From the NCBI RefSeq assembly GCF_024808665.1, contig NZ_JANUBZ010000009.1, positions 186,001 through 250,000 of the forward strand: a stretch of 64,000 bases of DNA, read 5' to 3'. The position numbers and the translations under genes were made by a program. The stretch comes from Mucilaginibacter empetricola (GTDB lineage Bacteria; Bacteroidota; Bacteroidia; Sphingobacteriales; Sphingobacteriaceae). Positions 1 through 64,000 of the stretch are shown here, one piece after another. Below the pieces are notes generated by a model. The model was not told where the DNA came from and ran no database searches. It was given only the letters and a program-made list of their open reading frames with translations. Each line of letters begins with the position of its first letter. Position 1 is the stretch's first letter.

Positions 1-8
1 TCATTTAA

Positions 9-1127
9 ATGAAAAATATAGTACAGGTTAATTCAAAAAAGGAACTTGCTACATTTATTGATTTCCCCCACGAACTTTACAAGAACGATCCGTACTACGT
101 ACCCGAGTTGTTTATTGCCCAAAGGGATTTATTAACAACACACCCATTTCATAAACATTCATCGCTTCAGTGCTTTTTAGCATATGAAGGCGATAAAGTT
201 GTGGGCCGGATAGCAGGTATCTTAAATAACAATCATAATACTTACAATAGCCGCAATGATGGTTTCTGGGGATTTTTTGATTGTATAGATGATCAGGAAA
301 CAGCCGATCTGCTTTTTGCGACTGCTGCCAAATGGGTGAAAGATAAAGGTGTTGATCAAAAATTTATTGGCCCTGTTAACTTTTCAACCAACGAAGCTTG
401 CGGATTATTGGTACAGGGTTTTGATAGCTCACCATTTTTACTGCAAACGTATAATTACCCGTATTATGCCGGTTTAATTGAAAAGGCCGGATTTGCAAAA
501 CAAGTTGACTTAATTGCCTGGCATTGGGTAGGCGCTGGGTATGATGATAAATCAGTTAGGTTATTAAATGCGTTACAGGAGCGCTTAAAACGCAATAATA
601 TCATTATCCGGAAAGTCAATCTGAAAAACTTCAAGGACGAAACAGCCAAGTTAAGAGAGGTTTACAACTCTGCATGGGATCAGAATACCGGCTTTGTACC
701 ATTAACCGATGATGAGTTTGATTACCTGGCCAAAGATCTTAAACTGATACTCGACGCTGATTTTGCATTGGTTGCTGAGCAGAACGGCAAAATAGTAGCC
801 TTTGGATTGGCACTACCCAACTTTAACGAAGTTTTGCAAAAAGTTAAAAAAGGCCGTTTATTGCCAACAGGTATATTTAAAATCCTCTTAAACAAAAGCA
901 AAGTAAAAAGCTTACGTATTTATGCTCTGGGCGTTGTTGATGGCTACCGTAAAATGGGTATAGAAGCCTGTTTGTATGGCACCATTATTAAAGAATATCA
1001 GAAAAAGGGTTATAAACATGCAGAAGCCGGATGGACACTGGAGAACAATACCCTTATCAATGAAGCTATCATAGCTATAAAAGGAGATCCTTATAAAAAA
1101 TACAGGATTTACGAAAAAGCAATATGA
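9..1127 (+). CDS. GNAT-fold acyltransferase, candidate bacterial ceramide synthase
   Basis: This 372-residue protein has two acyltransferase-like halves. The first carries VVGRIAG (64-70) and the family-typical GPVNFSTNEACGLLVQGFD (121-139). The second, after about residue 255, ends in a GNAT-like A-motif region around LGVVDGYRKMGIEA. It is usually annotated as a GNAT or hypothetical protein. I relate it to the acyl-CoA N-acyltransferase called bacterial ceramide synthase in Caulobacter, which would acylate 3-ketosphinganine. That assignment is inferred from resemblance and from the neighbours: it overlaps an NAD-dependent reductase by four bases and leads an inositol-lipid operon. The start lies 8 bases into the window, so its ribosome binding site and any serine palmitoyltransferase upstream are out of view. 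Confidence 0.75.
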   Translation: MKNIVQVNSKKELATFIDFPHELYKNDPYYVPELFIAQRDLLTTHPFHKHSSLQCFLAYEGDKVVGRIAGILNNNHNTYNSRNDGFWGFFDCIDDQETADLLFATAAKWVKDKGVDQKFIGPVNFSTNEACGLLVQGFDSSPFLLQTYNYPYYAGLIEKAGFAKQVDLIAWHWVGAGYDDKSVRLLNALQERLKRNNIIIRKVNLKNFKDETAKLREVYNSAWDQNTGFVPLTDDEFDYLAKDLKLILDADFALVAEQNGKIVAFGLALPNFNEVLQKVKKGRLLPTGIFKILLNKSKVKSLRIYALGVVDGYRKMGIEACLYGTIIKEYQKKGYKHAEAGWTLENNTLINEAIIAIKGDPYKKYRIYEKAI

Positions 1128-2113
1128 AAGAACGGGTTTTAATAACCGGCGCCAGCGGATTTGTAGGATACCATCTGATACAGGAAGCACTTAAGAATAA
1201 CCTGGAAGTTTATGCATCTGTTAGAAAAAGCAGCAAGATAGACCATTTAAAACTCCTGGATATTAAATATACCTATCCTGATTTTAATAATGTTGATTTA
1301 CTGGCAGCCGAGTTTGAAGAAAACCGATATGATTATATTATTCATGCAGCCGGTGTTACCAGGGCTAAATCGGCAGATGAGTATAATCAAATAAATGCCG
1401 GTTATACAAACAATATTGCTCTGGCTCTACTCAAAAACAATCATCCCCTAAAAAAAATAGTACTCATCAGTAGCCTGGCGGCTATCGGCCCACTTAATAC
1501 ACTTGACGGAGTAATCACAGAACATACAACTGCTGCGCCTGTAACAGCTTATGGAAAAAGTAAGTTGTTAGCCGAAAAAAATTTAAAAGCTTATTCGTCG
1601 TTAAATTACAGCATCCTACGACCAACCGGAGTATATGGGCCGAGGGATAAGGATATCTTTATTTTTTTTAAACAGGTGGCAAAAGGTATAGAGCCGTATA
1701 TTGGCAACATGCAGCAAAAATTCAGCTTTATTTATGTTACCGATGTTGCTAAAGCTGCCATTTCAGCATTATATACAAAAGGTTATCAAAAAACTTATAA
1801 CCTTTCTGATGGACGGTATTATGATCGTTACGAATTAGGAAAACTGATAAAAGAAACCTTAAATTTGAAAACTGTAAAGTTTCATTTACCTGTAAACTTT
1901 GTAAAATTTATAGCCATCGTATTAGAAAAATACAGTTCTTTGAAAAACGAAGCCGCTGTATTGAATACTGAAAAGTTAAATGAGTTGATGGCAGTAAACT
2001 GGTATTGCGATATTAGCGAAGCCAGAACCGGTTTGGATTTCGCCCCTGAATATGATCTAAAAGCCGGAGTTTCCGAAACACTTAAATGGTATAAAGCAAA
2101 TAAATGGCTATAA
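1124..2113 (+). CDS. NAD-dependent epimerase/dehydratase, candidate ceramide reductase
   Basis: This is a 329-residue extended short-chain dehydrogenase. The Rossmann motif GASGFVG is at 9-15, catalytic-type serines in ISSLAA at 115-120, and the YxxxK pair in YGKSK at 143-147. The start ATG overlaps the upstream stop (ATGA), so translation is probably coupled. In Caulobacter a protein of this family (CerR) reduces the ketone of the ceramide precursor. The direct fusion of this gene to a ceramide-synthase-like acyltransferase and an inositol-lipid operon makes the same role likely here. Without the context only oxidoreductase or epimerase could be claimed. Confidence 0.8.
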   Translation: MKERVLITGASGFVGYHLIQEALKNNLEVYASVRKSSKIDHLKLLDIKYTYPDFNNVDLLAAEFEENRYDYIIHAAGVTRAKSADEYNQINAGYTNNIALALLKNNHPLKKIVLISSLAAIGPLNTLDGVITEHTTAAPVTAYGKSKLLAEKNLKAYSSLNYSILRPTGVYGPRDKDIFIFFKQVAKGIEPYIGNMQQKFSFIYVTDVAKAAISALYTKGYQKTYNLSDGRYYDRYELGKLIKETLNLKTVKFHLPVNFVKFIAIVLEKYSSLKNEAAVLNTEKLNELMAVNWYCDISEARTGLDFAPEYDLKAGVSETLKWYKANKWL

Positions 2114-2152
2114 GCCATACTAATAATTATATAACGTTATAATAATAAAACA

Positions 2153-3475
2153 ATGAAAACTAATATCAAACCTGCCGATGGCAAACTCGGTATTTTAATT
2201 CCGGGATTAGGTGCTGTGGCAACAACACTTATTGCCGGTGTTGAAGCTGTGAAAAAGGGTATATCACAGCCTATTGGTTCACTTACACAAATGGGAAACA
2301 TCCGTTTAGGTAAAAGAACGGAGAACCGTAACCCGAAAGTTAAAGATTTTGTTCCGCTGGCTGATTTAAATGATATAGTTTTTGGTGGATGGGATGTGTA
2401 CTCTGATAACGTATACGAAGCAGCAATGAAAGCTAAAGTGCTTGAACCAGGGTTACTAAATTCAGTTAAAGCTGAATTGGAAGTAGTAGTGCCGATGAAA
2501 GCTGCTTTTGATAGCAACTACGCTAAAAATCTTACTGCAACTCACGTTAAAACCGGTACAAGATATGAGCTTGCACAGGAGGTAATGAATGATATTGAGC
2601 GCTTTAAAGAAAAAAATGGTTGCAGCCGTATAGTATTAATATGGTGCGGATCGACCGAAATTTACTACGAAGCTACTGAGATTCATAATAGCCTTGCCAA
2701 ATTTGAACAAGCGTTAATTGATGATGACAAACGTATATCGCCAAGTATGATATATGCTTATGCCGCCTTAAAACTGGGAATCCCGTTTGCAAATGGCGCG
2801 CCTAACTTAACTGTTGATATTCCGGCTATGATTGAGCTGGCTAAATTAACAGAAACTCCAATTGCCGGAAAAGATTTCAAAACGGGTCAAACCTTAATGA
2901 AAACTATTTTGGCTCCGGGTCTTGCTGCACGTTCATTAGGTGTAAGCGGATGGTTCTCGACCAATATATTAGGTAACCGCGATGGTTTAGTACTAGATGA
3001 TCCGGATAACTTTAAAACCAAAGAAGTTTCAAAACTTGGTGTATTGGAAGATATCTTAAAACCAGAAGCAAATCCGGAATTATACGGGAATCTATACCAT
3101 AAAATCCGTATCGATTACTACCCTCCGCATGGCGACAACAAAGAAAGCTGGGACAATATTGACATTTTTGGCTGGTTAGGCTATAAAATGCAAATTAAGA
3201 TCAATTTCCTTTGCCGCGATTCAATTTTGGCAGCGCCAATTGCATTGGATTTAGCTTTATTTAGCGATTTGGCAAAAAGAGCTAACCTGAGTGGTATACA
3301 AGAATGGTTGTCATTCTACCTTAAATCACCACAAACGGCTGAAGGTTTGCCACCAGAAAATGATATTTTTAAACAGTTAATAAAATTACAAAACACACTA
3401 CGCCATTTAATGGGCGAAGATCTGATCACTCACCTGGGCTTAGATTATTACCAGGAGTTGGTTGATTCTCTGTAA
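2153..3475 (+). CDS. myo-inositol-1-phosphate synthase
   Basis: This 440-residue protein converts glucose-6-phosphate to inositol-3-phosphate with NAD as internal cofactor. An N-terminal nucleotide-binding GLGAVATTL lies at 18-26. The C-terminal half carries the family block SWDNIDIFGWLGYKMQIKIN followed by FLCRDSILAAPIALDLA. Length fits the shorter bacterial and archaeal type. It starts 39 bases after the epimerase and shares one base with the next gene. It supplies the inositol head group for the lipid enzymes downstream. The gap before it contains a 12-base palindrome (2130-2141) of unknown meaning. Confidence 0.93.
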   Translation: MKTNIKPADGKLGILIPGLGAVATTLIAGVEAVKKGISQPIGSLTQMGNIRLGKRTENRNPKVKDFVPLADLNDIVFGGWDVYSDNVYEAAMKAKVLEPGLLNSVKAELEVVVPMKAAFDSNYAKNLTATHVKTGTRYELAQEVMNDIERFKEKNGCSRIVLIWCGSTEIYYEATEIHNSLAKFEQALIDDDKRISPSMIYAYAALKLGIPFANGAPNLTVDIPAMIELAKLTETPIAGKDFKTGQTLMKTILAPGLAARSLGVSGWFSTNILGNRDGLVLDDPDNFKTKEVSKLGVLEDILKPEANPELYGNLYHKIRIDYYPPHGDNKESWDNIDIFGWLGYKMQIKINFLCRDSILAAPIALDLALFSDLAKRANLSGIQEWLSFYLKSPQTAEGLPPENDIFKQLIKLQNTLRHLMGEDLITHLGLDYYQELVDSL

Positions 3476-3927
3476 TGAGTTTTCATAAACTATTTTCCAC
3501 CAGCCTGGGTATAGGCTATATAAAAGGCGGCGGTACTTTTGCAGCAATATTTTGCTGCATTTGCTGGTATCTGGCCTGGGCTGGTGGTTATCCTCCCTTA
3601 TTACTTTCTCTTCTAATTACCCTTATCATAACTTTGGCAGGCGTGTGGTCATCATCCGTTGTCGAAAAAATATGGGGTAAAGATCCATCGCGGGTGGTTA
3701 TTGACGAGGTAGCTGGCATGTGCATCGGTTTACTTTTTATACCTGTTAATGTAACATATTTGTTATGTGCCCTGGTGTTGTTTCGGTTTTTTGATATTGG
3801 GAAGCCCTTATTCATCAAAAAAATGGAACATTTACCATCTGGCTGGGGTATAATGATGGATGATGTTTTAGCTGGCATTTATACTAATATTATCGTTAAT
3901 GCCGTTGTATGGTTTAAATTATTTTAA
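3475..3927 (+). CDS. phosphatidylglycerophosphatase A family protein
   Basis: This 150-residue integral membrane protein of the PgpA family has three to four hydrophobic segments. The signature VVIDEVAGMCIGLLFIP lies near residues 75-92 and MMDDVLAGIYTN near 124-135. PgpA removes phosphate from phosphatidylglycerophosphate. Next to inositol-phosphate synthase and a CDP-alcohol phosphotransferase, the better guess is removal of phosphate from phosphatidylinositol-phosphate, as described for the PgpA-like enzyme of the Bacteroides thetaiotaomicron inositol-lipid locus. The ATG shares its first base with the preceding TAA stop, so the two are co-translated. Family call is firm; substrate is inferred. 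Confidence 0.88.
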   Translation: MSFHKLFSTSLGIGYIKGGGTFAAIFCCICWYLAWAGGYPPLLLSLLITLIITLAGVWSSSVVEKIWGKDPSRVVIDEVAGMCIGLLFIPVNVTYLLCALVLFRFFDIGKPLFIKKMEHLPSGWGIMMDDVLAGIYTNIIVNAVVWFKLF

Positions 3928-4008
3928 TGTGGATTTGATTAAAAATTATAAGAATCGTAATTATTTACTTTTGACTTTTTGACCACAAAAGTCCGAAGTT
4001 GTTTTCTC

Positions 4009-4016
4009 TACCTTTG
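4009..4016 (+). promoter_or_regulatory. possible Bacteroidota -7 promoter box
   Basis: TACCTTTG matches the TAnnTTTG consensus in the 241-base gap before the DUF5686 gene. It would give a leader of about 150 bases. No convincing -33 TTG is seen at the expected distance. It may be an internal operon promoter. Confidence 0.35.
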
Positions 4017-4168
4017 CGGCTTATCCGGTATTGCGCCCCCAATGCCTTTGGCTTTGTTCAGGTTTGAAAATAGCCCGTGTTAATCACGCAAACAAAAAAC
4101 AATGCTCAATCATTAACTAATTAGATTTCGTACATCAATAAAAATCGGGTTGTATTTGCACAAATTAC

Positions 4169-6727
4169 ATGGACTTTAAATATTTACACAAGAAGTTATA
4201 TAATATAATACTTTTTTTATTCTGTACCACTCCCATTTTTGCACAAACTACCATTGTTTCGGGTACTGTTGTAGATGCATCAAATAAAAAGCCACTACCT
4301 TTTGTAGCGGTTTCATTTCCAGGTACAACTATCGGCGTTAATACTGATAACCAGGGTAAATACAGCATTCAGTCAGATAAGCCTGTTACTAAAATTAAAG
4401 CTTCTTTTTTGGGTTACAAGGATGCTGTTTTTACAGTTGTTACAGGTAAAGAGCAGGAGATAAACATACGCATGTTGACGTCTGCGTCTCAATTGCAGGA
4501 AGTTGTTGTAAAATCAGGCAAAAAGCCTAAATATCGTAACAAGGATAACCCCGCTGTTGAATTGATCAGAAAAGTTATTGAAAACAAGGAGAAAAACAGA
4601 CCCACAAGTTATAACTATGTTGAGTATAAGGAATATGATAAAATGCAGTTCTCTTTGGCCAACGTTAAAAAAGATGCTGCTTCAAAACCCGGCTTAAGAA
4701 AATATGCATTTGTTTTAGATAATCGCGACAGCACAACTATTCCGGGTAAATCACTGTTACCAATTTTCTTAGACGAAAAGTTATCACAATATTATTACCG
4801 GAAAGATCCCGAAAAGGAAAAAACGACTACGCTGGGACAAAAAACAGTAAATTTTGGCGGCGCAATTGATAATGAAGGCTTAACAGTTTACTTTAAGCAC
4901 ATGTATTATAAGGTCGACATTTATTCGAATGTTGTATTCCTGATGACTACTAACTTTTTAAGTCCGATAGCTAACTCTGCTCCTACTTTTTATAAATTTT
5001 TTATAACCGATACAGTTGTTGTAAATAACCAAAAGCTGGTTGAATTAAGCTTTACACCACGCAACACTACAGATGTTTTGTTTGTTGGTAAGATATATAT
5101 AACGTTAGATGGCAACTATGCCGTACAAAAAGCAGACCTGACGATCAACAAAAACATCAACCTCAACTTTGTAAACACCATGAGTGTTAACCTGGAGTTT
5201 GAGCAAAACCCCGATGGTCGTTACCACTTGAGTAAAAGTACAACCATTGCAGACTTTGGTATAAGCCGAAATAAGCCTGGTGGCCTATTCGGTATAAGGG
5301 AAATAGTTTATAAAAATTATGTTGTAAATCAGGCCCGCCCCGATTCGACATATAAAAACCAGGAAGATGCAGTGCCAGAAGCTGCGAAGAACAGAAGTGA
5401 TCAGTTTTGGTTGCAAAATCGATTGGATACTTTAACTACTGCCGAATCAAAAGTTTATAAAAATACAGATAGCTTAAGGAACATGCCATCCTTTAGGCGA
5501 ACCCTTGATATAGCTACGCTATTATTAGCCGGATATAAAGATGAGAAATGGTGGGAAATTGGCCCTGCAAATACCTTTTATAGCTTTAACCCTATTGAAG
5601 GTTTAAAATTGCGGTTTGGTGGCCGTACCACTCCCGAATTAAGCAAACGCTATTACTTTGAAACTTATGCAGCTTACGGCTTTAAAGATGAGAAATGGAA
5701 AGGCTTTTTAAGTGCTACTTATTCCCTAAATGATAAATCTATTTACAAATTTCCGCAAAACTACATAAGGGTAAGTGCGCAATATGATACGCATATCCCG
5801 GGTGAAAACCTGCAGTTTGTACAGGAAGATAACTTTTTGCTATCATTTAAACGGGGGAATAACGATAAATACATATATGATCTTGCTTACAGATTAGATT
5901 ATGTTCAAGAGTTTGAGAACCATTTTTCATACAGTTTTGGATTAAGCCGTTTAAACCAATCGCCTACAGGGTCGTTATATTTTATTAATGACGATAATAC
6001 TGGGCTGCAACAAGACATTCATAATTTAATTACCACTGATTTCACTGTTGGATTGCGCTATGCACCAAACGAACAGTTTTACCAGGGTAAAATTTATAGA
6101 ATTCCGGTGCCCAGTAAGAATCCAGTGTTTTCAGTGGATTATGATGCCGGTATAAAAGGTGTATTTGATGGTCAGTATAGCTATCAAAAACTCCATGGCC
6201 GTATTGATAAACGTTTTTACCTGTCGCAATTGGGCTGGACCGACGTAACGGTTGAGGGTGGAAAAATATTCGGACAGGTACCTTATCCTCTGCTTAATAT
6301 ATTCCGCGCCAATCAAACCTATGCTTACGATATCTATTCGTACAACTTAATGAACTTTTTGGAGTTTGTGGGCGATCACTATGAAAGCATAGATATAGAT
6401 CAGCACTTTAATGGTTTCTTTTTTAATAAAATACCGTTATTGAAAAAATTGAAGTGGCGTGAAACGGCTTCATTTAAGGCTATTTATGGCGGCGTTAGCA
6501 GTACTAATGATCCATCACTGCATCCATCATTATATCAATACCCTGTAACTTCAACCGGGCAGCCTATTACTTATGCTTTAGGAAAAACACCTTATGTGGA
6601 AGGTAGTGTTGGTATTGAAAACATTTTTAAATTTGTACGTATTGATTTGGTTAAGAGATTTACCTATCTGGATCACCCGGATATCGCAAAATGGGGTATA
6701 CGCACATTAGTTCAGTTCAATTTTTAA
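4169..6727 (+). CDS. DUF5686 outer-membrane protein with carboxypeptidase-regulatory-like domain
   Basis: This 852-residue exported protein has a signal peptide of about 25 residues ending in TPIFAQ. A carboxypeptidase D regulatory-like beta-sandwich covers roughly 27-115 (VSGTVVDASNKKPLPFVAVS). The rest is a long DUF5686 region rich in alternating aromatic residues that ends in VQFNF, as outer-membrane beta barrels do. The family is common in Bacteroidota and its function is unknown to me. Its position inside the inositol-sphingolipid operon suggests a part in placing or moving these lipids at the outer membrane, but that is inference. A separate promoter may lie in the gap before it. Confidence 0.85.
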   Translation: MDFKYLHKKLYNIILFLFCTTPIFAQTTIVSGTVVDASNKKPLPFVAVSFPGTTIGVNTDNQGKYSIQSDKPVTKIKASFLGYKDAVFTVVTGKEQEINIRMLTSASQLQEVVVKSGKKPKYRNKDNPAVELIRKVIENKEKNRPTSYNYVEYKEYDKMQFSLANVKKDAASKPGLRKYAFVLDNRDSTTIPGKSLLPIFLDEKLSQYYYRKDPEKEKTTTLGQKTVNFGGAIDNEGLTVYFKHMYYKVDIYSNVVFLMTTNFLSPIANSAPTFYKFFITDTVVVNNQKLVELSFTPRNTTDVLFVGKIYITLDGNYAVQKADLTINKNINLNFVNTMSVNLEFEQNPDGRYHLSKSTTIADFGISRNKPGGLFGIREIVYKNYVVNQARPDSTYKNQEDAVPEAAKNRSDQFWLQNRLDTLTTAESKVYKNTDSLRNMPSFRRTLDIATLLLAGYKDEKWWEIGPANTFYSFNPIEGLKLRFGGRTTPELSKRYYFETYAAYGFKDEKWKGFLSATYSLNDKSIYKFPQNYIRVSAQYDTHIPGENLQFVQEDNFLLSFKRGNNDKYIYDLAYRLDYVQEFENHFSYSFGLSRLNQSPTGSLYFINDDNTGLQQDIHNLITTDFTVGLRYAPNEQFYQGKIYRIPVPSKNPVFSVDYDAGIKGVFDGQYSYQKLHGRIDKRFYLSQLGWTDVTVEGGKIFGQVPYPLLNIFRANQTYAYDIYSYNLMNFLEFVGDHYESIDIDQHFNGFFFNKIPLLKKLKWRETASFKAIYGGVSSTNDPSLHPSLYQYPVTSTGQPITYALGKTPYVEGSVGIENIFKFVRIDLVKRFTYLDHPDIAKWGIRTLVQFNF

Positions 6728-6741
6728 GATTGCAAACAAAT

Positions 6742-7452
6742 ATGGAACAACAAACGTCCCTTCGTACAAACCTGCAACTGGGCATTTACAAAGTAATTGA
6801 TCCGGTAGTAAAGGTTTTCATAAAATTGGGATTAACACCAAACGCTGTTACCTCTATTGGTTTCGCCTTAAATGTTGGTGTTGCTGTAATATTTATCTTC
6901 GGGGCTGAAGAAGGAAATCGCGGCGATTTAAGTTATGTTGGCTGGGCAGGCGGCTTAATTCTTTTTGCCGGCTTGTTTGATATGCTCGATGGTCAGGTTG
7001 CCAGGCTTGGTAACATGAAGTCTACCTTTGGAGCACTTTATGATTCAGTTCTTGATCGTTACAGCGAGTTGATCATGTTTTTAGGGATTTGCTATTACCT
7101 TGTTGGGCATCATTACTTTTTAAGCTCATTATTTGCATTTGTAGCTCTTATAGGGTCAATGATGGTTAGTTATGTGCGGGCACGTGCAGAGGGCCTGGGT
7201 ATTGAATGTAAAGGCGGTTTAATGCAACGGCCAGAACGGGTAGTTACAATTGGCTTGTGTGCTGTTTTATGCGGAATAACATCATTATATATTGGCGGCG
7301 ATTATAAAATTTATTTTCCTGGAACAAAGTTTCAAATTTTTGAGACCATGTCGATATTTACTATTCCTATTGCGGTATTAGCTGTTCTTACAAATATTAC
7401 AGCATTTAACCGCTTAGTGGACGCAAAGAAAAGCCTAATGGAGCATGAATAG
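6742..7452 (+). CDS. CDP-alcohol phosphatidyltransferase
   Basis: This 236-residue membrane enzyme has the complete family motif: D80, D83-G84, A87-R88, G97, D101 and D105 (DxxDGxxARx8Gx3Dx3D). It joins a CDP-activated diacylglycerol to a polar alcohol. Next to myo-inositol-phosphate synthase and a PgpA-like phosphatase, the likely acceptor is inositol phosphate, making phosphatidylinositol phosphate. I chose the ATG at 6742, 14 bases after the DUF5686 stop. An upstream in-frame ATG at 6691 would overlap that gene and add 17 residues unlike the family. Acceptor specificity cannot be read from sequence. Confidence 0.88.
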   Translation: MEQQTSLRTNLQLGIYKVIDPVVKVFIKLGLTPNAVTSIGFALNVGVAVIFIFGAEEGNRGDLSYVGWAGGLILFAGLFDMLDGQVARLGNMKSTFGALYDSVLDRYSELIMFLGICYYLVGHHYFLSSLFAFVALIGSMMVSYVRARAEGLGIECKGGLMQRPERVVTIGLCAVLCGITSLYIGGDYKIYFPGTKFQIFETMSIFTIPIAVLAVLTNITAFNRLVDAKKSLMEHE

Positions 7453-7633
7453 TCAACTGCGTTGTTCTATTCGCGTTAAATATCATATATTCGCAACAAT
7501 TTAATAATATCTGTTTTATTAAATTATTCTTTATTATAATTGGGTGATGCTTTTGAGGGCTTAAACTTAAAGGATCATCAAAAAACGTTTTACAGGCAGA
7601 AAAATTATAAAATATTTTAACACCTGAGTAGTT

Positions 7634-8254
7634 ATGAAAAAAAAATACGTTTCAAATTCGCAGGAGTCGGCAAGAATGTTCAAAAGTGATTTTTTGGAGG
7701 GTTTATCCAAAGTTCATTTTACTGTGCCCCTGTACATATTTGTACCTGTTATCGCTTTTTGCATTTATCAGGATTTTGACCTTTCTATTGGAGTGTTAAA
7801 GTTTTTTGAACTGTTTTTCCTGGGGCTTTTTGTATGGACCTTTGTTGAATATATAATGCACCGCTTTGTATTTCATTATGTGCCCGAAGGTAAAGAATGG
7901 GCCATGCGGCTTCATTTTATTTTCCACGGCGTTCATCATGATTATCCAAGTGATGCCAAACGCCTGGTGTTACCGCCTTCTGTTAGCATACCTTTAGCAA
8001 GCGGTTTCTTCTTTTTGTTTAAAGCTATATTGCCCGTAAATAATATATGGGGATTTTTCCCTGGTTTTATATTAGGATATCTGTTTTATGATATATCGCA
8101 CTATGCCATACATCATTTCAATTTTAAAGGCAACATCTGGAAAAAAATAAAACAACATCATATGCTGCATCACTACCAGGATCCCGACAAAGGGTATGGC
8201 GTGAGCTCTCCGCTTTGGGATAAGATTTTCCGTTCAGATTTTTTAAAGAAATAG
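7634..8254 (+). CDS. fatty acid hydroxylase superfamily (sterol desaturase-like) protein
   Basis: This 206-residue integral membrane diiron enzyme has clustered histidines: H76 and H81, then H94, H98, H101 and H102, then H156, H160 and H161, then H175, H176, H179 and H180. Hydrophobic segments lie near 30-70 and 115-155. Architecture and size resemble the catalytic part of yeast Scs7 and human FA2H, which 2-hydroxylate the N-acyl chain of ceramide. In this operon, hydroxylation of a ceramide acyl or long-chain-base chain is the likely role. Its stop is one base from the next start. A 181-base gap precedes it with no clear promoter. Confidence 0.85.
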   Translation: MKKKYVSNSQESARMFKSDFLEGLSKVHFTVPLYIFVPVIAFCIYQDFDLSIGVLKFFELFFLGLFVWTFVEYIMHRFVFHYVPEGKEWAMRLHFIFHGVHHDYPSDAKRLVLPPSVSIPLASGFFFLFKAILPVNNIWGFFPGFILGYLFYDISHYAIHHFNFKGNIWKKIKQHHMLHHYQDPDKGYGVSSPLWDKIFRSDFLKK

Positions 8255-8255
8255 C

Positions 8256-9194
8256 ATGACGAATGCTGCGGGTGATGGCGCAAAGGTAACTTTGCGGTCG
8301 GCGTTTATTGTTTTTTTAATATCATTAGCTTATTTGCTGCTTTCGTGGAAGCTGGTTGGTTATAAATCCGATCAATTAGTATTGATTGGAATATTTAACA
8401 CCCTGTATTTCCTATCCTCTATTACCCGAAAATTTATTACTGGCTTTGCCATATTTATAGTTTACTGGATCATATTTGATTATATGAAAGCCTTCCCGAA
8501 CTATAATTACAATACTGTTCATATTGCTGATTTATATAACCTGGAAAAAAAGGTATTCGGGATAAATTTTAACGGCAAGCTGTTAACACCTAATGAATAC
8601 TGGCGATTAAACGGCAATACCTTTTTAGATGTAACAGCGGGTATTTTTTACCTCTGCTGGATTCCGGTTCCATTGGCTTTTGCTGCTTTTCTTTTTTTCA
8701 AAAACAGACGCCAGTTCCTTTATTTTTCATTGACATTTGTTTTAATAAACATTATAGGTTTTGTTATTTATTACCTGTACCCTGCTGCACCACCCTGGTA
8801 TGTTGAATATCATGGTTTTACATTTTATGCAAATACACCGGGCAATACTGCGGGGCTTGCCAAATTTGATCAATATTTTAACGCTGGTATATTTAAATCT
8901 ATCTATGCCAAAGGATCAAATGTTTTTGCTGCTATGCCTTCGCTGCATTCATCCTACCCGGTTGTGGTTTTGTATTATGGTATTAAAAATCGGTTGGGTG
9001 TTATAAATGTCTTTTTTGCAACCGTGATGCTAGGCATATGGTTTACAGCTGTTTACGCAAGTCATCATTACATTATGGATGTTATGGCAGGTATCATATG
9101 CGCTGTTATTGGCATAAGCTTGTTTAACTTGTTCTTAAAAAAGAGCAGTTCATTCAATAGCTTCCTAAACCGGTACGAAAAAGTAATTCGTTAA
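8256..9194 (+). CDS. PAP2/Aur1-like inositolphosphotransferase, candidate inositol phosphorylceramide synthase
   Basis: This 312-residue protein has about six membrane segments. The Aur1-like block YPAAPPWY is at 175-182, the PAP2-type MPSLHSS at 227-233 and the catalytic pair SHHYIMD at 269-275. Fungal Aur1 uses this histidine-aspartate chemistry to move inositol phosphate from phosphatidylinositol to ceramide, and a homologue is part of the Bacteroides inositol-lipid locus. As the last gene of the operon it would complete inositol phosphorylceramide. A simple lipid phosphatase is the alternative; the APPWY block and the context favour the transferase. Confidence 0.8.
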   Translation: MTNAAGDGAKVTLRSAFIVFLISLAYLLLSWKLVGYKSDQLVLIGIFNTLYFLSSITRKFITGFAIFIVYWIIFDYMKAFPNYNYNTVHIADLYNLEKKVFGINFNGKLLTPNEYWRLNGNTFLDVTAGIFYLCWIPVPLAFAAFLFFKNRRQFLYFSLTFVLINIIGFVIYYLYPAAPPWYVEYHGFTFYANTPGNTAGLAKFDQYFNAGIFKSIYAKGSNVFAAMPSLHSSYPVVVLYYGIKNRLGVINVFFATVMLGIWFTAVYASHHYIMDVMAGIICAVIGISLFNLFLKKSSSFNSFLNRYEKVIR

Positions 9195-9405
9195 TGCCAC
9201 GTTATCTTAATTAGTGGAATTTACTGTACTAATTATAGGTAAATCTCCTCCTTTTTGATTCTATATGAACCCCAGGTGATAAATTTTCCTTCATTTTCTT
9301 ATCTAAGATTATCGGCTCAAAGCCATAAAACAACAATTTCTATTCTAAATAGTATCATTTTGATCGCCTCAATATAAAAAGGCACATTATTTGAATGTTG
9401 TTATT

Positions 9406-9413
9406 TAAATTTG
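9406..9413 (+). promoter_or_regulatory. -7 promoter box (TAAATTTG)
   Basis: An exact TAnnTTTG match lies 23 bases before the start of the TPR-like gene, in the 242-base gap after the sphingolipid operon. No well-spaced -33 TTG was found. Nothing else is recognised in the gap. Confidence 0.5.
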
Positions 9414-9436
9414 ATACTCTTTTCTGCTGATAAATT

Positions 9437-10537
9437 ATGAAGTTTGCCTGTACTCTTTTTATAGCTCTGTTTGCCGTTTTAAAGTTATCAGCTAATAACC
9501 ACGCTCCTGATACCATAAAGGCCGTGGCATATTCGCATCAGGCAGATAGTTTAAGGGTGTTGCAGGCAGAAAAAAATAATGAAGGTTATAAATTTTCCTC
9601 CTCAGCCAATCACTCTTATAGCGTAAGACTTCTCGCATTTAATAACTTACCCGACAGTTTAAAGTTTACAGACAATAAAAAACTGTTTGTAATGGCCGAT
9701 AGTAAACAGCCTGATAGTATCGGCGCTATGTTGGTTTTAAGCCATGCCGATAGCCTTAAAATAAGACAGGCAGATAGCCTAAGATTGGTTGAAGCCGCTC
9801 ATATCGACAGCGTTAAACAGGAACTTAAAGGCCTGGGCGTTGATAAGCTTATACAACAGCTTCAAACAAATAAATACGAATTATTAAAAGGGCCTATTTA
9901 TTCGGCTATTGCTTCAAGATATTTAAATTACGATACGCTGAGTAATAAAAAACAGATAGCGTCTTATCAATCAGAAGCTATAAATTATACCATGTTGGCC
10001 TTACATCAATATTCTATGTATGATGATACTTTAGGATTGAGAGCCTGTTTTGACAATTTGACAAAAGTATATTTCGCTCAAAAAAAATACACGCAGGCTA
10101 AATGGTTTGTATTGCAATCCAATAACTTATCACGGTTAAAAAATGATGTACCGAATATAATTACCTCCCTGTTGACATTATCAGCCATAAAGAGTGCAAT
10201 TGAGGATTACACCCTTGCCATGAGCGATTTAAATGAAGCACTGCAGTTGTCTGTGAGCCATCATTATCCAAAAATGCAATCAGAAGTATTGAGAAATTAT
10301 GCGCTGTTATATAATCGACTTAAAGACTATCCCAAAGAGGCTGCCGTATTAAAAAAGCGGGATCTTTTGAATGATAGTATCCGCAGAGACGAGCATACAA
10401 AGTATTTAACCGCTTTAAATGCTCAGGCGCTTATTCAAAAGAAAAAACTTGATTCACTCCAGAAAAAAAAAGTTTATACCTACAATATTCGGAAGCCTTA
10501 CAAAAACAGCTCATCCAAAAAAACAGTCTCATTGTAG
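9437..10537 (+). CDS. exported TPR-like protein, apparently frameshifted near its C terminus
   Basis: The zero frame gives 366 residues. There is a signal peptide (about 1-19), a low-complexity stretch with repeated ADSL words, and helical repeats from about 140 to 330 that look like tetratricopeptide repeats. The arrangement resembles the sensory half of Bacteroidota TPR-containing histidine kinases or LuxR regulators. After nine A residues (10463-10471) the zero frame ends in a basic tail unlike the family. The -1 frame continues as a coiled coil, a transmembrane helix and an RRRK stop-transfer tail ending at 10608, giving 390 residues. No kinase or DNA-binding output follows, so this is a stand-alone anchor protein, a remnant, or a slippage product. 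Confidence 0.7.
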   Translation: MKFACTLFIALFAVLKLSANNHAPDTIKAVAYSHQADSLRVLQAEKNNEGYKFSSSANHSYSVRLLAFNNLPDSLKFTDNKKLFVMADSKQPDSIGAMLVLSHADSLKIRQADSLRLVEAAHIDSVKQELKGLGVDKLIQQLQTNKYELLKGPIYSAIASRYLNYDTLSNKKQIASYQSEAINYTMLALHQYSMYDDTLGLRACFDNLTKVYFAQKKYTQAKWFVLQSNNLSRLKNDVPNIITSLLTLSAIKSAIEDYTLAMSDLNEALQLSVSHHYPKMQSEVLRNYALLYNRLKDYPKEAAVLKKRDLLNDSIRRDEHTKYLTALNAQALIQKKKLDSLQKKKVYTYNIRKPYKNSSSKKTVSL

Positions 10538-10608
10538 TTCTCTTACTGGTTATATTACTTATAACTGCCACAGTTCTTAGTAAATTCTGCAGGCGAAGAA
10601 AATTATAA
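10463..10608 (+). other. A9 slippery run and -1-frame transmembrane tail
   Basis: Nine consecutive A (10463-10471) sit in frame as three AAA codons. Reading in the -1 frame from base 10471 gives 45 codons without a stop. They encode a glutamine-rich amphipathic segment (EALQKQLIQKN), a hydrophobic helix (IVVLLLVILLITATVL), and a basic end before TAA at 10606-10608. The helix-plus-basic-tail is what a TPR sensor should have. Explanations are a one-base sequencing or assembly error, transcriptional slippage, -1 ribosomal slippage on A AAA AAA, or a real mutation. Confidence 0.75.
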
Positions 10609-10660
10609 TTGTCTGACATGATCTCGTTAAACTTCACTACTTTTCTACTGTCTTACAAAC

Positions 10661-11221
10661 ATGAAGATATTACTGAGAAGTTTATTCACAATTACAATAT
10701 TGGCCAATTGTTTATGCGCTTTTAGTCAGCGTTATATCAGCAAGCAGGATTTTAAACGTGAGTTTTTAGAAGATATTAATCACATCCGGGCAAAAGGATG
10801 TAACTGCGGCACCAATTATATGCCGCCTGCCTCGCCGGTAGTTTGGAACGATAATCTGGAGATTGCTGCCAAAGGTCATGCATACGATATGGCCGAAGAA
10901 AATTACTTTAGCCACACCAGTAAGGACGGACGGAACCTGGAAGACCGTGTAGTGCAGGCAGGCTATTATTTTAAAGGCTACCGGAGTTTTGCAGTAGGCG
11001 AAAATATTGCCATGGGACAGCAAAGCATTGCCGAGGTAATGCAGGGCTGGATTAAAAGTGAGGGGCATTGTAAAAATTTAATGAATCCTGCTTTTAAAGA
11101 AGTAGGTATTGCGCTGTATAATAATTATTGGGTGCAGGATTTTGGTGGCAGACAGCCATTTACAGCCGAACAACAAAAATTGATAAAAAGCGGCCAGTAT
11201 CGTATTATTGAAAATAATTAG
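10661..11221 (+). CDS. secreted CAP-domain (SCP/PR1-like) protein
   Basis: This 186-residue protein has a signal peptide (about 1-22) followed by one CAP domain. Visible CAP signatures are GHAYDMAEENYFSH with the first conserved histidine region, GENIAMG, a tryptophan-centred helix (VMQGWIKSEGHCKNLMNP) and the final GIALYNNYWVQDFG strand. Two nearby cysteines (CNCG) follow the signal peptide. Bacterial CAP proteins are secreted or periplasmic and their biochemical role is mostly unknown. It follows the TPR-like gene by 52 bases past the extended stop and may share its transcript. Confidence 0.9.
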   Translation: MKILLRSLFTITILANCLCAFSQRYISKQDFKREFLEDINHIRAKGCNCGTNYMPPASPVVWNDNLEIAAKGHAYDMAEENYFSHTSKDGRNLEDRVVQAGYYFKGYRSFAVGENIAMGQQSIAEVMQGWIKSEGHCKNLMNPAFKEVGIALYNNYWVQDFGGRQPFTAEQQKLIKSGQYRIIENN

Positions 11222-11414
11222 ACAGCGTTTTGTCGCTACCATTTTGGCAGTTTTATGAAGAAACCATGAAGTTGAAATTGCCAGGCATCGCCAAAAACAA
11301 CAAAAACGATTAAAGACAGTTTTTTATAAAACAAGGGCTATAAAGGCCTGATATTTGTCAGGTTATTGCCGAGTGGCTAAATTTTATATAGCCGGACTAA
11401 ACAAACAAATACCT

Positions 11415-13043
11415 ATGCTAACCCAACTTAGTTTATCAACCCCGCAACAATCAAAACGTTTTTCTTGCTTACCTCCATCATCAAAGCCGAATAATTATAC
11501 TACAATATTGTTGCTATTGTTTATGACATTAACAGCTTTGAATGTAAATGCCGAAAGCTTTAAATTCAAAATAAAAAACACTACTAAAAATGTAGTGACT
11601 GTATTTTACAAGATCAATAAAAAATCGGGCGACTTTAAAGTCAAGTCATTGGTAAAGCTTGCGCCGGGTGAGGAAAAAGAGAAAGAAGTATCAGTAAGTA
11701 AAAATGATACGGTTTCATTTTATGGCCAAAATGGTGAAGACGAAACGTCAGCCATTGTAAGAAAAGATTTTGCTACGTTAAGCAAACAAAAAAATGAAGT
11801 CTTTTATATCCCCATCGTAATTCCTGAAAAAGAGAATACCAGCTTTGAATCGCTGGAGAATTTAAGTTTGCAATTGGAGCATAATAAAGTACTTAATTTT
11901 TTATTGAAGATGGATTCATCTTCGATGACCGGCATGACGATGCTGGAAAATAACTTTCAGAATGTTTATCCATTGGGCACTTTTATCTTTGTAGATACCA
12001 AAACCAACAGGTTGCTGGTTCCACCATTGGAACCCTCTTACTGGAATAATAGCGAAAATTATTTTACCATACAGGATAGTTTATATGCATTAGTGAATAA
12101 CAACCATGCTTTGCAGGCTGGTGTCCAGATTTCATTTATAACTAAATTATTTGATTCTTTAAGGGTTAATAATGCCGAGGAGCTGGAGTTTAAAGGAAAA
12201 CTATCGCTGTTGCGATGGAAGCCGAGCGCCAACGCAAATATCTACCAGATATTAAACGATAAAGCTATTCAGGACTTTCTGCAGACTTGCTATGATCAAA
12301 TCAATGATCCCGATTCTGAATATCAGCATTACCGCCTCTACTTTCTTTCATCGTACGAGCGTATAGATGATCTGGAAATCTTCGGTAAGCAATTTTACAC
12401 TTTTGGCAATGAAGCTGATATTTCGCTGATGAGCAGCGGTAATCCAAATTTTCAATTGCTGAGTACCAATTTAGGGATGCTTTATACCAAAAGTAAAACG
12501 CTGAGCAATTATTACTCTGTTCAAAATGCCGTTTTGCGGACTAGAGCTTATGATTTTACCTCTTTACTATTTAATGGTTTTAAAAATAATATAAAAACCA
12601 AGCTGATAGAAGACGCCTATCATACCCAACATCAATTGGTTGCCGCTATATTAAGTGAGTATTCTGGTTTGGTTGATTATAACCCCGATGCTACTAAATT
12701 AACTTTGGTGAAATTAAATGAAAAGGACACTACAGCATCATTAACGCCGGTGTTGACCACGGTTAGTAATTTACAGCCTTACAGTATTGAATTGCCTGAT
12801 ACATCGAAACAACCAACCGCAATAGCTAAAAATAGTCAGCTGGATGGTTATAACAACCGGGTGAAGCTATTCAATTCGCACCTGAACAAAATAAACAGCC
12901 TGATTAAACAGCTAAATCAAACCAATTCTGACATTGTAAAAATGTCGGCATCTGATGACAAACAATACAAAATGTACTCTAAGAGTGCTACAGGTTTACT
13001 TCAGGAAATTGAGGTTAACAACGATATAGTACGAAAGGAATGA
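11415..13043 (+). CDS. exported hypothetical protein
   Basis: I do not recognise this protein. From the ATG at 11415 it has 542 residues. A hydrophobic stretch (ILLLLFMTLTALNVNA) after a basic N-terminal region looks like a long signal peptide, followed by a beta-rich region beginning SFKFKIKNTTKNVVTVFYK and a mostly helical remainder. A further in-frame ATG at 11355 would add 20 residues before an already long signal, so it is less likely. The gap before it (11222-11414) shows no clear promoter. It converges on the DUF1456 gene, with 15 bases between the two stops. Confidence 0.75.
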   Translation: MLTQLSLSTPQQSKRFSCLPPSSKPNNYTTILLLLFMTLTALNVNAESFKFKIKNTTKNVVTVFYKINKKSGDFKVKSLVKLAPGEEKEKEVSVSKNDTVSFYGQNGEDETSAIVRKDFATLSKQKNEVFYIPIVIPEKENTSFESLENLSLQLEHNKVLNFLLKMDSSSMTGMTMLENNFQNVYPLGTFIFVDTKTNRLLVPPLEPSYWNNSENYFTIQDSLYALVNNNHALQAGVQISFITKLFDSLRVNNAEELEFKGKLSLLRWKPSANANIYQILNDKAIQDFLQTCYDQINDPDSEYQHYRLYFLSSYERIDDLEIFGKQFYTFGNEADISLMSSGNPNFQLLSTNLGMLYTKSKTLSNYYSVQNAVLRTRAYDFTSLLFNGFKNNIKTKLIEDAYHTQHQLVAAILSEYSGLVDYNPDATKLTLVKLNEKDTTASLTPVLTTVSNLQPYSIELPDTSKQPTAIAKNSQLDGYNNRVKLFNSHLNKINSLIKQLNQTNSDIVKMSASDDKQYKMYSKSATGLLQEIEVNNDIVRKE

Positions 13044-13058
13044 GGCGGTAAGTGACGA

Positions 13059-13286
13059 CTAGTCCTGTTTTTTCGGTCCGCGTTTGTAAATAATCAGGCC
13101 GTTTAAAAAATTACGTAGTATCTGGTCACCGCAAGGTTTAAAATTAGGGTGATCTTCTTTACGAAAGATTGCCCCTAGTTCTGTCTTGGTTATCCGGAAA
13201 TCGGCTAGTTTTAAAACCTCTATAATATCATCGTCCGTAAATTGCATTGCAACACGGAGCTTTTTCATTATATCATTATTACTCAT
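13059..13286 (-). CDS. DUF1456 family protein (single-repeat YehS-like)
   Basis: This 75-residue protein is one complete DUF1456 repeat. It begins NNDIMKKLRVAMQFTDDDII and ends with CGDQILRNFLNGLIIYKRG, the family-typical close. E. coli YehS carries two such repeats in about 156 residues, so this is a half-length version. The helical fold may bind nucleic acid, but the function is not established. It follows the helicase by 23 bases on the same strand and is probably co-transcribed, which would fit a role with RNA. Confidence 0.85.
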   Translation of the reverse strand: MSNNDIMKKLRVAMQFTDDDIIEVLKLADFRITKTELGAIFRKEDHPNFKPCGDQILRNFLNGLIIYKRGPKKQD

Positions 13287-13309
13287 ATCAGTCTTTTCTG
13301 CTCAAAAGG

Positions 13310-14614
13310 TTATACAGAGATTTCTATTTTAACCTTTTTGTTTTTAATTTTTTCGTTTTTAATCAACTTTAAAACGCTGTCAACGCGGTCGCGTTTTATT
13401 GCGGCGTACGATGAATAATCCAATACTTCTATCAAACCCAATTCATCTTTAGCTATTTGCCCTTTTTGCAATAGCAAACCTACAATATCAACCTTATTTA
13501 TTTTATCTTTTTTGCCTGCGGCGATGTACAAAGTTACCCATTGGGATGGCTTGGGGATTACCAATTTTGCAGGTAATTCCTCTATCTCCAAATCCTCTTT
13601 AACGTAAGCACGCTTCTCGTCTTCGGTCAATATTAAATACGATGTTCCTTTGGCATTCATCCTGGCGGTGCGGCCATTGCGATGCAAAAAAGCTTCTTCG
13701 GTATGTGGTAACTGATAATGAATTACATTTTCAATTTCGGGAATATCCAGACCCCGAGAGGCTAAATCTGTTGTAATCAACAAACGATGACTTCCGTTTC
13801 TGAACTTTAATAACGCTCTTTCCCTGTCTTCCTGCTCCATGCCACCGTGAAAAATATCGTGCACCAATCCCATATCATATAGTAAATCACTTATTCTGTC
13901 AACAGCTTCCCGGTGATTGCAAAATACTAATGTGGCCTTATCTCCTATCTTACAAATAAGCGCGAACAGCGTTTCTAATTTATCTGCCGCAGGCGATATA
14001 ACTGCTTTAAGCTTAAGATCGGGTATATTGATTTCGCTCTTTAAAAAATTCACCTCAATAGCATTAACAATTCCCGTAAAAGCCGGGATCTCGGGCATTT
14101 TTGTGGCCGATGTTAAAATGCGTTTTTTTAAACCGCTGAGCTGTTTAATGATAAATGACATATCTTCCTGAAAACCAAATTCCAATGATTTATCAAATTC
14201 GTCCAGTATTAATGTACGGATAGAAGTGGTACTAAAGCTGTCCCGCCTTAAATGGTGGGCTATTCGGCCCGGCGTTCCTATCAGTAAAGCTGGCGGCTGA
14301 GAAAGATTATTGCGTTCAATTTTAACAGGGTGACCACCATAACAGCAATTTACCTTAAAACCGCTTTTCATATCTTTAAATACCTGCTCTATTTGCAATG
14401 CCAGCTCACGTGAGGGCACCAGTATCAGCGCTTGCACACGTGTTTCCGCTGGGTTTAGCAAATTTAAAAGTGGCAATAAAAAAGCAAGTGTTTTACCAGA
14501 ACCTGTTGGGGATAGCAGTAACGTATCTCCTTTTGCAGCAGCGGCGAGCGCAGCGAGTTGCATATCATTTAATTCCGCAATGTTCAGGTTCGTTAGTGCT
14601 TCTTTTATCGTCAT
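13310..14614 (-). CDS. DEAD-box RNA helicase with DbpA-type RNA-binding domain
   Basis: This 434-residue ATP-dependent RNA helicase has a Q-motif (LNDMQLAAL, 16-24), Walker A SPTGSGKT (35-42), VPSRELALQ, TPGRIAHHL, the DEAD-box variant DEFD, SAT, TDLASRGLDIPEI and HRNGRTARMN in order. The last 75 residues (WVTLYIAAGKKDKINKVDIV onward) match the RNA-binding domain of DbpA, which directs E. coli DbpA to 23S rRNA during large-subunit assembly. A related job is likely. The protein has DEFD where DEAD is normal; the catalytic D and E remain. A -7 box sits five bases before its ATG. Confidence 0.92.
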   Translation of the reverse strand: MTIKEALTNLNIAELNDMQLAALAAAAKGDTLLLSPTGSGKTLAFLLPLLNLLNPAETRVQALILVPSRELALQIEQVFKDMKSGFKVNCCYGGHPVKIERNNLSQPPALLIGTPGRIAHHLRRDSFSTTSIRTLILDEFDKSLEFGFQEDMSFIIKQLSGLKKRILTSATKMPEIPAFTGIVNAIEVNFLKSEINIPDLKLKAVISPAADKLETLFALICKIGDKATLVFCNHREAVDRISDLLYDMGLVHDIFHGGMEQEDRERALLKFRNGSHRLLITTDLASRGLDIPEIENVIHYQLPHTEEAFLHRNGRTARMNAKGTSYLILTEDEKRAYVKEDLEIEELPAKLVIPKPSQWVTLYIAAGKKDKINKVDIVGLLLQKGQIAKDELGLIEVLDYSSYAAIKRDRVDSVLKLIKNEKIKNKKVKIEISV

Positions 14615-14619
14615 TTGGG

Positions 14620-14627
14620 CAAAGATA
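14620..14627 (-). promoter_or_regulatory. -7 box abutting helicase start (leaderless)
   Basis: On the minus strand TATCTTTG is followed by five bases and then the helicase ATG. The start point expected a few bases after the box would fall on the start codon, so the mRNA should be leaderless. Confidence 0.7.
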
Positions 14628-14703
14628 CGCTAAAAGAACGAGGTAAAATTGAATACAAATAGCGACAGGTTTAAAACCCATCGCTATGAAAAATATCTAT
14701 ATG

Positions 14704-15252
14704 TTAGAATAAAGTGCCTTGTAGCAGAAAGAAAATACCTACAATAGCAAAGCCAACGCTTACTAACCATAAATTGCGCCGTTTGGTAATAATAGAAATT
14801 GCGCCAATAGCTATAGCAACCTGGAAAAGCGTTACCGAGCGGGCCAACGTTTTATGTAAAGCAACATGCCCGTCAGACTCTTTTTGGGCATCTTTCGCTT
14901 CCTGCATAATTTTTGCCTGCTCTTTTTTGTTCTCTTTAATTTTTAGTGTATCGGCAGCAGCAGGTGTTTTTCCTAAAGCCAACAGTACTTTGTTGTTTGA
15001 TGCAAGTACATCATTCTTAATACCTTTTGCCTGGTAAAAAGCCCACTGATCAGATGATCGCATCTGTGATAACATTGCCTCATCAGCATGATCACCGGCC
15101 AATAATCCGGCTATAGCTGCCAGTACAGCAATCACTGCAGTGGTTAGCGCTACATACAACACCCATTTCTCCTTACCTTCTTTAAGCATATGGTGTGCAT
15201 GCTCATTACTTTGCTCATGTATTTTTTCCGAAAAATCTTCTATTTCTTCCAT
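14704..15252 (-). CDS. DUF4337 membrane protein
   Basis: This 182-residue protein has an acidic, histidine-rich cytoplasmic start (EEIEDFSEKIHEQSNEHAHH). One transmembrane helix lies near 30-52 (WVLYVALTTAVIAVLAAIAG), then a charged helical loop (about 55-135), then two closely spaced hydrophobic helices to the C terminus. This layout matches DUF4337, whose function is unknown. It is divergent from the beta-CASP RNase gene. A TACTTTTG box at 15361-15368 gives it a leader of about 105 bases. Confidence 0.82.
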   Translation of the reverse strand: MEEIEDFSEKIHEQSNEHAHHMLKEGKEKWVLYVALTTAVIAVLAAIAGLLAGDHADEAMLSQMRSSDQWAFYQAKGIKNDVLASNNKVLLALGKTPAAADTLKIKENKKEQAKIMQEAKDAQKESDGHVALHKTLARSVTLFQVAIAIGAISIITKRRNLWLVSVGFAIVGIFFLLQGTLF

Positions 15253-15360
15253 TTGTTTAATCGTTGTTTAAATATATGTTTTAGGGTGTTTAAAGTGCGC
15301 GTTAATTAATTTCCTTACAATTATAACATTGCTTAATTAAATTCTGCAAAAAATACGCAT

Positions 15361-15368
15361 CAAAAGTA
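15361..15368 (-). promoter_or_regulatory. -7 promoter box for DUF4337 gene
   Basis: TACTTTTG on the minus strand is an exact TAnnTTTG match in the 303-base divergent gap 15253-15555. Apart from this and the plus-strand box at 15455-15462, I see nothing in that gap. Confidence 0.45.
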
Positions 15369-15454
15369 AGCGTAATATATTATTCCTTATATTTCAATTT
15401 GCTAATGTTCAAAAATTACCTGGAACCTGCACCAAATCTTTAAAACAATAATAA

Positions 15455-15462
15455 TATGTTTG
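15455..15462 (+). promoter_or_regulatory. -7 promoter box for beta-CASP RNase gene
   Basis: TATGTTTG is an exact TAnnTTTG match 93 bases before the chosen ATG at 15556. No -33 element is obvious. Confidence 0.45.
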
Positions 15463-15555
15463 TGAGCGATACGTTAGTTGGTTTTTTGTTATTTTTTTGA
15501 TAATTTAAAACGTTGCCGATACACGGAAAAGGCCAACGGATTGCAAACTAAAAAA

Positions 15556-16953
15556 ATGAAATTAACCATACACGGGGCAGCCCGGCAGGTAACCGGAAGC
15601 ATGCATTTGCTGGAGGTTGGCCAATATAAAATTTTAATTGATTGCGGACTGGACTATGAAAAAGACCGTAATATTCAAACAAACGAAGATTTTGCATTTA
15701 ACCCTGCGGAAATTGATGTTGTTGTATTAACCCATGCCCATATTGATCATTCGGGTAACTTACCTACGCTTATCCGCTTAGGTTTTGATGGGCAGATTCT
15801 TTGCACCAGCCCTACTGCTGATCTTACCGAACTACTTTTACTCGATTCGGTTAGCATTTTTATGCGAAAAGCGCATAAAGGAAATAAACATAACAGAAAA
15901 GGTAAGTTTAACAGCGGAGCACAGCCCTTATATCTGCAAAAACATGTGATGGATACTGTGGAGCGGTTTGTTACCATAGGTTATAACAGACCATTTAGGG
16001 TAAGTGGAAATATTGAATTAACATTTATACCAATTGGTCATTTATTGGGTGCCGCTGCTGCTATTTTCAAAGTAACCGAAGATGGCGTGGAAAAAACAAT
16101 TGCCTTTACCGGGGATATCGGCCGAAAGGATTACCCTGTTTTGGACGACCCGCAGCCCTTGCCTGATGTAGATTATATAATTACAGAGTCGACTTACGGT
16201 GGTAGATATCATACCACGGGAAAATCTGTAGAAGAAACGCTGGTTGAAATAATTGAGAAAGCGTGTATAAAAGAACAGGGGCGGTTAATTATTCCTGCAT
16301 TTAGTATTGGTCGTACACAATCACTGGTGTACTCGTTAAATAAGATATTCAGCAGCGGGTTATTGCCGGCGGTTAAGATATTTGTTGATAGTCCGTTGGC
16401 AGTTCGTTCAACAGAGGTTTTTCGTAAATACCACTACCTGGTAAACCAGGAAGCGCAAGAGTTTTACCAGAAACAGGGTGACGAGTTTGAGTTTGATAAT
16501 CTCACGTATGTTGAGAATCTGAAGGACAGCAGACAAGTATCCAACTATTTTGAACCCTGCGTAATTATATCATCAGCCGGGATGCTTGATGGTGGGCGTA
16601 TACAAGATCATTTGTATCATAATATTCAAAATTACTATTGCACTATTCTGTTTATAGGTTATTGTGCAAAAGGAACGCTAGGTTTTAGATTATTGAGAGG
16701 CGATCCGATTGTCCACATAAAAGACCGCGAACTAGCAGTTTATGCTACCATTAAACAAACTGATGTGCTAAGTGCCCACGGCGATCATGCCGATTTAATG
16801 AATACAATAAAACAGGTTAACAACGCGCAGTTAAAAAAAGTCTTCCTGGTGCATGGAGAAGCAAGCAGCATGCAGGCTTTGGCAGATGCCTTGACGGAAG
16901 AAGGATATGATGCCTTGATACCGGAAAAAGGAGTTGCGTACAACCTGAGTTAG
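15556..16953 (+). CDS. beta-CASP metallo-beta-lactamase-fold RNase (RNA specificity factor family)
   Basis: This 465-residue enzyme has the dinuclear zinc motif HAHIDH at 60-65, further ligand motifs in FIPIGHLLGAA and IAFTGDIGR, and beta-CASP features (TESTYGGRYH, PAFSIGRTQ, SSAGMLDGGRI, SAHGDHADL, VHGEASSMQAL). The family cleaves RNA, as CPSF-73 does; the bacterial substrate is unknown. I chose the ATG at 15556, where homology begins (KLTIHGAARQVTGS). A TTG at 15478 would add 26 unlikely residues. It is monocistronic and converges on serA across a large inverted repeat. Confidence 0.9.
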   Translation: MKLTIHGAARQVTGSMHLLEVGQYKILIDCGLDYEKDRNIQTNEDFAFNPAEIDVVVLTHAHIDHSGNLPTLIRLGFDGQILCTSPTADLTELLLLDSVSIFMRKAHKGNKHNRKGKFNSGAQPLYLQKHVMDTVERFVTIGYNRPFRVSGNIELTFIPIGHLLGAAAAIFKVTEDGVEKTIAFTGDIGRKDYPVLDDPQPLPDVDYIITESTYGGRYHTTGKSVEETLVEIIEKACIKEQGRLIIPAFSIGRTQSLVYSLNKIFSSGLLPAVKIFVDSPLAVRSTEVFRKYHYLVNQEAQEFYQKQGDEFEFDNLTYVENLKDSRQVSNYFEPCVIISSAGMLDGGRIQDHLYHNIQNYYCTILFIGYCAKGTLGFRLLRGDPIVHIKDRELAVYATIKQTDVLSAHGDHADLMNTIKQVNNAQLKKVFLVHGEASSMQALADALTEEGYDALIPEKGVAYNLS

Positions 16954-16982
16954 CTACGAATTTGAAATAAACACGAATTGAG

Positions 16983-17096
16983 CTAATTTTTTCGAATTGG
17001 TCGAATTGGCTGTGGCTGGTTTCAACTAAACTCAAAAAAAACACGAATTGTATTCATCATACAATTCGTGCAATTCGATATAATTCGAAAAATTAG
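16983..17096. repeat. nested inverted repeats between convergent genes, likely bidirectional terminator
   Basis: A perfect 12-base stem (17042-17053 with 17059-17070, five-base loop) is flanked by a near-perfect outer pair (16983-16998 with 17082-17096, one A fewer in the right arm). The word ACACGAATTG also recurs at 16971 and 17041. It lies between the RNase gene and serA stops and can fold on either strand. Confidence 0.75.
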
Positions 17097-17104
17097 TGTC
17101 TCAT

Positions 17105-18055
17105 CTATTTCTTAAAGTGGTCGATAATTAGATTAGCCAGCTCCAACCCTATTCTTTCCTGAGCCTCGTTAGTTGAAGCACCGATATGTGGAGTTAAAGA
17201 AATTTTAGGATGATTTAATATATCAACGCGTGGTGTTGGCTCGTTATCAAAAACGTCAAGCGCAGCAAAAGCTATTTTACCGCTATCCAAAGCAGTTATT
17301 AAAGCATCTTCGTCAATTAAACCACCGCGTGAGCAGTTTACTACGCCTGCGCCTTTTTTCATTTGCTCAAACTCTGTTGAACCAATAATAGGTTTATCAA
17401 CAAATGGTGTATGGATAGTTATAAAATCAGCTTGTTTAATAATTTCTTCTTGCGTCGCTGTTTTTACGGTTACTTTAACGGCTGTTCCGCCGCCCAAAAC
17501 AATTTCCAGCTCCGGGTTAAAAGGGAAAAGATCATAAGCTAATACGTCCATACCCACGCCGATTGCAATTTTAGCTACCTCGCGACCAATACGGCCGAAA
17601 CCTAAAATACCGATGGTTTTACCACGGAGCTCAATACCTTTAGCATAAGCCTTCTTCAGGTCATTGAATTTAGTATTGCCTTCAACCGGCATTTTACGGT
17701 TGCTATCCTGTAAAAAGCGTACGCCTGTAAATAAGTGTGCAAATACCAGTTCGGCTACTGAAAGAGATGATGATGCAGGTGTATTATAAACGCCTATGCC
17801 TTTTTCTTTAGCATATTCAACGTCAATATTATCAACACCTACTCCGCCCCTGCCAATTAACTTAAGATTTGGACAAGCATCAATAAGCGCCTTGCGAACT
17901 TTGGTGGCGCTACGTACGGTAATGCCATCATAGTTTTGCAATTTGGTAAGTAATTCATCCTGAGGGATGTTATTGGTATCAATTATGAAACCGTTTTCTT
18001 CTAAAAGTTGCTTTCCGGCCGGGTCGATCCCGTCATTGGCTAATATTTTTATCAT
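17105..18055 (-). CDS. serA: D-3-phosphoglycerate dehydrogenase, short type
   Basis: This 316-residue D-2-hydroxyacid dehydrogenase makes 3-phosphohydroxypyruvate, the first step of serine synthesis. Rossmann motif GILGFGRIGREVA lies near 148-160. Catalytic residues are in NCSRGGLIDE (arginine), DNEPTP (glutamate) and TPHIGAST (histidine). It lacks the C-terminal ACT domain of E. coli SerA, so serine feedback through that domain is absent. It lies downstream of serC on the same strand with an 85-base gap holding a strong inverted repeat, which could lower its expression relative to serC. The neighbour makes the serine-pathway role strong. Confidence 0.88.
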   Translation of the reverse strand: MIKILANDGIDPAGKQLLEENGFIIDTNNIPQDELLTKLQNYDGITVRSATKVRKALIDACPNLKLIGRGGVGVDNIDVEYAKEKGIGVYNTPASSSLSVAELVFAHLFTGVRFLQDSNRKMPVEGNTKFNDLKKAYAKGIELRGKTIGILGFGRIGREVAKIAIGVGMDVLAYDLFPFNPELEIVLGGGTAVKVTVKTATQEEIIKQADFITIHTPFVDKPIIGSTEFEQMKKGAGVVNCSRGGLIDEDALITALDSGKIAFAALDVFDNEPTPRVDILNHPKISLTPHIGASTNEAQERIGLELANLIIDHFKK

Positions 18056-18082
18056 TTTTTTAGTTTGATTTAGTTAGATTGA

Positions 18083-18132
18083 GTTGATTAGGTTGATTAA
18101 GTTAAACTATTCACTTAATCAACCCAATCAAC
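18083..18132. repeat. 20-base inverted repeat between serC and serA
   Basis: Arms 18083-18102 and 18113-18132 pair over 20 bases with one mismatch around a ten-base loop. The arm is built of the word GTTGATT. The same word family recurs at 23394-23415 and 23650-23670. It could attenuate or process the serC-serA transcript. Confidence 0.7.
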
Positions 18133-18140
18133 TATTCACA

Positions 18141-19211
18141 CTATTGTTTATTTTTTTCAGCAAACTCTTGCATGGCGTCAATTAATACATAAACGCTGGT
18201 GATAGGCAATGCATTGTAAATAGAGGCTCTGAAACCGCCTACACTTCTGTGGCCCTTAATACCAATAATATCCTTATCATCACAAAGTTTCAGAAATGCT
18301 TTTTCAAATGCCGGATCTTCCATTACAAAACAAACGTTCATATGTGACCGATCTTCAACAGCGCAAACGCCTTTAAAGAATGGGTTACGGTCTATTTCTT
18401 CGTACAATACTCTTGCTTTAGAAATATTTTCCTTTTCAATTGCAGCAACACCACCTTTTGATTTTAACCAGTTTAAGGTTAGCATTGACACATAGATTGC
18501 AAAAACCGGAGGCGTATTATACATTGAACCACCTTCAATTTGTGTTTGATAATTGAACATTGCAGGTATTTTGCGTCCCGCTTTGCCCAGTATTTCGTCT
18601 TTAACAATAACCAGGGTTGTGCCGGCAGGGCCCATATTTTTTTGAGCGCCAGCGTAAATCAAACCGAAATCAGCAACGTTAATTTTGCGGCTGAAGATAT
18701 CAGAAGACATATCACAAACAACTGGTACCGGTGATTTAGGGAAACTCTGTGATTGTGTTCCGTAAATGGTATTATTTGACGTGATATGAAAATACGCTGC
18801 ATCAGCAGGTATAGTATAATCTTTAGGTATATAAGTAAAGTTACTTTCTTTTGAAGAGGCTACAATTTGTACATCGCCAAAGAATTTTGCTTCTTTAAGC
18901 GCCTTGTTTGCCCAAACGCCTGTTTCCAGGTATGCAGCTTTACCGCCTTCGGGCAACAAGTTATAAGGTGCAAGCGCGAACTGAGTGCTTGCGCCGCCTT
19001 GTAAAAACAATACAGAATAGCCCTCCGGAACCTCAAGCAATTCTTTTACCAGCTTTACCGTTTCTTCCAAAACGGCTTCAAACTCCGGCGAACGGTGCGA
19101 AATTTCAAGAATTGAAAGTCCGATTCCATTCATATCAACTACAGATGCAGCTGCCTGTTTTAAAACTTCGTGTGGTAAAATGCCGGGTCCGGCGCCAAAA
19201 TTATGTTTCAT
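18141..19211 (-). CDS. serC: phosphoserine aminotransferase
   Basis: This 356-residue class V aminotransferase converts 3-phosphohydroxypyruvate and glutamate to phosphoserine, and also acts in pyridoxal phosphate synthesis. Visible marks are the N-terminal [20 protein letters not shown] for cofactor phosphate binding, and [14 protein letters not shown] with the Schiff-base lysine. C-terminal [14 protein letters not shown] binds substrate. Length is normal. It is the first gene of a serC-serA unit. Serine made here also feeds sphingoid-base synthesis, which fits the lipid operon elsewhere in the window. Confidence 0.96.
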
Positions 19212-19354
19212 TTTATTTAATTGTTTTTAATTCAATGAACCCATTGATCCTGAATAGTTATTATCCGCTTATCATCGGATTAAATGGCTTCGTTTTTGAT
19301 TTATTAATTGGTTTCACATACCTAAGTCGTTAACAACTTCGTATTTAGATGGGC

Positions 19355-19362
19355 CGAAGTTA
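19355..19362 (-). promoter_or_regulatory. possible -7 box (TAACTTCG variant) for serC
   Basis: TAACTTCG differs from TAnnTTTG at one position. It lies in the 274-base gap 19212-19485, about 145 bases before the serC ATG. I see no other element in that gap. Confidence 0.3.
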
Positions 19363-19485
19363 GTTAATCTGACAATGTTTATAGACATTACTTGCATTTT
19401 TTTTAAAATTATACAAATAACAGACAAACTAACCCTATAATTAAAAATATCAAAAAAAATAGGGGCTTTTATTATCAGGCTTACA

Positions 19486-20154
19486 TCACGATCGGGAAGT
19501 GATGCCTGCATGCTTTAATTCGGAGATGGCAAGGGACGGATCTGCCGATGAAAATACTGAACTACCTGCTACAAATACATTGGCACCTTCAATAACCAGT
19601 TTTGCTGCGTTTTCGGGATCAATACCACCATCAACTTGTATATGCAGATCGGTATTGTGTTTAAAACTCAGCTCCCTGATATCAAATACCTTTTTGTAGG
19701 TGTTCTCGATGAATTTTTGACCACCAAAACCAGGATTTACTGACATGATGAGCACCAGATCAAGATCCAGTATGATATCTTTCAATAGCGCTACAGGGGT
19801 ATGTGGATTTAGCGCGACACCAGCCTTACAGCCCAGTTCTTTAATATGTTGTATGGTTCGGTGAAGATGAGGACAGGCTTCGTAATGCACCGTAATGCTT
19901 GATGCTCCGGCGTCTTTAAAATTTTTTAAATAACGATCAGGGTCAACAATCATTAAATGTACATCAAGCGGTTTGGTAGCATGCTTGTTGACGGCGTTCA
20001 TTACAGGGAATCCAAAAGATATATTGGGCACAAACATGCCATCCATAATATCTACGTGGATCCAATCAGCCTCGCTGTTGTTAATCATTTCAACATCGCG
20101 CTGCAGATTGGCAAAATCGGCCGCTAAAATTGAGGGTGCTACCAGGTGATTCAT
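19486..20154 (-). CDS. rpe: ribulose-phosphate 3-epimerase
   Basis: This 222-residue TIM-barrel enzyme interconverts ribulose-5-phosphate and xylulose-5-phosphate in the pentose phosphate pathway. It has the N-terminal APSILAADFANL, the metal-site block HVDIMDGMFVPNISFG, DVHLMI, SVNPGFGGQKF and the phosphate-binding VDGGID with AGSSVF. Length is normal. It is a single gene with its own promoter: TATCTTTG lies five bases before the ATG. Confidence 0.96.
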   Translation of the reverse strand: MNHLVAPSILAADFANLQRDVEMINNSEADWIHVDIMDGMFVPNISFGFPVMNAVNKHATKPLDVHLMIVDPDRYLKNFKDAGASSITVHYEACPHLHRTIQHIKELGCKAGVALNPHTPVALLKDIILDLDLVLIMSVNPGFGGQKFIENTYKKVFDIRELSFKHNTDLHIQVDGGIDPENAAKLVIEGANVFVAGSSVFSSADPSLAISELKHAGITSRS

Positions 20155-20159
20155 ATTCT

Positions 20160-20167
20160 CAAAGATA
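20160..20167 (-). promoter_or_regulatory. -7 box abutting rpe start (leaderless)
   Basis: On the minus strand TATCTTTG, then five bases (AGAAT), then the rpe ATG. Transcription should begin at or beside the start codon. Confidence 0.7.
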
Positions 20168-20262
20168 GAGATTAGCGACTAGAGATTGGAGATTGGGAGT
20201 ATATTTTTTTTGTAATTTTATACTAGTTATACTCTTCAGCGGGCATTTTAGTATGCCAAATA

Positions 20263-20562
20263 TCAATCACAGTTAAGCAGCAGATCATAGTATTTCTGCA
20301 TCAGGATAGTGTCGTAATTTACCAGGGAATTATAAGCTTCTGATACCAGTTCATTTAAAATAGAAGAACCGAGTTGCCCGGCGCCGTTGGGGATGGACTC
20401 ATAATATTTTATCAGGTCTTTTACCCTGATGATTTCATACAAAAGCAACTGAACTAAATCTGTTTGCGAACCTGTTTGAATACCGGCCACGTTGCTATTA
20501 ATGAAATCTAAGGGGTTGTTGGTAGAAGCCATTTTTCTAATAGGATCGATCATAAAGGTCAT
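20263..20562 (-). CDS. small hypothetical protein
   Basis: I do not recognise this 99-residue protein. It is predicted helical and soluble, with a repeated tyrosine pattern (LLYEIIRVKDLIKYYES and NYDTILMQKYYDLLLN). There is no signal peptide or membrane segment. The first ATG gives MTFMIDPIRKM; a later in-frame ATG at 20532 gives 89 residues and may be the real start. It stands between rpe and pnp on the same strand. Codon use looks like that of its neighbours. Confidence 0.6.
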   Translation of the reverse strand: MTFMIDPIRKMASTNNPLDFINSNVAGIQTGSQTDLVQLLLYEIIRVKDLIKYYESIPNGAGQLGSSILNELVSEAYNSLVNYDTILMQKYYDLLLNCD

Positions 20563-20652
20563 CAGCAGCTAGCTCTAAACCTCTATGAAGCAAAAAAAAC
20601 CCTTTTTTGTTTTAAATCTTAGAAAAAAAAATGAGAAAAAAGAATTAAAAAT

Positions 20653-20681
20653 AACAAAACCCTCAAGAAGAGGGTTTTGTT
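20653..20681 (-). terminator. intrinsic terminator after pnp
   Basis: A perfect 12-base stem (20653-20664 with 20670-20681, five-base loop; CCCTC/GAGGG core) lies about 30 bases after the pnp stop in the minus direction. It is followed on the minus strand by a T-rich run. Confidence 0.85.
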
Positions 20682-20710
20682 TGCATAGAACTTTAAAAAG
20701 TTTCAATTTT

Positions 20711-22828
20711 TTATTGCTTTTCCGGGCGAGGTAACAATACCTTTCTCGAAAGCTTTAATTTACCTTGTTTATCAACATCAAGCAGTTTTACGCGTACTTC
20801 GTCGCCAATTTCAAAAATGCCATCCATAGTTTCAATTCTGCGGTGGTCAATTTCAGAAATGTGCAGCAATCCATCTTTACCTGGCATAATTTCAACAAAT
20901 GCACCAAAAGGCATAATTGACTTCACTTTACCTTCGTATATCTCACCAACTTCAGGTTTTGAAGCGATAGCTTTTATACGTGATACCGCTTTATCAATAG
21001 CTTCCTTATTATCTGCAAATATCTGAACAACACCCTGGTTACCAACTTCTTCTATTGAAATAGTAGCACCGGTTTCACGTTGCATTTCCTGAATGATTTT
21101 TCCTCCAGGTCCGATAACTGCGCCAATAAACTCTTTATCAATACGGATAGTAATGATACGTGGAGCATGTGGTTTGTAATCTTCACGCGGTGCTTCAATG
21201 GTTTTCTTCATTTCGCCAAGAATGTGCAAACGACCTTCTTTAGCCTGAGATAAAGCTTTGCCTAATACCTCATATGATAAACCATTGATTTTTAAGTCCA
21301 TCTGACAAGCAACAATACCATTTACAGTACCTGTTACTTTAAAGTCCATATCACCCAGATGATCTTCATCACCTAAGATATCAGAAAGGATAGCATATTT
21401 GGTACCCATTTCATTGGTGATTAAACCCATTGCGATACCTGATACCGGCGATTTAATTTTAACACCAGCATCCATCAAAGCTAATGTACCAGCACAAACC
21501 GTAGCCATTGATGATGATCCGTTTGATTCCAGAATATCAGAAACTACGCGGATAGTGTATGGATTTTCATCATCAGCAGGCAGCACTTGTTTTAACGAGC
21601 GCATTGCCAGGTTACCGTGTCCAATTTCACGACGACCTGCTCCCCTGTTCGGGCGAACTTCACCTGTTGAAAAACCTGGGAAATTGTAGTGTAAAAGGAA
21701 TTTTTGGTAGCCATTGATAAACGCACCATCAATCATTTGCTCATCGTCTTTAGCACCTAAAGTTACGGTGGTTAATGCTTGTGTTTCGCCACGGGTAAAT
21801 ACCGCAGAACCGTGTGCAGATGGCAAATAACCAACTTCGCTCCATATTGGGCGGATTTGGGTTGTAGTACGACCATCTAAACGTTTACCTTCATCTAATA
21901 CCAGGTTACGGATAGCATCATACTCTACATCATGGTAGTATTTTTTTGCAAGGAATTTGGTAACATCATCAATCTCGCCCAGGGTAGCGATATAAGTATC
22001 ACGAACTTCTTTAAATTTAGCTGAACGCTCCTCTTTTGCTGAAGCGGCAGCAGCTATAGCATAAACCTGATCATAGGTAGCAGCGTAGATAGCTTTTTTA
22101 AGTTCTTCGTTGCTGTTTTCGTGGCTGTAAACGCGTTTTTCGGTTTTACCAACAGCAATAGTTAATTCTTTTTGTGCTAAACACTGAATTTTTATAGCGG
22201 TGTGGGCAAATTTAATAGCCTCAACCAGTTCATCTTCCTGAATCTCTTTTGATTCACCTTCAACCATGTTGATGTCATGCTCAGAACCAGCTACGATAAA
22301 CTCTAAAGTAGCATGCTCTAATTGGCTAAGGGTTGGGTTTATGATTAACTGACCATCAACTTTAGCAACACGTACTTCTGATATAGGGCCATTAAAAGGG
22401 ATATCTGATACCGAAAGGGCAGCTGAAGCAGCTAAACCTGCAAGGCAATCAGGCATAATATCTTTATCGGCAGAAATTAAAGAGATCATTACTTGTGTAT
22501 CAGCATGATAATCTTCAGGGAACATTGGGCGTAAAGCGCGGTCAACCAAACGTGAAATCAAAACTTCATAGTCTGACAAACGGGCCTCGCGGCGTAAAAA
22601 TCCACCGGGAATACGTCCGGTAGCAGCATATTTTTCTTGGTAGTCAACAGAAAGCGGTAAAAAATCAACACCTTCTTTTGCCTCTGGAGAAGAAACAACA
22701 GTAGCAAGTAACATGGTGTCGCCCATTTTAATTACCACAGATCCGTCGGCTTGTTTGGCCAGTTTTCCGGTTTCGATCTCGATGGTGCGGCCGTCACCTA
22801 AATCGATCACTTTTTTAATTACATTCAT
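20711..22828 (-). CDS. pnp: polyribonucleotide nucleotidyltransferase (PNPase)
   Basis: This 705-residue phosphorolytic 3'-5' exoribonuclease has two RNase PH-type domains: the first starts [20 protein letters not shown], the second carries [13 protein letters not shown] and [19 protein letters not shown] sequence. A KH domain ([12 protein letters not shown]) and an S1 domain ([20 protein letters not shown]) follow. The ATG at 22828 ([11 protein letters not shown]) is preferred. An ATG at 22855 adds nine residues with no family support. It lies downstream of rpsO, the classical rpsO-pnp order, but a terminator hairpin separates them. Confidence 0.96.
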
Positions 22829-22927
22829 CTTTTTTTCGTTGTGATGCGCTTTCATCTTTAGGGCGCATCGGTTTTTTATTTGTGTGTATATTGTTTTTCT
22901 ATAGGTATTTACCCCGAAGGGCCAAGG

Positions 22928-22959
22928 TCATAAGTTGTTTATTTACCGGTAACTTATGA
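22928..22959. repeat. hairpin in the rpsO-pnp gap
   Basis: A perfect nine-base inverted repeat (22928-22936 with 22951-22959) has a 14-base loop and sits about 100 bases before the pnp start. In E. coli the pnp leader folds into a hairpin used for autoregulation; a similar role here is only a possibility. Confidence 0.5.
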
Positions 22960-22970
22960 TGGTTAAAAGT

Positions 22971-23005
22971 AAAAAAGCCATCCCCTAATTTGAGATGGCT
23001 TTTTT
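22971..23005 (-). terminator. intrinsic terminator after rpsO
   Basis: A 12-base perfect stem (22971-22982 with 22994-23005) with core GCCATC/GATGGC and A/T runs on both sides lies just after the rpsO stop. It ends in a T-run when read on the minus strand. Confidence 0.85.
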
Positions 23006-23022
23006 AAAAATATCTGTAAAAC

Positions 23023-23304
23023 TTACTTGATGATATCCCTTAGCTGTAAAGCCTTGATGATAGCACGGTATCTTTCAATATCTTTTTTGTAAAGGTATGC
23101 CAGCAATGCGCGGCGTTTACCTACTAATTTTTGCAGCGATAATTGGGTTGAAAAATCATGTTTGTTTTTTTTCAGGTGCCCTGTTAAATGTGCAATGCGG
23201 TAGGTGAATAATGCAACTTGTCCTTCAGCTGAACCTGTATCGGCAGCATTTTCACCATGTTTTGCAAAAATCTCTGTTTTTGCTTCTTTACTTAAATATA
23301 TCAC
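23023..23304 (-). CDS. rpsO: 30S ribosomal protein S15
   Basis: This 93-residue S15 binds 16S rRNA early in small-subunit assembly. Family marks are the DTGSAEGQVALFTYRI block, HLKKNKHDFS, and LVGKRRALLAYLYKKDIERY. The start codon is GTG. A good promoter lies upstream: TTG, 19 bases, then TACCTTTG, giving a leader of roughly 37 bases. That leader is where S15 could act on its own mRNA, as it does in other bacteria; I cannot confirm a binding structure. Confidence 0.97.
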   Translation of the reverse strand: MIYLSKEAKTEIFAKHGENAADTGSAEGQVALFTYRIAHLTGHLKKNKHDFSTQLSLQKLVGKRRALLAYLYKKDIERYRAIIKALQLRDIIK

Positions 23305-23346
23305 TTGAATAATACTAAAGCGTAAATAATTTGATTAATTGAGGTG

Positions 23347-23376
23347 CAAAGGTAAGGTTTTTTGTGGAAATAACAA
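23347..23376 (-). promoter_or_regulatory. Bacteroidota-type promoter of rpsO
   Basis: On the minus strand TTG (23376-23374), a 19-base spacer, and TACCTTTG (23354-23347). This is the best full -33/-7 match in the window. Confidence 0.75.
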
Positions 23377-23393
23377 GTGTTTAAGTGGAATTA

Positions 23394-23670
23394 GTTGATT
23401 GGGTTTATTAAGTTGAGACAGTTTGACTTATATAGAATTGGTTGGCTAAAAGAGGCCGTGTTGTCAATTTGAATTAGAGAGGCTGGGCTGTAATGTCGTT
23501 TTTTTATGTATTGGGCGTTTCCGCCGCGGTAGAACGGCGGCCGGGCTTTCCGCTCATACGCCGCGGGCATTAACCACAGGGCCGGTATCCGCTCCAATCC
23601 CTAACGCAGCAATCGTACAATGTATTATCTAACTCAATCTAACCTAATCCAACTTAATCAACCAATCAAC
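23394..23670. repeat. GTTGATT-type inverted repeat interrupted by a GC-rich element
   Basis: The arms 23394-23415 and 23650-23670 pair with few differences and share their word with the serC-serA repeat at 18083-18132. The 234 bases between them contain the GC-rich element at 23511-23610. This accounts for most of the 385-base gap between rpsO and the thioesterase gene. Confidence 0.6.
23511..23610. repeat. GC-rich interspersed element
   Basis: About 100 bases are far richer in G and C than the surroundings. They begin TTGGGCGTTTCCGCC and end TCCGCTCCAATCCCTAACGC, with an internal CCGCC/GGCGG stem and a central GGGCTTTCCGCTCATACGC. I recall closely similar intergenic sequences from many Bacteroidota genomes, but could not search. 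No coding potential is evident. Confidence 0.6.
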
Positions 23671-23677
23671 TAAACAT

Positions 23678-23685
23678 TATCTTTG
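23678..23685 (+). promoter_or_regulatory. -7 box abutting thioesterase start (leaderless)
   Basis: TATCTTTG, then four bases (CCCT), then the ATG at 23690. A leaderless start is likely. Confidence 0.7.
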
Positions 23686-23689
23686 CCCT

Positions 23690-24103
23690 ATGAATATTTA
23701 CAGCACCTTTGAAACCGAGTTCCGTGTAAGGCCAGATGATATTGATATGTTTCATCATGTGCATAACAGCAAGTATTTTGATTACGTACTCGCCGCGCGT
23801 TACGACCAAATGGAGCGCTGCTATGGCATGGCCATGGAAAAATTTATGGAGCGTGGTTTCGGCTGGGTGGTACGCACGGCCCATGTTGATTATAAACGCG
23901 CTTTAACCATGGGCAATTACTTTATCGTAAAAACAGGTATTGAAAGTATTGACGATAAAGGATGCCGGGTAAAATTTACCATCACCAATAAAGCTACTAA
24001 CAAAATTTGCTGCGATGGCTGGTTTGACTATGTGATGATAGATATGCAAAGCGGCCGGAGCGCTAAAATTCCGGCCGATATTATTGAGCACTATACGATT
24101 TAG
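23690..24103 (+). CDS. acyl-CoA thioesterase, hotdog fold (YbgC/4HBT-like)
   Basis: This 137-residue single hotdog domain contains the family signature DDIDMFHHVHNSKYFDYV near residues 17-34, with the catalytic-type aspartate and the N-x-x-Y pattern, then HVDYKRALTMGN and a final strand. Proteins of this type hydrolyse acyl-CoA or acyl-ACP thioesters; substrate cannot be predicted. It is a single gene with a leaderless-type promoter and converges on the DUF5648 gene, 18 bases away. Confidence 0.88.
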   Translation: MNIYSTFETEFRVRPDDIDMFHHVHNSKYFDYVLAARYDQMERCYGMAMEKFMERGFGWVVRTAHVDYKRALTMGNYFIVKTGIESIDDKGCRVKFTITNKATNKICCDGWFDYVMIDMQSGRSAKIPADIIEHYTI

Positions 24104-24121
24104 CGTCTGCTTTTCAAACAC

Positions 24122-24604
24122 CTATTGGGCGGGATAAACGAAGCCCTCAACGCCTAAAAACTGGTAACCATCGCGGCCACCTCGGCCAAGCTCTCTTTTA
24201 TCAATGGTATAAAAATGATCGCCGGTATTTGGGTTAAAGTATTTAAAAAATGGCACTGTCCCTGGCACCTGGCGCATGTTTAAAAAACAGGCAGGACCTT
24301 CTAAAACGTATCCGTTTGCTCCCTGACCAAATTCATTAAAGTTAATGGTATAATAATGATCGCCGGTCCGTCGATTAAAATAACGCAAAAGCGGCACTAT
24401 ACTCCTGCCCCTGTTTTCGTCAGTATAAACTACACACGACGGGCCTTCCAGTACCCAGCCATTTTTACCATTGCCGTATTCGCTAAAATCGGTGGTATAA
24501 AAATGTTTCCGTTGCTTGCCGTTATAATAACGAAGCAATGTTTTTTGCGAAAAGCAATAATAAGATGAAAGAAGTAAAAATGTTAAAGTAAGCAGCTTTT
24601 TCAT
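24122..24604 (-). CDS. secreted DUF5648 repeat protein
   Basis: This 160-residue protein has a signal peptide (about 1-19, ending YCFSQ) and three tandem repeats of about 45 residues. Each has the form (L/F)xxYxNxxxGDHxYTxxxxExGxxxxG(Y/W)xxxGxxxxV; clear copies are RYFNRRTGDHYYTINFNEFG and KYFNPNTGDHFYTID. This matches the DUF5648 repeat, found in many secreted proteins and of unknown function. The fully repeat-built, domain-free form here is unusual only for its small size. Confidence 0.85.
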   Translation of the reverse strand: MKKLLTLTFLLLSSYYCFSQKTLLRYYNGKQRKHFYTTDFSEYGNGKNGWVLEGPSCVVYTDENRGRSIVPLLRYFNRRTGDHYYTINFNEFGQGANGYVLEGPACFLNMRQVPGTVPFFKYFNPNTGDHFYTIDKRELGRGGRDGYQFLGVEGFVYPAQ

Positions 24605-24679
24605 GTTTGGATATTTATAAAAATAATAGTCTGACTTTTTATCGGTATAAAAGTTTAAGATATCTCTTTTAATATTTTA

Positions 24680-25060
24680 TTAAATATGAATCTGTGTACC
24701 ATTGGCAAAAGCCCAGTTTTCCCACTGTGTTTCTTTAAAACATACCATTATATCATTGGTTGATATTTGTTTACGTTTTAATTCTTCCATTAAATCAGCC
24801 AGGATTTTACGCTTTATTTTTACGCTGCGACCCACCGAAAGTAAAATTTCTATGATGACAAATTTGTCTGTGCGGGCATTTTCCAAATCAGGATAATGGG
24901 TATCATAAATAAAATTATCTGGCTCCAGCTCCAGGATGCGCTGAAAACGGTCGGCAGCAGGCACACCACTGTTTACCAAAGCGGTATGGACGGCATCCAA
25001 AATGTCTTTTTTCTCTTTAGGATCTCTTCCTTTTAAAAGGGTTAATGTAATTAATGGCAT
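24680..25060 (-). CDS. tautomerase family protein
   Basis: This 126-residue protein starts MPLITLTLLKGRDPKEKKDI, so the mature N terminus would be the catalytic proline of the 4-oxalocrotonate tautomerase superfamily. At about 125 residues it is the longer, fused-repeat type. A second helix-strand unit (VIIEILLSVGRSVKIKRKIL) follows. The substrate is unknown. A TAATTTTG box at 25082-25089 on the minus strand lies 21 bases before the start. Confidence 0.88.
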   Translation of the reverse strand: MPLITLTLLKGRDPKEKKDILDAVHTALVNSGVPAADRFQRILELEPDNFIYDTHYPDLENARTDKFVIIEILLSVGRSVKIKRKILADLMEELKRKQISTNDIMVCFKETQWENWAFANGTQIHI

Positions 25061-25081
25061 AAGGTTAAAAATTTATTGAAT

Positions 25082-25089
25082 CAAAATTA
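25082..25089 (-). promoter_or_regulatory. -7 promoter box for tautomerase gene
   Basis: TAATTTTG on the minus strand is an exact TAnnTTTG match, 21 bases before the ATG. No well-placed -33 TTG was found. Confidence 0.45.
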
Positions 25090-25147
25090 CGTTACCGCAA
25101 GCGGGAACCCAGTCTTATTTTCAAATATTACAATGGCATTTCAATCA

Positions 25148-25672
25148 TCAGGCCCTTCTCATCATTATGCCTATGGCTATGTTAAAAAAGCCTGTTGCAA
25201 TAAAGGCAATAGCTGTCCATAATATTATAGTTAAGCTGCCAAAAGCCGGGTTAAATAACACCAATAAGCCAAAAATGAAAACTAATACAGCGCCGATAAT
25301 TAACATCAAGGAACTACCGGTGCGCCTTGAAAACATAAACAACGAAACACCTCTGAATATAAACCACAAGCCTAAAACAATGCGCATTATAGCCATGCTT
25401 GCTGCCACATGCACCATTAACGATGCACCGAGTAACAAATCAATAATACCCAGCATAAGGTGCCACCCACGGCCTGTTTGGGTATTGTCTCTAACTACAT
25501 GAAATAATTCAGATACACCGGCTACGAAAATAATGAGGCCAAATAAAAATCCAAGGGTTATGAAGCTGGCCGCCGGCGAAGCAATCATATAAATACCCAC
25601 CAAAACAAAGAGTACTCCTCTTATTAAAAATACCCACCAATGGCTGATGCTTTTGTCAATTCCTAAATCCAT
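25148..25672 (-). CDS. HdeD family (DUF308) membrane protein
   Basis: This 174-residue protein has six short hydrophobic helices in three similar pairs (for example WWVFLIRGVLFVLVGIYMIA and LWFIFRGVSLFMFS), the layout of HdeD. E. coli HdeD protects against acid at high cell density. Whether that holds here is unknown. It is a single gene, upstream of and on the same strand as the tautomerase, divergent from the membrane hydrolase gene. Confidence 0.88.
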   Translation of the reverse strand: MDLGIDKSISHWWVFLIRGVLFVLVGIYMIASPAASFITLGFLFGLIIFVAGVSELFHVVRDNTQTGRGWHLMLGIIDLLLGASLMVHVAASMAIMRIVLGLWFIFRGVSLFMFSRRTGSSLMLIIGAVLVFIFGLLVLFNPAFGSLTIILWTAIAFIATGFFNIAIGIMMRRA

Positions 25673-25855
25673 AAAAATCTTTTTTACAGTAACTTATAAG
25701 CAAGTTAAAAGTTTTAAGAATATTGAAATAATTAACAATTTAACATTCAGCACAAGCCAGGCACAAAAAGCGTATAAACACTATGTAAGTTGAGTATTTA
25801 TACGCTTTACAAAGCCCTTAATAGCTGTTAAATTTAATTTGATTTTTTAGGATCA

Positions 25856-27073
25856 ATGAGAGTTGGCATCTATCTATCGGGTTTGGGTGAAACCTTTACG
25901 CATGAAACAGCAGAAAGGTATGCAAAACGTTTTGCCCGCCAGTGGGACTTTTTCAATGTCGACGAAAAGGCAACGTACGATATTTATACTGATAAATTTG
26001 AATATGATAAACAGCACCAGCTGGCTTGTAACCGTATCAGCATTGTTGAAAGTACCAATGGAGTATCAAAAGTTGTTTATAAAATTTACGAATATTCTTA
26101 TGCCCGGATACTGACTCAGAAATTTAAGTCAAAAAATGCCCTAAGCAAAAGCTGGTTACTTTTTTTAGGCGTTTGCGGCAAATTACCCTCCATGTTATGG
26201 AATATGGTTGGTCATAAGGGCCCAACCAGCTACGATGCGCGGTTCAGGAGTGAAGCCTTGTACCTATTTCTTTTGTTCTTCGTGGTTTCATTGGGCATTA
26301 TTATCCTGCTTCCTTCTGCGCTAACTGTTTTAATAAGCATTGTTGTGCAAGATGAATGGTTAACCAAATGGGTGGCTTTGCAAACAACAAGCATTAAGTC
26401 TATTCACAATATACTGCGACTAATAACCAACCTTACCGCGTTGCTGATTCTTTTAATGCCCGGTTTTAACGATTCCATCATCAGTTTGGCGTGTGAGTTT
26501 GTAAGCGCCAGCAACTATCTGGAAAAAGGCTCAACTAAGCAAACTATCCACGGGCAAATGGATATGCTATTGGAGGAAATAGTAAAAACAGAAGGAGGCG
26601 ACTGCGAAGTTTATATTCATAGCTACAGCTTCGGTACGCTCATTTCACTTGATTATTTATTCCCGTTTGGTACAGAACCTTCTGAGCGGATGAAACGGCA
26701 TTTTAAGGGTTTGATAACCATTGGTAATCCGTTCGATTTTATTTCTATTTATTTCCCGCAATTTTTTAAAGGGAGAAATTTAAAGATGAAAGACACCTTA
26801 AATTGGATAAACGTTTACTCACTTTCAGATGCCCTTGCCTCTAATTTCAGATGCAGACATGATTGTGGCGACGCCGAATATTCATTTGATAAAGAAGCTC
26901 CCCGACCTATTAATATAGAATACGAGGTAGCCAACGTGGATATGAATATTGTAAGTCAGTTTTTTACCTTATACTCCTTACGGGCGCACGGTAATTACTG
27001 GGATAAAGATGACGATGGACAAAGTTGTTTACGTTTAGTTATACCCGAAATGAAAAATCATTTAATGCTGTGA
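25856..27073 (+). CDS. membrane protein with alpha/beta-hydrolase-like domain
   Basis: I do not recognise a named family. The 405-residue protein has an N-terminal domain (1-130), a hydrophobic double segment at about 134-165, another at about 190-203, and a C-terminal hydrolase-like domain. A nucleophile-elbow-like HSYSFG lies at 255-260 (S258), a candidate acid at D325 (YSLSD) and a candidate base at H378 (RAHGNYW). The elbow has S-Y-S-F-G rather than G-x-S-x-G, so the first glycine is replaced. A membrane lipase or esterase is a fair guess. It is monocistronic. Confidence 0.7.
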   Translation: MRVGIYLSGLGETFTHETAERYAKRFARQWDFFNVDEKATYDIYTDKFEYDKQHQLACNRISIVESTNGVSKVVYKIYEYSYARILTQKFKSKNALSKSWLLFLGVCGKLPSMLWNMVGHKGPTSYDARFRSEALYLFLLFFVVSLGIIILLPSALTVLISIVVQDEWLTKWVALQTTSIKSIHNILRLITNLTALLILLMPGFNDSIISLACEFVSASNYLEKGSTKQTIHGQMDMLLEEIVKTEGGDCEVYIHSYSFGTLISLDYLFPFGTEPSERMKRHFKGLITIGNPFDFISIYFPQFFKGRNLKMKDTLNWINVYSLSDALASNFRCRHDCGDAEYSFDKEAPRPINIEYEVANVDMNIVSQFFTLYSLRAHGNYWDKDDDGQSCLRLVIPEMKNHLML

Positions 27074-27105
27074 AAAAGAGAATCATCCAATTATTAGCTT
27101 TAGTT

Positions 27106-29073
27106 TTATTCAAACTTCTTCCCCACAGTTACCCCGTTCCAACTATCGGAGCGGAAAGGACCTACCGGGATGCCATCCAGGGTGAAAAGATTTGCATCAA
27201 TAGGTGCATCAGTCCAGCCATAACGTACAGCCACAGGTTGCGTAACCTGGTTACACCAAACTTTAACTTTGTTGTCGGCAATAATAATGGCCTGAGCATA
27301 GTAAAATTTATGATCGGCCCCCGCCAATTCAAACCCTTTTACATAGCCGTACTTATCTTTTGCCATTAAACCGCTTTCAATACCAGTAAAGCTAATAAGC
27401 GCGTAATTGTCATTAAAATCGGCGGATTTAAATAATGGACTTTCGGTAAAACCGGTTAAATGATAAGTCATGGTTAAGGCATTATTCGCCAGCCTGAAGC
27501 CAACTTCATCTTTATTTTTTGGGTGCAGATTAAAAGGATCACCTACATCAGTAGTTACGGCTATACCCGTATTAGGCAATTGCAGCGCAAAACCCTGCGC
27601 TTCCCGCAATTCGGCCCATTGGCTACCGATATTACTGTTTTGCATGCCCCCAAATGAAGTTAATTGAACAAATATAAATGGAAAGTCGCGTTTCCATTTA
27701 TCACGCCAGTTAGTAATTAATAAGGGGAATGTAGTTCTATACTGAAAAGCCCTGTCTGCATTTGATTCACCCTGGTACCATATTACCCCAGCTATAGAAT
27801 AAGGTATTAAAGGGTTAACCATGGCATTGTAAAGCATCGAGGCCGTATTATTAGGCAAAAAGTTAAAGTGATAGGGCTTGCTCAAGTCGGGCATGGTTTT
27901 CCAGTTATTGTCGGCCATATTTATGGTTGTATCCGCAAATTGAATATTGATGTCGTTCCCTACACCATTGATTCCCATACCAAACCATGCAGGATTTTTT
28001 TGCTGCGACATTAGCTCAATGAGTAAGCTGTTATAACCACCTTTCCAGGTTTCGGCAGGTAAATCAAACTGATAGCCAGAAGCAAGCGCGCCTTTCTTAA
28101 TCAGTTTTCCGTTAATATACAAAGCAATATCGGCATCAGTAGTACCCAGGCGAAGCACAGATTTACTTTGAGCGTATCCGCTATCAAGCTTAATGAGCCG
28201 CTGCATAAAACCCTCACCCCTGTATGAATAAAGCTTCCCCATCCACTCCCATGCTCCAGGTGCAGGTCCGTTTTGCCAGTTAGCAAAAAAAGAAACAGGT
28301 TGTGCGGCTAGCTCATCAATCGTATAATTTACCACAGGCTGATTACGGTAAGCATACTGTTTAAGCTGTTTATCAAGCCTTATTTTTAAATCATCCCAAT
28401 TTGCCGGCAGTGCAGCGGCAGCTGGCCCTAATTCAGGCGATGCAAGCATGGCGTCTTTACTTATCCAGTCTTCTGCAACGGTACCGCCCCAGTTGCTGCT
28501 AATCAAACCAATAGTTACATGCAGGTTTTGAGCTAGCTTCTTTGCAAAAAAATAACCTACGGCCGTAAAATCCCCTACAGTATTGGTATCTGCTTTTACC
28601 CATTCGCCGCCGCTAAGATCCTTTTCAGGCTGCTGGCTTATTTTGTCGTGTACCTGAAATTGCCGGATAGTTGTATGTGCAGCATTTTTTTGCTCTTCTT
28701 TAAAACCATATGCATTTTTTAATTGAAACTCCATGTTTGATTGACCCGAACAAATCCAAACCTCCCCCATCATAATCTCGTTATAAACCAATTGCTGTGT
28801 ACCCGATGAAATCGTCATTTCATAAGGCCCTCCTGCTTCCATTGGTCTTAAAATCACCTTCCAATTTCCTTCTTCATCTGTTTTGGTGCTTATTTTCTGT
28901 CCATTAAAATCAACCGTTACCCTGGCACCTTTGGCGTTCCATCCCCAAACAGCAACCGGCTGGTTTCGTTGCAGCACCATATGGTTACCAAAAAGTTTTG
29001 CTGTAGAAAGCTGTGCGCTGGCATGTAAAAACAGGCTGGCTAAGAATAATACTATAACGGAAATCCTTATCAT
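27106..29073 (-). CDS. sialate O-acetylesterase-like exported esterase
   Basis: This 655-residue exported enzyme has a signal peptide (about 1-20), the SGNH nucleophile motif SGQSNME (109-115, S112), the block GVIWYQGESNADRAF with conserved tryptophan and glutamine, and a later LHPKNKDEVG holding the catalytic histidine. An inserted jelly-roll-like segment lies in the middle (about 250-360). The family removes O-acetyl groups from sialic acids or acetylated plant glycans. No polysaccharide-utilisation genes are adjacent, so the substrate is open. Confidence 0.9.
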   Translation of the reverse strand: MIRISVIVLFLASLFLHASAQLSTAKLFGNHMVLQRNQPVAVWGWNAKGARVTVDFNGQKISTKTDEEGNWKVILRPMEAGGPYEMTISSGTQQLVYNEIMMGEVWICSGQSNMEFQLKNAYGFKEEQKNAAHTTIRQFQVHDKISQQPEKDLSGGEWVKADTNTVGDFTAVGYFFAKKLAQNLHVTIGLISSNWGGTVAEDWISKDAMLASPELGPAAAALPANWDDLKIRLDKQLKQYAYRNQPVVNYTIDELAAQPVSFFANWQNGPAPGAWEWMGKLYSYRGEGFMQRLIKLDSGYAQSKSVLRLGTTDADIALYINGKLIKKGALASGYQFDLPAETWKGGYNSLLIELMSQQKNPAWFGMGINGVGNDINIQFADTTINMADNNWKTMPDLSKPYHFNFLPNNTASMLYNAMVNPLIPYSIAGVIWYQGESNADRAFQYRTTFPLLITNWRDKWKRDFPFIFVQLTSFGGMQNSNIGSQWAELREAQGFALQLPNTGIAVTTDVGDPFNLHPKNKDEVGFRLANNALTMTYHLTGFTESPLFKSADFNDNYALISFTGIESGLMAKDKYGYVKGFELAGADHKFYYAQAIIIADNKVKVWCNQVTQPVAVRYGWTDAPIDANLFTLDGIPVGPFRSDSWNGVTVGKKFE

Positions 29074-29315
29074 CTCTAAAGTTTATATCAATTGGTGTTA
29101 TTCCACCTCGTAGGTTAACTGCAAAATTGTTAGTTTTTTAATATTTCGGGTAATGTTTCTTTCGCAATAATTGGTTTATTTTTTGCAGTTTTTGGAAACT
29201 CATCAACTATTTTTTCTTAAAAAATGTTAAATTTTAAAAATTTCTTGATGGGATATTATTTATAATAGCCTATATCTCTTATATTTAAAGTCTGTAACCT
29301 TAACGAACAAATTAT

Positions 29316-30701
29316 ATGACTACAACGCTTATGAAACGCTTACTATTATGTATAACAGCGCTGGTAATGGCAACAGGCGCTTATGCGCAACTGTCATTAC
29401 CGCAAGGTTATTATTGGAAACAATTACCCAATGGATTGCAGGTGCTTGTTATTGAAAACGCCAAAGTTCCACTTGCAACAGTTGAAATTGCTGTAAAAAA
29501 TGGCTCATTTACGGAGGATTCTGTTTATAATGGTCTTTCGCACCTTTTTGAGCATATGTTTTTTAAGGCAAATAAAGATTATCCAACTCAGGAGAAACTT
29601 TTAAAACGCACACAAGAGTTAGGCGCTATATGGAACGGCACCACCGGCTATGAGCGCGTAAACTATTTTTTTACGTTCGATAGGGACAGTTTAAATGCAG
29701 GCCTTAAGTTTTTAAATGCTGCTATCCGTTTCCCCATTTACCGGGAAGAGGACATGAAAAAGGAACGTGTTGTTGTTGATGGCGAATTTCAGCGCGGGGA
29801 AAGCAGTCCGGGCTTTCAATTAGCAAATGAAATGGACAAGCACTTATGGGGCGATTTATACACCCGTAAAAATCCAATAGGCATCCATAACATCATTAAT
29901 ACGGCCACGCCCGAAAAAATGATGGTCATCAAAAACAAATATTACTTCCCTAATAACAGTTTGCTAACTATTTGTGGTGATGTTAAGCATGACGAGGCTT
30001 TTAAAATGGCCGAGGCTATTTTTGGCGATTGGGCCAGCAGCGGCTTCGACCCGATACAGAAATATCCGATACCTGATTTTAAACCACTTGTAAAAAGCGA
30101 CTATTTTGTAAAGGAAAGCACCATTGCCCGTACGCCATATATCGAAGTCTCATGGCAAGGGCCAGCTTATCTGACAGATTCGGCCGCTACCGTTGCAGCC
30201 GATGTTTTTTCAACTATACTGGGTTTAAATTCGTCAAAATTCCAGCAGGCGCTTGTTGACAAAGGCCTTGCAAGCTATGCCGAAATAAGTTACCAAACCT
30301 GTAAATATGTTGGACCTGTGAGCATATTTGTGGTACCTAATCCAAACAAACTGAAAGAATGTTATGCTGAAATAAATAATCAATTGGTTTTAATGAGTTC
30401 ACCTGATTATTATACTGACGAACAAATGAAAGATGCTAAGGCTATACTGCTTCGCGAAAATATACGTGCTAAGGAAAAACCATCTTCTCTGCCAAGCCAG
30501 GTAAGTTATGATTGGTGCAGTACTTCATTAAACTATTATACCAATATTACTGATGATTATCAAAAGATTACAAGGGCTGATATTTCAAAATACCTGAGTA
30601 CTTATATTTTAAATAAACCATTTGTTGCTGGTATGATTATTAGTCCCGATTTAAATAAGCAAGTAAACGCTAATTCATTTTTTACAGCAAAAGCAAACTA
30701 A
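29316..30701 (+). CDS. M16 family zinc metallopeptidase, catalytic subunit
   Basis: This 461-residue exported protease has a signal peptide (to about residue 25) and the inverted zinc motif HLFEH at 76-80, with the distal glutamate in ERVVVDGEFQR. Two M16 half-domains follow. It is of the two-subunit type like mitochondrial processing peptidase: the next gene, 12 bases on, encodes a similar protein without the zinc motif. Location is periplasmic or outer-membrane facing. A second ATG at 29331 is also possible as start. Confidence 0.92.
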   Translation: MTTTLMKRLLLCITALVMATGAYAQLSLPQGYYWKQLPNGLQVLVIENAKVPLATVEIAVKNGSFTEDSVYNGLSHLFEHMFFKANKDYPTQEKLLKRTQELGAIWNGTTGYERVNYFFTFDRDSLNAGLKFLNAAIRFPIYREEDMKKERVVVDGEFQRGESSPGFQLANEMDKHLWGDLYTRKNPIGIHNIINTATPEKMMVIKNKYYFPNNSLLTICGDVKHDEAFKMAEAIFGDWASSGFDPIQKYPIPDFKPLVKSDYFVKESTIARTPYIEVSWQGPAYLTDSAATVAADVFSTILGLNSSKFQQALVDKGLASYAEISYQTCKYVGPVSIFVVPNPNKLKECYAEINNQLVLMSSPDYYTDEQMKDAKAILLRENIRAKEKPSSLPSQVSYDWCSTSLNYYTNITDDYQKITRADISKYLSTYILNKPFVAGMIISPDLNKQVNANSFFTAKAN

Positions 30702-30713
30702 AATCTTACCGAA

Positions 30714-32048
30714 ATGAAAAGAAATATGATCATGCTCTTATTTGTAGCAGCAACTTCAATAATAAAACCAGCCTTTGCTCAAAATAAAGCTTATGAAATA
30801 ACGGTTGATGGCGTAAAAGTTATTGTGCAACCCAGTGGTAATGATATAGTAGAAATACAAACCATTATAAAAGGTGGTGTTCAAAACTACTCCGCTGATA
30901 AAATCGGGATTGAATCACTGGCAATGACCGCCCTTACCGAATGCGGGACTGTAAACCACGATAAGAACAGTTTTAAAGACGCGCTGGATAAAGTTAGTGC
31001 CGAATTATATGGCACAACCAATAAAGATTATGCTGTTATACGGATGAATTGTATTAAAACAGATTTTGATGATGTTTGGAAACTCTACGCGGAGGCTATA
31101 ACACAACCCCGTTTTGATACGGCAGAATTTAAAAAGATTAAACAGGATGCCATTAACAATTTAAAGCAGAATGAATCGCAACCGGATGCAGCTATTGATA
31201 AAATGGCTAATACGGTAGCTTTTGCGGGTCGCGATTATGCTAAAGATCCACGTGGCACCGCGGCTATTATTGAGAAATTAACCGCTGCCGAAACAAAAGC
31301 TTATTATCAATCCATTTTAATACGATCAAGAATGGTTGTTGTGATAGTGGCCGATCTGGACAAATCTGTTATTGAAAATAAGGTAAAAACTATGCTTAGC
31401 GGTATAAAACAAGGACAGCCGTATACCTTAAAAAAATCATTCTTCAGGGTGTATAACAACACCTTTTCGGCAGAGCCGCGCGATTTGGCAACCAATTACA
31501 TTGAAGGTGTAACCAGTGGGCCACAGTTGGACGCACCCGACTTTTATTCATTTATGGTGTCTATGCGCATTTTTGCCCAAAGGCACTTTCTGGATATAAG
31601 AACCAATAACGGTTTATCATATGCACCGCAGGCATGGTTCAGCACGGGCACAACCTGTGTAGCAAAAGTTGCTGTATCCACAACACAGCCAGATAAATAC
31701 ATACATGTTTTTGACAGACTGGTTGATAGCACCAAAACTCATGGTTTTACAGCAGCAGAGCTAGCGGACATGAAAATCACCTTTCTAACCGGCTTCTATT
31801 ATAAAAACGAAACAAATGCGGCACAGGCATCATCAATTGCTGCGAATGAAGTATTGCATGATGATTGGAAACGATCATTAACGCTCATTGATGATATTAA
31901 AAAGATTACGCTTGATGATATCAATACCGCCTTCCGCAATTATATCGGCAATACAGTTTGGGTTTACCAGGGCGATCCTAAAAAAGTAACCCCGATATTA
32001 TTTACCAACGGAACGATTAAAAGAGCCGACAATCCTGTGGGTCAATAA
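30714..32048 (+). CDS. M16 family peptidase-like protein, non-catalytic subunit
   Basis: This 444-residue M16-fold protein has a signal peptide (about 1-22, ending KPAFAQ). At the position of the zinc motif it reads ESLAMTALTECGT, with no HxxEH, so it cannot bind zinc there. In the M16B pairs the second subunit supplies substrate-binding residues, which fits FLDIRTNNGLSYAPQAWF late in the protein. It is co-transcribed with the catalytic subunit, and a strong terminator follows. Confidence 0.9.
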   Translation: MKRNMIMLLFVAATSIIKPAFAQNKAYEITVDGVKVIVQPSGNDIVEIQTIIKGGVQNYSADKIGIESLAMTALTECGTVNHDKNSFKDALDKVSAELYGTTNKDYAVIRMNCIKTDFDDVWKLYAEAITQPRFDTAEFKKIKQDAINNLKQNESQPDAAIDKMANTVAFAGRDYAKDPRGTAAIIEKLTAAETKAYYQSILIRSRMVVVIVADLDKSVIENKVKTMLSGIKQGQPYTLKKSFFRVYNNTFSAEPRDLATNYIEGVTSGPQLDAPDFYSFMVSMRIFAQRHFLDIRTNNGLSYAPQAWFSTGTTCVAKVAVSTTQPDKYIHVFDRLVDSTKTHGFTAAELADMKITFLTGFYYKNETNAAQASSIAANEVLHDDWKRSLTLIDDIKKITLDDINTAFRNYIGNTVWVYQGDPKKVTPILFTNGTIKRADNPVGQ

Positions 32049-32063
32049 TATGCTGATATTTTG

Positions 32064-32102
32064 AAAAAAGGCACGAAAGTTTAAACTTTCGTGCCTTTTT
32101 TT
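32064..32102 (+). terminator. intrinsic terminator after the M16 pair
   Basis: A perfect palindrome (GGCACGAAAGTTT stem, no unpaired loop beyond the centre) is flanked by six A on the left and a run of T on the right, 16 bases after the stop. It would act in both directions. Confidence 0.92.
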
Positions 32103-32129
32103 ATGGAATGCTACTGACATTATCATGTC

Positions 32130-32185
32130 AGCGTTCACGGTGTTCATGAATGTTCACGGCGTTCACGCGTTCAAAAATGAACGCT
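32130..32185. repeat. GTTCACG repeat cluster with hairpin after ddl
   Basis: Several copies of GTTCA(C/T)G lie between 32130 and 32173. An eight-base pair joins 32130-32137 to 32178-32185. A compact hairpin (32167-32173 with 32178-32184, loop AAAA) ends six bases before the ddl stop in the minus direction and may terminate ddl. Confidence 0.6.
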
Positions 32186-32190
32186 TTGTA

Positions 32191-33177
32191 TTATTTGTTG
32201 GCTCCGTCGATTAAATCGCCGTAAAAAACCATTAAATCCATTCCGGCCGCTCTAACCTGCTGCGGTATCAAACTGGCAGACGATTGGCCTGGAGTAGTAT
32301 TCACTTCAATAAAGTAAAAGTCGTTGGTTTGCTCCAGCAGAATGAAGTCGATGCGTACCATGCCTTTGCAATTCAGCCTTAGGTAAACCTCGGTAACTAT
32401 TCCTGCAATTTGTTCCATTTTTGCCACCGGAATATCGGCAGGTGTAATTTCTTGTGTAGTGCTGTCGGTATATTTGGCATCATAATCAAAAAAATCTTTT
32501 GTGGTGATGATCTCCGATGCTGGTAAAACGGTTATTTTACCATGCAAACGGGCTATGCCTATACTAAACTCACGTCCCTTTATAAACTCTTCAACCAAAA
32601 TCTGGCTATCTTCATTAAAAGCTTTCTTTAATGCATCCGGTAAGCCGGCAACATTGTAAACCTTGCTCATCCCCACACTACTACCGCCATTGTTTGGCTT
32701 TATAAAAAGCGGAAATTTAAGTGATGCTGCAATATTAGGAACATCGTGCATATCCCGTTCAAACAAACGCAGGCTGCGGGCCGTGTGTAAACCATGGATA
32801 CCTTCAACAATAGCCTTGGTGTAAGCCTTGTTCATGGTAATAGCTGATGTAGTAGCATCGCAAGTATTATATGGAATGCCCAGCATATCCAGATAACCCT
32901 GTATTTTACCGTCTTCACCGGGAGTACCGTGGATGGTGATAAAGGCAAAATCGAACTTTACAGTTTCACCCTTATGCGTTAAAGTGAAGTTGTTTTTATC
33001 GATATCAAAGGTTTCACCATCCTGTTCATAAAACCAACGATCACGGTGAACAATAACGGTATAAACGTTGTATTTATCCGGGTTTAAATTAGCGGCAATG
33101 TTTTTGGCGCTTTTTAGCGAAACTTCATATTCGCCGGTAAAGCCACCGGCCAAAAGGGCAATGTTCTTAGCATTCAT
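32191..33177 (-). CDS. ddl: D-alanine--D-alanine ligase
   Basis: This 328-residue ATP-grasp enzyme joins two D-alanines for peptidoglycan. It has the N-terminal LLAGGFTGEYEVSLKSA (serine-rich substrate loop), PLFIKPNNGGSSVGMSKV for ATP, VEEFIKGREFSIGI, and the metal site FYFIEVNTTPGQS. Length is normal. It stands alone here, away from the mur cluster, with the toxin-antitoxin pair upstream on the same strand. Confidence 0.95.
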   Translation of the reverse strand: MNAKNIALLAGGFTGEYEVSLKSAKNIAANLNPDKYNVYTVIVHRDRWFYEQDGETFDIDKNNFTLTHKGETVKFDFAFITIHGTPGEDGKIQGYLDMLGIPYNTCDATTSAITMNKAYTKAIVEGIHGLHTARSLRLFERDMHDVPNIAASLKFPLFIKPNNGGSSVGMSKVYNVAGLPDALKKAFNEDSQILVEEFIKGREFSIGIARLHGKITVLPASEIITTKDFFDYDAKYTDSTTQEITPADIPVAKMEQIAGIVTEVYLRLNCKGMVRIDFILLEQTNDFYFIEVNTTPGQSSASLIPQQVRAAGMDLMVFYGDLIDGANK

Positions 33178-33215
33178 ATAACAAATGGGAAATTTTCTGA
33201 TTGTTTGAGATATTG

Positions 33216-33515
33216 TTATTTCGGTTCGAAACTTTCGGGGTTTCTTTTAGTATGGAAAATGGAGGTAACAAATATTGTTTCAAGGTTTTTATCATACCAA
33301 TAAACTATAATAAAGGGGAATTTTCTTAACGGAGCGAAATGCAAATCGGTATTATATTTCTTTGAATAAAGTTCTGGATTAGAATCGATAAAATGTAATG
33401 AGCTCTTGATCTCTTTTATAAAGTATTTTGAAAGACCTTTTTGTTGCTTCTCGTACCATTCACAGGCATCTGTTAATTCAAGTTCGGCCCGTCTAAGTAG
33501 CTTAATTGTAGGCAC
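33216..33515 (-). CDS. RelE/ParE family toxin
   Basis: This 99-residue toxin-fold protein has the N-terminal helical pair (ELELTDACEWYEKQQKGLSKYF) and the beta-sheet APLRKFPFIIVYWYDKNLETI with the usual arginine. RelE-type toxins cleave mRNA on the ribosome and ParE-type toxins act on gyrase; this cannot be told apart here. Its start overlaps the antitoxin stop region by 14 bases, giving the antitoxin-first order typical of type II modules. Confidence 0.88.
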   Translation of the reverse strand: MPTIKLLRRAELELTDACEWYEKQQKGLSKYFIKEIKSSLHFIDSNPELYSKKYNTDLHFAPLRKFPFIIVYWYDKNLETIFVTSIFHTKRNPESFEPK

Positions 33516-33729
33516 GATTCAAATCTTTTTCGATATCATCCCAATTTCTTGCGGTCGTTTTACCATCAATAAAATCCTGTTTTGTCTTTAACAAGCTTTT
33601 AATTTCATCTTCGGTAAAATCATATTCTTTACCGGTATCAACTGTATAATTCAAACCGAACCTGTTTAGTATTTCCTGCAAAATGGAAAGGTCCTTGTCA
33701 TCGGGGATGTTTACGGTAATTGTAGTCAT
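33502..33729 (-). CDS. putative antitoxin of the RelE/ParE module
   Basis: This 75-residue acidic protein begins MTTITVNIPDDKDLSILQEI and carries a helical C-terminal half (FTEDEIKSLLKTKQDFIDGK) that would wrap around the toxin. The start at 33729 is chosen because a TAAATTTG box lies three bases before it. A longer frame from 33801 overlaps the upstream TIGR02757 gene and begins with unlikely residues. Antitoxin status is inferred from size, acidity and overlap with the toxin gene. Confidence 0.8.
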   Translation of the reverse strand: MTTITVNIPDDKDLSILQEILNRFGLNYTVDTGKEYDFTEDEIKSLLKTKQDFIDGKTTARNWDDIEKDLNRAYN

Positions 33730-33732
33730 AAT

Positions 33733-33740
33733 CAAATTTA
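33733..33740 (-). promoter_or_regulatory. -7 box abutting antitoxin start (leaderless)
   Basis: On the minus strand TAAATTTG, then ATT, then the antitoxin ATG. The module therefore has its own promoter and a leaderless first gene. Confidence 0.7.
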
Positions 33741-33784
33741 CAAAACAAACTTTCAAATTTTTTAAATAAAGAAAATATCTGTTC

Positions 33785-34558
33785 TTAAAACTTCTCATCA
33801 ATCCCTAAACCAAATAGAGCGAAATCGTATTTCACGGGATCGAGCGGGTCAAATTCACGTAAGCGATTAGTCAGCTCCACGGCGGTTTGCCAATCGGTTT
33901 GTTTACGGGTAATGAGATTCAATTTACGGGCCACGCGGTCAACATGCAGATCGCAGGGACAAATTAAATCAGCGGGTTTAATTTGATTCCAGATGCCAAA
34001 ATCAACGCCACAGTCGTCCTTACGCACCATCCAGCGCAAAAACATATTCAGTCTTTTGCAGGTTGATTTTTGTGATGGCGATGAGATATGTTTTTTTGTT
34101 CGATGCGGAAAATCAGGCAGGGAAAAGAAATAAGACCGGAAATAATTTAAAGAATGTTCTACAACGTTTTCATCGGTGATGTTTTTCGCAGGTATAAAAG
34201 CCGACTCTAAAGAAGAATAACTTTGATAGTGTTGTCTGAAAAAAGAAATAAAATACAGCGTATCAATATCATTAAAAGTGCGGTGCTTAAATTTTAAAAG
34301 CTTTTTCAGATCCGTTTCCTCGTGATTTATGATGAAATCATAAGGCGCTCCATCCATCAGTTTAATTAGCTCATGACATTTATTAATGATAGTAACCCGC
34401 TGCCCCCATGCTAACACCGCCGCCCATAAGCCCATAATCTCTATATCCTGTTTTTGGGTAAAAAGATGGGGAATAGATACCGGATCGTTAGGAATAAAAT
34501 CGGGGCCGTTGTATTGGGCTACTTTTGAATCCAGGAAAGCCTTTATGTTTTCGATCAT
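33785..34558 (-). CDS. TIGR02757 family protein
   Basis: This 257-residue protein of the TIGR02757/DUF2400 family begins with helices (MIENIKAFLDSKVAQYNGPDF). It carries PNDPVSIPHLF, LWAAVLAWGQRVTII, RMNMFLRWMVRKD-type sequence near 175 and the motif PADLICPCDLHVDRVAR. Its fold resembles DNA glycosylases of the HhH type, but the function is not known. It is a common single-copy Bacteroidota gene. It lies between the toxin-antitoxin module and a MITE-like repeat. Confidence 0.88.
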   Translation of the reverse strand: MIENIKAFLDSKVAQYNGPDFIPNDPVSIPHLFTQKQDIEIMGLWAAVLAWGQRVTIINKCHELIKLMDGAPYDFIINHEETDLKKLLKFKHRTFNDIDTLYFISFFRQHYQSYSSLESAFIPAKNITDENVVEHSLNYFRSYFFSLPDFPHRTKKHISSPSQKSTCKRLNMFLRWMVRKDDCGVDFGIWNQIKPADLICPCDLHVDRVARKLNLITRKQTDWQTAVELTNRLREFDPLDPVKYDFALFGLGIDEKF

Positions 34559-34568
34559 TTATCACGAT

Positions 34569-34678
34569 CGTCATTGCTCTGGGGCATAAAGCAATCTCTA
34601 ACTCACTGAGCGGCTCTGTATAGTATAGAGATTGCTTTCCCGAAACAAGTTCGGGACAGACTGTACCTCGCAATGACG
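34569..34678. repeat. MITE-like nested inverted repeat
   Basis: The 110-base unit has nine-base perfect ends CGTCATTGC/GCAATGACG and a 12-base perfect inner pair (34589-34600 with 34626-34637, core GCAATCTCTA). I recall similar CGTCATTGC...GCAATGACG units in related genomes. No open frame lies inside. It fills most of the gap between the TIGR02757 gene and the trans-sulfuration gene. Confidence 0.7.
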
Positions 34679-34687
34679 TTTTTTTTA

Positions 34688-35827
34688 TTAAGCCAAAGCC
34701 TGTTTTAAATCATCCAATAAATCATCAATATCCTCTACCCCTACACTTAAGCGCAAAAGATTATCAACTACACCAGCTTTTTCGCGTTCAGCTTTTGGGA
34801 TCGAGCCATGGGTCATGCTAACAGGATGGTTGATCAATGATTCTACTCCACCTAATGACTCCGCCAATGCAAATACTTTGAAAGATGAGGCTATGCGATA
34901 GGTTTCTTGCAAATCGGCACCTTTCAGTACAATTGAAATCATGCCGCCAAAATCAAGCATTTGTTTTTTGGCGATTTCATGATTAGGATGATCGGTAAAG
35001 CCCGGCCAGTAAATCTTTTCAACTTTAGGGTGCGTTTTTAGATATTCAGCAATCTTGCGACCATTTTCGCAATGCGCTTTCATGCGCAGGTGTAAGGTTT
35101 TTATACCACGCAATACCAGAAAACTATCTTGCGGACCCGGTGTAGCACCACAGGCGTTATAAATGAACCAAAGTCGTTTGTACAAGTCCTCGTCATTCAG
35201 CATCAAAGCACCCATCACCACATCGCTGTGGCCACCAATGTATTTAGTTACGGAGTGCATTACAATATCGGCGCCTAAATCAATAGGGTTTTGCAGATAA
35301 GGCGAAGCAAAGGTGTTATCAACCGCCAAAAGGATATTTTTCTCTTTGCTTATTTTAGCCACCGCTTCAATATCCACTATCTGCATGGTTGGATTGGTTG
35401 GCGTTTCAATCCAGATCAGTTTGGTGTTTTCGTTGGTGTATTTCCTGATAATTTCTGGATCAGACAGTTTTAAAAAATGGAATTTGATGCCATAATTGGC
35501 AAATATTTTGGTAAAAATGCGATACGAACCACCGTACAAATCATTGCCTGTAATTACCTCATCACCGGGTTGCAAAAGTTTCATTACGGCATCTGTTGCA
35601 CCCATACCACTTGAAAAGGCTAATCCGAATTTGGCATTCTCCAAAGCAGCCAAACAATTTTCCAAAGCCTTGCGGGTGGGATTGGTACCACGCGAGTACT
35701 CATAACCTTTATTATCACCCGGCGATTTTTGCCAATAGGTTGATGTCTGGTAAATCGGTGTCATCACCGCCCCGGTAGTTGGATCGGGCTCCTGCCCTGC
35801 ATGTATAGCTTTTGTTGCGAATTTCAT
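34688..35827 (-). CDS. trans-sulfuration PLP enzyme (cystathionine gamma-synthase/lyase type)
   Basis: This 379-residue Cys/Met-metabolism enzyme has YEYSRGTNPTRKALE, FSSGMGATDA, NDLYGGSYR, VDNTFASPYLQNP and the Schiff-base lysine in HSVTKYIGGHSDV. It either makes cystathionine from an activated homoserine and cysteine or cleaves cystathionine; sequence alone does not settle which. The conserved ESLGGVESLINHP near the C terminus is shared by both. It appears to be a single gene. Confidence 0.9.
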   Translation of the reverse strand: MKFATKAIHAGQEPDPTTGAVMTPIYQTSTYWQKSPGDNKGYEYSRGTNPTRKALENCLAALENAKFGLAFSSGMGATDAVMKLLQPGDEVITGNDLYGGSYRIFTKIFANYGIKFHFLKLSDPEIIRKYTNENTKLIWIETPTNPTMQIVDIEAVAKISKEKNILLAVDNTFASPYLQNPIDLGADIVMHSVTKYIGGHSDVVMGALMLNDEDLYKRLWFIYNACGATPGPQDSFLVLRGIKTLHLRMKAHCENGRKIAEYLKTHPKVEKIYWPGFTDHPNHEIAKKQMLDFGGMISIVLKGADLQETYRIASSFKVFALAESLGGVESLINHPVSMTHGSIPKAEREKAGVVDNLLRLSVGVEDIDDLLDDLKQALA

Positions 35828-35938
35828 ACCCCCTAACCCCCTAAAGGGGGAATTTTGTTTTTATGGTTTATATTCTTGTATTTCTTATTACTATCTCAAG
35901 CTCAAGTAAAGCTCCCCCTTCAGGGGGCCGGGGGGTTA
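35828..35938. repeat. C-rich/G-rich inverted repeat between metB-like gene and proS
   Basis: The left part (35828-35852) has CCCCCTAA followed by CCCCCTAAAGGGGG. The right part (35913-35937) is its imperfect reverse complement, ending GGCCGGGGGGTT. Each arm also folds on itself. The right arm runs up to the proS stop. Similar units are common in intergenic regions of this family. Confidence 0.65.
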
Positions 35939-37408
35939 ATAAGCCCTCGCAAAAATCACCCTCTGTTTTGATGGCTTACCTGTTAAAATACATTTGCCTT
36001 CCTCTTGTTTGTTATTTAAAGGGATACAGCGTATAGTAGCTTTGGTTTCGTCTTTTATTTGTTGTTCAGTTTCTGATGTACCATCCCAATGGGCTGATAA
36101 GAAACCTGGTTGTTCATCCAGCATACGTTTAAACTCTTCATAGGTATCAACCTCAGTTGTGTTTGCTGTTTTAAAGTTTAAAGCTTTTTGGTAGATGTTG
36201 GTTTGTATTTCTTCTAACAGCTGTTCAATTTTGTCGGCCAAGCCTTCCTGATTAACCGTCTCCTTGGTTTTTGTATCGCGACGTGCCAGTTCAACTGTAG
36301 CGTTTTGCATATCACGACTGCCGATGGCAACACGCAATGGTACGCCTTTTAGCTCATATTCAGCAAATTTAGCGCCCGGGCGATGGGTATCGCGTTTATC
36401 AAACTTAACAGAGATGCCTTTGGCTTTTAGTTCTTTTGATAAGGTAGCTACAAATCCGCTGATGTTTTCCAGCTCTTCATCGTGTTTGTAAATAGGTACT
36501 ACAACAACTTGAATTGGTGCCAGTTTCGGAGGCAATACTAAACCGGCATCGTCCGAGTGAGCCATGATTAATGCGCCAATTAAACGGGTTGAAACCCCCC
36601 ATGAGGTGGCCCATACATAATCGAGTTTATTTTCTTTATTGGTGAATTTTACATCAAATGCTTTGGCAAAATTCTGTCCCAGAAAGTGTGATGTACCGGC
36701 TTGTAACGCTTTACCATCCTGCATTAAGGCTTCAATACAATAAGTATCTAAAGCACCTGCAAAACGCTCGTTAGCTGTTTTTTTACCGCGAATAACGGGC
36801 AATGCCAACCACTTCTCTGCAAAATCAGCATATACATTCAGCATTTGTTCGGTTTCGGCAATAGCTTCTTCAGAAGTAGCATGGGCGGTGTGTCCCTCCT
36901 GCCATAAAAACTCGGTAGTACGTAAAAATAACCGGGTACGCATTTCCCAGCGCACTACGTTGGCCCATTGGTTAACCAGGATAGGCAGATCGCGGTATGA
37001 CTGGATCCAACCTTTATAGGTATTCCATATAATAGTCTCTGAAGTAGGGCGAACAATCAATTCTTCTTCCAGTTTGGCATCTTCATCAACTATAATATTT
37101 CCGTTACCATCGTTTTTCAGACGGTAGTGGGTAACTACAGCACATTCTTTAGCAAAGCCATCAACGTGACTGGCTTCTTTTGAAAAAAAAGATTTCGGTA
37201 TAAACAGCGGGAAATAAGCGTTAACGTGGCCGGTTTCTTTAAACATACCATCTAACACACTCTGTATTTTTTCCCATATGGAATAACCATACGGTTTAAT
37301 GATCATGCACCCTTTTATAGGCGAATATTCAGCCATATCAGCCTTGATTACCAGATCATTATACCACTGCGAATAATCTTCTTCTTTACTTACAACCCCT
37401 TTACTCAT
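35936..37408 (-). CDS. proS: prolyl-tRNA synthetase, archaeal/eukaryotic-type
   Basis: This 490-residue class II synthetase has no editing insertion, which marks the short archaeal/eukaryotic-like form. Motifs seen are [15 protein letters not shown] (motif 1 area), [37 protein letters not shown] (motif 2 region, named by its ends RWEMRT and EGHTAH), and [19 protein letters not shown] (motif 3). An anticodon-binding domain and a C-terminal zinc-like region ([21 protein letters not shown], final ARAY) follow. TAAATTTG lies at 37444-37451, about 36 bases before the ATG. Confidence 0.95.
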
Positions 37409-37443
37409 ATTATTTAATAATTGTATTAAGCTTTATTAACTGC

Positions 37444-37451
37444 CAAATTTA
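37444..37451 (-). promoter_or_regulatory. -7 promoter box for proS
   Basis: TAAATTTG on the minus strand is an exact match, 35 bases before the proS ATG, in the 157-base gap shared with the divergent DUF4905-like gene. Confidence 0.5.
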
Positions 37452-37565
37452 TAAATTATAATGGTAGCCCTACCTATATCTTCCACCGTTAAGTGCAATT
37501 TTTTAATTCTTTTATAAAACGGATAAATCATAAATCCGAAATACATCCACATATTTGCAAGTATT

Positions 37566-38327
37566 ATGTCTACGCAGTCCATCATCAGCAAAAAGTTTAA
37601 CGGAATAATTTGGCGGATAGAAATTGATGAAATTACCAATACATTGTTTATAGAAATAAGAAATAATGAAGACAGAAACGTATTCTTCGCGGCAATAAAC
37701 CTCAAAACCGCCGATGTGTATTTTGAAGAGTTTACTACTCCCGAAAAGTGGCTCACCGGCATTGAAGCTGCTTTTAACAATGTGCTGTTATTACATTACT
37801 ATCAATCTGAAACAGGTCCGGTTCATAAAGGGTTATTGGCAATTGATGCATTAACAAGCGAAATATTGTGGAGCAATTACAACTTCGCTTTCGACCATTT
37901 GTCTGTAAATGGCCCGATAATTTATGACACCAGAGTACAGCCTCGAAAATTATTTTTGGCAGATATTCATACCGGTGTAACACGCGGTATTTTTGATGCG
38001 TCTGTTAATAAAGAGTTAATTAATAACATTATATTGCCGCAACTTATAGGGTTTGATGAATTATTGTTAAAACTAATACCGGCGCAACCAGTGGGAAATA
38101 TGGTACATTATCTTGAGTACAATAACTTCAGAATTGTATCTTTGCACGCGCTAAAAGACGACCGGTTAACACAATCACTTTTTATAGTTGATGGTGTTGG
38201 TAATGTAGTTTATGATGATTTATTGAATCACGACATACAAAAAATTCAACCGGAGGCGTTTATGATGTATAACAATTATTTATTGTACATAAAAAACAAG
38301 TCTGAACTAAAGGTTATATCCCTTTAA
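37566..38327 (+). CDS. DUF4905-like protein
   Basis: This 253-residue soluble protein is built mostly of beta strands. A repeated pattern (an aromatic-rich strand followed by an acidic turn, as in NNVLLLHYYQSETGPVHKGL and NGPIIYDTRVQP) suggests a beta-propeller-like fold. I think it belongs to DUF4905, a Bacteroidota family of unknown function, with moderate certainty. A CATATTTG near-match lies six bases before the ATG. It is 21 bases from the LysM gene and probably heads a three-gene operon. Confidence 0.75.
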   Translation: MSTQSIISKKFNGIIWRIEIDEITNTLFIEIRNNEDRNVFFAAINLKTADVYFEEFTTPEKWLTGIEAAFNNVLLLHYYQSETGPVHKGLLAIDALTSEILWSNYNFAFDHLSVNGPIIYDTRVQPRKLFLADIHTGVTRGIFDASVNKELINNIILPQLIGFDELLLKLIPAQPVGNMVHYLEYNNFRIVSLHALKDDRLTQSLFIVDGVGNVVYDDLLNHDIQKIQPEAFMMYNNYLLYIKNKSELKVISL

Positions 38328-38348
38328 TTTATTGATTTATAATTAATT

Positions 38349-39401
38349 ATGAAATTTAAGATTTTATTACTTACGTTATCGTTGTTCACTATTTCGTTGG
38401 TGTCGTTTGCAAAGCCGGTAGTTGATTCGGTAGGAGTAAAAGACAACGATGGTAAAAAAATGATCCTTTTTAAGGTTAAAGCCAAAGATACCTACTATTC
38501 TATAGGGAGACGTTACAACGTTAAGCCCGAGGTTTTGATGAAGTTTAACGGAAGCAAAAAAGCAATCTTAACCATCGGGGCCATTATTAAAGTACCAACT
38601 GATATCCCGTATAAAAAATCAGCCAAAGAAAAAGAAATAGCTAAAAAGGAAACCACTAAAGAAAAAAAGGCAAGGTTAGCTGAAGAAGCCAGCGCGGAAA
38701 AGAAACGTAAGCAAAAGGAAGAAGCAACAGCAGAGACCGAAGTTACTACTCAGCCATCGGCTCCTGAAAGAGTTGTTGCTGCACCGGTACAACCAGTACA
38801 ACAACCTGTTCAGGATAATTTGCCGCCTACACAATATAAAGTTTCAGCAGGCGAAACTTTATACTCTATCAGCAAACGTTTTAACAGCAACGTTGATGCT
38901 ATTACTAAACTGAATAACTTATCATCAACAACACTTATTCCCGGCCAGATACTGTTAGTTCCTGCAGGAGTTGCGAGTACACCGCCCTCACCAGTCGCGC
39001 AGCCGGTTGTTAGTGTAGAAAATCATACTATTCAAAACGATTCTCCTGCTGTGGGTGCAATAAATAAAGACAGCGCTAACACAGCTGAACATCATTTAAA
39101 TGCAAATAAATATGGTTTGTATGAAAAAAATGAAAAAGGCGTAGCTACCTGGATTGAGGATGCTAGCCTTGATCAAAACAAAAAATTTGTTCTTCACCGT
39201 ACTGCGCCGATTGGCACCGTTATAAAAATAACTAACCCTATGACCAACCGTACTACCTTTGCTAAAGTGGTAGGTACCTTTACCGATAGCGAAGCAACTA
39301 AAGATGTTATTATTGTGATGACAAAAAATGTTGCTGACTCGTTAGGTGCACTTGATAAACGTTTTCGTGTAGATATTAGCTACGGCAGCCCGAATGAATA
39401 A
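38349..39401 (+). CDS. exported LysM protein with RlpA-like C-terminal domain
   Basis: This 350-residue protein has a signal peptide (about 1-21), LysM repeat one at about 41-83 (FKVKAKDTYYSIGRRYNV), a charged K/E-rich and P/Q-rich linker, LysM repeat two at about 160-204 (YKVSAGETLYSISKRFN), and a C-terminal domain with GTVIKITNPMTNRTTFAKVV that resembles the double-psi beta barrel of RlpA. LysM repeats bind peptidoglycan and RlpA-type domains can act on glycan strands. It is translationally linked to the next gene by an eight-base overlap. Confidence 0.88.
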   Translation: MKFKILLLTLSLFTISLVSFAKPVVDSVGVKDNDGKKMILFKVKAKDTYYSIGRRYNVKPEVLMKFNGSKKAILTIGAIIKVPTDIPYKKSAKEKEIAKKETTKEKKARLAEEASAEKKRKQKEEATAETEVTTQPSAPERVVAAPVQPVQQPVQDNLPPTQYKVSAGETLYSISKRFNSNVDAITKLNNLSSTTLIPGQILLVPAGVASTPPSPVAQPVVSVENHTIQNDSPAVGAINKDSANTAEHHLNANKYGLYEKNEKGVATWIEDASLDQNKKFVLHRTAPIGTVIKITNPMTNRTTFAKVVGTFTDSEATKDVIIVMTKNVADSLGALDKRFRVDISYGSPNE

Positions 39402-40029
39402 ACCGTTTATTATAGGTATTGCCGGGGGAAGTGGATCCGGAAAGACTTTTTTTTTAAAATGTTTCCTGGAGCATTTTACCGATGAAGAGGTATGCCTGGT
39501 ATCGCAGGACGATTATTATATTCCTGTGGCCCATAACATGACTAAGGAAGAAATCCAGTTTTATAATTTCGATTTACCATCTACTATTGATCATGAGCAT
39601 TTTGAGGATGACATTGACAAACTGATAAATGGTGAAACTATCCTTAAAAAGGAATACACCTTTAATAATCCGGATGCTATCCCAAAAATACTGGAGATAA
39701 AGCCTGCACCAATTTTGATTGTAGAAGGTTTATTTATACTGCACTTTAAAAAAATAGCACAATTACTTGATCTAAAGATTTTTATCGAGGCCGATGACGA
39801 AATAGCACTACAACGCCGCCTTAAGCGCGATTTGCTTGAACGCGGTTATTCGCATGATGACGTAATGTACAGATGGGTAAACCATGTAGGGCCTGCTTAT
39901 AAGGAATATCTTTTGCCTTATAAAGATGAATGCGACCAGATTATCACCAACAATAGCCAGGTTCCAGAGGATATTATTTGTATTACAGAGTCTATATCGA
40001 AGGAACTAAGGGAGAAAGTTTTAAGTTAG
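39394..40029 (+). CDS. udk: uridine kinase
   Basis: This 211-residue P-loop kinase phosphorylates uridine and cytidine in pyrimidine salvage. It has Walker A GIAGGSGSGKT (8-18), SQDDYYIP, NFDLPSTIDHEHF, ILIVEGLFIL and the arginine-rich lid QRRLKRDLLERG. Length is normal. The start overlaps the LysM gene by eight bases, so it is the last gene of that operon. A perfect 24-base inverted repeat follows. Confidence 0.93.
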   Translation: MNKPFIIGIAGGSGSGKTFFLKCFLEHFTDEEVCLVSQDDYYIPVAHNMTKEEIQFYNFDLPSTIDHEHFEDDIDKLINGETILKKEYTFNNPDAIPKILEIKPAPILIVEGLFILHFKKIAQLLDLKIFIEADDEIALQRRLKRDLLERGYSHDDVMYRWVNHVGPAYKEYLLPYKDECDQIITNNSQVPEDIICITESISKELREKVLS

Positions 40030-40034
40030 GTAGC

Positions 40035-40117
40035 TGGTTCATGGTTGATAGTTCATAGCTTATTTGGTAATTTTGCCGCAGCTACCCCATGATCTATGAA
40101 CTATCAACCATGAACCA
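40035..40117. repeat. 24-base perfect inverted repeat, likely bidirectional terminator
   Basis: Arms 40035-40058 and 40094-40117 are exact reverse complements, made of the recurring word TTCATGGTTGATAGTTCATAG-type (longest stated word shortened: GTTCAT). The 35-base loop has a second pairing option (40029-40036 with 40079-40086). It lies between the convergent udk and scoB genes. Confidence 0.85.
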
Positions 40118-40121
40118 TTAA

Positions 40122-40778
40122 CTAAATATCCATTTCCGGTATATCGCCTTCAATAATTAATTTTCCTGCTGTTGCATTTTCAATTTCTTCAACGCTTATT
40201 CCGGGGGCACGTTCTAACAGTTTGAAGCCGCCACCAGGCAGCACATCTAAAACTGCCAATTCGGTCACTATCTTTTTCACACAGTTAATACCTGTCAAAG
40301 GCAGCGTGCATTGAGGCAAAAGCTTCGATTCGCCAGCTTTATTTACGTGCTGCATGGCTACGATGATGTTTTCAGCTGATGCAACCAGATCCATCGCACC
40401 GCCCATTCCTTTAACCATTTTACCTGGTATTTTCCAATTGGCTATATCTCCATTCTCAGAAACCTCCATGGCTCCCAATATGGTAAGGTTTACCTTCTTT
40501 GCGCGGATCATCCCAAAACTCATGGCCGAATCAAATATTGCCGAACCTGGTAACATGGTGATGGTTTGTTTACCAGCGTTTATGACGTCGGCATCCTCTT
40601 CACCATCAAAAGGAAACGGCCCCATACCTAATAGCCCGTTCTCTGATTGCAATACCACATCAATATGAGCCGGAATATAATTGGCAACCAACGTAGGGAT
40701 GCCTATGCCCAGGTTTACGTAATATCCGTCTTTTATTTCTTTTGCTATTCGTTTAGCAATACCTTCTTTATCTAACAT
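40122..40778 (-). CDS. 3-oxoacid CoA-transferase, subunit B
   Basis: This 218-residue subunit carries the catalytic glutamate in QSENGLLGMGP, with the N-terminal GYYVNLGIGIPTLVANY and glycine-rich MVKGMGGAMDLV. Together with subunit A it moves CoA from succinyl-CoA to acetoacetate or a related 3-oxoacid, for ketone-body and branched-chain breakdown. The two subunit genes are normally adjacent; here a four-helix-bundle gene separates them on the same strand. Confidence 0.93.
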   Translation of the reverse strand: MLDKEGIAKRIAKEIKDGYYVNLGIGIPTLVANYIPAHIDVVLQSENGLLGMGPFPFDGEEDADVINAGKQTITMLPGSAIFDSAMSFGMIRAKKVNLTILGAMEVSENGDIANWKIPGKMVKGMGGAMDLVASAENIIVAMQHVNKAGESKLLPQCTLPLTGINCVKKIVTELAVLDVLPGGGFKLLERAPGISVEEIENATAGKLIIEGDIPEMDI

Positions 40779-40820
40779 CTACCAATTTTAAAATTTGATA
40801 ATTTGAATATTTGAAAATGA

Positions 40821-41168
40821 TTATTCCTTCGCTGTCGCAATTATTTTAGAAAGCACTTTAATTATCACAATTAATTTATCAATTAATGATTGGTCAAATG
40901 GATATGTTTTAGAAAATTGACAGAGTAGTAAAAAATATTCTGTTTCATCCGCCTCTTTTGCTGCAATTTTTAATTTATGGATAAAATCATTTTTGCTTTC
41001 GGCGTTTTGTGCTTCACGAACATTTGCCCCAATCGATGTCCCTGATTTTAATAGTTGATTTGAAATAACATATTTTCTATAGGATTCTAATGTTTCTGAA
41101 AATTCAATGATGTGCAATACAAATTCAAATGTCAACTTAACAATAAGATTCTCTTTATCATTTCTCAT
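40821..41168 (-). CDS. four-helix-bundle protein (23S rRNA intervening-sequence type)
   Basis: This 115-residue all-helical protein belongs to the S23/four-helix-bundle family. It has the start DLIVKLTFEFVLHIIEF-like region (here ENLIVKLTFEFVLHIIEF), QLLKSGTSIGANVREAQNAES, KNDFIHKLKIAAKEADETEY and a final helix. The family was first seen inside intervening sequences of 23S rRNA genes and is scattered singly in Bacteroidota. Its role is unknown. It sits between the two CoA-transferase subunit genes, 42 bases from subunit B and 54 from subunit A. Confidence 0.9.
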   Translation of the reverse strand: MRNDKENLIVKLTFEFVLHIIEFSETLESYRKYVISNQLLKSGTSIGANVREAQNAESKNDFIHKLKIAAKEADETEYFLLLCQFSKTYPFDQSLIDKLIVIIKVLSKIIATAKE

Positions 41169-41222
41169 ATATATAGATTTAAAATTTAGGTTTCATTTTC
41201 AAATTAAGACATCATCAAATTT

Positions 41223-41921
41223 TCAAACTCTTTTTTTGGTTGTTCTTTGTTCTATTCTTTTTTCATAATTAGCACCCTGAAAGATGCGATGTACATAAAT
41301 TCCGGGTGTATGGATATGATCGGGATCCAATTCCCCCGGTTCTACCAGTTCCTCTACTTCGGCAACGGTAATTTTCCCGGCCATGGCCATTACCGAGTTA
41401 AAATTTCGGGCGGTGGCTTTGTAAACTAAATTGCCCATGGTATCGCCTTTCCAGGCCTTTACAATGGCAAAATCGGCATCAAAAGCCATTTCCATTAAAT
41501 AATCTTTGCCGTTAAAATTCCGTATTTCTTTACCGATGGCAACTTCGGTACCTATACCTGCGGGCGTAAAAATAGCAGGCATTCCATAGCCGGCGGCCAT
41601 ACAGCGGGTAGCTAATGTTCCCTGCGGTATCAGCTCCACTTCCAGTTCGCCGCTTAGCAATTGCCGTTCAAATTCGGCATTTTCTCCAACGTAAGAAGAG
41701 ATCATCTTTTTTACCTGGCGTTGTTTTAGCATCAGCCCGATCCCAAAATCATCTACACCGGCATTGTTTGATATACAGGTAAGTTCTTTTGTGCCTTTTT
41801 TAACTAGCGCAGCAATACAATTTTCAGGTAATCCGCATAAACCAAAGCCACCCAGCATTAAGGTCATTCCGTCCTTAACGTCGCGGATAGCCTCGTCGGC
41901 GCCACTAACTACTTTATTCAT
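41223..41921 (-). CDS. 3-oxoacid CoA-transferase, subunit A
   Basis: This 232-residue subunit has DGMTLMLGGFGLCGLPENCI near the start, SNNAGVDDFGIGLML, and the glycine-rich PAGIGTEVAIGKEIRNF that contacts CoA. It is the first gene of the operon, with the four-helix-bundle gene and subunit B downstream. No exact TAnnTTTG box was found in the 159-base gap before it. Confidence 0.93.
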   Translation of the reverse strand: MNKVVSGADEAIRDVKDGMTLMLGGFGLCGLPENCIAALVKKGTKELTCISNNAGVDDFGIGLMLKQRQVKKMISSYVGENAEFERQLLSGELEVELIPQGTLATRCMAAGYGMPAIFTPAGIGTEVAIGKEIRNFNGKDYLMEMAFDADFAIVKAWKGDTMGNLVYKATARNFNSVMAMAGKITVAEVEELVEPGELDPDHIHTPGIYVHRIFQGANYEKRIEQRTTKKRV

Positions 41922-42080
41922 TTTTTATAATTGGTTGCGATAAAGTTAAGATTTTTTATTTTGGAGGCGATAGCAAAACAGGTTGATGGTTCTAAAAATG
42001 TCATAACATCATCAATTCATAAAAAATAAAAACAATTACAAATTTGAAGGCTTATAAATGATACATCAATAAGTAAAACA

Positions 42081-42296
42081 ATGGAAACCAATACTTCGGA
42101 CCTTGATCCTAAACCCGAAAAGGTTGAAAAAGGGAATGGTGAAAACGACCGTCCACAAAAAGGAGATTCCCAACAGGGAGGAAAAGCTGATGACGATGCC
42201 CCTAACATCCCCGGCCCCGGCGAACTACCCGACCAGCAAAAAGTTGGCGAAGATATTGACGACGACACGTTCGAGCACGATCATATCGAGACCTGA
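42081..42296 (+). CDS. small acidic disordered protein
   Basis: This 71-residue protein is rich in D, E, G, P and K, has no hydrophobic core and is likely unstructured. The segment IPGPGELPDQQKVGEDIDDD looks like a short conserved motif; I recall similar small proteins in Sphingobacteriaceae but no function. The frame is supported by a run of acidic third-position-consistent codons and by its fit in the gap. It converges on the CE2 esterase gene, 13 bases between stops. Confidence 0.6.
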   Translation: METNTSDLDPKPEKVEKGNGENDRPQKGDSQQGGKADDDAPNIPGPGELPDQQKVGEDIDDDTFEHDHIET

Positions 42297-42309
42297 AAAA
42301 ATATCAGTT

Positions 42310-43389
42310 CTACCAGCCTATAGTTTTGGTGATAAAACCGGTAAGGTCGTCGGCCATAGCTTGCTGTTCCTTAACGCTAGGATGCCCGTTGGTATTTTTG
42401 TAGGGAATAAAATGTGTATAAATACGGCTATCGTTTAAAGAAGCTACTGCTTTCTCTACATATCCGGGCCATGGAGAACCTTGCCTGGTGGCATCCATGC
42501 TACCCAGAATGCAAAAGATATGTGCTTTTGGATATTTGCTTCTGATGGTTTTCACAAATTGGCTATAGGCGTTGACGATAAACTCAGACTTAGGCGGCGT
42601 AGTGCCAAATTTTGCTTTAAACTGGTCATTGTTTGGTAAATTCACCAGCCAGCAATCATTTTGAAATACGTTGATCACTACTAGATCTGGCGTAAATTTC
42701 GAAAAATCCCATTTACTGTTTGGATCGTTGGCATCCAAACGATCATACATATCCGGCATAGTAAACGGAAACCAGCTCACCATTATGCCTATACCGCTTT
42801 TGGAAGTATTGTGAAATTCTGCATCAAAATGTTTTGCAGTTAACGTTGCATAGCTTAAATATCCATTTTCATAAGGACTGGTACCCCTATCCTGCCCTGT
42901 TGAATCTTCATCGGCATAGCCACAGGATATTGAATCGCCAAAAAACTCCATTTTATGTTTTTGCTTAGCAGAGGCAGGCAATACTTTTCCATCCTTGCTT
43001 AATTCAAAACCATAGAACCAGGTTTTACCCATGGCCCATTCGCTACGTTTAAATAGCTCAAGGGTATGTTTACCATTGGATAAGTTACCAGCAAATTTGT
43101 ATTCTTTTTTAACCGCATCAGGCCGAAGCACATTTACAACCTTATTGTCTATGATTATATTATAAGTATTATCCGCTCTTTCGTCCTTCAAAATACCCCA
43201 TATTTCGGTACCTGTAAAGTTTATTGTTATTGAACTGCCCGACCATGAAAGCTCTGCAGTACTGTCGGTTTTTGCAATACGACCTGCGTATCGGATGTGC
43301 GGGTCATTATTCTTTACTGTTGTTAATTGCGCTTTACAACTAAAAGCCATTGTAAGGGCAACACATAAAAAAAGGCATTTGTAGTTCAT
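42310..43389 (-). CDS. CE2-type SGNH/GDSL acetylesterase
   Basis: This 359-residue exported esterase has a signal peptide (about 1-20). An N-terminal beta-sandwich (about 30-135, with YAGRIAKTDSTAELSWSGSS) is typical of carbohydrate esterase family 2. It is followed by the catalytic domain with EFFGDSISCGYAD (serine), NVFQNDCW (asparagine block) and a late histidine in NGHPSVKEQQAMA. CE2 enzymes remove acetyl groups from xylan or glucomannan. It has no sugar-utilisation neighbours. Confidence 0.88.
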   Translation of the reverse strand: MNYKCLFLCVALTMAFSCKAQLTTVKNNDPHIRYAGRIAKTDSTAELSWSGSSITINFTGTEIWGILKDERADNTYNIIIDNKVVNVLRPDAVKKEYKFAGNLSNGKHTLELFKRSEWAMGKTWFYGFELSKDGKVLPASAKQKHKMEFFGDSISCGYADEDSTGQDRGTSPYENGYLSYATLTAKHFDAEFHNTSKSGIGIMVSWFPFTMPDMYDRLDANDPNSKWDFSKFTPDLVVINVFQNDCWLVNLPNNDQFKAKFGTTPPKSEFIVNAYSQFVKTIRSKYPKAHIFCILGSMDATRQGSPWPGYVEKAVASLNDSRIYTHFIPYKNTNGHPSVKEQQAMADDLTGFITKTIGW

Positions 43390-43415
43390 AACAATGTTTA
43401 TGCAGCTAATTTAAA

Positions 43416-45779
43416 TTATTTAAAATATACATAAGTAATACCATCGCCCCCTCTGTCGGCATGTTCATCTTCCATCCGGTCAACCTGTTCATATTTTTTT
43501 AGGTATTGACGTATCATTTTGCGCAATATGCCGTCTCCCTTACCATGAATAATCTTTAACGTACCATAACCCATCATCAGGGCGCGGTCAAATAAACGCT
43601 CTATATTGCCCAAAGCGTCTTCGGTACGCATACCCCGTACATCAATTTCCGGACTAAAACTGGCCACATCACTGGTATTTGAATTAAAGCTTTTTCTTAT
43701 TTCTTTAGGTACAGATGAACGCGATACTTTAACTACCTTTTTTTTCTTTGCAACTGTTCGTAAATCGCCAATAGCGATAACGACGTTATCCCTTATCAGT
43801 TCTATTACCTGACCTGTTGTTTCACTATCGGCCAATTTAACCCAATCTCCGGGCTTCAATTCTTCATCATCAACCGGTACGGGCTTAGGGGCCGCTGGTT
43901 TAACTGTATTCTTTTGAAGCTCTGCATTTAAATTCTCGCGTAATGCCCTTGTTTTTTCTTTATCGGCGTTACTGCTCTTAATCTCCGATATGGTATTTTC
44001 AACCAGCTTATTGGCGTTTAATATGATATTTTTTGCCTGATCTTTGGCGTCTTTAATCAACGCCTTTTTGTTTTCTTCCAGATAACTTTTCAGCTTCTCA
44101 TTTTCAGCAAGCAGGGTATTTACCTGTCGTTGTTGTTTATCCAGCTTTTGTTTGGTGTCGAAAATCTCTTTTTTCTCGCGCTCTAAATCAACCAGCAAAG
44201 TATCAACCTTTTTCTGACCGGCACTTATTTTATTTTTTGCAAGATTGAGCACACTTTGAGGCAATCCTATTTTTTGAGCGATTTCAAACGCGTATGAGCT
44301 GCCGGGTTTACCTACTTCCAGAATATAAAGTGGCTTCATCTCCACATTATTAAACAACATGGATGCGTTCTCCAATCCTTCGGTATGGCTGGCAAATATC
44401 TTAAGGTTTGAATAGTGCGTGGTAACCATCCCTTTAACCTTTTTCATATTAAGCGATTCCAGCACCGCTTCGGCTATCGGGCCGCCAAACTGAGGGTCAG
44501 TCCCTGTACCAAACTCATCTATCAAGATCATTGTTTTGCCATTGGCCTGCTCCACAAAGTTTTTCATTTTTGACAGATGCGCACTATAGGTACTTAAATC
44601 ACTTTCAATTGACTGGTCATCGCCTATATCAACAAACATCTGTTTAAAAACGCCTACTACGCTCACTTCTGATGCTGATATCAGCAAACCTGCCTGCACC
44701 ATCATTTGCAAAAGGCCCACCGTTTTCATACAAACAGACTTCCCTCCCGCATTTGGCCCTGATACCACCACTACTCTGGTATGCTCATCAATTTGAACAT
44801 TTAAGGGCACAACGGTTTTTTGTTCTTTTTTAAAGTTTAAAAACAGTAGCGGATGCCGGGCATTATTCAACTTTATAGTAGCCTCATTAACTACTATCGG
44901 CATCTCGCCCTCAATATCAATAGCAAAAAGGGCTTTTGCGCGTACAAAATCAAGCTTGGTTAGCAAACTGTGATAGGATAGTAATAATGGCACATATGGT
45001 CGGAGTTCATCGGTTAAGTGTGTCAGTATTTTAATGATCTCCCGGCGGCGATCAAATTCCAGATCGCGGATCTTATTATTTAAGGAGAAAACTTCCTCCG
45101 GTTCCATATACACCGTTTGCCCGGATGCTGACTCATCATGAATAAAACCTTTAATTTTTCTTTTATTTTCGGCAAGCAGCGGTATACAAAGGCGTCCGTC
45201 GCGTATGGTTAGTGAACCATCTGCGGTCCAACCGTTGGCGACAGCATTTTTAAATACGATGTCAATCTTTTTACGCGCTTCCTGCTCGGCTTTGGCTATT
45301 CCTGAGGTAATTTCCTGCAAATCGCGCGATGCGTTTGGCCGCATTTTACCTTTTGGATCAATTACCATATCTATTTTTTTCAAAATAGCCTTCTCGATAG
45401 GTAAATGTTCAAATAAAGCCACCAGGTTAGGATATAAACCCTCCCGCTCATTAAAATAAGCAATAACAGCAAACACGGTTGTTAATGACGCTTGTACTTG
45501 ATAAAATTCTTCTTCGCTCAAAAATGCGCCCTCGATACGGGCTTTGTTGGCAAGCGATTTAATATCAAAAAAATGATTTATCGGTAAGGCATCATCATTT
45601 TCTAATATATTTTTAAACTCATTGGCCTGGCTCAGAAACTTTCGTATCTGGTCGTAATTGTTCATTACCTGTATACGGTCAACCATCTGCCGGCCCATCT
45701 CACTCAAACAATGCGCCTTTATTAGTTCCTTAATCTCCGTAAAACCCAGCTTGTCTGTACTATTTGGGGGATACAGCAT
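43416..45779 (-). CDS. mutS2: MutS2 family endonuclease/ATPase
   Basis: This 787-residue protein has an N-terminal helical core, Walker A GPNAGGKS, the signature DIGDDQSIESDLSTYSAHL, Walker B ILIDEFGTGTDP, and a long coiled coil (about 510-630). A KOW-like strand region and a C-terminal Smr nuclease domain follow (DVRGMRTEDALG and IHGKGDGILRKM). MutS2 acts on recombination intermediates or on collided ribosomes, not mismatch repair. It follows the DUF4296 gene with a 20-base overlap. Confidence 0.95.
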   Translation of the reverse strand: MLYPPNSTDKLGFTEIKELIKAHCLSEMGRQMVDRIQVMNNYDQIRKFLSQANEFKNILENDDALPINHFFDIKSLANKARIEGAFLSEEEFYQVQASLTTVFAVIAYFNEREGLYPNLVALFEHLPIEKAILKKIDMVIDPKGKMRPNASRDLQEITSGIAKAEQEARKKIDIVFKNAVANGWTADGSLTIRDGRLCIPLLAENKRKIKGFIHDESASGQTVYMEPEEVFSLNNKIRDLEFDRRREIIKILTHLTDELRPYVPLLLSYHSLLTKLDFVRAKALFAIDIEGEMPIVVNEATIKLNNARHPLLFLNFKKEQKTVVPLNVQIDEHTRVVVVSGPNAGGKSVCMKTVGLLQMMVQAGLLISASEVSVVGVFKQMFVDIGDDQSIESDLSTYSAHLSKMKNFVEQANGKTMILIDEFGTGTDPQFGGPIAEAVLESLNMKKVKGMVTTHYSNLKIFASHTEGLENASMLFNNVEMKPLYILEVGKPGSSYAFEIAQKIGLPQSVLNLAKNKISAGQKKVDTLLVDLEREKKEIFDTKQKLDKQQRQVNTLLAENEKLKSYLEENKKALIKDAKDQAKNIILNANKLVENTISEIKSSNADKEKTRALRENLNAELQKNTVKPAAPKPVPVDDEELKPGDWVKLADSETTGQVIELIRDNVVIAIGDLRTVAKKKKVVKVSRSSVPKEIRKSFNSNTSDVASFSPEIDVRGMRTEDALGNIERLFDRALMMGYGTLKIIHGKGDGILRKMIRQYLKKYEQVDRMEDEHADRGGDGITYVYFK

Positions 45780-46131
45780 TTTTAATTTGAATTTTATTAA
45801 GAGAATCGGTCTTTGCCTTTAAGTTGGCTAATATTTGATCATACATAGCCGTCAGTTCGGTTGGCTGGGTAGCATAATATTTCATGCTCTTTCTGAATTG
45901 TGCAGTATCCACGTCGTAGCGTTTAAATAAAGCAAGGTATTTACCTGCTCCATATTTGTACAAGGTATCCGGTTGTTGCTGAAAACCATAAAGGCCTCCG
46001 TCAATAATGTGAACTTCGGTCAGTAAACTCACCATTTTATCGTGTTTTATAACGCCATCCGGTGCTTTATTACCCTTGCAGGCATAAATAAAAAAGGTTA
46101 CTGAAAAAAACAGGGTGATATATTTACGCAT
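45760..46131 (-). CDS. DUF4296 putative lipoprotein
   Basis: This 123-residue protein has a short hydrophobic leader ending in FIYAC, so C18 is a likely lipid-attachment cysteine. The helical domain (DKMVSLLTEVHIIDGGLYG, YDQILANLKAKTDSLNKIQ) matches DUF4296, a Bacteroidota family of unknown function. It precedes and overlaps mutS2 by 20 bases. TAAATTTG on the minus strand (46160-46167) lies 28 bases upstream and should drive both genes. Confidence 0.85.
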   Translation of the reverse strand: MRKYITLFFSVTFFIYACKGNKAPDGVIKHDKMVSLLTEVHIIDGGLYGFQQQPDTLYKYGAGKYLALFKRYDVDTAQFRKSMKYYATQPTELTAMYDQILANLKAKTDSLNKIQIKNAVSPK

Positions 46132-46159
46132 TCTGTAATTTAGCGGCTTAATAATTGAA

Positions 46160-46167
46160 CAAATTTA
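46160..46167 (-). promoter_or_regulatory. -7 promoter box for the DUF4296-mutS2 unit
   Basis: TAAATTTG on the minus strand is an exact match in the 43-base gap shared with the divergent yggS gene, 28 bases before the DUF4296 ATG. Confidence 0.5.
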
Positions 46168-46174
46168 CGGATAA

Positions 46175-46864
46175 ATGAGCATAGCAGATAACATCAAAAG
46201 CTTAAAAAAAGAAACAGCCAATATTAGTGTTAAATTGATAGCCGTTTCAAAAACAAAACCCGTTGAAGATGTGCAGGCGGCTTACAATGCAGGGCAAAGG
46301 CTATTTGGTGAAAATATGGTACAGGAGCTTGTTGAAAAGTACGAACAACTGCCAAAAGATATAGAGTGGCATTTAATTGGTCATCTGCAAAGCAATAAAG
46401 TAAAATACATTGCCCCTTTTATCAGCATGATACAATCTGTTGATAGCCTGAAGCTTTTGCAGGAAATAAACAAACATGCCGAAAAAAGTAAGCGTGTTAT
46501 TGATTGCCTTTTACAGATTTATATTGCTGATGAAGAAACAAAGTTTGGATTAGGTTTTGACGAGGCTATAGAACTATTGCGATCTGCCGAATACGCTGAT
46601 TTAAAGCACATACGAATCAGAGGCTTGATGGGCATAGCAACCAATACCGACAATGAAAAACAAATAAAAGACGAGTATTACGAATTGAAAACCTTTTTTG
46701 ATGGCATAAAACAGAGCTTTTTCAGAAAAGAAAGTTCATTTGATACCTTGTCGATGGGTATGTCGGCTGATTATAAAGTGGCTATTGAACAGGGCAGTAA
46801 TATGGTGCGGCTTGGTAGTACTATTTTTGGGCAAAGGGTAATTAAGCACTGGAAAAATAACTAA
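46175..46864 (+). CDS. YggS/PLPBP family pyridoxal phosphate-binding protein
   Basis: This 229-residue alanine-racemase-like barrel has LIAVSKTKPVEDVQAAY with the cofactor lysine, FGENMVQELVEKY, WHLIGHLQSNKVKYIAPF, and LSMGMSADYKVAIEQGSNMVRLGSTIFG. The family binds PLP without a known catalytic reaction and keeps vitamin B6 and amino-acid pools balanced. It heads a unit with the SAT-like acetyltransferase and aspartate kinase. Confidence 0.93.
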   Translation: MSIADNIKSLKKETANISVKLIAVSKTKPVEDVQAAYNAGQRLFGENMVQELVEKYEQLPKDIEWHLIGHLQSNKVKYIAPFISMIQSVDSLKLLQEINKHAEKSKRVIDCLLQIYIADEETKFGLGFDEAIELLRSAEYADLKHIRIRGLMGIATNTDNEKQIKDEYYELKTFFDGIKQSFFRKESSFDTLSMGMSADYKVAIEQGSNMVRLGSTIFGQRVIKHWKNN

Positions 46865-46917
46865 ACTATTATGGGCATTTCTTGGCGCCCAATGAACTAT
46901 TGATCTTGATTAAACTA

Positions 46918-47385
46918 ATGGATATAAACCTGCGCGTTGCAAAAAAAGAAGATTGTGTACGATTATTGGAGCTGATAAACGAATTGGCCATATATGAAAA
47001 GGCACCCGAAGAAGTTACCGTTACCTTACAGGAGTTTGAAGATGCGGGTTTTGGCACTAACCCCGTTTGGAAGGCCTTTGTAGCCGAAGTTGATGGCCTT
47101 GTAGTCGGTTTCGCACTATATTATATCCGTTATTCAACCTGGAAAGGATGTCGTTTGTACCTGGAGGATTTTCTGGTGACAGAAACCATGCGTGGTAAAA
47201 ATATTGGTAAACTCTTATTTGAACGTTGCATAGCCGAAACGAAAGAGCTTGGTTTTAGCGGCATGGTTTGGCAAGTGCTGGATTGGAATGAACCTGCTAT
47301 CAATTTTTATAAAAAATACGAAGCCACTGTTGAGGATGGCTGGTTAAATGCATCACTTTCAAAAGCGCAATTGTTAAATCTTTAA
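46918..47385 (+). CDS. GNAT acetyltransferase, diamine/thialysine (SAT-like)
   Basis: From the ATG at 46918 this is 155 residues. It resembles animal spermidine/spermine N1-acetyltransferases closely: ELAIYEKAPEEVTVT, FEDAGFGTNPVWKAFVAE, LYLEDFLVTETMRGKNIGK (acetyl-CoA site), and LDWNEPAINFYKKYEA. Acceptor is probably a diamine, polyamine or thialysine-like amine. A TTG at 46882 gives a longer frame but adds residues without family support. It lies between yggS and lysC, 20 bases before lysC. Confidence 0.88.
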   Translation: MDINLRVAKKEDCVRLLELINELAIYEKAPEEVTVTLQEFEDAGFGTNPVWKAFVAEVDGLVVGFALYYIRYSTWKGCRLYLEDFLVTETMRGKNIGKLLFERCIAETKELGFSGMVWQVLDWNEPAINFYKKYEATVEDGWLNASLSKAQLLNL

Positions 47386-47405
47386 TTAAAATACTTCTAA
47401 AATAA

Positions 47406-48662
47406 ATGCTGGTTTTTAAATTCGGTGGAGCATCGGTAAAAGATGCTGATGGCATAGTTAACCTGGCCAATGTGGTTAAAAGATATGAAGGTGAGCAATT
47501 GCTAATTGTGGTTTCGGCGATGGGTAAAACAACCAATGCGCTCGAAAAACTAACAAAGGCCTATTTTAATGGAGACAACGATCTACATGATATTTTTAAC
47601 GATGTTAAAAAATATCACTATAATATAGCAGAACAACTTTTCGAATCCTCAGCCCCAATATTTGATGATATAGCCAATACTTTTGTTGAGATTGACTGGA
47701 TTATTGAGGAAGATCCGCAGGATGAATACGATTATATTTATGACCAGATTGTTTCTATTGGTGAAATGGTATCTACCCGTATTGTTAATGCTTATTTGAA
47801 TAAAGCAGGCTTAAAAAGCCAATGGCTTGATGTTCGGGGATACATTCATACTGATAATACTTATCGCGAGGGTGCGGTACAATGGGATAAAACCCGCGAA
47901 AGCATAGGTAAAGGCATTCCGGCTTTGCTGCAAAAAGGTATAGTGGTTACACAGGGATTCCTGGGCGGTACTTCTGAAAACTTCACTACCACTTTAGGGC
48001 GCGAAGGATCAGATTATACTGCATCTATATTTGCCGCATGCTTAAATGCTGACTCGGTTACCACATGGAAAGATGTGCCCGGAATACTGAATGCTGACCC
48101 CAAGTTTTTTACCGATACCGTTAAGTTTGATGAATTAACCTATGCTGAAGCCATTGAGATGACTTATTATGGCGCCTCGGTTATCCATCCTAAAACAATA
48201 AAGCCTTTACAAAACGCTAAAATACCATTGTTTGTAAAGTCTTTTACAGATCCGGAAGCTTCTGGAACGGTAATTAAAGAGGATGGCGTAAATACATTCA
48301 CAAAGCCGGTTATCATCCTTAAACATAACCAGGTGTTATTGTCATTATCTGCAAAAGACTACTCGTTTATATCTGAAAACCACCTGAGCAGCATTTTTGG
48401 CATTTTTGCACAAAGCCAGGTAAAAGTAAATACCATGCAAACATCAGCCCTGAGCTTTTCTGTTTGTTTTGACTTTTATGAAGAGCGATTTAATAAGCTG
48501 CTGCAAAAGTTGCAGAACGATTTTAAGGTAAAATATAACCAGGATTTAACACTGATTACAGTAAGGCACCATTCGCCCGATGCCGTAAAAGAATTAATAG
48601 TTGGCCGGAATATTTTACTTGAACAGGTAAGCAGAAACACTTTACAAATGGTGGTTAAGTAA
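47406..48662 (+). CDS. aspartate kinase
   Basis: This 418-residue kinase phosphorylates aspartate, the first step to lysine, threonine, methionine and diaminopimelate. It has KFGGASVKDADG at the start, VVSAMGKTTNALEKL, LGREGSDYTASIFAACLNAD and a C-terminal ACT region from about 310 (HNQVLLSLSAKDYSF). A monofunctional form; no homoserine dehydrogenase domain follows. Last gene of a three-gene unit. Confidence 0.93.
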   Translation: MLVFKFGGASVKDADGIVNLANVVKRYEGEQLLIVVSAMGKTTNALEKLTKAYFNGDNDLHDIFNDVKKYHYNIAEQLFESSAPIFDDIANTFVEIDWIIEEDPQDEYDYIYDQIVSIGEMVSTRIVNAYLNKAGLKSQWLDVRGYIHTDNTYREGAVQWDKTRESIGKGIPALLQKGIVVTQGFLGGTSENFTTTLGREGSDYTASIFAACLNADSVTTWKDVPGILNADPKFFTDTVKFDELTYAEAIEMTYYGASVIHPKTIKPLQNAKIPLFVKSFTDPEASGTVIKEDGVNTFTKPVIILKHNQVLLSLSAKDYSFISENHLSSIFGIFAQSQVKVNTMQTSALSFSVCFDFYEERFNKLLQKLQNDFKVKYNQDLTLITVRHHSPDAVKELIVGRNILLEQVSRNTLQMVVK

Positions 48663-48767
48663 AAATGTTGTTTAAAAAAGCTTAAATAATGTTAAACTGG
48701 GCGGTATTTGATTTTATTTAAACGGTAATAGATTATATTAGCCCCAAGCCAAGAACAATCTGAATTC

Positions 48768-51500
48768 ATGAAAATTTTAAAGGTTTTATTTATATCGTCG
48801 CTGTTTCTGATACTTTCTCATTTTAACGCCTCTGCACAAAGTGATACTACTGTTTTAAACCACATTTTAGCAAAAACTGCTAAGATTTATAATAATTTCC
48901 CAATAGAGAAGGTTTATCTTCATTTTGATAAACCTTATTATGCGGTTGGCGATACCATATGGTTTAAAGCCTATTTAACTGTGGATCAGCACCAGCTTTC
49001 GCCATTAAGTAAGATAATGTACGTTGATATTTTGGGGCCGAGAGACAGCTTAATTGAAGCACTTAAGCTTCAGGTAAAAAATGGTGTGGCCTGGGGAAGC
49101 TTTCCGCTTTCGGAATTCAGTTATAAAAAAGGCAATTACAGGGTGGTAGCCTTTACCAACTGGATGAATAACGGTGATGCTGCTTATTTTTTCAATAAAA
49201 ATATAACCGTAGGTAAAGCCATCAATAATGATCTTTCCACCCAGGTATCTTTACAAAGCACTGCAGCCAGCAAGGCCGCTAAAATATCGGCGCGCATTTT
49301 TTATAAAGACGGAGACGGCAACCCCTATAGTGAAAAGAAAGTGAGCTGGACCGTTGAAAAAAACTATGACGAACTGGTTAAAGGTAAAGGGATAACCGAT
49401 AAAAATGGATTCATCAACATCAGTTTTACTAACACAAAAAACTATCAACTCGACTCTGCCAGTTTAATTACCGTTATTGATAATAACAGCCATAAACAAT
49501 ACACAAGCTCATTCCCGCTAAAATCTGTTTCAGCGCCCGATGATATACAATTTTTCCCGGAGGGTGGTCAGCTCATAAACAGCCTCACTTCAAAAGTTGC
49601 TTTTAAGGCGGTAGGTGCAAATGGATTGGGCATTGACGTAAAAGGAACCATTACCGATAATACTAATAACGTAGCGGCCGAATTTACTTCCACCCATTTA
49701 GGTATGGGGGCTTTTGTATTTAAACCCGAAGACGGCAAAACGTATACTACTAAAGTGACTTTTGCTGATGGTACCACAGCAAGCCCCGATTTACCCAAAA
49801 TAGAATCAGGCGGTATAAGCCTTAACCTCGAAAACAGCGATCCAGATAATTTAAAGTTGAGAATACAGGCTGATGTGTCATTTCTTAAAGAGTATCTTGG
49901 CAAAACGTTTTTTATATTGGCTAAATCAAACGGTATTATTTGTTTTGCTGCAAAAACAAAATTGCAGAACCAAGTTTATAACGCCAGTATTCCTAAAGCT
50001 AAATTCCCATCAGGCATTGTACAGGTAACGCTCTTTACCGAAGATGGTGACCCGGTTAGCGAACGTATTGCGTTTATACGACGCGAAAATGACTTAATAA
50101 ACATTGCTGTTACCGGCGACAAGCAGGCCTATAATACCAGACAAATGGTTAAACTAAATGTAACAGCAAACAATAACAATCAACCTGCTCAGGGTGTGTT
50201 TTCCATGTCGGTGCTTGATGATTCAAAAGTTCCTTTTGATGAAAATGCGGAGACCACCATATTAAACAATTTATTGCTTACCTCGGATATTAAGGGTTAT
50301 ATTGAACAACCGAACTATTATTTTAATCACCCCGACGCTAAAGCGCTTGCTGATCTTGATGTTTTACTGCTAACACAGGGATACCGTCGTTTTTCGTACG
50401 ATGGCATCATGAACGACAAATATCCAGTATTGCACTATCTGCCCGAAACCTCGATGAGTATAACGGGAACGCTGAGAGCGTCTAATGGTATCCCGGTAAA
50501 TAAAGGTAATGTGCATTTGTATATCGCAGACAAAAATTATTCTGCAAATACAATTACCGATATCGATGGCAAATTCGCATTTAACGATTTAACCTTCAGC
50601 GATTCATCTAAAGTAAATTTAAGCGCCCGTAATAATGTTCACTCCAGCGATATGGTGCTTTCTGTAGATGGCGAGATGAGTCAAAAAGTCTCCATAAACT
50701 TTGATTCGCCCGGAGAAATATTGAATATTGATAGTGCATTAAGCGCCTATTTAAAGAACAGCAAAGTTCAATACAACAACACTACTGTATTAAAGGAAGT
50801 GGTAATACGTGATACTAAAATTGTAAAAACGGTTAGCCATAAAGATTTCGGCAGTTTGGCAAGTTTAAGTGCCGATGCTGACCATACCGTTCCGGGATCT
50901 CTTTTCAACGGCTGCGGAAACGTCCTGGAATGTTTGAAAGCGTTGGCCAACGGTATGACGTTCGACAATAATAACTTTTATGTTATGCGGGATTACAGCC
51001 AGGGAAAAAGAACTCCGGCGGCCCTATTCTTAAGAGGTGATATAGTTGATATTAACACCTTAAATAGCATTAATAGTAATGAAATTGAATCAGTAGAGAT
51101 CTTTTTCACAGATGAACTGGGACTGATTAACAGTGCTTACGGAACCAACGGTGCTATTGTTATCAATATGAAAAAAGCACCGGAAACTCAAAAAATTACC
51201 TTACAGGAATTAAAAAGCATCATACCACAACAAAACGAAGTGAATTTTACACCCAAAGGTTATGCCAGGGTAAAAACGTTTTATTTGCCGAGATATAGCG
51301 GTCCAAGGGAAAGTCAACCTAATAAACCGGACGAACGCAGTACCATTTACTGGAACCCAAATATCATTACAGATAAAAACGGAAATGCAACAGTTGAGTA
51401 TTTTAATTCCGATGGCAGAGGCACCTATCGTGTAATTATTGAGGGTATTGATAAGGATGGTAACTTAGGCCGGCAAGTATTTCATTACACGGTGAAATAG
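48768..51500 (+). CDS. exported MG2-domain protein with TonB-plug-like segment
   Basis: This 910-residue protein has a signal peptide (about 1-24). An alpha-2-macroglobulin MG2-like domain includes HFDKPYYAVGDTIWFKAYL near 52-70. Several beta-sandwich domains follow, including a carboxypeptidase-regulatory-like one (about 565-640). A TonB-receptor plug-like segment lies near 740-805 (ALFLRGDIVDINTLNSI, GTNGAIVINMKKA) without a barrel. A final strand domain with NGNATVEYFNSDGRGTYRV ends it. The family is widespread in Bacteroidota and of unknown role. It is monocistronic. Confidence 0.85.
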   Translation: MKILKVLFISSLFLILSHFNASAQSDTTVLNHILAKTAKIYNNFPIEKVYLHFDKPYYAVGDTIWFKAYLTVDQHQLSPLSKIMYVDILGPRDSLIEALKLQVKNGVAWGSFPLSEFSYKKGNYRVVAFTNWMNNGDAAYFFNKNITVGKAINNDLSTQVSLQSTAASKAAKISARIFYKDGDGNPYSEKKVSWTVEKNYDELVKGKGITDKNGFINISFTNTKNYQLDSASLITVIDNNSHKQYTSSFPLKSVSAPDDIQFFPEGGQLINSLTSKVAFKAVGANGLGIDVKGTITDNTNNVAAEFTSTHLGMGAFVFKPEDGKTYTTKVTFADGTTASPDLPKIESGGISLNLENSDPDNLKLRIQADVSFLKEYLGKTFFILAKSNGIICFAAKTKLQNQVYNASIPKAKFPSGIVQVTLFTEDGDPVSERIAFIRRENDLINIAVTGDKQAYNTRQMVKLNVTANNNNQPAQGVFSMSVLDDSKVPFDENAETTILNNLLLTSDIKGYIEQPNYYFNHPDAKALADLDVLLLTQGYRRFSYDGIMNDKYPVLHYLPETSMSITGTLRASNGIPVNKGNVHLYIADKNYSANTITDIDGKFAFNDLTFSDSSKVNLSARNNVHSSDMVLSVDGEMSQKVSINFDSPGEILNIDSALSAYLKNSKVQYNNTTVLKEVVIRDTKIVKTVSHKDFGSLASLSADADHTVPGSLFNGCGNVLECLKALANGMTFDNNNFYVMRDYSQGKRTPAALFLRGDIVDINTLNSINSNEIESVEIFFTDELGLINSAYGTNGAIVINMKKAPETQKITLQELKSIIPQQNEVNFTPKGYARVKTFYLPRYSGPRESQPNKPDERSTIYWNPNIITDKNGNATVEYFNSDGRGTYRVIIEGIDKDGNLGRQVFHYTVK

Positions 51501-51574
51501 AATGTTTTTTGGCCGATTGTTTGCCGTTTAGCAACCAAATACCATTTTTTTGAGTATATCTTAACAATACCTAG

Positions 51575-51582
51575 TATTTTTG
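51575..51582 (+). promoter_or_regulatory. -7 box abutting diiron oxygenase start (leaderless)
   Basis: TATTTTTG, three bases, then ATG at 51586. A TTTG at 51549-51552 lies 22 bases upstream of the box and may be the -33 element. Confidence 0.7.
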
Positions 51583-51585
51583 TTT

Positions 51586-52464
51586 ATGGATGTGCAAGTA
51601 ATTGAACGGTTAATTAAGATAAGTAAAGAGCACCCTTTATTGCCTGAAAAGTATATTCCATGGGAATTAGAGCCTGGGGCTGATGATATATTTTTACCCG
51701 AAATATTAAATTCCCTACACGGGCTTAAAATTTATGATCATCTAACTCCAACTCAAAAGCTCGAACTTGGCCGCCATGAATTGGTGCAGGTAATTGCCTC
51801 ATATGCCTGGGGCGAATGCATGTTCTGTCTTTTTATGACCAGGCATATCCTCACCCTCCCACTCGACAGTGTAGAACACCGTTTTATTTTACGGGAACTG
51901 ATTGAAGAATTCAGGCATCAGGAAATGTTTGGAGAAGCTATAAGCAAATTAGGCGGCAGCCCGGTAAAGCAATCGGGGATCCACAAGTTTTTGGGCGAAT
52001 TCAGCAATAAATATTTACCTGCCGATTATTTATTTATGGGTAGTGTGTCGGTTGAGTTGGTTACAGATATTTACGGCAACTATGCCCGCAGAGCACCCAA
52101 TATTTACCCGGTACTTAAAAAAATGTTCGATCTTCATAATATCGAGGAAGGGCGCCATATACTTTTCACCAAGAGTCTTTTAAAAACTTACGCAGCCAAA
52201 GCGGGCTATATTAAACGAACATCCTACAGCTATGTAATTTTGTTTAATATTTTGTTTGTGCGCACCATGTACGTAAAAAAGGAAATATTTGAGCGTATAG
52301 GTCTAGAGAATCCTGATCGGGTATTTAAAATAGCCTCAAAAAACTTCAAAAGGAAGTTCAGCGACACCTGTTTGAAAGATATTATTGAATTTGTAGATGA
52401 ATGGAATGGCTTTAACCTTTTGACCCGTTGGGCGTGGCGATGGGTGCTAAATGCAAAAGTTTAA
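51586..52464 (+). CDS. AurF-like diiron oxygenase
   Basis: From the ATG at 51586 this is 292 residues. It is an all-helical ferritin-like protein with a plausible set of iron ligands: the glutamate in YAWGECMF, EEFRHQEMF, VELVTDIYGN and HNIEEGRHILF. This matches the p-aminobenzoate N-oxygenase AurF family, which oxidises amines or other groups using a diiron site. No biosynthetic cluster surrounds it, so the substrate is unknown. A TTG at 51580 is less likely because it overlaps the -7 box. Confidence 0.82.
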   Translation: MDVQVIERLIKISKEHPLLPEKYIPWELEPGADDIFLPEILNSLHGLKIYDHLTPTQKLELGRHELVQVIASYAWGECMFCLFMTRHILTLPLDSVEHRFILRELIEEFRHQEMFGEAISKLGGSPVKQSGIHKFLGEFSNKYLPADYLFMGSVSVELVTDIYGNYARRAPNIYPVLKKMFDLHNIEEGRHILFTKSLLKTYAAKAGYIKRTSYSYVILFNILFVRTMYVKKEIFERIGLENPDRVFKIASKNFKRKFSDTCLKDIIEFVDEWNGFNLLTRWAWRWVLNAKV

Positions 52465-52505
52465 TAAGCAGAGGCGCAATCTATACGCCCCTGCTGTAAT
52501 ATATT

Positions 52506-53513
52506 TTAAGCAGATACTGTCTCTTCCAGATTTTCTACTTTACCAGGCCTGCCATTTTTGAAGGCTTTACGTGGTGTTAGACCAAGCAATTCAAACATAG
52601 CCATATCATCATCAAAAGATGGATTTGGAGTGGTTAATAATTTCTCACCAGCAAAAATAGAATTAGCACCAGCCATAAAACAAAATGCTTGCTCTACTAC
52701 ACTCATTTCGGTACGTCCTGCTGAAAGACGGACAACTGTTTTTGGCATAATGATACGGGTAGTAGCAATCATCCTTACCATATCCCATACAGAAACCCTT
52801 GGCTGATCGGCCAATGGAGTTCCCTGCACTGGCACCAAAGCATTAATCGGCACTGATTCCGGATGCTTAGGCAGGTTTGACAATGTTTTAAGCATTGAAA
52901 TACGATCTTCAACCGTTTCGCCTAAGCCAATAATACCACCGCTGCAAACCGTGATTTTGGCCTTGCGTACGTGTTCAAGCGTTTTTAAGCGTTCGTCGTA
53001 AGTACGGGTGGTAATAATACGTTTGTAATCTTCTTCAGAAGTATCCAAATTGTGATTATAGGCATATAAACCGGCATCAGCCAAACGCTGCGCCTGGTCT
53101 TCTGTAAGCATACCCAACGTGCAGCAAACCTCCATATCCAGTTCGTTTACGGCTTTAACCATATCAATCACCTTATCAAAATCGCGGTTATCGCGAACTT
53201 CGCGCCAGGCGGCACCCATGCACAATCTTGATGCACCACCATTCTTTGCTTTTTGGGCTACGGCAATTACCTCTTCTTTCGGCATAATTGCATGCACATC
53301 CACACCAGTGTTATAACGGGCAGCTTGCGGGCAATAAGCACAATCTTCAGGGCATCCGCCTGTTTTTATAGAGATTAAAGAGCTGATCTGTACTTCTGAA
53401 TAGTCTTTATTTTCGCGGTGTACGGTAGCAGCTTCGTAAACAAGATCAAGCAAGGGCCTGTGATATATTTCTGCTATTTCTTCTTTTGTCCAATTGTATC
53501 TTACTTCGGTCAT
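52506..53513 (-). CDS. bioB: biotin synthase
   Basis: This 335-residue radical SAM enzyme inserts sulfur into dethiobiotin. The cluster motif is [10 protein letters not shown], and [36 protein letters not shown] and LSAGRTEMS follow, all typical of BioB. Length is normal. No other biotin genes are nearby. CATATTTG, one mismatch from the -7 consensus, lies about 27 bases before the ATG on the minus strand. Confidence 0.96.
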
Positions 53514-53580
53514 TATATTTCTCTTTTGGATTGAATTTGCAAATATGTATTAAATGGGGAATATGTTGTAAAAAATATTT

Positions 53581-54927
53581 CTACAATAATTTGGTGGCAA
53601 ACCAAAGCGGCAGTAAAAAGCCGGCGCAATCTGTAAAGGTTGTAATGATAATAGACGATGCCACAGCCGGATCAATACCTACCCTTTTTAACACCAGTGG
53701 TATACTGGCACCTGTAAGGCCCGCTACTATTAAATTACCGGTCATCGCTAAAAACAATACTAACCCCAGTTTTAGGTTGGCATCATAAAAATAGGCTATT
53801 ATTAAAACAATGATACCATTAGCGGCACCATTGAGCATCCCAACCAAAAACTCTTTTATTACTGTGTTATAAGCTTGTTTATCTGTTAAGTCGCTTAGTG
53901 AAATACGCCTTACGGTAACCGCCAGGGCTTGTGTAGCGGCGTTACCGCCCATACCGGCAATAATTGTCATATAAGCTGCAATAATGGGGAAACGGGTTAC
54001 TGTGCCATCAAACTGCCTGATAATTGATGCAGCAAGGTATGCAGTACCTAAATTTATGATTAACCAGGGCAAGCGACTTTTTACGGCATCTTTCCAGTTA
54101 CCGCTCAGCTCTTCGTCTTCAGATACGCCGGATATTTTAAGGATGTCTTCGGTGCTTTCCTGCTCCATAACGTCCATAATATCATCCACGGTAACCCGGC
54201 CTAGCAATTTCATGTTATCATCAACAACCGGAATACTCGCTAAGTTATATTGTGATATCAAACTGGCAACATCTTCCTGATCCAGATCGGCTTTAACAAA
54301 AACAAAATCGGTATTTACCAAATCGCGCACATGCGCATCGGGCTTTGCTTTCAGAATTGATTTGACAGATAAGATTCCCTGTAAAATATCGGCGTCATCA
54401 ACCACATAAATGGTGTAAAACTCCTCCATTTCTTCTGATTGGCGAACAATCTCATCCAATGCATCTTTTTTATCCAGATTGATGTTGACCTTTACTATTT
54501 CCGAATCCATCAAACCGCCGGCTGTGTCTTCGTCGTATTTCAACAGGGCGCGAATGCTATCGGCATCTTCCTGATCCAGGTCTTCTAAAATCTCCTGCTG
54601 CTCATCCTCATCTAACTGCGAAATAATATCCGTAGCATCGTCATAATCCAGCTCTTCAATAATTTCCGAACGTTTTTCAGGATCAAGACCAATAAGTAAC
54701 TCTCCCGGGTCCTGCTCCTCGTGCATTTCAGAAATCACCTCTGATGCTATATCGGTAGGCAGCACATTAATGATCCTCTCCCGGGCTTCCTGCGGAAGTT
54801 TTTCGAATAATAAAGCAATCTCTGAGGCATGGTATTCCTTCAGAACGCTCTCTAATTCAGCGTTATCGCCTTCCAACGCTTTTTCAAAGCGAAGTAAATC
54901 CGATTTATCAATTTCAAAAGACTGCAT
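53581..54927 (-). CDS. mgtE: magnesium transporter MgtE
   Basis: This 448-residue channel has an N-terminal superhelical domain of repeated acidic helices (about 1-130, with LPTDIASEVISEM), then a CBS pair (about 135-255; YTIYVVDDADILQGI and VDDIMDVMEQES), a linker helix, and five C-terminal membrane helices with AAYMTIIAGMGGNAATQ. In known MgtE the cytoplasmic domains close the pore when magnesium is high. It is divergent from an MgtA-type pump gene, so both magnesium uptake systems share one region. Confidence 0.95.
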   Translation of the reverse strand: MQSFEIDKSDLLRFEKALEGDNAELESVLKEYHASEIALLFEKLPQEARERIINVLPTDIASEVISEMHEEQDPGELLIGLDPEKRSEIIEELDYDDATDIISQLDEDEQQEILEDLDQEDADSIRALLKYDEDTAGGLMDSEIVKVNINLDKKDALDEIVRQSEEMEEFYTIYVVDDADILQGILSVKSILKAKPDAHVRDLVNTDFVFVKADLDQEDVASLISQYNLASIPVVDDNMKLLGRVTVDDIMDVMEQESTEDILKISGVSEDEELSGNWKDAVKSRLPWLIINLGTAYLAASIIRQFDGTVTRFPIIAAYMTIIAGMGGNAATQALAVTVRRISLSDLTDKQAYNTVIKEFLVGMLNGAANGIIVLIIAYFYDANLKLGLVLFLAMTGNLIVAGLTGASIPLVLKRVGIDPAVASSIIITTFTDCAGFLLPLWFATKLL

Positions 54928-55066
54928 ATGCGACTAAAATACACATTTATTTTTTGGATAATCTTAATAATTGACGATTTGATAGTCTGAAATTTTCGCC
55001 CAAAACAGATTGTAATCTTTTTGTTTTTATTTGCGAAACGCAAGCTATTTTGCAAGATAAAAAACC

Positions 55067-55074
55067 TACCTTCG
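55067..55074 (+). promoter_or_regulatory. possible -7 box (TACCTTCG variant) for mgtA
   Basis: TACCTTCG is one base off TAnnTTTG. It lies in the 581-base gap 54928-55508 and would give an mgtA leader of about 430 bases. No open frame in that gap is convincing. Confidence 0.3.
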
Positions 55075-55431
55075 CACAAATTAAGGATACAGCTAATCTG
55101 TACTATTCAACAACAATTAAAATGGACGCAGGCCCGAGTTATAGTTATCAGCATGATATTAAATCTGCCAATCTGGTTATCAGTGAGGGCAAACAGATTT
55201 GTATGGCAACTGCTTGTCATCTGCTGTTTTGCAATTACACCAGCTAAATCTCAATTAGCTGAACGGGCATATCCTGCAATCATTTTTAATAAACTTTCCT
55301 TTTTTAATTTCATTTATCACCTGCATTGTGCCATCAGCGGTCCGGGCTGACTGTTTCTTTTCTAATCAATCATCAAAATTTGCTGATAGCCGTGATGGTC
55401 ATGGCGATTTTGATCACCCCAAATTAAAAAC

Positions 55432-55447
55432 GGGCAAACATTTGCCC
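55432..55447 (+). other. hairpin in the mgtA leader
   Basis: GGGCAAA (55432-55438) and TTTGCCC (55441-55447) pair with a two-base loop, preceded by AAAAAC and followed by TTATT. It could be a weak terminator or attenuator about 60 bases before the mgtA ATG. Confidence 0.5.
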
Positions 55448-55495
55448 TTATTAACGTTGATGCCAGCGACGGCATTACATTATTGAAAAGATAAC

Positions 55496-55502
55496 AGGAG
55501 GA
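55496..55502 (+). promoter_or_regulatory. strong Shine-Dalgarno before mgtA
   Basis: AGGAGGA lies six bases before the ATG. Such a full match is unusual in this window, where most starts have no recognisable ribosome binding site. Confidence 0.8.
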
Positions 55503-55508
55503 AATATC

Positions 55509-58223
55509 ATGACAACCGCTATAAAAGAAAAAATAAAAAAATACAACCCTGTACAACGTAATAACGGACATAATCCTGGCGAGTTTGATACGGCCTCTAT
55601 TATAAAGCTTAAAAACATAGCTGCCTGCGACAGCGAAGAATCATTAAATATATTAGAAAGTAGCCCAACTGGACTTTCTGCCGATGTAGTACGCGACAGG
55701 CTGCACCTTTTTGGACTAAATGAAGTAACTCATGAAAAAGCCCCCAAATGGTATATCCAGTTTTTGGAGGCTTTTTTAAACCCATTTATTGCCGTATTAT
55801 TCATTTTAGCCATCATTTCGCTTATTACTGATGTAATTATACAGCTACCTGCCGATCAGGATTATACTACTGTATTTGTTATAGGCACCATGGTAATGCT
55901 AAGCGCTATGCTGCGTTTTGTTCAGGAATTTAGAAGCAACAAAGCAGCAGAGAAGCTAAAGTCGATGGTAACAACGACTGCTACGGTAATACGGGCGGAA
56001 GAAAAAATCGAGATTCACATCAAAAAAATCGTTCCGGGAGATATTATACAGCTTTCTGCCGGCGATATGATTCCTGCCGATATACGCGTAACACATTCAA
56101 AAGATTTATTCGTAAGCCAATCCATGTTAACCGGTGAAGCAGTACCGGTTGAAAAAATTGGTACCGCTATTATTGATGCCGCTACACAATCGCCACTCGA
56201 TTTGAGCAATATCTGTTTTATGGGTACCAATGTGGTAAGCGGAACAGCTACAGCCGTGGTGGTTAATACAGGAGAAGAAACTTATTTTGGTTCATTATCC
56301 AAATCGCTTGTTGGTAAACGTGCCGAAACCAGTTTTGATAAAGGCGTAAACAGTGTAAGCTGGTTATTAATTCGTTTTATGCTGGTGATGGTTCCCTTGG
56401 TTTTCCTGATTAATGGTTTTACCAAACACGATTGGCTGCAAGCTTTGCTTTTTGGAATTTCAATTGCTGTAGGCTTAACCCCCGAAATGTTGCCGATGAT
56501 TGTAACCGCTAACCTTGCCAAAGGCGCGGTAAATATGTCGAAACGTAAGGTTGTTGTTAAAAGGCTAAACGCTATACAAAACATAGGCGCCATGGATATT
56601 CTCTGTACTGATAAAACAGGTACGCTTACCATGGACAAAATTGTACTGGAACGCCATTTAAACGTTTATGGGCACGAAGATAATGAAGTGATGAAATGGG
56701 CCTACTTGAACAGTTTCCATCAAACAGGGCTTAAAAACCTGCTGGATGTGGCCGTTTTGGAACATGTGGATATACATGCCTGCATAAAGGAAGGTGAATC
56801 ATACACCAAAATAGATGAGATCCCTTTTGACTTTCAGCGTCGCCGCATGTCGGTTATTTTGGAGGAGAAGAATCATAAGCATTTATTAATTTGTAAAGGA
56901 GCGGTTGAAGAAGTACTCGATTTGTGCAGCCATGCATTTGATCCGGGTGAGGATAATAGTTTGCAGATTGATAAAGACGATATCATCCCGATGGACGCTA
57001 AAATGCGGGAGCTGGTATTGAAAAAATCAAGAGAGCTTAACGAGGAAGGTTTACGGGTTTTATTGGTTGCTGTAAAAGAGTACGACGAGCGGCCTTTAAA
57101 CTATAACGTAGCCGATGAAAGCGATATGATATTAACCGGCTTTGTAGGCTTCCTTGACCCTGCAAAACCATCTGCCGGACCTGCTATCGAAGCTTTGCAT
57201 AAACTCGGCGTTGAGATTAAGGTTTTAACCGGAGATAATGAGATTGTTGCCAAAAAGATTTGCAAAGATGTAGGCATTCCATTTGCCAATGTTTTATTAG
57301 GGCGCGATCTTGAACAGATGAGCGACGAAGAGCTTACCGAGCAGATAGATAACGTAAGTATACTGGCCAAGCTGAGTCCTATTCAAAAATCGCGTGTGGT
57401 TAAAATATTACAGGCCAAAGGACATACCGTTGGTTTTATGGGCGATGGAATAAACGATGCCGCTGCATTGAGGGATTCAGACGTAGGGATTTCTGTTGAT
57501 ACCGCGGTAGATATTGCCAAGGAAAGCGCTGACATCATCCTGTTAGAAAAAGATTTAATGGTGCTGCGCAAAGGGGTTATTTATGGCCGTCGTACTTTTG
57601 GCAATATCATTAAGTACATAAAAATGACTGCCAGCAGCAATTTTGGTAACATGTTCAGCATGTTGGGTGCCAGTGCCTTGCTCCCATTTTTGCCAATGCT
57701 GCCTATTCAAATATTGATCAATAATTTATTGTACGATATATCGCAAATATCCATCCCATGGGATACTATGGACGATGATTATATCACCATGCCAAGAAAA
57801 TGGGATGCCAGCGGTATTGGTAAGTTTATGTTTTATGTAGGGCCAATCAGTTCTATTTTTGATTACGCTACCTTTGCAGTACTATGGTTTGTGTTTAAGG
57901 CTAACTCGCCAGCACACCAGGGATTTTTCCAAACTGGATGGTTTATTGAAAGTTTGCTATCACAAACACTTATTATCCACATGATCCGTACACGTAAAAT
58001 TCCGTTTATACAAAGCTGGGCCACAGCGCCGGTTATAGCATTAACAACCGCTATTATGGCTATCGGCATATTTTTACCGTTCTCGCCGCTGGCTGCTGCG
58101 TTTAAGTTACAGCCTATGCCGTTTACGTTTTTCCCATGGTTGATAGGTATACTGGCAGCCTATTGCTTTTTAACTCAATTTATAAAAAACTGGTTTATCA
58201 ACAAGTTTCACCAGTGGCTATAA
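55509..58223 (+). CDS. mgtA: magnesium-translocating P-type ATPase (MgtA type)
   Basis: This 904-residue P3B-type ATPase imports magnesium. It has the actuator motif TGEAVPVE, the phosphorylation site CTDKTGTLTMDK near residue 370, LTGDNEIVAKKI and MGDGINDAAALRDSDVGISV, with about ten membrane helices. MgtA pumps are normally induced at low magnesium, often through the mRNA leader. The long upstream gap with a hairpin, the strong ribosome binding site and the divergent mgtE support regulated expression. The atypical Shine-Dalgarno hints at acquisition from another phylum. Confidence 0.95.
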   Translation: MTTAIKEKIKKYNPVQRNNGHNPGEFDTASIIKLKNIAACDSEESLNILESSPTGLSADVVRDRLHLFGLNEVTHEKAPKWYIQFLEAFLNPFIAVLFILAIISLITDVIIQLPADQDYTTVFVIGTMVMLSAMLRFVQEFRSNKAAEKLKSMVTTTATVIRAEEKIEIHIKKIVPGDIIQLSAGDMIPADIRVTHSKDLFVSQSMLTGEAVPVEKIGTAIIDAATQSPLDLSNICFMGTNVVSGTATAVVVNTGEETYFGSLSKSLVGKRAETSFDKGVNSVSWLLIRFMLVMVPLVFLINGFTKHDWLQALLFGISIAVGLTPEMLPMIVTANLAKGAVNMSKRKVVVKRLNAIQNIGAMDILCTDKTGTLTMDKIVLERHLNVYGHEDNEVMKWAYLNSFHQTGLKNLLDVAVLEHVDIHACIKEGESYTKIDEIPFDFQRRRMSVILEEKNHKHLLICKGAVEEVLDLCSHAFDPGEDNSLQIDKDDIIPMDAKMRELVLKKSRELNEEGLRVLLVAVKEYDERPLNYNVADESDMILTGFVGFLDPAKPSAGPAIEALHKLGVEIKVLTGDNEIVAKKICKDVGIPFANVLLGRDLEQMSDEELTEQIDNVSILAKLSPIQKSRVVKILQAKGHTVGFMGDGINDAAALRDSDVGISVDTAVDIAKESADIILLEKDLMVLRKGVIYGRRTFGNIIKYIKMTASSNFGNMFSMLGASALLPFLPMLPIQILINNLLYDISQISIPWDTMDDDYITMPRKWDASGIGKFMFYVGPISSIFDYATFAVLWFVFKANSPAHQGFFQTGWFIESLLSQTLIIHMIRTRKIPFIQSWATAPVIALTTAIMAIGIFLPFSPLAAAFKLQPMPFTFFPWLIGILAAYCFLTQFIKNWFINKFHQWL

Positions 58224-58238
58224 GCTATAATTGAATTA

Positions 58239-58275
58239 ATGTAGAGATGTTAGCTTTCCGCTTACGTCTCTACAT
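58239..58275. terminator. hairpin between convergent mgtA and yigZ
   Basis: ATGTAGAGATG (58239-58249) pairs with CGTCTCTACAT (58265-58275) with one mismatch. It lies after mgtA and overlaps the end of the yigZ-like gene, so it could serve both. Confidence 0.65.
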
Positions 58276-58884
58276 ACTATAGTCGTATTTGGTGGTCAGA
58301 TTGACAATCTTACTAAACTTGCCCAGTGTTGAGTTTACCTGTGTTTTGCGGATGAATACTTGTATACGGCAGTTATTATCAAATTCCTGAGTGATTATAG
58401 TGAGATTATCATCCTTAATAATCTTCATTACATCGGTCATTTGCAGGTATTCAAAATTAATGGTATAAAAATCATTTACCGTTTTTTGTATAACAATTGC
58501 CGTTTTCAGCGCTTCATCGGTAGCAGATTTGTAGGCATTTATTAAACCTGGTACGCCTAAAAGTGTTCCTCCAAAATATCGAATTACCACAATTAATACA
58601 TTCGTCAGATCATACGATAATATAGTATTCAGGATTGGTCTGCCTGCTGTGCCGGATGGCTCACCATCGTCATTCACCCTAAACACTGACCGGTCTATAC
58701 CAAGGCGCATAGCCCAGCAATGATGGTTTGCTTTGGGATGTTCATTTTTTAAGACCAATAGTAAATTCTTGATGTCAGCTTCGCTGTTTATCGGGTATGC
58801 ATAAGCGATAAACTTACTTCCCCTATCGCGGAATATGCCTTCGGTTGGTTTTTCTATAGTACGATAAGTATCTTCAAAAAGCAT
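58270..58884 (-). CDS. YigZ/IMPACT family protein
   Basis: This 204-residue protein has the UPF0029 N-terminal block (RGSKFIAYAYPI, ANHHCWAMRLG, DDGEPSGTAGRPIL, VVIRYFGGTLLGVPGLINAY) and a C-terminal ferredoxin-like domain. Eukaryotic IMPACT regulates translation stress signalling; the bacterial role is not settled. It follows the EamA gene by seven bases on the same strand, so the two are co-transcribed. Confidence 0.92.
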   Translation of the reverse strand: MLFEDTYRTIEKPTEGIFRDRGSKFIAYAYPINSEADIKNLLLVLKNEHPKANHHCWAMRLGIDRSVFRVNDDGEPSGTAGRPILNTILSYDLTNVLIVVIRYFGGTLLGVPGLINAYKSATDEALKTAIVIQKTVNDFYTINFEYLQMTDVMKIIKDDNLTIITQEFDNNCRIQVFIRKTQVNSTLGKFSKIVNLTTKYDYSM

Positions 58885-58891
58885 TAAAACT

Positions 58892-59749
58892 TTAAGATTT
58901 GGCCATTATAACAATGGCAATAATGGCAATAACAATACCGGCTTTATTAACCAGGCTCAATTTCTCTTTAAAAATAATCATCCCGGTTAGGGCGCCAACA
59001 ACAATTACGCCGATATTCATCGCAGAAAAAACGGTGGAAGGTTGGTCGGCCAGCGCTTTGTGCGCTTTGAGGTAAAACAATATATTGCCAAAATTAGCTA
59101 CGCCCAAAGCCCAGCCAATAAAAATGTGAGGCCACGAAAAACGCATAGTTTTATTAAACACCTGGAACAACAAGCCGACAAGCGCAAATAGAAAAGAAAG
59201 TACAAAAACGATAAAAAGCGAGGTGTTAAAACCAACCACTTTATCTGCTGCGATTTGTTTAAGCAACACATCAATTACACCCATGCCCACAAAAACTATC
59301 AACAGATAAACCCAGGCGTTGGTGCTTTTTCTTTTAACCGCATTTTTATTTTGCCAGGGAATAGAGCAAATGATAGCTGTAAAGCCCAATATAATACCGA
59401 TCAGTTTCAGCGTAGTTATTTTTTCCTGAAAAAGCACAAACGCTGCAATAACCGGAATGAACAGAGATAACCGTTGTGCTATGTCCGTACGCACAATGCC
59501 CGATAACCGAACCGATGACGCCAGTATAACAAATAAGGCCGGGAACAATATTGCCAATAAGGTATAGTTAAAAAACGGAGCATTTTGAAGGTTTTGCAGT
59601 TGTGGTTTAAGAAAAACCCAACTTAAGAAAATCGCCATGGAATAGTTCCATGTAATGGCCTGGTAAACATCAATATGATAGCGTTTAGCCAGCTTTAACA
59701 TTATAGAAACAGCAACACTACAGCAAATACTTAGGAATATGTATATCAT
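58892..59749 (-). CDS. EamA/DMT family transporter
   Basis: This 285-residue protein has ten hydrophobic helices in two EamA halves. The first ends near ITTLKLIGIILGFTAIIC and the second near LSLVNKAGIVIAIIAIVIM, the typical repeat ends. Members export metabolites such as amino acids; the substrate is unknown. Spacing of seven bases to yigZ suggests an operon. Confidence 0.88.
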   Translation of the reverse strand: MIYIFLSICCSVAVSIMLKLAKRYHIDVYQAITWNYSMAIFLSWVFLKPQLQNLQNAPFFNYTLLAILFPALFVILASSVRLSGIVRTDIAQRLSLFIPVIAAFVLFQEKITTLKLIGIILGFTAIICSIPWQNKNAVKRKSTNAWVYLLIVFVGMGVIDVLLKQIAADKVVGFNTSLFIVFVLSFLFALVGLLFQVFNKTMRFSWPHIFIGWALGVANFGNILFYLKAHKALADQPSTVFSAMNIGVIVVGALTGMIIFKEKLSLVNKAGIVIAIIAIVIMAKS

Positions 59750-59834
59750 GTGACGGTTATAAGTTGATGTAATTTTTAAGATAACGGTTTAAAATATGAC
59801 AACATATAATAAAGCCTAACCTTATTTTTGCCGG

Positions 59835-60881
59835 TCAACTATGGTGTAATATAATTAATTTATAAGATCTAACAGAAAATTGTTTGGAAGTTTCGCCGGA
59901 TATTGATGGCGCTTTTATTCCCTTATTCAAACTATTTTCTCCGGTAAAAATACGAGCTTCGTCCCATAATCCGGCCTCAATAAATTTATTTAATGTAAAA
60001 GCACCTCCTTCAATAATAACAGATTGAATATCCTGCAGGTACAATTGGTACAAAATATAATGAGGAACGTACCGCTCAAAATCTTCCAGCTGTATGTATT
60101 TGTTTTTTCCCGCCACGTCAGTTTTCACCTCGTTAAATATGAAAGTTTCCACCGATTGATCAAACAAATTTAAGTTTTCGCTCAGCTCCAGCTTACGGTC
60201 AATCACCACTCTTTTTGGCGCTTTCCCTTCATGATACCGTACATTTAATTGTGGATTATCAATTGCAGCTGTATTTTTCCCCACCAGTATAGCATCTTCT
60301 TCACTTCGCCATTGATGTACCAATTTCCGAGATTCAAGCCCGGTTATCCAATGCTGACTGCCACCTTCCGGGGCAAAAAAACCATCAGCCGTTTGTGCCC
60401 ATTTCAAAATAATATATGGGCGATGTTTCTGAACCCTGGTAAAAAATCGTCTGTTGAGCCATTTACACTCATCTTCCAAAACACTGGTAATAACCTCAAT
60501 TCCGGCGGCTTCCAGTTTCTCAATACCTTTGCCATTTACCTGATCAAAGGGATCGCGACAGCCAACTACTACTTTTGGGATTTGATGTTTAATAATGAGA
60601 TCAGAGCATGGAGGCGTTTTGCCATAATGCGCACAAGGTTCTAAAGAAACATAAATGATTGATTCTTTTAATAACTCGGCGGAGTTATCAAACTTGCTTA
60701 TCACCTGATTAATAGCGTTTACTTCGGCATGAGCTTCACCATATTTGTGGTGATAGCCCTCGCCTACTATGCGGTCATTATGAACAACAACAGCGCCTAC
60801 CATGGGGTTTGGGCTGACATAACCTATTCCCAATTCTGCCAGTTCAAGACAGCGCTGCATAAATTTTTCGTGCTGAACCAT
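59835..60881 (-). CDS. ribD: bifunctional riboflavin biosynthesis deaminase/reductase RibD
   Basis: This 348-residue enzyme carries out two successive riboflavin steps. The N-terminal deaminase domain has HAEVNAIN (51-58) and EPCAHYGKTPPCSDL with zinc cysteines 83 and 92. The reductase domain starts near 145 (RPYIILKWAQTADGF) and has VIIEGGAFTLNKFIEAGLWDE. Length is normal. The ATG is four bases from a perfect TACTTTTG box, and the gene is divergent from prmC only 33 bases away. Confidence 0.95.
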   Translation of the reverse strand: MVQHEKFMQRCLELAELGIGYVSPNPMVGAVVVHNDRIVGEGYHHKYGEAHAEVNAINQVISKFDNSAELLKESIIYVSLEPCAHYGKTPPCSDLIIKHQIPKVVVGCRDPFDQVNGKGIEKLEAAGIEVITSVLEDECKWLNRRFFTRVQKHRPYIILKWAQTADGFFAPEGGSQHWITGLESRKLVHQWRSEEDAILVGKNTAAIDNPQLNVRYHEGKAPKRVVIDRKLELSENLNLFDQSVETFIFNEVKTDVAGKNKYIQLEDFERYVPHYILYQLYLQDIQSVIIEGGAFTLNKFIEAGLWDEARIFTGENSLNKGIKAPSISGETSKQFSVRSYKLIILHHS

Positions 60882-60885
60882 GCTG

Positions 60886-60893
60886 CAAAAGTA
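60886..60893 (-). promoter_or_regulatory. -7 box abutting ribD start (leaderless)
   Basis: On the minus strand TACTTTTG, four bases, then the ribD ATG. Confidence 0.7.
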
Positions 60894-60902
60894 GCTTTTA
60901 TG

Positions 60903-60910
60903 TTACTTTG
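60903..60910 (+). promoter_or_regulatory. near-consensus -7 box abutting prmC start
   Basis: TTACTTTG (one mismatch to TAnnTTTG) is followed by four bases and then the prmC ATG at 60915. It mirrors the ribD box on the other strand. Confidence 0.5.
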
Positions 60911-60914
60911 TTGC

Positions 60915-61769
60915 ATGAAAACTATTAACGATGTTTTTGCCCGTTATAAAAAAGAACTACAGCACATTTACGACACTAATGAAACAGAGGCCATCACCCT
61001 ATTGGTTATCAGCCAAATAAACGAATTATCCAAAGCAAAAATAAAAGCTTTCCCGGAGACGATTATAACTACAGGGGTTGCTGAAAAGCTGGAAGATATA
61101 TTGATTGAATTAAAAACGGGCAAGCCGGTTCAATATGTTTTAGGTACGACTGAATTTTATGGATTGCCATTTTTGGTTAATCCATCAGTACTCATACCTC
61201 GCCCCGAAACGGAAGAATTGGTGGAGTGGGCTATTTCGTCAGTTGATAAAGGGCAAAATGGCAATATCCTGGATATCGGGACAGGCAGTGGCTGCATTGC
61301 CATCAGCCTGAAAAAAAACTTAGCCCAATTTGATGTTTCAGCTATTGATATATCTGCGGATGCCATAAAAACAGCTGAAAGCAACGCTGCATTAAACAAG
61401 GTTGATGTTAATTTTATCCGGCAGGATATTTTAAAATATGCCGAGATAGAGCTTCCAAAATCCAGCATCATTATTAGTAATCCTCCATACGTCACTTTGC
61501 ATGATAAAACGCAGATGCATACCAATGTGACCGATTTTGAGCCGCATACTGCGCTTTTTGTGCCCGAGAATGATCCGCTTATTTTTTATAAAGCAATAGC
61601 TGATTTTGCTAAGGTAAATCTGCTCCCAGGTGGTTTATTATTTTTTGAGATAAACGAAAGCTATGGTGAAGAGACCGTTAAAATGCTAGCTGGGAAACAA
61701 TTTAAAAACATTGAGTTACGAAAAGATATGAGCGGCAGGGACAGGATGATTAAAGCTGTAAATGTCTGA
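60915..61769 (+). CDS. prmC: peptide chain release factor N5-glutamine methyltransferase
   Basis: From the ATG at 60915 this is 284 residues. It methylates the GGQ glutamine of release factors. It has PVQYVLGTTEFYGL, LIPRPETEELVEW, the SAM site ILDIGTGSGCIAISL and the catalytic NPPY in IIISNPPYV. A much longer frame from 60729 overlaps ribD and has no family similarity in the extra residues. Its stop codon lies inside the left arm of a 31-base perfect inverted repeat. Confidence 0.95.
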   Translation: MKTINDVFARYKKELQHIYDTNETEAITLLVISQINELSKAKIKAFPETIITTGVAEKLEDILIELKTGKPVQYVLGTTEFYGLPFLVNPSVLIPRPETEELVEWAISSVDKGQNGNILDIGTGSGCIAISLKKNLAQFDVSAIDISADAIKTAESNAALNKVDVNFIRQDILKYAEIELPKSSIIISNPPYVTLHDKTQMHTNVTDFEPHTALFVPENDPLIFYKAIADFAKVNLLPGGLLFFEINESYGEETVKMLAGKQFKNIELRKDMSGRDRMIKAVNV

Positions 61770-61855
61770 ACCGGAATTTTTAGAATTTTGGAATGAACAG
61801 AATTAAACCCTTTGCATTCTGCTGATTCCAAAATTCTAAAAATTCCGGTTCAGAC
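61764..61855. terminator. 31-base perfect inverted repeat spanning both gene ends
   Basis: Arms 61764-61794 and 61825-61855 are exact reverse complements. An inner six-base pair (61798-61803 with 61816-61821) shortens the loop. The left arm contains the prmC stop and the right arm reaches the xerD stop, so the same hairpin ends both convergent transcripts. Confidence 0.85.
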
Positions 61856-62754
61856 TAACTTCTCGGGTGAAATTGAATAATAGTTCCTTTCAGATACTCC
61901 CTATCCAGGTGGGTATAAATCTCTGTAGTGGTAATACTTTCGTGGCCCAGCATTTCTTGCACGGCGCGCAGATCGGCACCACCCTCCACCAAATGAGTGG
62001 CAAATGAATGCCGAAAAGTATGCGGACTTATCGTTTTATTTATTCCGGTCAGGATGGCTAATTGCTTAATTACCATAAAAATATACACCCGGCTTATGCG
62101 CGAGCCTCTTCTGTTTAAAAAAACAATGTCTTCTTCACCTTTTTTTATAGGCACGTGCACGCGGATATTCTCAATCCATATTTTAAGCGCTTTTACTGCC
62201 GAAGCACCTATAGGTACGAGGCGTTCCTTACTGCCTTTACCCGTTACCTTAATAAATTCAATATCGAGGTAAAGATTTGATAATTTAAGCTCTGTTAGTT
62301 CTGATACCCTTAGACCAGATCCATATAAAACCTCCAGTATGGCTTTATTTCGGCCGCCCTCTGGTTTTGAAACATCAATGGCATCTATCAGTTTATTAAT
62401 TTCGGGGTAACTTAAAGTATCCGGCAGTTTGCGCTGAATTTTGGGAGCCTCCAATAATTCTGATGGATCGCTTTTTATTAAATCTTCCATCAACAAATAT
62501 TTATAGAAAGATTTTATGCCCGAAAGTATCCTGGCCTGCGAAGATGGGATCATTCCTAATTCGTTAATCCATACAATAAATAGCCTTAAATGCGTTAAAG
62601 TAATATTTTCTGGTTTTAATTTATCTATTTGACTATCAGCAAATTGATAAAGTTTATCTATATCCCGGCTATAAGCTTCGATTGAGTTTTTTGACAAGGA
62701 TTTTTCTAACTTTAAGTACGACTGAAAACCTTTTATTGCCGAATGCCAATCCAA
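61855..62754 (-). CDS. xerD: tyrosine recombinase XerD
   Basis: This 299-residue site-specific recombinase resolves chromosome dimers at dif with XerC. Catalytic residues are seen in GSGLRVSELTEL (arginine), KVTGKGSKERLVP (lysine), SPHTFRHSFATHL (histidine, arginine), LGHESITTTEIYTH (histidine, tyrosine). I choose the TTG at 62754, which gives the usual 298-299 length (DWHSAIKGFQSYLKLEKSLS). An ATG at 62853 overlaps aroQ and adds 33 unlike residues. An intergenic space of 37 bases separates it from divergent aroQ. Confidence 0.93.
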   Translation of the reverse strand: MDWHSAIKGFQSYLKLEKSLSKNSIEAYSRDIDKLYQFADSQIDKLKPENITLTHLRLFIVWINELGMIPSSQARILSGIKSFYKYLLMEDLIKSDPSELLEAPKIQRKLPDTLSYPEINKLIDAIDVSKPEGGRNKAILEVLYGSGLRVSELTELKLSNLYLDIEFIKVTGKGSKERLVPIGASAVKALKIWIENIRVHVPIKKGEEDIVFLNRRGSRISRVYIFMVIKQLAILTGINKTISPHTFRHSFATHLVEGGADLRAVQEMLGHESITTTEIYTHLDREYLKGTIIQFHPRS

Positions 62755-62778
62755 TTGATTTTTTTTAATGTTTTTATT

Positions 62779-62786
62779 TAAGTTTG
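62779..62786 (+). promoter_or_regulatory. -7 box abutting aroQ start (leaderless)
   Basis: TAAGTTTG, five bases, then ATG at 62792. A TTG at 62755-62757 lies 21 bases upstream, the expected -33 position. Confidence 0.75.
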
Positions 62787-62791
62787 AACTG

Positions 62792-63208
62792 ATGAAGATA
62801 CAAATTATAAATGGCCCTAACCTGAATCTGTTGGGAGTTCGTGAAAAATCCATTTACGGCAATACAAACTTTGAAACATACCTGGATGAGCTTAAAAAAC
62901 GTTATCCAAATATCGAACTAAGCTATTACCAAAGTAATGTTGAAGGCGAAATTATTAATAAACTACACGAAATAGGTTTCAGTTATGACGGTATTGTTAT
63001 AAATGCAGGTGCCTATACGCACACGTCAATTGCCATTGCTGACGCTATCGCAGCCATCAATACGCCGGTAATAGAGGTTCATATCTCCAACGTTTATAAA
63101 CGCGAAGAATTCAGACATAATTCAATGCTGGCAGCAAGTTGCAAAGGTGTAATTGCCGGTTTTGGAATGGATTCTTACCGTCTTGCAATTGAAAACATTT
63201 TAGCCTGA
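62792..63208 (+). CDS. aroQ: 3-dehydroquinate dehydratase, type II
   Basis: This 138-residue enzyme makes 3-dehydroshikimate in aromatic amino-acid synthesis. It has NGPNLNLLGVREKSIYG with the catalytic tyrosine, NAGAYTHTSIAIADAI, PVIEVHISN and REEFRHNSMLA. A longer frame from 62768 would run through the -7 box. It is divergent from xerD. The next gene starts 26 bases after its stop. Confidence 0.95.
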   Translation: MKIQIINGPNLNLLGVREKSIYGNTNFETYLDELKKRYPNIELSYYQSNVEGEIINKLHEIGFSYDGIVINAGAYTHTSIAIADAIAAINTPVIEVHISNVYKREEFRHNSMLAASCKGVIAGFGMDSYRLAIENILA

Positions 63209-63234
63209 TCAACATTTATATAGTATCAATTTGT

Positions 63235-64000
63235 ATGCATAGAATAACTAAAATTTTTGCGATTGTATTGTTGATGGGATTATTCCATCCGGTTAACGGT
63301 ATTGCCCAATCAAAAAACAAAAAAGTGTCATTATCAAAAAGGGAAGCAGAAAGACACGCTACCCATATGCGCGATTCGATATTGAGATCGCTCAATAAAT
63401 CAGACACTTCTATCAATAGCCTGCTTCAACGGATTGAACAGTATACTACTTCATTTAACCAGATTAAAAACAATTTGGCTGCCGGGCTTGATACTGCAGA
63501 TATAGGCGTGCAATTGCCCCCTATAGTTAAAAGGATCAATAAAATCGATTCGGTAACCAATACGCATAAATCCAGCACCTTACGATATCTGTTTGTTTTG
63601 CGCGATAACATCGATCACATGCAGGATAAACTGGACGGATGGCAGTCGGACTTGCAGGATATCAACACCAAACTGGTGCAAAATCAAACAGATTTGCTTA
63701 AGTTTTATAAGGATACTATATTAAAAACAGTTCCATCAGATAGTGCGGTAAGAAGAACCTACTTTTTGCAATTAAAACAGGTAAAACTGTTATGGCATAA
63801 AACAGATTCAACTAACCGGAAAGCTTTAACCAGCGTTAATTTATTACAGGATAAAATAGCTGTTTCTTATACCAAAATTCTTGACGAGAATGATCAGATT
63901 GATGCCAAAATAAGAGGTTTTGCGCTAAAAGCTATTTCGGGCGAGTCTGACTATATCTGGCGGCCTGATACACAGTATAATGACTTTAATTCTGCCTTAA
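63235..64000 (+). CDS. exported coiled-coil protein, partial; probable MscS-family channel N-terminal domain
   Basis: An open frame starts at ATG 63235 and runs off the window end without a stop (255 complete codons seen). It has a signal peptide (about 1-24, ending NGIAQ), a polar helical region with heptad-like leucines (RDSILRSLNKSDTSINSLL, FVLRDNIDHMQDKLDGW), and many D-S-x-T words. Large periplasmic helical domains like this precede the membrane part of Bacteroidota MscS-type channels, my best guess. The transmembrane and channel part would lie beyond the window. Confidence 0.6.
   Translation, partial: MHRITKIFAIVLLMGLFHPVNGIAQSKNKKVSLSKREAERHATHMRDSILRSLNKSDTSINSLLQRIEQYTTSFNQIKNNLAAGLDTADIGVQLPPIVKRINKIDSVTNTHKSSTLRYLFVLRDNIDHMQDKLDGWQSDLQDINTKLVQNQTDLLKFYKDTILKTVPSDSAVRRTYFLQLKQVKLLWHKTDSTNRKALTSVNLLQDKIAVSYTKILDENDQIDAKIRGFALKAISGESDYIWRPDTQYNDFNSAL

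Follow-up and report, generated by a model that had tools for sequence, protein, structure and literature searches.

A very probable complete de novo inositol phosphorylceramide locus in Mucilaginibacter

We propose that a single locus of Mucilaginibacter empetricola very probably encodes the complete enzymatic pathway for de novo synthesis of inositol phosphorylceramide. The window analysed here, a 64,000-nucleotide stretch of contig NZ_JANUBZ010000009.1, opens on eight plus-strand genes, and the gene for serine palmitoyltransferase (SPT) lies directly upstream of them. Because SPT is encoded only 116 nt ahead of the ceramide synthase gene and on the same strand, the locus spans the route from serine and acyl-CoA to (hydroxy)ceramide phosphoinositol. 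The ceramide half, the head-group half and a hydroxylase thus stand in one same-strand run, as the original prediction had held.

We infer the enzyme reactions from characterised relatives. SPT would form 3-ketosphinganine, the bacterial ceramide synthase (bCerS) would N-acylate it, and CerR would reduce the resulting keto-ceramide. An Scs7-like di-metal enzyme would then hydroxylate the N-acyl chain with O2, most likely at C-2. In the other half, myo-inositol-phosphate synthase (MIPS) would convert glucose-6-phosphate to inositol phosphate, the PIP synthase (PIPS) would join this to CDP-diacylglycerol, and a PgpA-type phosphatase would remove the phosphate to give PI, from which an Aur1-like PAP2 enzyme would pass phosphoinositol to the (hydroxy)ceramide. 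After synthesis, a DUF5686 protein may deliver the inositol lipid to or across the outer membrane. The hydroxylation site and the order of the reactions are conjecture.

Results

All eight predicted open reading frames are present between positions 9 and 9194, and Pfam and NCBIfam matches back the protein families assigned to them. The tight array that had been described is real inside three blocks (9-3927, 4169-7452 and 7634-9194), within which neighbouring genes overlap or are separated by 1-39 nt; it breaks at the 241 nt between PgpA and DUF5686 (3928-4168, plus strand) and the 181 nt between PIPS and the hydroxylase (7453-7633, plus strand). In many relatives the first spacer is the slot of GtrA (BT_1524 type) and the second that of DUF4833, separate or fused to PIPS. 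Neither spacer contains a plus-strand open reading frame of at least 60 aa, and genes for GtrA and DUF4833 are absent from the gene array of the window. That the run is co-transcribed as a single transcript is a conjecture.

The ceramide half begins with SPT, the gene that the original prediction had suggested seeking upstream of base 1. It occupies positions 8681-9892 of region L002 (plus strand), where position 10001 is window base 1, so that the 116-nt spacer ends with bases 1-8 of the window. The protein scores 633 bits to the Sphingobacterium multivorum-type SPT structures 8guh and 3a2b, the next kind reaching 278.5 bits, and this structure-sequence comparison places it closer to SPT than to KBL, AONS or CFAT. 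It is followed by a 372-aa GNAT acyltransferase of the bCerS/YghO type (9-1127, plus strand; PF00583) and, with a 4-nt overlap, by a CerR-like ceramide reductase, a 329-aa extended SDR of the epimerase/3Beta_HSD type (1124-2113, plus strand), both assigned by family and neighbourhood. Full-length homologues of bCerS (31-38% identity) occur in plasmid records of Sphingomonas, Roseomonas, Rubrobacter, Aureispira and E. coli, near SPT-like genes in five of the six records inspected; the Rubrobacter record has the order SPT-GNAT-reductase, with a CerR-like reductase third. The CerR-like protein shows 23-26% identity to the reductases of SPT-bearing records and 33-36% to four Bacteroidales copies. 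Genes of both kinds accompany SPT-like genes in independent lineages. Characterised ceramide synthases of Caulobacter and B. fragilis are CCNA_01212 and BF9343_4218, and their characterised CerR proteins CCNA_01222 and BF9343_4240 (PMC10865984); the Caulobacter CerR is periplasmic according to the available text of PMC11087976.

The inositol half resembles that of Bacteroides thetaiotaomicron, in which knockouts of BT_1522, 1523, 1525 and 1526 lost PI-dihydroceramide (PMC9246714), and in which IPC was absent from a BT1523 mutant and below 1% in mutants of BT1522 and BT1526 (PMC8791184). MIPS (440 aa; 2153-3475, plus strand; PF07994 and PF01658) scores 561 bits to 7nwr, the structure of BT_1526. 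The BT_1525-like PgpA-type phosphatase (150 aa; 3475-3927, plus strand) matches PF04608 at 1.8e-38 and is the sole PF04608 gene found in the genome. PIPS (6691-7452, plus strand) reaches 401.5 bits against the NCBIfam BT_1523 equivalog model and passes its cut-off of 350; the motif DX2DGX2AR..GX3DX3D is present as DMLDGQVAR...GALYDSVLD and is kept in all 141 PIPS reading frames counted. For the Aur1-like inositol phosphorylceramide synthase (312 aa; 8256-9194, plus strand; PAP2_3), the sole PDB sequence matches at E <= 0.001 are AUR1 (2.8e-15). It carries PSLH and SHHYxxD motifs. Among 133 counted reading frames of this family, every one has the PSLH-type motif and 120 have the second PAP2 motif in its strict pattern, the other 13 reading HH(Y/F)xxD with a differing residue before or after. 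The protein scores 338.5 bits to NF052609, the NCBI model for PI-dihydroceramide synthase, below the curated cut-off of 480; this cut-off looks narrow, since all ten relatives tested fail it too, including one from a BT-like Prevotella cluster.

Many relatives share this arrangement. We fully read 39 loci of other Mucilaginibacter species (regions L033-L070 minus the incomplete L036, plus L091 and L092), and the order SPT-CerS-...-PIPS-...-FAH-AUR, FAH being the hydroxylase, is kept in every one and is not due to chance. Missing from the slots are PgpA in 32 of these loci, CerR in 12, MIPS in one (L041) and DUF5686 in one (L060). A CerR match at E <= 1e-20 was lacking in all 11 searched congeners without CerR in its slot. 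Among 60 other congeners, PIPS had no match in five and pieces only in one. In 59 named full-length loci, selected by PIPS similarity, SPT and the hydroxylase occur together in 50, SPT only in three and neither in six; GtrA is encoded in 40, and 16 have a form of 11 genes that includes both GtrA and DUF4833.

Discussion

Between PgpA and PIPS lies the gene for an 852-aa DUF5686 protein (4169-6727, plus strand). By eye it has a signal-like N-terminus, followed by a CarbopepD_reg-like domain, a beta-rich middle and a predicted Omp85-like barrel at about residues 460-851; the predicted model (pLDDT 79.4, pTM 0.67) has a BamA/Sam50-like barrel fold. Against BamA, Sam50 and TamA of the Omp85 superfamily, identity is about 10% and the whole-chain TM-scores are low (0.28-0.30). 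The CarbopepD_reg-like N-terminal domain is a further difference; as to POTRA domains, Pfam matched only CarbopepD_reg-type and DUF5686 models over the whole sequence. A VRGF-type motif is a barrel feature of the superfamily. A simple pattern for it matched one of 37 rows, where the hit at residue 146 falls outside the barrel, and because no such motif is consistent we call the protein Omp85-like and not a member. We found no paper on the DUF5686 or DUF4833 families.

The predicted barrel, together with the proximity to inositol genes of two head-group routes, makes DUF5686 a candidate lipid exporter, of which unlinked copies exist. There is an even chance, however, that it assists outer-membrane assembly in general, or is an unrelated barrel, and that co-expression alone accounts for its position in the cluster. 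BamA and Sam50, the Omp85 proteins that it matched, insert proteins. This genome has three further DUF5686 copies, two of them inside the tree group of operon copies; Bacteroidales copies, linked and unlinked alike, are intermixed in the tree, and of the nine copies placed from plasmid records, four lie away from any inositol genes. Against a general role, DUF5686 is present in 56 of the 59 named full-length clusters, including most of those without the sphingolipid half, and it also adjoins MIPS in the chemically different NTP-transferase/HAD clusters of B. finegoldii and Prevotella nigrescens. A part in bringing inositol lipids to the outer membrane, or through it, is a tentative role for the predicted barrel. 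A more specific idea seems unlikely: DUF5686 would be a dedicated Omp85-type translocase, inserting or flipping inositol lipids, and DUF4833, a probably periplasmic domain that many relatives have as a fusion with PIP synthase, would couple synthesis to export.

The hydroxylase (206 aa; 7634-8254, plus strand) has four His boxes, which are complete in all 116 FAH reading frames counted. Its sole PDB match at E <= 1 is SCS7 (1.5e-30), with agreeing His boxes and flanking blocks over a 189-residue alignment. Pfam found PF04116 only and no cytochrome b5 domain, so we file it as Scs7-like and not as an SCS7 orthologue. With the other enzymes acting as proposed, it might instead act on the sphingoid base (at C-4, SUR2-like, giving phytoceramide), on free fatty acids or on PI acyl chains. 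PF04116 is a broad family, the missing cytochrome b5 domain fits such a substrate, and a PDB search that listed SCS7 only leaves room for types lacking a matched structure. Nevertheless, we consider this improbable, given the SCS7 alignment, the fact that none of the 59 counted clusters has the hydroxylase without SPT, and the functional FA2H-like enzymes reported in myxobacteria in the accessible part of PMC10002949. N-acyl hydroxylation at C-2 is the reading that we prefer.

The order MIPS-PgpA-GtrA-DUF5686-PIPS-DUF4833-AUR is also kept in three Hymenobacter, one Spirosoma and the MAG UBA1930, and no SPT match at E <= 1e-100 was found in those genomes. The nearest structures to the classified enzymes of one Hymenobacter and of Spirosoma are 7u7h and 28eh, of which 28eh bears the name cysteate-C-fatty acyltransferase. 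The Aur1-like family of the Hymenobacter and Spirosoma genomes scores similarly to that of the window, so family membership alone is no proof of a ceramide acceptor. Yet it is very improbable that the window's enzyme passes phosphoinositol to a non-ceramide acceptor, with ceramide synthesis merely adjacent, given SPT, CerS and CerR within the same run, the requirement of the Aur1-like BT_1522 for PI-dihydroceramide (PMC9246714), and the possibility that the exceptional genomes encode an SPT that has diverged.

The inositol phosphorylceramide pathway proposed here would give a clonable, one-locus route that starts from primary metabolites and ends at an inositol sphingolipid, probably hydroxylated and closely resembling that of fungi. 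The part of PMC11334938 available to us, citing its reference 38, states that in Bacteroidota spt, bcerS and cerR are not found near one another; the adjacent spt, bcerS and cerR of this locus are new and contrast with that statement. The locus also adds to the survey in PMC9246714, in which the inositol cluster is absent or highly infrequent in Sphingobacterium, and to the account of Bacteroidota ceramide genes in that part of PMC11334938. For the transport of bacterial sphingolipids to the outer membrane, no flippase or transporter has been identified as far as the accessible text of PMC11087976 goes, and DUF5686 and DUF4833 are testable partners for this step.

The locus can be compared with several known systems. 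It shares SPT, a GNAT-type ceramide synthase and a CerR-like reductase with the Caulobacter-type spt, bcerS and cerR genes (as given in the available text of PMC11087976) and with proteobacterial plasmid clusters. The plasmid records have ACP, fatty acyl-AMP ligase and lptFG neighbours, whereas the present locus does not; unlike in Caulobacter-type clusters, inositol head-group genes follow the ceramide genes. The alternative inositol cluster of Bacteroidales, with NTP transferase, CDP-alcohol transferase and HAD (PMC9246714), has neighbouring MIPS and DUF5686 in the B. finegoldii and P. nigrescens records, as in the window, where PIPS, PgpA and Aur1-like enzymes are found instead. Compared with the yeast pathway, the hydroxylase and IPC synthase are homologous to SCS7 and AUR1, whereas PI would be made via PIP, the ceramide synthase is of the GNAT type and the hydroxylase has no cytochrome b5 domain. 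The inositol lipid operon of B. thetaiotaomicron, BT_1522-1526, has MIPS, a PgpA-type phosphatase, PIPS and an Aur1-like enzyme in common with the window; it contains GtrA, as do many relatives of the window cluster but not the window itself, and its carboxypeptidase-regulatory-like neighbour BT_1527 fits DUF5686 by description alone. There, SPT is BT0870, distant by locus number (PMC9246714, PMC8791184), which bears out the expectation of a fuller pathway than in Bacteroides: the Mucilaginibacter locus adds SPT, bCerS, CerR and an Scs7-like hydroxylase in the same run and places DUF5686 inside it.

Results

The original prediction described eight ORFs on the + strand, and all eight are present at the predicted positions, with every protein family assignment supported by Pfam and NCBIfam: a putative GNAT-type ceramide synthase (CerS, 9-1127), a CerR-like reductase (1124-2113), MIPS (2153-3475), a PgpA-type phosphatase (3475-3927), a DUF5686 protein (4169-6727), PIPS (6691-7452), a hydroxylase (FAH, 7634-8254) and an Aur1-like enzyme (AUR, 8256-9194). 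The array was also called tight, which is partly true: the genes form three tight blocks, with a gap of 241 nt between PgpA and DUF5686 and one of 181 nt between PIPS and the hydroxylase; a single transcript for the whole array is therefore presumed. SPT, which was to be sought upstream of base 1, lies on the same strand, 116 nt upstream of CerS, as a 403-aa ORF (8681-9892 of the upstream region L002, whose base 10001 is window base 1). This ORF matches the SPT structures 8guh and 3a2b with 633 bits; the alpha-oxoamine synthase type that comes next scores 278.5 bits. Thus, the locus is nine genes long. The window (C9:186001-250000 of our genome, G000) belongs to a Mucilaginibacter. The divergent genes upstream of SPT look by eye like an efflux system. 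The gene after the cluster (9437-10537) has a weak TPR match in Pfam; a gene related to it (33-72% identity) occupies the same position in 38 of the 39 fully read Mucilaginibacter loci.

The top PDB match of MIPS is 7nwr (561 bits), which is BT_1526 of Bacteroides thetaiotaomicron according to its authors. PIPS scores above the BT_1523 equivalog cut-off of NCBIfam and carries the catalytic motif quoted in PMC9246714, where the PgpA-family protein BT_1525 is described as the PIP phosphatase. A PF04608 search of 25 Mucilaginibacter genomes, including our own and 21 selected because PgpA is missing from its slot, found exactly one copy in each; by coordinates, this copy is inside the cluster in four (G000, our own, with G019, G026 and G048) and elsewhere in 21. 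One PgpA-family enzyme may therefore serve both PIP and PG-phosphate. At E <= 0.001 the Aur1-like protein matches nothing in the PDB but AUR1; against the NCBI model it scores 338.5 bits, below the curated cut-off of 480, as do all ten relatives tested. The hydroxylase matches only SCS7 in the PDB at E <= 1 (1.5e-30), and all four His boxes are present in 116 of 116 FAH ORFs, a count in which one genome may appear twice, as a region and as a named locus. It carries no cytochrome b5 domain, so it presumably depends on an outside electron donor, and on O2.

The BT_1523-type PIPS model is above cut-off in 57 of 100 genomes, in 25 of 121 drawn at family level and in 9 of 296 at phylum level (own included in each). 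Among the 57 are 54 of 60 congeners other than our own; of the remaining six, five have no match and one only pieces. From 38 plus two same-genus regions, one incomplete region was left out; in all 39 remaining loci the order SPT-CerS-...-PIPS-...-FAH-AUR is kept, with CerR missing from its slot in 12, MIPS in one, DUF5686 in one and PgpA in 32. No CerR was found at E <= 1e-20 in any of the 11 genomes searched among those 12 (loci L038, L052, L054, L061, L062, L064, L065, L068, L069, L091 and L092), with our own genome and two CerR-bearing genomes recovered as controls; another reductase may serve in these Mucilaginibacter.

Named loci were the best 80 of 566 relatives by PIPS similarity, of which the 59 of at least 19.9 kb were kept for the gene count and 21 shorter ones dropped. 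Among these 59, SPT is present in 53, CerS in 49, CerR in 45, FAH in 50, MIPS in 52, PgpA in 46, GtrA in 40, AUR in 59, DUF5686 in 56 and DUF4833 in 46; 16 hold all eleven genes, including Pedobacter rhizosphaerae, Chryseolinea lacunae and Chryseosolibacter histidini.

The inositol half with an Aur1-like gene also occurs in three Hymenobacter (L132, L160, L161), Spirosoma fluviale (L146) and the MAG UBA1930 (L112), whose genomes have no SPT match at E <= 1e-100, a level reached in the remaining three of eight genomes searched. Their top alpha-oxoamine synthase reaches 8.5e-78 (37%); an ORF 6 kb from the UBA1930 cluster carries a putative, script-assigned SPT label. Three of 12 such synthase matches were classified: one from Hymenobacter (L203) and one from Spirosoma (L202) are nearest to 7u7h, which bears a generic synthetase name, and 28eh, a cysteate-C-fatty acyltransferase (575-626 bits vs 229-250 for SPT), and another from Hymenobacter (L199) is a 2-amino-3-ketobutyrate ligase. 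These organisms may make sulfonolipids instead. Flavisolibacter has a short cluster, with SPT elsewhere in the genome.

By tblastn, CerS homologues occur in 44 plasmid records. Six were picked by hand for inspection, and an SPT-like aminotransferase lies within the stretch in five (Sphingomonas, Roseomonas, E. coli, Rubrobacter and Aureispira) and is absent from the stretch inspected in Bacteroides finegoldii. In the Rubrobacter record the genes follow one another as at our locus: aminotransferase, GNAT, reductase. The window reductase shares 23-26% identity with its counterparts in three SPT-like-bearing records and 33-36% with four Bacteroidales copies. In the E. coli PN43 record, the ceramide synthase homologue is yghO; near it lie ACP, an epimerase, a fatty acyl-AMP ligase, lptFG and an aminotransferase of the alpha-oxoamine type, and the set looks like a sphingolipid-type cluster.

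Discussion

In many relatives, PgpA is followed by a GtrA gene (PF04138) and PIPS by a DUF4833 protein (PF16117); the window cluster has neither. Of two studies in B. thetaiotaomicron, one reports that BT_1524 (GtrA) had no effect on TLC (PMC9246714) and the other that it lowered IPC (PMC8791184). Our genome has one DUF4833 copy, apparently interrupted, away from the cluster (L093:1325-1860, C24); in six congeners lacking it in the slot, none was found elsewhere. DUF4833 is fused to the PIPS C-terminus in 27 of the 59 loci (from the best 80 of 566; e.g. L095, L099, L108, L132). By eye, the stand-alone form has a signal-like N-terminus, and a hydrophobic segment is retained where PIPS and DUF4833 meet in the fusion; both features are consistent with a periplasmic domain. 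No paper on this family was found in the literature searched. Three further DUF5686 genes lie elsewhere in our genome (L192-L194), and none of the cluster's families appeared in the 10 of 25 neighbouring ORFs scanned.

In Caulobacter, Spt and bCerS are cytoplasmic and CerR is periplasmic (PMC11087976). According to PMC11334938, clustering of spt, bcerS and cerR is common in general, but in Bacteroidota, for which it cites its ref. 38, they are not close together; the present loci are exceptions. The individual parts of the joined cluster are already known, and no title among the literature matches listed concerns such an arrangement. Inositol phosphorylceramide in Sphingobacterium was reportedly described chemically some two decades ago. 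The boldest lead is the DUF5686/DUF4833 link.
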